Shown piece after piece: positions 1-15,459 of a stretch of DNA of 15,459 nucleotides (positions within the stretch are counted from its first letter, which is position 1; every line of letters starts with the position of its first letter). Below the pieces are notes generated by a model. The model saw nothing but the letters and a program-made list of their open reading frames with translations. It did not search any database and was not told where the DNA came from. Source of the DNA: Bacteroidota bacterium (GTDB lineage: Bacteria > Zhuqueibacterota > JdFR-76 > DREG01); the NCBI GenBank assembly GCA_030624545.1, contig JAUXJX010000009.1, forward strand, positions 1-15,459, given 5' to 3'. The position numbers and the translations under genes are program-made.

Positions 1-1232
1 AATTCGTCCTTTTCAACCACTTCGCTCACGCGCTCCATGACGAAGTCGAAATTCTTCAGATGCTCACGAACGCGCTTTGGATTGCCTGACGTTATGTCCG
101 CCCGGCACAGCTTGAGGAGATCGTCCAGGTCATCACCAGCCTGGACAATGAGGCGACGAATGGCGGAATCCGTTACTTCTTCGGAGGACAGAAAGATCGG
201 CCTAAGGTGCAGCCGAATGAGTTTTTGCACAAACTCCTTCATCTCTTTGGAAATTCGCATTCTCCTGGCAATGCCTTCCATCATGCGGGCGCCGATCTCG
301 TCGTGTCCGTGGAACGTCCAGCCCGCTTCATCGTCGAATCGTTTCGTCCGCGGCTTGGCCACGTCGTGAAAGAGCGCGGCCAAGCGGAGCGATAGTCTGT
401 CAGACACCTTCGCAACATTATCCACGACAATCAGTGTATGACGAAAGACATCCTTATGATGAAATCCCTTCCTCTGTTCGACGCCTTTCATCTCCACCAA
501 TTCCGGAGACACGAATGGCAATACGCCGAGCTCATCCATGAGCAAAAAGCCAATAGAAGGCTTTGCTGAAGCGAGTATCTTGAACAGCTCGTCCGTAATG
601 CGCTCTTTGGACACAATCTCGAGGCGTTGCGCCATCTTCTTGATCGCCGCCTTTGTAGCGGTATCGATATGGAATTTGAGGCCGGCAGCGAACCGGATTG
701 CGCGGAGAATGCGCAGCGGATCGTCTTGAAACGTGACTTCGTGATCAAGAGGGGTGCGAATGATCCGGTCCTGCAGGTCAGCTTTTCCATCAAAAGGATC
801 AAACAGTTTGAGCCAATCTCCGGAATTCAGTCCAACCGCAATAGCGTTGATGGCAAAATCGCGCCGGGAGAGATCGGATTTCAGGTCGGCCTTTTTGACC
901 ATCGGCTTGCGCGAATCCGCTGCATAGCTCTCTTCGCGGGCAGTGACGAATTCCAATTTGAATTCGCCGACTTCCAACATGGCCGTGCCAAAGCGCTTGT
1001 AGACCACAAAATTCTTCGCAGCGAATGTCTTTTTGAGTGATTTGGCAAATTCGATGGCGTCGCCCACGACGGTGAAATCCAGGTCTCTGCGCGTTTCAAT
1101 AACAGAGTCGCCGGCAAGCAGCATATCCCTCACATAGCCGCCGACAACGTAGACAGAGGTCTCATGCAAGTCCGCAAATTGTCCGATTTCTTGCAGGATG
1201 TTAGGAAAGGATTTAATCTTATCTTTAAGCAT
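1..1232 (-). CDS. cca: CCA-adding tRNA nucleotidyltransferase / poly(A) polymerase family with HD domain (3' end outside window)
   Basis: This enzyme adds or repairs the 3' CCA end of tRNAs in the cytoplasm. 410 codons are visible with no stop, so the C-terminus lies beyond the left edge. The class II nucleotidyltransferase head shows GGYVRD at residues 31-36, the metal-binding pair DLD at 50-52 and the RRD motif at 123-125. Then come the neck-type KERITDEL (209-216) and an HD phosphohydrolase domain with HHKDVFRH (258-265), FHD (288-290) and a further HGHDE (308-312). The start is firm: ATG at 1232 is preceded, one codon away, by two in-frame TAA stops. The Shine-Dalgarno match is weak. Head plus HD is common in environmental bacteria. 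Whether this copy makes full CCA, only adds A, or acts as poly(A) polymerase cannot be told from sequence alone; CCA-adding is the most likely role. Confidence 0.93.
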   Translation of the reverse strand, partial: MLKDKIKSFPNILQEIGQFADLHETSVYVVGGYVRDMLLAGDSVIETRRDLDFTVVGDAIEFAKSLKKTFAAKNFVVYKRFGTAMLEVGEFKLEFVTAREESYAADSRKPMVKKADLKSDLSRRDFAINAIAVGLNSGDWLKLFDPFDGKADLQDRIIRTPLDHEVTFQDDPLRILRAIRFAAGLKFHIDTATKAAIKKMAQRLEIVSKERITDELFKILASAKPSIGFLLMDELGVLPFVSPELVEMKGVEQRKGFHHKDVFRHTLIVVDNVAKVSDRLSLRLAALFHDVAKPRTKRFDDEAGWTFHGHDEIGARMMEGIARRMRISKEMKEFVQKLIRLHLRPIFLSSEEVTDSAIRRLIVQAGDDLDDLLKLCRADITSGNPKRVREHLKNFDFVMERVSEVVEKDE

Positions 1233-1253
1233 GACTTATTACCGGATCTCATA

Positions 1254-1280
1254 AGATTTCTCGCATTCGCTCGAAATGAC
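1254..1280 (-). repeat. Dispersed palindromic repeat of the TTTCGAGCGA...GAGAAAT type
   Basis: On the minus strand this reads GTCATTTCGAGCGAATGCG followed by AGAAATCT. It closely resembles a short intergenic repeat that I remember as widespread in environmental bacterial genomes (Bacteroidota/FCB). It sits just upstream of cca, inside the leader if cca is transcribed from a promoter farther up. The family identity is from memory, not from a second copy in this window. Confidence 0.45.
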
Positions 1281-1384
1281 GGCGAACAGCACGGGAATAG
1301 ACTTTTTCGGTCAATCACTAAATCACATTCTGAACACCTGCCTTTCGGCGGGATATCTCCAGCGAAGATCGTGCCGTGGGTGAA

Positions 1385-1466
1385 GTCGAGGAGTCCACCC
1401 TGAGCCCCGCCATGCGGCGGGATTGACTCCGTCGAAGGGTCTACCCTGAGCCAAATCGAAGGGTAC
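1385..1466. repeat. Degenerate tandem repeat with TCGAAGGGT / ACCCTGAGCC core
   Basis: A 22-base unit at 1385-1406 recurs at 1431-1452 with 19 of 22 positions identical. A partial third copy of its first half (TCGAAGGGTAC) follows at 1456-1466. Between the two full copies lies a GC-rich stem-loop, CCCGCC at 1406-1411 pairing with GGCGGG at 1416-1421 around ATGC. The core resembles the CCCTTCGA...GGCTCAGGG dispersed repeat I remember from many environmental genomes. It is noncoding. Confidence 0.5.
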
Positions 1467-1493
1467 AAGACTTCATAATATAAGATACGGGCC

Positions 1494-1513
1494 TGGAAAT
1501 GCAATCATTTCCA
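1494..1513 (-). terminator. Stem-loop downstream of the exported protein gene (possible terminator)
   Basis: A perfect 8-bp inverted repeat, TGGAAATG at 1494-1501 and CATTTCCA at 1506-1513, encloses a 4-base loop. It begins about 45 bases past the stop of the exported protein gene. No run of U follows on the minus-strand transcript, so it is not a classic intrinsic terminator. It could stabilise the 3' end of the mRNA. Confidence 0.3.
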
Positions 1514-1558
1514 TGAGCAACAATCGCGGCCAGAAAATAGGAAGAGAAGCCTGGAGGA

Positions 1559-2479
1559 CTAATCCCGCCACCGAACACTTTTCAAACGGCTATTCTGAAA
1601 TCGCAGGAAATAGGTGGTTTCCTTTACCCCCTCGTAAGTCCAAATTTGCGCTTCGCTGCGGTCTTTGTCATACAGCGTTCGTTTCTCTGCCGGTTCGCCC
1701 CAACTCAACATAACCATCTCCGGAATCATACCGGTCCTAAGCTTGCGGTTTTCAATCAATTCCCAGTCTCGAAACTTCCAGTACGGAAACTCCTTTCTGG
1801 GGTCATCCAAGTACCAATCCTTTACAAAACCGTCAAAGCGTCGGTAGAGCAGATATCCCGTGTCGCCATTTTTCCGCGAGAGAACGAGCTTAATTGGGAA
1901 GGTGCCATATTCGCCCCAAGCCACCGAGTCCAGGCGCACGGGTTCGAGATTTAATAATGGGACTACGCCGGCATCGTCAAATTGGTATAGAATGTCCCGC
2001 TCCTTGCTCCAGAATATTCGGCCGATCTCTTTTCTGGCGGCATCAAAATCCTCGACGAAGCCAAAATTGAAGCGCCTGGTTTCGTTATCATCCCAGAAAT
2101 AGATGGTTCTCTGGTTGTGGAGCAATCGCACCTTCCAAAAAAAGCCGAGGCGCCAATAGGGTCTCTGGCCGCGCTTGTGAATGTTGAATTGTCCGGTCCA
2201 GACTTCTTCAATGCGTCCATACTTGTACAATAATTCGTCGCGCTTCGGTTTGGATCGTACCGGTCGAGAGGGATCGTAATACCAGTCAAAATATGGATTC
2301 TTGTATTTGACGTGCTCGCAGCGAAGGAAGAAGATGGTCTTGCCGACCCAATCGCGCCTATTGTCCCCGAAGTATTCCTTCGGATTTTGAATCTTTGCGA
2401 CGAGCCCATCCTTCTGAGCCGCCAGCGAAGGGGGCATAACACATACAAAGCAAAAGGCTATGACAGCAAACCTTTTCAT
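1559..2479 (-). CDS. Exported protein of unknown function with a C-terminal BamE/SmpA-like stretch
   Basis: I do not recognise this family. The protein of 306 residues starts with a signal peptide: MKRF, a hydrophobic core, and a likely cut near residue 20-21 (PSLAA before QKDG). The body is rich in Trp, Tyr, Phe and Arg, suggesting a beta-rich periplasmic or surface protein. The last 60 residues contain VMLSWGEPAEKRTLYDKD, a Trp-Tyr pair, and a closing FLRFQNSRLKSVRW. That pattern resembles BamE/SmpA-type modules (V-x-x-x-x-G-x-P, then W-x-Y, then a terminal strand), but it is a weak resemblance. ATG at 2479 is preferred over ATG at 2506 because the signal peptide begins there and GCGGAAAAAG precedes it. 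It lies 80 bases after the small thioredoxin-like gene and may be cotranscribed with it. Confidence 0.7.
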   Translation of the reverse strand: MKRFAVIAFCFVCVMPPSLAAQKDGLVAKIQNPKEYFGDNRRDWVGKTIFFLRCEHVKYKNPYFDWYYDPSRPVRSKPKRDELLYKYGRIEEVWTGQFNIHKRGQRPYWRLGFFWKVRLLHNQRTIYFWDDNETRRFNFGFVEDFDAARKEIGRIFWSKERDILYQFDDAGVVPLLNLEPVRLDSVAWGEYGTFPIKLVLSRKNGDTGYLLYRRFDGFVKDWYLDDPRKEFPYWKFRDWELIENRKLRTGMIPEMVMLSWGEPAEKRTLYDKDRSEAQIWTYEGVKETTYFLRFQNSRLKSVRWRD

Positions 2480-2486
2480 ATCTTTT

Positions 2487-2517
2487 TCCGCAAAAACCCG
2501 TGTCATCCGTGGTTAGA
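2487..2517 (-). repeat. Dispersed repeat fragment of the ACCACGGATGACACGG type
   Basis: The minus strand reads TAACCACGGATGACACGG followed by GTTTTTGCGGA. This matches, from memory, a short intergenic repeat (ACCACGGAT-ACACGGAT) common in environmental bacterial genomes. Its end supplies the purine-rich GCGGA just before the start codon of the exported protein, so the repeat appears to have become part of the translation start region. Only one copy is in this window. Confidence 0.4.
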
Positions 2518-2559
2518 GGTCAAAAAAAGCCTGACAGTGCATCTCAATCTTGGCGAGAA

Positions 2560-2967
2560 TCAAGGAAGAAATCTCGCAAAAAACTCAGATTCTGATGGCA
2601 CGCGCCCGGAGAAAAGCAGCTCACCGTCCAGAATGATGGCCGGAAGCCGGTAAAGCATAAGCAGGCTGCGCAAGGATGCTAGTGAGAACCTTCGGGAGCG
2701 CCAGATATCAGCCACGAGCTTAGGAATTAAAAAAAGCTGGTTGCGGGGATCGACCTGCTGAATATCGAATTTGTCGGGATAGCGCTGCTTTACGGATAAG
2801 AAAAGTGGGGCTATGTCTGAAATGATGTCTCGCTGCTGCTCAAAGATGGGTGCGCCATTCTCGTAGCGCCAGTCGCCTTCCAATTTTCCACAGCAGTCGC
2901 TGCCGGTGAGTTGCCCTTCGTTCTCGCGGATGAAGATTAGGGATTGGGGCTTTACAGATGTCCTCAT
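2560..2967 (-). CDS. Small thioredoxin-fold-like protein with Cys-Cys motif, function unknown
   Basis: 135 residues with no signal peptide or membrane segment, so probably cytosolic. The N-terminal strand (SLIFIRENEG) leads to GSDCCGKLEGD, with Cys25 and Cys26. A conserved-looking DPRN lies at about 73-76. Near the end comes LPAIILDGELLFSGRVP, which has the Pro-strand-turn-strand look of a thioredoxin fold with a cis-proline. The overall plan suggests a thioredoxin-like or metallochaperone-like protein, but CC instead of CxxC argues against an ordinary disulfide reductase. The start is uncertain by one codon: TTG at 2970 directly precedes ATG at 2967, and a GGGAG Shine-Dalgarno lies 8 bases from the TTG or 11 from the ATG. 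It is separated from glgC by 248 bases and has its own candidate promoter. Confidence 0.65.
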   Translation of the reverse strand: MRTSVKPQSLIFIRENEGQLTGSDCCGKLEGDWRYENGAPIFEQQRDIISDIAPLFLSVKQRYPDKFDIQQVDPRNQLFLIPKLVADIWRSRRFSLASLRSLLMLYRLPAIILDGELLFSGRVPSESEFFARFLP

Positions 2968-3008
2968 CAAGAATCAAACTCCCGAAGCTCTTTGCCAATA
3001 GTCAATTA

Positions 3009-3037
3009 AATTTAATCATTGATCTAAGAAAAGACAA
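3009..3037 (-). promoter_or_regulatory. Candidate sigma-70-type promoter for the small Cys-Cys protein
   Basis: On the minus strand, TTGTCT (3032-3037) and TAAATT (3009-3014) are separated by exactly 17 bases. Each matches four of six consensus positions. Transcription would begin near 3002, giving a leader of about 35 bases with GGGAG before the start. The surroundings are AT-rich, so a chance match is possible. Confidence 0.4.
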
Positions 3038-3114
3038 ATAAACAATTGGCTGATGAGAAGGGACTATCAACGGCGTCATCGCTTTCAGAATTTGGGTGCG
3101 CCTGCCAACTTAAA

Positions 3115-3134
3115 GACAGACAAGAATGTCTGTC
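3115..3134 (-). terminator. Stem-loop downstream of glgC, possible terminator
   Basis: GACAGACA at 3115-3122 and TGTCTGTC at 3127-3134 form a perfect 8-bp stem with a 4-base loop. On the glgC transcript the stem is followed by UUUA, a short U run. It overlaps the left arm of the inverted-repeat element, so it could be a terminator brought in by that element. Confidence 0.35.
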
Positions 3135-3200
3135 CCACCAAAAGACATTTAAGCCTTCCACAGAATTAAACAATGGGGAGTGGCACCGACATTCTTGTCT
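3118..3200. repeat. 83-bp MITE/REP-like element with 22-bp terminal inverted repeats
   Basis: The left end, AGACAAGAATGTC continuing to 3139, is matched in inverse orientation by 3179-3200, with 19 of 22 positions complementary and the first 13 perfect. The 39-base interior has no coding potential. The arms resemble a GGCACAGACATTCTTGTCTG-type palindrome that I remember from environmental genomes. It lies 15 bases past the glgC stop codon. No transposase is present, so any movement would need one supplied elsewhere. Confidence 0.6.
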
Positions 3201-3215
3201 ATGCTATTGAAGCAA

Positions 3216-4451
3216 TCACAAGAGCGGCGTGCCAATCTCCTGGAAGTCTTCTGCCACACGGGAGGGGTGTTTGTTGAGATCAGAGAGGGGGTAGACCTTG
3301 CAGAATTTGCCGATCTTCATTGCGTCGGGAACAATAGCCCTTTTTCCGATCAGACAAAGATGATCGGGCCCGGCATTCTCATCCCCTAGCCGGCACGCTT
3401 GGCCGATTCCAACTCCTTTGTCAATGATGCAATAATCCAGCTTGGAGCCGGCGCCAACGGTTGTGTCATGAAAGATAATGGAATTGCGCACAACCGCCCC
3501 GGGGCCCACATGAACTCCAGGTGAGAGCACGGAGTTCTCCACAATACCTTCGATCACACATCCCTGTGCAATCAAAGAATTCTCCACCATCGCAGTTTGA
3601 GATATGAAGGCCGGCGGCCGGTCTCCGACCCTCTTCTCCTCATCGAAATTCGTGGCCACGTTCCAGTCTTTAAGGTCCACCTTGGATTCGTCTTGAAATA
3701 CCTCCATATTGGATTCCCAATAGGCCTTCAGCGTTCCGACGTCCCGCCAATACCCATCGAAAACGTAGCCGAAAGCATTATGATCCGCAATAGATTGTGG
3801 GATCAAGTCATGGCCAAAGTCATCTCCGGGTATTTTTTGCAGTTGATCGAAGAGAAAGTCGGTGGAGAAAACATACATCCCCATGGAGGCGAGATCGCTT
3901 TTTGGAGTCTCCGGTTTTTCCGCCCAATCGATTATTCTTCCTTCGGAGTTCAGCATGCCGATGCCAAACTCACTCGTCTCACTTAGTGGAACACGAATCA
4001 TCGCGACCGTCACATCCGCTTTGTGTTCCTGGTGGTATGCCAACATGTCATTGTAATTCATCCGGTAGATGTGATCACCGGAGAGCAGCAGCAAGTATTT
4101 CGAACCAAAATTCCGCACGTAATCCAAATTCTGCCGTACCGCGTCTGCCGTTCCATGGTACCAATCGGAGTCCTTTTTGCCTGTGCTCGGCGATAAGATA
4201 TTTATTCTGCGCGTTCGGCCGTTAAAATCCCATGGAGCCCCCATGCCGATATGATCGACCAGGGAAAGGGGACGATATTGGGGCAGGACAGCCACATGAC
4301 CGATCTCGGAGTTCATCACGTTGCTGAGCGTAAAATCGATGATGCGGTAGATCCCGCCAAATGGGACGGCAGGTTTCGCCCGAAGCTGTGACAAGATGCT
4401 CAGGCGCTTTCCCACACCGCCAGCCAAAATCATTGCTAAAATAGTACTCAT
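3216..4451 (-). CDS. glgC: ADP-glucose pyrophosphorylase (glucose-1-phosphate adenylyltransferase), catalytic type
   Basis: Makes ADP-glucose and pyrophosphate from ATP and glucose-1-phosphate, the committed step to glycogen, in the cytoplasm. All main motifs are intact in 411 residues: GGVGKRL at 11-17, RAKPAVPFGG at 24-33, YRIIDF, GTADAV at 100-105, the catalytic Asp126 in SGDHIY, the glucose-1-phosphate-binding EKP at 178-180, DFGHDLIP at 211-218 and YWRDVGT at 234-240. The C-terminal third is a left-handed beta-helix of hexapeptide repeats. The ATG at 4451 gives the usual MSTILAMILAGG start, but no clear Shine-Dalgarno is present, so translation may be coupled to the paralogue ending 41 bases upstream. 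Allosteric control by sugar phosphates is usual for the family but cannot be read here. Confidence 0.95.
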   Translation of the reverse strand: MSTILAMILAGGVGKRLSILSQLRAKPAVPFGGIYRIIDFTLSNVMNSEIGHVAVLPQYRPLSLVDHIGMGAPWDFNGRTRRINILSPSTGKKDSDWYHGTADAVRQNLDYVRNFGSKYLLLLSGDHIYRMNYNDMLAYHQEHKADVTVAMIRVPLSETSEFGIGMLNSEGRIIDWAEKPETPKSDLASMGMYVFSTDFLFDQLQKIPGDDFGHDLIPQSIADHNAFGYVFDGYWRDVGTLKAYWESNMEVFQDESKVDLKDWNVATNFDEEKRVGDRPPAFISQTAMVENSLIAQGCVIEGIVENSVLSPGVHVGPGAVVRNSIIFHDTTVGAGSKLDYCIIDKGVGIGQACRLGDENAGPDHLCLIGKRAIVPDAMKIGKFCKVYPLSDLNKHPSRVAEDFQEIGTPLL

Positions 4452-4492
4452 CGTTCAAACAAGAATAAGAATTGATCCATCTTGCTATCCAT

Positions 4493-5674
4493 CTAATCGC
4501 TTTTCTCGCCTTCGGAGATTGCCTTCAAATCATCGGGATTTGGATCGAGGTTGGTTTGACTTCCAATTTCCCTGCCTGACGAGATCGTCACATCCACATC
4601 CAGAATCGTGTTGTTCAAAAATGACTTTTCACCAATTTTGCAATCAAACATCACAATGGAATTGTAGACCTCCGCGCCTTTCTCAACAACCACCCCTGGA
4701 GACAAAATACTATTCTCGACCTTTCCGGTTATGATACTGCCCTTGCAGACCAGGCTGTTTTTGACGCTAGATTCCGCTTTGAAAATTGGCGGTATGCGGG
4801 AGTAAAGGTCTCTATGGAGTAAATTGGTCCGGACCTGCCACGCTTCAAGATCGATGCCATTGCGTCGATACAAGATGTCCATATTCGAATTCCAGAATTC
4901 GGCTAACTTGCGGGCATACGCCCAGTAGCCGCGAAATTTGTAGCCGTAAATCCGAGACCGGTTTCGCGAATCGTTGACCAAAGCAGGGATCAAATCGCGG
5001 CCAAACTCCACCGTCTCTTGGGTCCCGCGGAGGTCAGAGATACGATCCAGACATTGGTAAAAGAATTCTGTTGTAAAGACGTAGATCGTCATGGAAGCCC
5101 ATTGACAGGTTTGGTTTGTTGGTTTCTCAAAGTAGGCCTGGATTCGTCCGCCGATGCCGCCATCTTCGTCGTCAATCTCGGCAACACCGAAGCGATAAGA
5201 ATCAGTGGGCTCGATGGGGACAAAGCCGATGGTCATGTCGGCCTTTTTCTCCACATGATAATCCACAATTTTCTGGTAATTCATTTTGTAGATGTGGTCC
5301 CCGGAAAGAACCAGCACCATTTCTGGATTGGCCATGCGAACGAAATTGACGTTTTGGCTGACCGCATCTACGGTTCCGTCATACCAGTCGGATTCCCGTT
5401 CTCCCCGAAATGGGGGCAGCAGTTTTAGAGACCGTTTTTTGCCGGCCAAATCCCAGGAACTGCCGTCCAAAATATGGTTAATCAGCGGGGAAGAGCGATA
5501 TTGCGACAGCACACCAACCGTCCCGATGCGGGAATGCATGAGATTGCTCAACGGGAAATCGATGATGCGGTAGAAACCGCCAAAAGGCAAGGCGGATTTG
5601 GGCCGGTATTTGGTTAAGGGATAAAGCTCATCAACTCGGCCCCCCGCTAGAATCAGGGCAACAACCCTGTGCAT
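4493..5674 (-). CDS. GlgD-like ADP-glucose pyrophosphorylase paralogue with degraded nucleotide-binding motifs
   Basis: 393 residues, collinear with the neighbouring GlgC through the nucleotidyltransferase domain and the beta-helix. Several hallmark positions have changed. The loop GGxGxRL is GGRVDEL (11-17), RAKPAVP is RPKSALP, GTADAV is GTVDAV (100-105), and YWRDVGT is replaced by YWAYARK (250-256). The catalytic-type Asp126 in SGDHIYKMNY and the EKP at 183-185 remain. This is the pattern of the Firmicute GlgD partner subunit, which has little activity itself and modulates GlgC. By analogy I infer a regulatory or structural subunit of a GlgC heterotetramer, perhaps evolved independently. 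The start is well supported: ATG at 5674 follows GGAGAG at 5-base spacing. It is the first gene of a two-gene unit with glgC. Confidence 0.88.
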   Translation of the reverse strand: MHRVVALILAGGRVDELYPLTKYRPKSALPFGGFYRIIDFPLSNLMHSRIGTVGVLSQYRSSPLINHILDGSSWDLAGKKRSLKLLPPFRGERESDWYDGTVDAVSQNVNFVRMANPEMVLVLSGDHIYKMNYQKIVDYHVEKKADMTIGFVPIEPTDSYRFGVAEIDDEDGGIGGRIQAYFEKPTNQTCQWASMTIYVFTTEFFYQCLDRISDLRGTQETVEFGRDLIPALVNDSRNRSRIYGYKFRGYWAYARKLAEFWNSNMDILYRRNGIDLEAWQVRTNLLHRDLYSRIPPIFKAESSVKNSLVCKGSIITGKVENSILSPGVVVEKGAEVYNSIVMFDCKIGEKSFLNNTILDVDVTISSGREIGSQTNLDPNPDDLKAISEGEKSD

Positions 5675-5728
5675 GCAATCTCTCCAATAATACAGGAAGG
5701 GGATTCAGGGCATCGAGAATTTGCTATT

Positions 5729-5757
5729 AATCTACTGGCAAATCGCAAGAATGGCAA
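5729..5757 (-). promoter_or_regulatory. Candidate promoter for the glgD-like/glgC pair
   Basis: On the minus strand, TTGCCA (5752-5757, five of six consensus) and TAGATT (5729-5734, four of six) are separated by 17 bases. Transcription would start near 5722, leaving a leader of about 48 bases ending in the strong GGAGAG ribosome site. It fits the 120-base gap after the DUF2851 gene. Confidence 0.5.
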
Positions 5758-5794
5758 GGTTAATTGGTGATTTGATGAAGGACTTCTACTTAGG

Positions 5795-7204
5795 TTACTC
5801 CGCATGCACACATTCATGACACCGCCAGGCGGGACACATAAACTTTGCCAGGTGAATCAACCCCTGCTGATCGCAGGCGGACATCCGTCGTGGTGTGGCA
5901 GCTGCATCTTGCAGGCCTAACTGATGTTCCATTTTCCGGGTAAGCTCGTTGCTCTGTAAGCGTGGCGCGGATTTGTAGGTTTGTTTGACGAGGGCTGCCA
6001 GCTCATAATCATCCGCTTCCTCGGCGTAGGCCAACAGCGAAGGCAGAACGACATTGATGACAATTTCACGAGATTTACTCGTCCCGATCAGACTCGCCGA
6101 TTGGGCCGAAGAGGGCATCTTAGATTCTTCGAAATGCACGTGGGTTTTCCAGAAGCCATAGCTGGGCACGACAAATTGCTGCTGAAGCTGGGTGAAGATT
6201 CTCGGCGGGCTGTTCTTCAAATCGCGGAACGTTGACAAGACCGGATCAAGAAAGCCAGTGGTTTTACGCAATCGCATGAGATAACAGAGGCCGGCCAGCC
6301 GGACGGTAGGGAAGTTGAGCGGACGCAGCCGGAGAAATTTCCATTCCGATTTCTTCAATTGAGAAACCGTATGATTGGCTCTGAAATTATTCCAGTGCCG
6401 CCGAAGGGCTTCCATGAAGTTCCTGGTCGATATGGTTAATCTGGCTTCCTCGTCACTGGAAAGCTCCAGGAAACCCGCGGCGCCAAAATAGATGCCTTGC
6501 AACGTTTCCAATTCCTGCTGCTCGTCGTCAAGCTGGATTGCCGGCCATATCTTATCAAGGCCCGCCAAAAGAGCCAGCTTAAGAAAGGGCTGCCGATTCT
6601 TGCTGTAGCCAAGGGCTTCACACAATCCCTGGTAAAGCAGATCATTGAATTCAAAATAGTCGCGCTCTTCTTTGAACCGTTCCTTTTTCTGGTTAAGCCG
6701 CTGCATGCCCCAATATTCAATCCGCTGCCAAATTTGCGTATTTTCTTTCTTGCTAAGCGGGCAGACTTCCGGCCAACCTTTTGCCGAATCGCTCGCCACT
6801 TTTTCCACCCTCGTCTGCAGCCTGGAGAGCGATTCGTCCAGAAAGTCTCCCAGCACAAGAGTGGGGACGAGTCTCCCCGCTTTGGTGACAACCGGGCTCG
6901 GCTTATACTCGCCCCATAACACAGCATGTAGAATGACATCATCATAGCGAGGATCTGTATGATGCCCATGCTGAAACCATTGGCCGGTTTGCGTATGTAT
7001 CTCCACATCACCTTTGGCGAGTTGTCCATCTAATTTGAGGATAGCCCCGATAAAATCCGGCCCGGAGTCCATGTTCCACTTGCCGCGATGGATGATTTCT
7101 ATGCGCTGGCCGTCGGTGGTTTCAAGCTCATTAAGCAGAAGATGGGAGCCGTCCCAAATATGGTACAGAAAGCTTTCGTTAAGGGATTCTATGGGAGGGC
7201 TCAT
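5795..7204 (-). CDS. DUF2851 family protein
   Basis: 469 residues, a typical length for DUF2851, a family of unknown function seen mostly in Bacteroidota and relatives. Family marks include GKWNMDSGPDFIGA (41-54), GDVEIH (65-70), W-x2-HGHHTDPRYDDVILH (77-93), and a closing segment of the form QQGLIHL...C-x3-RC-x2-C, here ending CPAWRCHECVHAE. The terminal cysteines and the His/Asp-rich N-terminal motif suggest a metal-dependent nucleic-acid or hydrolase role, but that is inference. It has no signal peptide. ATG at 7204 is preceded by GGGGG at 5-base spacing. It follows the VTT-like gene by 49 bases and is probably cotranscribed with it. Confidence 0.85.
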   Translation of the reverse strand: MSPPIESLNESFLYHIWDGSHLLLNELETTDGQRIEIIHRGKWNMDSGPDFIGAILKLDGQLAKGDVEIHTQTGQWFQHGHHTDPRYDDVILHAVLWGEYKPSPVVTKAGRLVPTLVLGDFLDESLSRLQTRVEKVASDSAKGWPEVCPLSKKENTQIWQRIEYWGMQRLNQKKERFKEERDYFEFNDLLYQGLCEALGYSKNRQPFLKLALLAGLDKIWPAIQLDDEQQELETLQGIYFGAAGFLELSSDEEARLTISTRNFMEALRRHWNNFRANHTVSQLKKSEWKFLRLRPLNFPTVRLAGLCYLMRLRKTTGFLDPVLSTFRDLKNSPPRIFTQLQQQFVVPSYGFWKTHVHFEESKMPSSAQSASLIGTSKSREIVINVVLPSLLAYAEEADDYELAALVKQTYKSAPRLQSNELTRKMEHQLGLQDAAATPRRMSACDQQGLIHLAKFMCPAWRCHECVHAE

Positions 7205-7253
7205 GTAACCCCCGGTATCGGTCTGATTAGTCTAAATGCTGGTCACAAGAAAA

Positions 7254-7835
7254 CTACACCCCACGTTCGGCAGCGGGAACCCGTTGCATGAACTTTCGCA
7301 GACGACGAACCAGCTCAAATGCCAGCGTTAAGCCAACCAATAGGACTGCGATCTCTTTCGGACGAGGCAACTGTGACCCTAAAAAGGCAATGGCTGTAAA
7401 TCTCGGAATCCTGCCCAGCATGGTCGCCAAAAGGTATTTGCCCTTGGGATAACGCCTGGTGATGGCCATGATGCGGATAAAATCTATTGGCAATGGGATT
7501 GAAGAGGCAATCATGATGCTTCGAAAGGAGAAGCGGTCAAAGTAAACGGCGAATTTCTGATATTTCCGGGTGTCCTTCAGTCGTGCGATACGGTCGAATC
7601 GCATGATAAAATCGACGATATTGTATTCGATTAATGCCGAGATTGTTGCTCCCATCGATCCAGCCAGAACGATAATCCAGAGGGCATAATCGTGCGACAG
7701 ATACAGCACAAAAGCATAGGTTGGAATGGGAATGAGATTGCAGGCGATACTCATGACCAGGAAAAAGCTCAAAAGCTGGTGATAGGCTGCTGGGAAGAGA
7801 TTAAAATAATACAACCAATAGCTAAACAGAGCCAC
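7254..7835 (-). CDS. SNARE-associated/VTT-domain-like inner-membrane protein, start uncertain
   Basis: A polytopic membrane protein of the DedA/VTT type, a class linked to lipid scrambling or small-molecule transport. Supporting features are several hydrophobic spans, the glycine-containing LAGSMGATISALIEYNIVDF segment, the FSFRSIMIASSIPLPIDFIR loop (an arginine followed by a Pro-x-Pro turn) and TMLGRIPRFTAIAFLGS. A basic tail (RRLRKFMQR) ends it. The start given, GTG at 7835, is the only ATG/GTG/TTG codon after the upstream in-frame stop that keeps most of the protein, but it has no ribosome site and cuts into the first membrane helix. The open frame continues upstream with KKLTILKLSLFTG, a natural beginning of that helix. 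A CTG at 7868, preceded by CCAGGAAAAAG, is a plausible rare start; a frameshift nearer 7930-7978 is another. Confidence 0.7.
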   Translation of the reverse strand: MALFSYWLYYFNLFPAAYHQLLSFFLVMSIACNLIPIPTYAFVLYLSHDYALWIIVLAGSMGATISALIEYNIVDFIMRFDRIARLKDTRKYQKFAVYFDRFSFRSIMIASSIPLPIDFIRIMAITRRYPKGKYLLATMLGRIPRFTAIAFLGSQLPRPKEIAVLLVGLTLAFELVRRLRKFMQRVPAAERGV

Positions 7836-8021
7836 GCCGGTAAACAGGCTTAGCTTTAGGATGGTCAGCTTTTTCCTGGAGGCGTCGCTTAACCGCGAAA
7901 ATTCACCGTTCGTTTGTCTTGAGGAAAAATTCAGTCGATAGTCCTTCCGATGACTCTTTGGTTACTCCATATTCTCATTTAATAGCGACGAATAGGGAAG
8001 GATTTTCAAAGCGTGCTGGCT

Positions 8022-8050
8022 AATATAAGTAATCACTTTTAAAAAAGCAA
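8022..8050 (-). promoter_or_regulatory. Candidate promoter for the VTT-like/DUF2851 genes
   Basis: On the minus strand TTGCTT (8045-8050) and TATATT (8022-8027, five of six consensus) are spaced by 17 bases. Transcription would begin near 8015. The -35 match is poor (three of six) and the area is AT-rich. Confidence 0.35.
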
Positions 8051-8070
8051 CCGATTATGTAACAAATTTT

Positions 8071-8112
8071 TAAAATATGAAAGGTTTTCGTAAAATATGA
8101 AAAGGCCGTTTT
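8071..8112. repeat. Short direct repeat TAAAATATGAAA, 20-base period
   Basis: TAAAATATGAAAGG at 8071-8084 is repeated as TAAAATATGAAAAGG at 8091-8105, each followed by a TTTT run. Two copies only. It could be an operator-like direct repeat or chance in AT-rich DNA. Confidence 0.3.
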
Positions 8113-8168
8113 GGCGGAAGTATATGCCTATTTTCGACTTATTGGGAACCGGGGAGTAGCAAAGAAGG

Positions 8169-8687
8169 TCAATTTTTCTTTTGGGGTTTTTTGGCTTCTG
8201 GGAGAATCGGCGAGATAACTTTTTCAAAAGTCTTGTAGGAACGCGGACCTATGAATACGCCCTTGATATTGCCTTTGCTGTCAATGACAAAGGTGGTGGG
8301 AACACTAGATATGCCACCATAATCCCTGGCTACCTTGTAGTTCCCCATCAATATAGGATAGTTCATTTTCCACTGCTTTGCGAACTGCCTAACTTTTTCC
8401 GGAGTTCCCGAGCTTATTGCGATTGAAACCACCTCAAAACCCCGGTCTTTATATGAATCACGGAGCTTGATCAGATCCGGAATTTCCTTCTTGCAGGGGC
8501 CGCACCAGGTCGCCCAAAAATTCAGTAACAGGACTTTTCCTGCAAAGTCCGATGAGGACACCATGTTTCCATCAACGTCCTTCAATTTGAAAGCAGGCAT
8601 TTTGAAATCGTCTGAAAAGCAGACGTCGTGCTGAAAAAGGGCCGAAGCCAGAATCAATATTCCGAGAATTGGGATCTTATTTCTCAT
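8169..8687 (-). CDS. TlpA/ResA-like periplasmic thiol-disulfide oxidoreductase
   Basis: 172 residues. A short basic start and hydrophobic segment (about 1-22) direct it out of the cytoplasm, either cleaved or as an anchor. The thioredoxin fold follows: NFWATWCGPCKKEIP holds the active pair Cys62/Cys65, and the cis-proline is Pro130 in SSVPTTF. The DVDGNMVSSSDFAGKVLLLNFW entry is typical of TlpA/ResA reductases of the AhpC/TSA superfamily. Such proteins reduce disulfides in exported proteins or cytochrome c apoproteins and take electrons from DsbD or CcdA. ATG at 8687 has GAGG at 5-base spacing and lies 12 bases after the dsbD stop, so the two are almost certainly cotranscribed and DsbD is the likely electron donor. 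Confidence 0.92.
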   Translation of the reverse strand: MRNKIPILGILILASALFQHDVCFSDDFKMPAFKLKDVDGNMVSSSDFAGKVLLLNFWATWCGPCKKEIPDLIKLRDSYKDRGFEVVSIAISSGTPEKVRQFAKQWKMNYPILMGNYKVARDYGGISSVPTTFVIDSKGNIKGVFIGPRSYKTFEKVISPILPEAKKPQKKN

Positions 8688-8699
8688 CTTTACCTCGTC

Positions 8700-10514
8700 T
8701 CAGTTCATCGCATCCAGCGATAAGACTTGATCCATGTAATCCAAAATCCGGTCAGGCCCTATATAGCCGACCTCCCGGAGATGCGTCAGTTCGTTGCCAC
8801 GTCGATCAAGAAAAACCAGGGTTGGCATCCCCGTCACTTGAAATTGTTCCATGAACGTTCGAATCGGCTCATCGGGAGTCGTGCAGTCAACTTTTACCAT
8901 TTTGAATTTCGATGCGTTGTCGATAACCTGGTCATCCGTAAAGGTTTTCCTATCCATCTCATGGCATGGTGCGCACCAATCGGCATAAAAATCGATGAAA
9001 ACCGGCTTTCCATCAACAAGCAAGGTCTGCAAATCTTCGTTGGAATAATGATGCCACTCCAAATCTTTGGCCTTAACCTGGATGGCGCCATGGGTCAAAT
9101 AGATGCCAAAAAGAATTATTGCTGCGCCGGAGACCCAGCGGACCTTCTTAAATATATTTGTATGTTCGGTAGAATGGTCCAAAAAGCCCAGCAGCAGTCC
9201 GCCGAAAATTGCCAGCAAACCGAAAAAGAAACCCTGCATATCGGGAATGTGTTCCGCCTGGGGAAGAAAAAAGTACAAGGCCACGCCGACCAAAAGCACG
9301 CCGAAGATTTTCTTTACCCAGACCAGCCACACACCCGATTGGGGCAATTGATTCAGCAATCCAGAGAAACTGGCCAGCAATAAATACGGCAGCCCCAGCC
9401 CAAGTCCCATGATAAAGAACAGAATTCCTCCCTTAACGGCAATGCCCAATTTCGCGACCAGACCGACAAGTCCGATAATAATTCCCGCAGCGCACGGCGC
9501 TATGACGACACCGACCGTCAACCCCATGATCAAGGCGCCGGTGACGCCCTCGCGTGAGTGACCGAATTTGTTCATAAGCGCACTTGGGACCCGAATCTCA
9601 AAGGCGCCGAACATGCTCGCCGCCATCGCCAGGATAATCACAGTCACCACCATCACAAACCAGGGATTTTGAAAGAGAAATCCCCATTGCTTTCCGGCAA
9701 GCCCAGAAATCAAACCTAAGACTGAGAAAACTATTGCGATACCGATTACATATACAAGAGCGCGAAAAAATCCGGCCTCCCTTTGCTCACCGGACTGCCC
9801 GCCAAAATAGCTCACCGTAATCGGGATAACCGGATAGACACAAGGAGTGAGATTCAGCGCAAGGCCAAAAATGAAAAATGCGGCTATGGCATATACAAAA
9901 CCCTTCTCTAAGACCTCCTTCGCTTGCCTCTCCTGTCTGGTCAACTGCCATGCTTCATCCTCAGCAGGTTTATCTTTCTCGAAAAATTTCGCAAAAATTT
10001 CCTGATGAGCCAAAGAAATTGTCTCATTTGGCCCTACGACTTCAACGGGAATTGAGAAATGCTCCTGGCTGGGGAAAAGACAGATTTGATCGTTGCAGGC
10101 CTGGTAATCCAGAACTCCTTCGAGCAATAAGCTGGTCGGTTCCATGGAGTTGGCAATGGTAACCTCGGTAAATACGGTGATCTGCTTCTCATAAACCGAC
10201 AATCCTGTCTCGGAAAAATCAAAAGACTTCACTTCTCCTTCCGGATAATAGACCTTACCGAACGAGACCATGTCGAGAGGTTTATAGGACACCCGTGTGG
10301 CGCGATAGATATCTTCCAGAGGTTTGTTTGAATTGATATGCCAAGGAGGGTCGATTTCGACGACCAAAGCAATAAGAAAATCAGTTCCGGCGGGTACACG
10401 ATCGGCCGAGCCATAAGCCTTAACGGTCAAAACTTCCTGCTGGAATGCCCCGCTCGGGACACAGGCAAGGAGGAGAATCAAAGCAGTTAGATGCAGGCGA
10501 AAAGCTGTAAACAT
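8700..10514 (-). CDS. dsbD: DsbD, thiol:disulfide interchange protein (inner-membrane electron transporter)
   Basis: A full-length DsbD of 604 residues that moves electrons from cytosolic thioredoxin to periplasmic reductases. A signal peptide covers about residues 1-24. The N-terminal periplasmic domain has DYQACNDQICLFP with the exchange pair Cys140/Cys145. The eight-span core carries NLTPCVYPVIPITVSYFGG (Cys225) and VIAPCAAG (Cys341). The C-terminal thioredoxin domain has FYADWCAPCHEM (Cys514/Cys517) and cis-proline GMPTLVF. All six redox cysteines are present. The ATG at 10514 has no Shine-Dalgarno, but a near-consensus promoter ends only 6 bases upstream, suggesting a leaderless transcript. 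It follows the small exported protein by 50 bases and precedes the TlpA-like gene by 12. Confidence 0.96.
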   Translation of the reverse strand: MFTAFRLHLTALILLLACVPSGAFQQEVLTVKAYGSADRVPAGTDFLIALVVEIDPPWHINSNKPLEDIYRATRVSYKPLDMVSFGKVYYPEGEVKSFDFSETGLSVYEKQITVFTEVTIANSMEPTSLLLEGVLDYQACNDQICLFPSQEHFSIPVEVVGPNETISLAHQEIFAKFFEKDKPAEDEAWQLTRQERQAKEVLEKGFVYAIAAFFIFGLALNLTPCVYPVIPITVSYFGGQSGEQREAGFFRALVYVIGIAIVFSVLGLISGLAGKQWGFLFQNPWFVMVVTVIILAMAASMFGAFEIRVPSALMNKFGHSREGVTGALIMGLTVGVVIAPCAAGIIIGLVGLVAKLGIAVKGGILFFIMGLGLGLPYLLLASFSGLLNQLPQSGVWLVWVKKIFGVLLVGVALYFFLPQAEHIPDMQGFFFGLLAIFGGLLLGFLDHSTEHTNIFKKVRWVSGAAIILFGIYLTHGAIQVKAKDLEWHHYSNEDLQTLLVDGKPVFIDFYADWCAPCHEMDRKTFTDDQVIDNASKFKMVKVDCTTPDEPIRTFMEQFQVTGMPTLVFLDRRGNELTHLREVGYIGPDRILDYMDQVLSLDAMN

Positions 10515-10520
10515 ATAAAG

Positions 10521-10549
10521 ATTTTAATCAAGTTGTGGTAGGAAGTCAA
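10521..10549 (-). promoter_or_regulatory. Near-consensus sigma-70 promoter giving a leaderless dsbD mRNA
   Basis: On the minus strand TTGACT (10544-10549, five of six) and TAAAAT (10521-10526, five of six) are separated by exactly 17 bases. The -10 ends 6 bases before the dsbD ATG, so the usual start point (about 7 bases on) falls on the A of the ATG. This fits the absence of a ribosome-binding site. It would let dsbD-tlpA be made independently of the sigma/anti-sigma genes upstream. Confidence 0.65.
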
Positions 10550-10564
10550 GGGGAATCGATGGCT

Positions 10565-10963
10565 TCAAGGATTTTTAATTACCTCGCCATCGGGCAGGAG
10601 TTTGAATTCCTTAATTTCAATGATCTTGCCGTCGTAGAATAGCCTTCCCTTAATTCTTATTTTCTTATTAAGTTCGCCGATTTCTCGCAAATTTCGCTGT
10701 TCCTGATTGGGATAAAAAGACCAAATTGTGCCATCTGAGACGCGCAACCCGGCCACATGGCCATACTTGTCACAGTTGGGTTTTTTATCTCGCAACTTGG
10801 CCATCTCTTCCGCGACGCATACGAGATTGCCTTCCACAGTCATCAGATCGCTGTCGCGTGTATCAAGGGAATCGGCCTTGGAATCTTGGGACAAGACCTG
10901 CCCGGGAACCAGCAAGGCAAGGGTGGCTACAAACCAGAAGCCAATGGCTGCTTTTGAATTCAT
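10565..10963 (-). CDS. Small exported protein sharing the anti-sigma factor's periplasmic Cys/GH domain
   Basis: 132 residues: a signal peptide (about 1-25, GQVLSQ before DSKA) and one compact domain. The domain runs V-E-G-N-L-V-C49, then C64-x3-G68-H69, DGTIWSFYPN86, KIRIKG106 and IIEIKEF. The periplasmic part of the preceding anti-sigma factor has the same marks at the same spacings: 15 residues Cys to Cys, 4 from Cys to Gly-His, 18 from Gly to the Asn of PN, 10 from Gly to the Glu of IEI. The two are clearly paralogous. The strand pattern and G-x-L-F/V-x-I-x-G ending suggest a small OB-like beta barrel. The function is unknown: it may bind a metal or ligand, be a thiol substrate of the DsbD-TlpA pathway, or compete with the sensor. 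Its ATG overlaps the anti-sigma stop by one base (TGATG), so translation is probably coupled. Confidence 0.8.
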   Translation of the reverse strand: MNSKAAIGFWFVATLALLVPGQVLSQDSKADSLDTRDSDLMTVEGNLVCVAEEMAKLRDKKPNCDKYGHVAGLRVSDGTIWSFYPNQEQRNLREIGELNKKIRIKGRLFYDGKIIEIKEFKLLPDGEVIKNP

Positions 10964-11643
10964 CAGAATGATAAACCTTCAGGATAAGATCGGAAATTTT
11001 CTACGGCAAGGAATGCAACAGCGGGTTCCTCAACACTGTAGTTTTCAATCTCGATAAAATTTGCCTGGTAAAATACCCAACCCGTGATCTTTATCTGGGT
11101 GTGCATCAAATCAGGCTGGATTTCTATGCTCTTTTCATTTGGAATAAATGAATAAACATCCCGTGTATCGGTCAGTAGGGCCAGGGAGTGGCCAAAGTCA
11201 GAGCAATGGCTTTGGGCATTGGCGATTTCCGTATAGTAACATCCGATACATTCCACCCTGCCATATAGATCCTGGACGTGAAATACACCCGAGCCCTCGG
11301 CTGCACCACCCATCTTGTAGATCTGAATCCCGACGAAAGAAAGCAACAAGGCTGTGAGGGCCGTGGCGGCAATCCACCTTGGTTTTGTAAAGATAGCAGC
11401 GAAAAGTCCGGATTTGGTCTCGCCGGACGCAAGTCTCTTTCGAACGCGCGCTCGAAGCTGCACAGGGGCTTTCTCACCTCTGTAGATATCCCGGGCAAAA
11501 TCACGAAAATCTTGTTCAGCCCGAACCGTAGCCTGACATTCCTGGCACTCCGCAAAATGCTGCTTCAATTCAGCCTGCTTAGCAGGCTCCAATTGCTCAT
11601 CAATATAAGCCGAAATAAGAGACTTGCTCTCCTGACAATCCAT
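10963..11643 (-). CDS. Zinc-finger anti-sigma factor with transmembrane segment and periplasmic Cys/GH sensor domain
   Basis: 226 residues in three parts. The cytosolic N-terminus is a zinc-finger anti-sigma (zf-HC2/ZAS) domain with Cys3, His29, Cys33 and Cys36 (H-x3-C-x2-C), which should hold the ECF sigma encoded just upstream. A single membrane span follows at about 91-108 (WIAATALTALLLSFVGIQIY). The outer part (about 120-205) carries C132-x2-C135, C147-x3-G151-H152, YSFIPN (164-169), IKITG188 and FIEIE. This part matches the small exported protein next door. The topology is that of an inner-membrane anti-sigma factor whose outer domain senses an envelope signal; three cysteines make thiol state or metal binding the obvious candidates (inference). 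ATG at 11643 has GGAT upstream. It follows the sigma gene after a 122-base gap and overlaps the next gene by one base. Confidence 0.88.
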   Translation of the reverse strand: MDCQESKSLISAYIDEQLEPAKQAELKQHFAECQECQATVRAEQDFRDFARDIYRGEKAPVQLRARVRKRLASGETKSGLFAAIFTKPRWIAATALTALLLSFVGIQIYKMGGAAEGSGVFHVQDLYGRVECIGCYYTEIANAQSHCSDFGHSLALLTDTRDVYSFIPNEKSIEIQPDLMHTQIKITGWVFYQANFIEIENYSVEEPAVAFLAVENFRSYPEGLSF

Positions 11644-11765
11644 ATCTTTTCATCCAAAAAAGTTCTTTAATACTTACAAATCCTATGCTTTAGTTCGTCC
11701 GCATTCTAAATACGATTAACTTAAATATCTTAAGAAAAATTCCACAATATTTGAATATTCCGTTC
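11644..11765. other. AT-rich gap with two palindromes between sigma and anti-sigma genes
   Basis: An unusually long separation for a sigma/anti-sigma pair. It contains AATATT-TG-AATATT at 11746-11759 and CTTAA-ATATC-TTAAG at 11720-11734, both dyad-symmetric and both AT-rich. A weak promoter-like pair on the minus strand is TTCAAA, 17 bases, TAAGAT, lying across the palindromes. I found no clear GGAAC-type ECF promoter. It may be a separate promoter or operator for the anti-sigma unit. Confidence 0.4.
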
Positions 11766-12371
11766 TCAACCTAAATTCTCCCGGGTTTCTCGCTGTTTGG
11801 CCTTAACAAAACCTTCGCGCTTCGCATATTCCAGGAGCGCTTTCTGTAAGAACTTGCGACCTCGTGAAATCCTGGACATTACCGTTCCGATGGGAATATC
11901 CAGCATCCTGCCGATCTCTTTGTAGGAGAAACTCTCTATATCGCATAGTAGTACCGCCACACGGTAATTTTCAGGCATCTGCTCGATGGCAACGATTACC
12001 TCATCGGCGAATGAATTTCGAAATCTGTCCTTGTTTTCAAGTAAAGACTGAATCTCTTCCGGCTTTGAGTCCGTTTCAATCGAATATTCGACCTTTTCAA
12101 ACTGCACCGACTGCGGTGTGCGCATCTTCTTGTGATATTTATTGATAAAGGTGTTCATCAATATCTTGAAGATCCAGGCCTTAAAGTTTGTACCAGGCTC
12201 GAACCTGTGAAAGAATTGAAACGCTTTCAGATAGGTATCCTGCACAAGGTCCTCAGAGTCTTGTTGACTTTGCGTCAGACGCAAAGCGGTACTGTAGAGG
12301 GAATTCATGTGCTCGAAGGCGATTTCTTCGAACAGGTTGCGCTGCTCCTTGGCAGAATGGGTTGAAGACAT
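11766..12371 (-). CDS. ECF (RpoE-like) RNA polymerase sigma factor
   Basis: 201 residues with only the two core domains of an ECF sigma. Region 2 (about 16-84) includes DSEDLVQDTYLKAFQFFHRF for core and -10 binding, then FKAWIFKILMNTFINKYHKK. Region 4 (about 124-180) has IEQMPENYRVAVLLCDIESF and the helix-turn-helix YKEIGRMLDIPIGTVMSRIS, then RGRKFLQKAL for -35 contact. It is presumably held by the membrane anti-sigma factor encoded next. It starts 32 bases after the barrel protein, so it may be cotranscribed with it. No strong ribosome site precedes ATG at 12371. Its targets cannot be read here, but the following redox genes are the natural candidates. Confidence 0.95.
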   Translation of the reverse strand: MSSTHSAKEQRNLFEEIAFEHMNSLYSTALRLTQSQQDSEDLVQDTYLKAFQFFHRFEPGTNFKAWIFKILMNTFINKYHKKMRTPQSVQFEKVEYSIETDSKPEEIQSLLENKDRFRNSFADEVIVAIEQMPENYRVAVLLCDIESFSYKEIGRMLDIPIGTVMSRISRGRKFLQKALLEYAKREGFVKAKQRETRENLG

Positions 12372-12403
12372 CTGAATTGAATTAATTTTACCGAATGGCT
12401 TCC

Positions 12404-15400
12404 TTAGAACTCCGCTCCTAATGAAAAGTAAGATCTCGGCTTTGTGCTGATGTGGCTGAGGTCAGTGCGCCATGCCAGGTCGTAGCGCAGCAAGAACATG
12501 CCCAGATTCACGCGCATGCCCGTGCCAAATCCGGCAATGGGTGAACCCAGTTTTGGCAGCAAGCCTGTTCCACCGTCCTTCGCGAAAAAGCGGAATTGGT
12601 CATTGTGGGTCCATGCTGCTCCCATGTCATAAAAAAGTACGCCGCGAATGTTGGAAAAGAACATGGGCGGGACGCCAAGTATGAAATACCTGATAAAAGG
12701 GAATCTGAATTCGAAATTGGTCAGGAAAAAGCGCGTTCCTATCTGTTCGTAATAGTCGGTTCCGCGTAGTGGCATTTCGAATGAGGAGAAATAGATATCG
12801 TCAGGATTGTCGATGCGCAACGATCCATCTTTGAATCGCCGATTAATCCAATTGTCCATTCCGCCAAGAAAGAAGTTCTGCGCGTTTTTCCCGAAGGATG
12901 CACCCCCTGTCAGGCGAACGACAAAGTTAAATTCTTCTCCCATTTTGTAATACTTGCGATAATCAAATGATAGGGTTCGAAAATCGATGCTGTTCTTTCC
13001 GATGTCCGGGCTGAACAAAAGAGATACACTGGAGCGCTGCCCATTCACAGGCCCCGTGAAACCCCATAATGTTGTGTCCTTTACATACTGCAATCCGGAA
13101 ACCAACACCCTTCTTTTGGAAAGATCAACCCCAAAGCTGGTGTCGGTTCGATCGACGCCCAGAAAAGTCATGCTGAAATCAACTCTTCGGTATCGATCAA
13201 ACGGGCGAGACATAAAGAAATTCAGGCCAAAGTTTCGATCTCGCACGATGGTGCCTATACTCGTGCGGAAAAAATAGGTGTAGTGAAATCCCCCGATGCC
13301 AACGTCTATTCTTTTGGGCAAATAAAAATAACCGAATTGATAGTCACTGTTGCGCAAATCGTAGAACAGGTTGGTGAATATATCGATTCTATGATTCCCC
13401 AACACATCTGAAAAAGACAGAATGGCGTTGCCTTGAACTCCGAAAAACTGGCTGTAGCCGGCATTGCCGTAAATAATGTCGGGCGAAAAAGTAATCTTGT
13501 AGTCGTTCACCAGGTAATCCCCGGAGGCACTCTTAAATATGGATGAGTCTGGGAAAATTTCAGCCAGTTTGTCCTTACTCGGCTGGACGTCGCCTTGCTG
13601 GAATGATTTATCGAAGACGAAATGGCGATAGTCTTCACTGGCTAATTCAACAGGAGACGTGTCTTCTTCATCCAGACTTCGATAGGTGTCAAAAATGGTG
13701 GCAACCTCGCCGCTTTTGAATTTGCTCAAGAATCTTGTGTCCTCTAACACAATAGAGCCGGGTTCGATTTCGGCTGGGTTCTTTATCATGTAAACATCAT
13801 ATCCTGCCTGATGAAATGCGGTGTATACAAGGTTGTTTCTTACCCAATTCGGCTGAAACGCACCCGTAATAATATTGGTAATTGGATGCCTTTCTTCCGT
13901 CTCCAAATTGTGAATGAACAGATTAAATATTCCTGATTCGTCACAGGAGTATACCAATGACTTACCATCCGGCGACCAGGCAGGACTTTTCTCCAAAAAT
14001 TCCGTCCGTGTAATTCTTTTGATTTCTTTCGTATCGACATCAATGAGGTAGATGTCATGATTCGCGTAGTTTACATCGTGAATGCTGGCAGTAGCTCTTT
14101 CTGAAGAATCAACATAGGGACCACGATCGCTCACGAAGACAATCGATTCCCCGTCAGGTGACCATTTCGGCTGAAGATCACTAAATACGTCCTGGGTTAG
14201 GTTACGATAGCGATTTGTGGTAAGGTTCTGAACGTAGATGTCACCGGAACCATCCTTAGTAGCAGAGAAGGCGATCTCGTCGCCGCTCGGGGACCAAGTG
14301 GGAGAAAACAATTCGTCAAACTCGAACTCATACGTTGCAATGATCTTCTTCTTCTTGACATCAACAATGTGCAGCACATCAAATTCGCCCTTCTTGGCAG
14401 AAAAGGCGAGCTTCTTTCCATCTGGCGACCAGGTGATACCAGGATCCAGCCAGTTTAATTCTTCGAGATCCATTGTCTGCTGGCCCCGTACGACACGATC
14501 CAATATTTTTCCATCAATGGCGCTCATCACATAGATATCAAAGTAATCAGACTTATCGGACAAGAAGGCAATCTTATCGCCTCGAGGAGACAGCGCCGGA
14601 GCGTTGTTTACGAAGTTTCTGGTTTTGACATGATCTGTCAACTTCTTTGAAAAGTCCTCAGGGTCCTGTCGGTTTGCTATATCCGGCCAGTATTCCTTCT
14701 TAATATACTTTTGCCAGCGTTTATTCAGCTCTTCCAGGCCGATGCCGATGGATCGCTTGAGTCCTCGTTCCACACTCTTGGACACTCTGATCTTCCCGAG
14801 TATTTCCCCGATTTTTTCCGGTCCGTATTTTTCCGCAAGGTAATAGTAGACATTTTGTCCCCCCTTGTAGTTTAAAAACCCACCAAACCCTTGAAGTGGC
14901 GGCAGGTAACCGCCCAGGGCTGCATCCCGCATAAACATATCGCTCTCGGTATTCCAGCGAATGCTGGTATATTCTGCGAGACCCTCAATCATCCAGAGCG
15001 GTAATTGAAATCGCATCATGCCATTGATTATGGATTGCATACCGGAGCCATAAAGCATCTGCAGCATAACGGCATGAGTCAGTTCGTGATGCAGCACATG
15101 CCGATACTTTTCGTAGTCGCCCTCAAAGGGAAGTACGATTCGATTCTTAAAGAATTCAGTGAAACCGCCAACCGATTCTTCCGGTACTCCAAAGCTCACA
15201 TTTGACTGTTCGAAGTCATTATGACCATTGTAGAGAATCAGTGTTATCCTGTCGACCAAATCATAACGCATATCTCTTTGCAGCGAAACATAGCTGGACT
15301 CGCATACGTCTGCAGCGAATTCGGCAATTTCACGGCCGCCCTCATAAAAATAAAGATCAAAATGCTTGGATTGCAGATACTGCCAGTCGAACGCGGTGTA

Positions 15401-15459
15401 TTGCACCTTGTTCTTTCCGAAACCCTGGGCATGGGCGGTTGCAGAAAGGGCCAGGACCG
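12404..15459 (-). CDS. Exported fusion: MA-type metalloprotease, six-bladed WD40/TolB-like propeller, outer-membrane beta-barrel (5' end outside window)
   Basis: About 1017 codons are visible. The frame is open past the GTG at 15406 to the right edge, and the added residues end in SATAHAQG, a signal-peptidase site, so only the first part of the signal peptide is missing. Domain 1 is a gluzincin-type protease: HELTH (15074-15088) binds zinc and EGLAEY (14969-14986) supplies the third ligand. Domain 2 has six PD40/WD40-like blades with repeated WSPDGKxLAF/Y and DIYV motifs. Domain 3 is rich in alternating aromatic strands, has VLFYDMGAAW and GFGTGMRVNLGMFLLRYDLAW typical of BamA/Omp85-like barrels, and ends in Phe, as outer-membrane barrels do. 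It is likely anchored in the outer membrane with protease and propeller in the periplasm or outside. Its substrate is unknown. Confidence 0.9.
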   Translation of the reverse strand, partial: VLALSATAHAQGFGKNKVQYTAFDWQYLQSKHFDLYFYEGGREIAEFAADVCESSYVSLQRDMRYDLVDRITLILYNGHNDFEQSNVSFGVPEESVGGFTEFFKNRIVLPFEGDYEKYRHVLHHELTHAVMLQMLYGSGMQSIINGMMRFQLPLWMIEGLAEYTSIRWNTESDMFMRDAALGGYLPPLQGFGGFLNYKGGQNVYYYLAEKYGPEKIGEILGKIRVSKSVERGLKRSIGIGLEELNKRWQKYIKKEYWPDIANRQDPEDFSKKLTDHVKTRNFVNNAPALSPRGDKIAFLSDKSDYFDIYVMSAIDGKILDRVVRGQQTMDLEELNWLDPGITWSPDGKKLAFSAKKGEFDVLHIVDVKKKKIIATYEFEFDELFSPTWSPSGDEIAFSATKDGSGDIYVQNLTTNRYRNLTQDVFSDLQPKWSPDGESIVFVSDRGPYVDSSERATASIHDVNYANHDIYLIDVDTKEIKRITRTEFLEKSPAWSPDGKSLVYSCDESGIFNLFIHNLETEERHPITNIITGAFQPNWVRNNLVYTAFHQAGYDVYMIKNPAEIEPGSIVLEDTRFLSKFKSGEVATIFDTYRSLDEEDTSPVELASEDYRHFVFDKSFQQGDVQPSKDKLAEIFPDSSIFKSASGDYLVNDYKITFSPDIIYGNAGYSQFFGVQGNAILSFSDVLGNHRIDIFTNLFYDLRNSDYQFGYFYLPKRIDVGIGGFHYTYFFRTSIGTIVRDRNFGLNFFMSRPFDRYRRVDFSMTFLGVDRTDTSFGVDLSKRRVLVSGLQYVKDTTLWGFTGPVNGQRSSVSLLFSPDIGKNSIDFRTLSFDYRKYYKMGEEFNFVVRLTGGASFGKNAQNFFLGGMDNWINRRFKDGSLRIDNPDDIYFSSFEMPLRGTDYYEQIGTRFFLTNFEFRFPFIRYFILGVPPMFFSNIRGVLFYDMGAAWTHNDQFRFFAKDGGTGLLPKLGSPIAGFGTGMRVNLGMFLLRYDLAWRTDLSHISTKPRSYFSLGAEF

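Follow-up and report, generated by a model that had tools for sequence, protein, structure and literature searches.

A Paralog of an Anti-Sigma Factor's Outer Domain Encoded as a Free, Putatively Exported Protein in a SigR/SigH-Like Locus

Introduction

When the outer domain of a membrane-spanning anti-sigma factor occurs a second time, as a free protein encoded directly behind it, what might the free copy do? The question is raised by a locus in a draft genome (2.86 Mb, 77% complete), of which one complete contig forms the window, the whole stretch of 15,459 nucleotides analyzed here. A sequence-only reading had proposed that the two neighboring proteins are paralogs, and both reading frames lay where it had placed them. 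In order along the minus strand, the window encodes a Peptidase_MA/PD40/Omp85 protein, an ECF sigma factor, the anti-sigma factor, the putatively exported protein, DsbD, and a TlpA/ResA-like protein. The features considered below are the following.

8169-8687, minus strand: TlpA/ResA-like thioredoxin
8700-10514, minus strand: DsbD thiol:disulfide interchange protein, the next gene after the pair in 3/3 genomes of the window's family
10565-10963, minus strand: putatively exported, stand-alone copy of the predicted sensor domain, 132 amino acids (reading frame, paralogy, relatives, predicted b-a-a-b-b-a-b-b order)
10598-10843, minus strand: domain of the exported copy, residues 41-122, with C49, E52, C64, and H69
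10889-10963, minus strand: hydrophobic N-terminal stretch of the exported copy, residues 1-25, a putative Sec signal peptide (hydropathy)
10963-11643, minus strand: zf-HC2/zinc anti-sigma factor, 226 amino acids (Pfam zf-HC2 and NCBIfam RsrA models)
11032-11274, minus strand: anti-sigma outer domain, residues 124-204, with C132, C135, C147, and H152
11320-11376, minus strand: the one predicted membrane span of the anti-sigma factor, roughly residues 90-108 (hydropathy and structure model)
11524-11643, minus strand: predicted cytoplasmic zinc part of the anti-sigma factor, with C3, H29, C33, and C36
11718-11743, minus strand: promoter-like site of the SigR/SigH type, GGAAT-N18-GTT, some 75 bases ahead of the anti-sigma start
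11766-12371, minus strand: ECF sigma factor (best NCBIfam model SigH_actino)

Results

Assignment of the Encoded Proteins

The anti-sigma factor passed the Pfam zf-HC2 cut-off (32.8 bits against 22.2), and it scored 56.7 bits with the NCBIfam RsrA model (TIGR03988 equivalog), under that model's cut-off of 62.5. It carries the marks of zinc anti-sigma (ZAS) proteins, namely H-x3-C-x2-C and a fourth ligand within its N-terminal part and an adjoining ECF gene. The ECF protein matched SigH_actino at 1.2e-51 and 175.1 bits, under the cut-off of 251.55. A membrane span in the anti-sigma factor was indicated by a hydropathy of 1.89 at residue 90 and by a long helix (88-115) in the predicted structure. 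For the 132-residue protein, neither Pfam nor NCBIfam gave a match at E <= 1, so that no homology to RseB/MucB was found in Pfam, which presumably includes an RseB model. Its hydrophobic N-terminus, in which no lipobox cysteine was seen by eye, would suggest export.

Paralogy and Predicted Fold

BLASTP aligned residues 45-122 of the exported protein with residues 128-204 of the anti-sigma factor, with 18 of 78 positions identical, one gap, and an E-value of 5e-10 for this single comparison. The local alignment scored 94, where shuffled sequences averaged 27.3 (z 15.7), and 0 of 5,000 shuffles reached that score, which rules out a chance likeness. Profile-profile comparison by hhalign gave a probability of 99.0 between ten exported copies and the outer domains of five anti-sigma factors from the window's family, and 99.4 between the exported copies and 42 outer domains from other families. 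When the same genome was searched with the exported protein, the matches were its own gene, the anti-sigma domain (E 6.1e-6), and a single weak site with internal stops (E 0.565).

The residues on which the proposal had been built were all present, comprising C132/C49, C147-x3-GH/C64-x3-GH, SF-x-PN, I-x-G, and IEI, and the spacings are equal in both proteins at 15 residues from cysteine to cysteine and 18 from cysteine to serine. A further cysteine had been overlooked: C135 of the anti-sigma factor, which completes a C-x2-C motif, corresponds to the glutamate E52 in the exported copy. The one-base overlap of the two genes was likewise found in the window, but it is not conserved: seven bases separate the genes in two other genomes, assuming for G002 a start at the MFYRS codon.

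AlphaFold2 models of the two proteins, compared by the order of their elements, agreed. The exported protein was modeled with a strand (41-49), two helices (50-58 and 64-67), two strands (71-74 and 80-83), a helix (87-95), and two strands (101-109 and 114-122). The anti-sigma outer domain was modeled with a strand (120-132), two helices (133-141 and 147-150), two strands (154-158 and 163-166), a helix (170-174), and two strands (183-191 and 196-204). Element starts are mostly offset by 82-83 residues between the models, and the anti-sigma factor, for which the mean pLDDT was 81.3, has the longer first strand. For the exported protein, the best model had a mean pLDDT of 73.8 and the four others ranged from 60.6 to 40.2. 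With BLASTP, the shuffles, hhalign, and the predicted element order in agreement, the exported protein and the anti-sigma outer domain are paralogs.

Compared by strand order, both models match the b1-b2-b3-a-b4-b5 arrangement of an OB fold, whose five strands form a closed barrel. The outer domain had only weak single matches in Pfam and NCBIfam, where individual domain members matched tRNA_anti-codon (0.086), DUF1980_C (0.016), and DUF5818 (0.0076), and a PDB sequence search returned one match at E 1.1. Judging from the strand order and the weak Pfam matches, the domain may be of an OB-like class.

Occurrence and Duplication History

A domain profile was built from 16 domains, with rows including the family's own copies and several other loci, and it was searched at E <= 0.01 against 81 of the 82 genomes of the phylum (G023, where the domain is present, was left out). 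The domain was matched in 23 of the 81 genomes. Two copies were found in all three genomes of the window's family, which represent three genera, and a single copy in the other 20; no match at this threshold was found in the four genomes from other families of the same order. The expectation that the pairing would recur in related genomes thus held within the family but not beyond it, and a pairing general to the phylum is ruled out, as only three of the 23 matching genomes, all from one family, have two copies. Since the free copy is missing in 20 genomes, it is dispensable for the existence of the domain in the anti-sigma factor.

Twenty-four loci were read, 23 fetched and that of the window, and in all but L088 and L077 the non-exported domain sits behind a part matching the N-terminus of the window's anti-sigma factor. 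At L088, where the domain is fused to the ECF protein, the N-terminal match fell short, and at L077 a stop separates the two parts. A search of 5.8 billion proteins gave 34 hits, of which eight were of the exported type (122-134 amino acids) and 26 were of anti-sigma length (214-226 amino acids), some of the latter kind being labeled candidate division KSB1 in the protein database. Because this search detects only relatives with common short exact words, the domain may reach beyond the relatives that it found. Outside the three genomes, a further pair is hinted at by an exported copy (P0005) and an anti-sigma factor (P0010) whose longest contigs are equal in length, at 59,456 bases. A scan of named genomes with the alignment of exported copies gave one locus.

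The ten exported sequences (nine different domains) all have an open frame. In seven aligned copies, 30 positions are invariant, identity to the window's copy is 39-63%, and a hydrophobic N-terminus was seen in all seven copies inspected for it.

A tree was inferred from 57 domain rows (53 different) over 88 columns; the G069 domain, which is cut by an in-frame stop, was omitted (57 of 58). The ten exported copies formed one clade (96/88), the five anti-sigma domains of the family formed a second (99/97), and both clades grouped together against the 42 others (99/95). Both stems that follow the duplication are long, at 0.59 and 1.09 changes per column, and a program warning pointed to long branches joining at the very split on which this grouping depends. 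The tree points to one duplication within the window's family as the likely origin, a grouping that is likely and not certain because of the 88 columns and the long-branch warning. The third ligand-like residue agrees with the joint clade, being a cysteine common to both paralogs and a histidine in 42/42 others. Separate recruitments of the domain were rejected on the one supported clade, for which the program judged a clade test unneeded.

Ligand-Like Residues and the Sensing Part

Four ligand-like residues occupy fixed places in the domain. They are C,C,H,H in 42/42 anti-sigma factors of other families (C-x2-C ... H ... H), C,C,C,H in 5/5 of the window's family, and C,E,C,H in 10/10 exported copies, counts that include some rows with identical domains. 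In metal sites, cysteine, histidine, and glutamate interchange at fixed places, and since the same exchange is seen here and the third cysteine is common to both paralogs, the pattern would fit a metal site. Redox chemistry at the C-x2-C of the anti-sigma factor is conceivable. The circuit is best read as one that senses metals or thiols in the envelope, and we infer the metal or thiol signal from the ligand-like residues and the neighboring genes; the direction of signaling is similarly presumed.

The outer domain is complete in 47 of the 48 anti-sigma rows and cut in the remaining one (G069). The outer motif was kept in 47/47, while the inner zinc motif was present in 41 and missing in six, which fall into two separate starred clades of the tree. 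Because the outer site is more constant than the inner zinc site, the outer domain is probably the sensor. An RsrA-type inner zinc switch was considered as the conserved sensor and is weakened, since two clades without the inner motif keep the outer one.

The six anti-sigma factors without the inner motif (L079, L081, L083, L084, L087, and L088) keep both the outer site and GGAAT-N18/19-GTT. At L088 (7174-8493, G027), a single frame of 439 amino acids covers both the ECF sigma factor and the anti-sigma factor, and the anti-sigma half lacks the zinc motif and keeps the outer C-x2-C/H/H; if the assembly is right, this is a sigma/anti-sigma fusion. At L077 (G069), an in-frame TAA separates the membrane part of the anti-sigma factor from the outer domain.

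A mixed disulfide between the free copy and the anti-sigma factor, one of the roles suggested earlier, appears less likely from this pattern, because the position of C135 is a glutamate (E52) in 10/10 exported copies; C49 and C64 remain. A disulfide through C-x2-C motifs of both partners is for the same reason not a leading idea.

A Promoter-Like Site Before the Pair

In 3/3 genomes of the family (the window, G001 at L066, and G002 at L067), GGAAT-N18-GTT lies between the sigma and anti-sigma genes. The pattern is known from SigR/SigH, and it was first noticed by eye and counted afterwards. Within 160 bases upstream of an anti-sigma, ECF, or leading TlpA gene, GGAAT-N17-20-GTT was found at 17 of 22 loci, which are related and hence not independent; it preceded the anti-sigma gene in four, the ECF gene in nine, and the leading TlpA gene in four. 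In 500 shuffles that kept base make-up, a mean of 0.56 and a maximum of four loci had a site, and control spacings gave 1, 1, 5, 2, and 2 loci. Two of the 24 loci, L077 (stop) and L088 (fused gene), were left out of the count, and both have a site. The five loci without one were L068, L071 (where a site lies at 226 bases), L078, L085, and L086. Within the window, GGAAT-N17-20-GTT occurs three times against 3.04 expected, once inside the ECF gene; with frequency at chance, the case for a promoter rests on the conserved place.

The site agrees with published promoter sequences. The SigH consensus of C. glutamicum is GGAAT-N18-19-GTT (PMC10012870), SigR promoters carry GGAAT and GTTG (PMC5005934), and in Corynebacterium a SigH-driven promoter serves the anti-sigma gene rshA alone, which the authors read as a shut-off (PMC3489674). 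By its position, the site would make a single feedback unit of the anti-sigma factor, the exported copy, DsbD, and TlpA, and a feedback role of the free copy is plausible because a SigR/SigH-type promoter-like site precedes the pair.

The family ECF gene has no GGAAT site within 160 bases upstream. Autoregulation of the sigma gene is still conceivable, given a looser GGAAC site about 200 bases upstream of the window's ECF start. A sigma-70-like match in the gap upstream of DsbD occurred at chance frequency. A wider regulon was not seen with GGAAT-N17-19-GTTA in the window's own genome (55 matches against 50 for the reversed control). In the three genomes, GGAATT-N16-AGTT matched 11, 20, and 25 times, and its reversed control, which differs in make-up, 1, 4, and 9 times; of 30 sites read out among these 56, 23 were inside frames of at least 150 amino acids, two were the anti-sigma sites, one precedes another gene, and four precede none. 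At L081 (G025), an anti-sigma gene with a SigR-type site has no recognized ECF gene adjoining, and the only ECF match of that genome at E <= 1e-30 is on a different contig.

Thiol-Redox Neighbors

The pair is followed by DsbD and TlpA in 3/3 genomes of the window's family. DsbD, CcdA, or TlpA was found in or adjoining the unit at 11 of 24 loci in all, comprising 3/3 in f1 and 8/8 in f23. None was found at the six loci of f12, where three loci (L071, L083, and L087) continue with genes whose products have CxxCH heme motifs by eye, and none among the genes listed at the seven loci of f22; for unmatched neighbors, the first 90 residues were considered. Two of the four families thus show a strong link to thiol redox, and one shows none.

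Proposed Circuit and the Role of the Free Copy

Computation supports the paralogy, the single duplication, the pairing and gene order, the ligand-like pattern, and the promoter-like site, and from these a circuit can be proposed. The cytoplasmic zinc domain of the anti-sigma factor would hold the SigR/SigH-like ECF sigma factor, and the OB-like outer domain with its four-ligand site would sense a periplasmic signal, either a metal ion or the oxidation of metal-binding thiols. When the outer site is lost or changed, the sigma factor would be freed and, from GGAAT-N18-GTT behind its own gene, would direct transcription of the anti-sigma factor, the free copy, DsbD, and TlpA, the last two unless another promoter intervenes. 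The free copy would then form a soluble, sigma-induced pool with a modified site (C,E,C,H against C,C,C,H) and would feed back on the sensor; sharing the ligand, passing it on, or binding to the sensor would be the likeliest ways. Its action would help to switch the response off, and DsbD and TlpA would restore thiols.

Taken as a whole, with the free copy acting back on the sensor, this envelope stress circuit has in our judgment slightly less than an even chance of being right. This feedback step is a reasoned guess: the odds are about even between a free copy that targets the anti-sigma factor and one that serves DsbD and TlpA, and an effector reading is nearly as likely. The more specific version, in which the anti-sigma factor controls a soluble periplasmic twin and is in turn controlled by it, and in which this twin, induced by the sigma factor, competes for or delivers the sensor's metal or thiol ligand and closes a feedback loop across the membrane, is put forward tentatively.

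Against the circuit, the free copy adjoins DsbD as well as the anti-sigma gene, and it could therefore serve DsbD and TlpA. As an output of the response, it would be a periplasmic client or carrier that binds metal or thiols and makes no contact with the anti-sigma factor. This is quite possible: the gene lies directly upstream of DsbD and TlpA behind the same promoter-like site, the glutamate in place of the second cysteine in 10/10 copies makes its site unlike that of the sensor, and long stems in both copies would be expected if their tasks diverged. However, DsbD or CcdA in other families also stands behind anti-sigma factors that have this domain and no free copy (L068, L070, L073, and L078) and so does not need one, and three of the four ligand-like residues are kept in the free copy.

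An arrangement like that of RseB appears unlikely, in which the free copy and the outer domain would form a heterodimer that protects the anti-sigma factor against a site-1 protease as long as no signal is present. The gene order rpoE-rseA-rseB places the RseB gene behind the RseA gene, as the free copy is placed here, and domains of the same fold often form pseudo-homodimers. Nevertheless, relatives have anti-sigma factors with the same domain and no free copy, no protease was recognized in the part of the window that runs from the ECF gene to the TlpA gene, and RseB is not known to be a copy of the RseA outer domain. Lastly, that the free copy is a functionless leftover of tandem duplication, as its presence in one family only might suggest, is highly improbable in view of the open frames and four site residues kept in all ten sequences of the invariant positions in the seven aligned, of the hydrophobic N-termini in the seven inspected, and of the retention of the copy in three genera.

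Comparison With Known Systems

The proposed circuit most resembles SigR-RsrA of Streptomyces and SigH-RshA of Corynebacterium. The sigma factor is closest to SigH_actino and the N-terminal part of the anti-sigma factor to RsrA, the zinc motif is of the same kind, the promoter-like sites are of the GGAAT-N18-19-GTT type, and thiol-disulfide genes are linked; a sigma-type promoter before the anti-sigma gene is also described for SigH-RshA (PMC3489674). In contrast, RsrA is described without a membrane or outer domain (PMC4598750), and the system here has a membrane span, an outer four-ligand domain, and a free copy. Unlike the soluble RsrA, the anti-sigma factor has a hydrophobic span near residues 90-108, and the zinc motif, which in RsrA houses a zinc-releasing disulfide switch, is absent from 6/47 anti-sigma factors of its kind.

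RpoE-RseA-RseB of E. coli is alike in combining a sigma factor, a membrane anti-sigma factor, and a periplasmic protein in one unit, and unlike in that the third protein here is a paralog of the anti-sigma outer domain. In CnrYXH of Cupriavidus, CnrX is membrane-bound and is not known to be a copy of CnrY, unlike the soluble copy of the outer domain described here. RseB is described as binding RseA, and CnrX as a sensor whose periplasmic domain binds metal and which acts on a separate anti-sigma factor (PMC4598750). In SigF-NrsF of Caulobacter, two conserved and probably periplasmic cysteines of the anti-sigma factor matter for the release of the sigma factor under metal stress; the anti-sigma protein is a different one, and no free sensor copy appears in the excerpt of the source (PMC3511200).

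The ECF sigma factor, the zinc anti-sigma factor, the SigR-type promoter, and DsbD are of known kinds. A layout with a sensor decoy or a copied-out sensor domain was not found in the literature searched, partly with narrow phrases in open-license papers, and that search likewise returned nothing on KSB1 anti-sigma factors or on duplicated or paralogous sensor domains. The locus offers a traceable case of a sensor domain copied from a signaling protein into a free partner of the same operon, for which the 20 genomes with the domain and without the free copy form a comparison set. A further suggestion is that the SigR/RsrA thiol-stress family has an envelope branch, where the outer four-ligand domain has apparently taken over sensing from the cytoplasmic zinc site, and to which periplasmic thiol reduction (DsbD, CcdA, and TlpA) is linked in two of four families.

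Other Genes of the Window

Besides the genes discussed above, the window encodes at 12404-15406 on the minus strand a protein of 1,000 amino acids with a Peptidase_MA domain, PD40 propeller repeats, and an Omp85 barrel. Its relatives at L066 and L067, which precede the ECF gene, have 1,026-1,027 amino acids, and the window's protein may therefore be cut or start further upstream. Additionally, the neighboring genes at 3216-4451 and 4493-5674 encode proteins that, judged by eye, resemble the ADP-glucose pyrophosphorylase type and are apparently related to each other.
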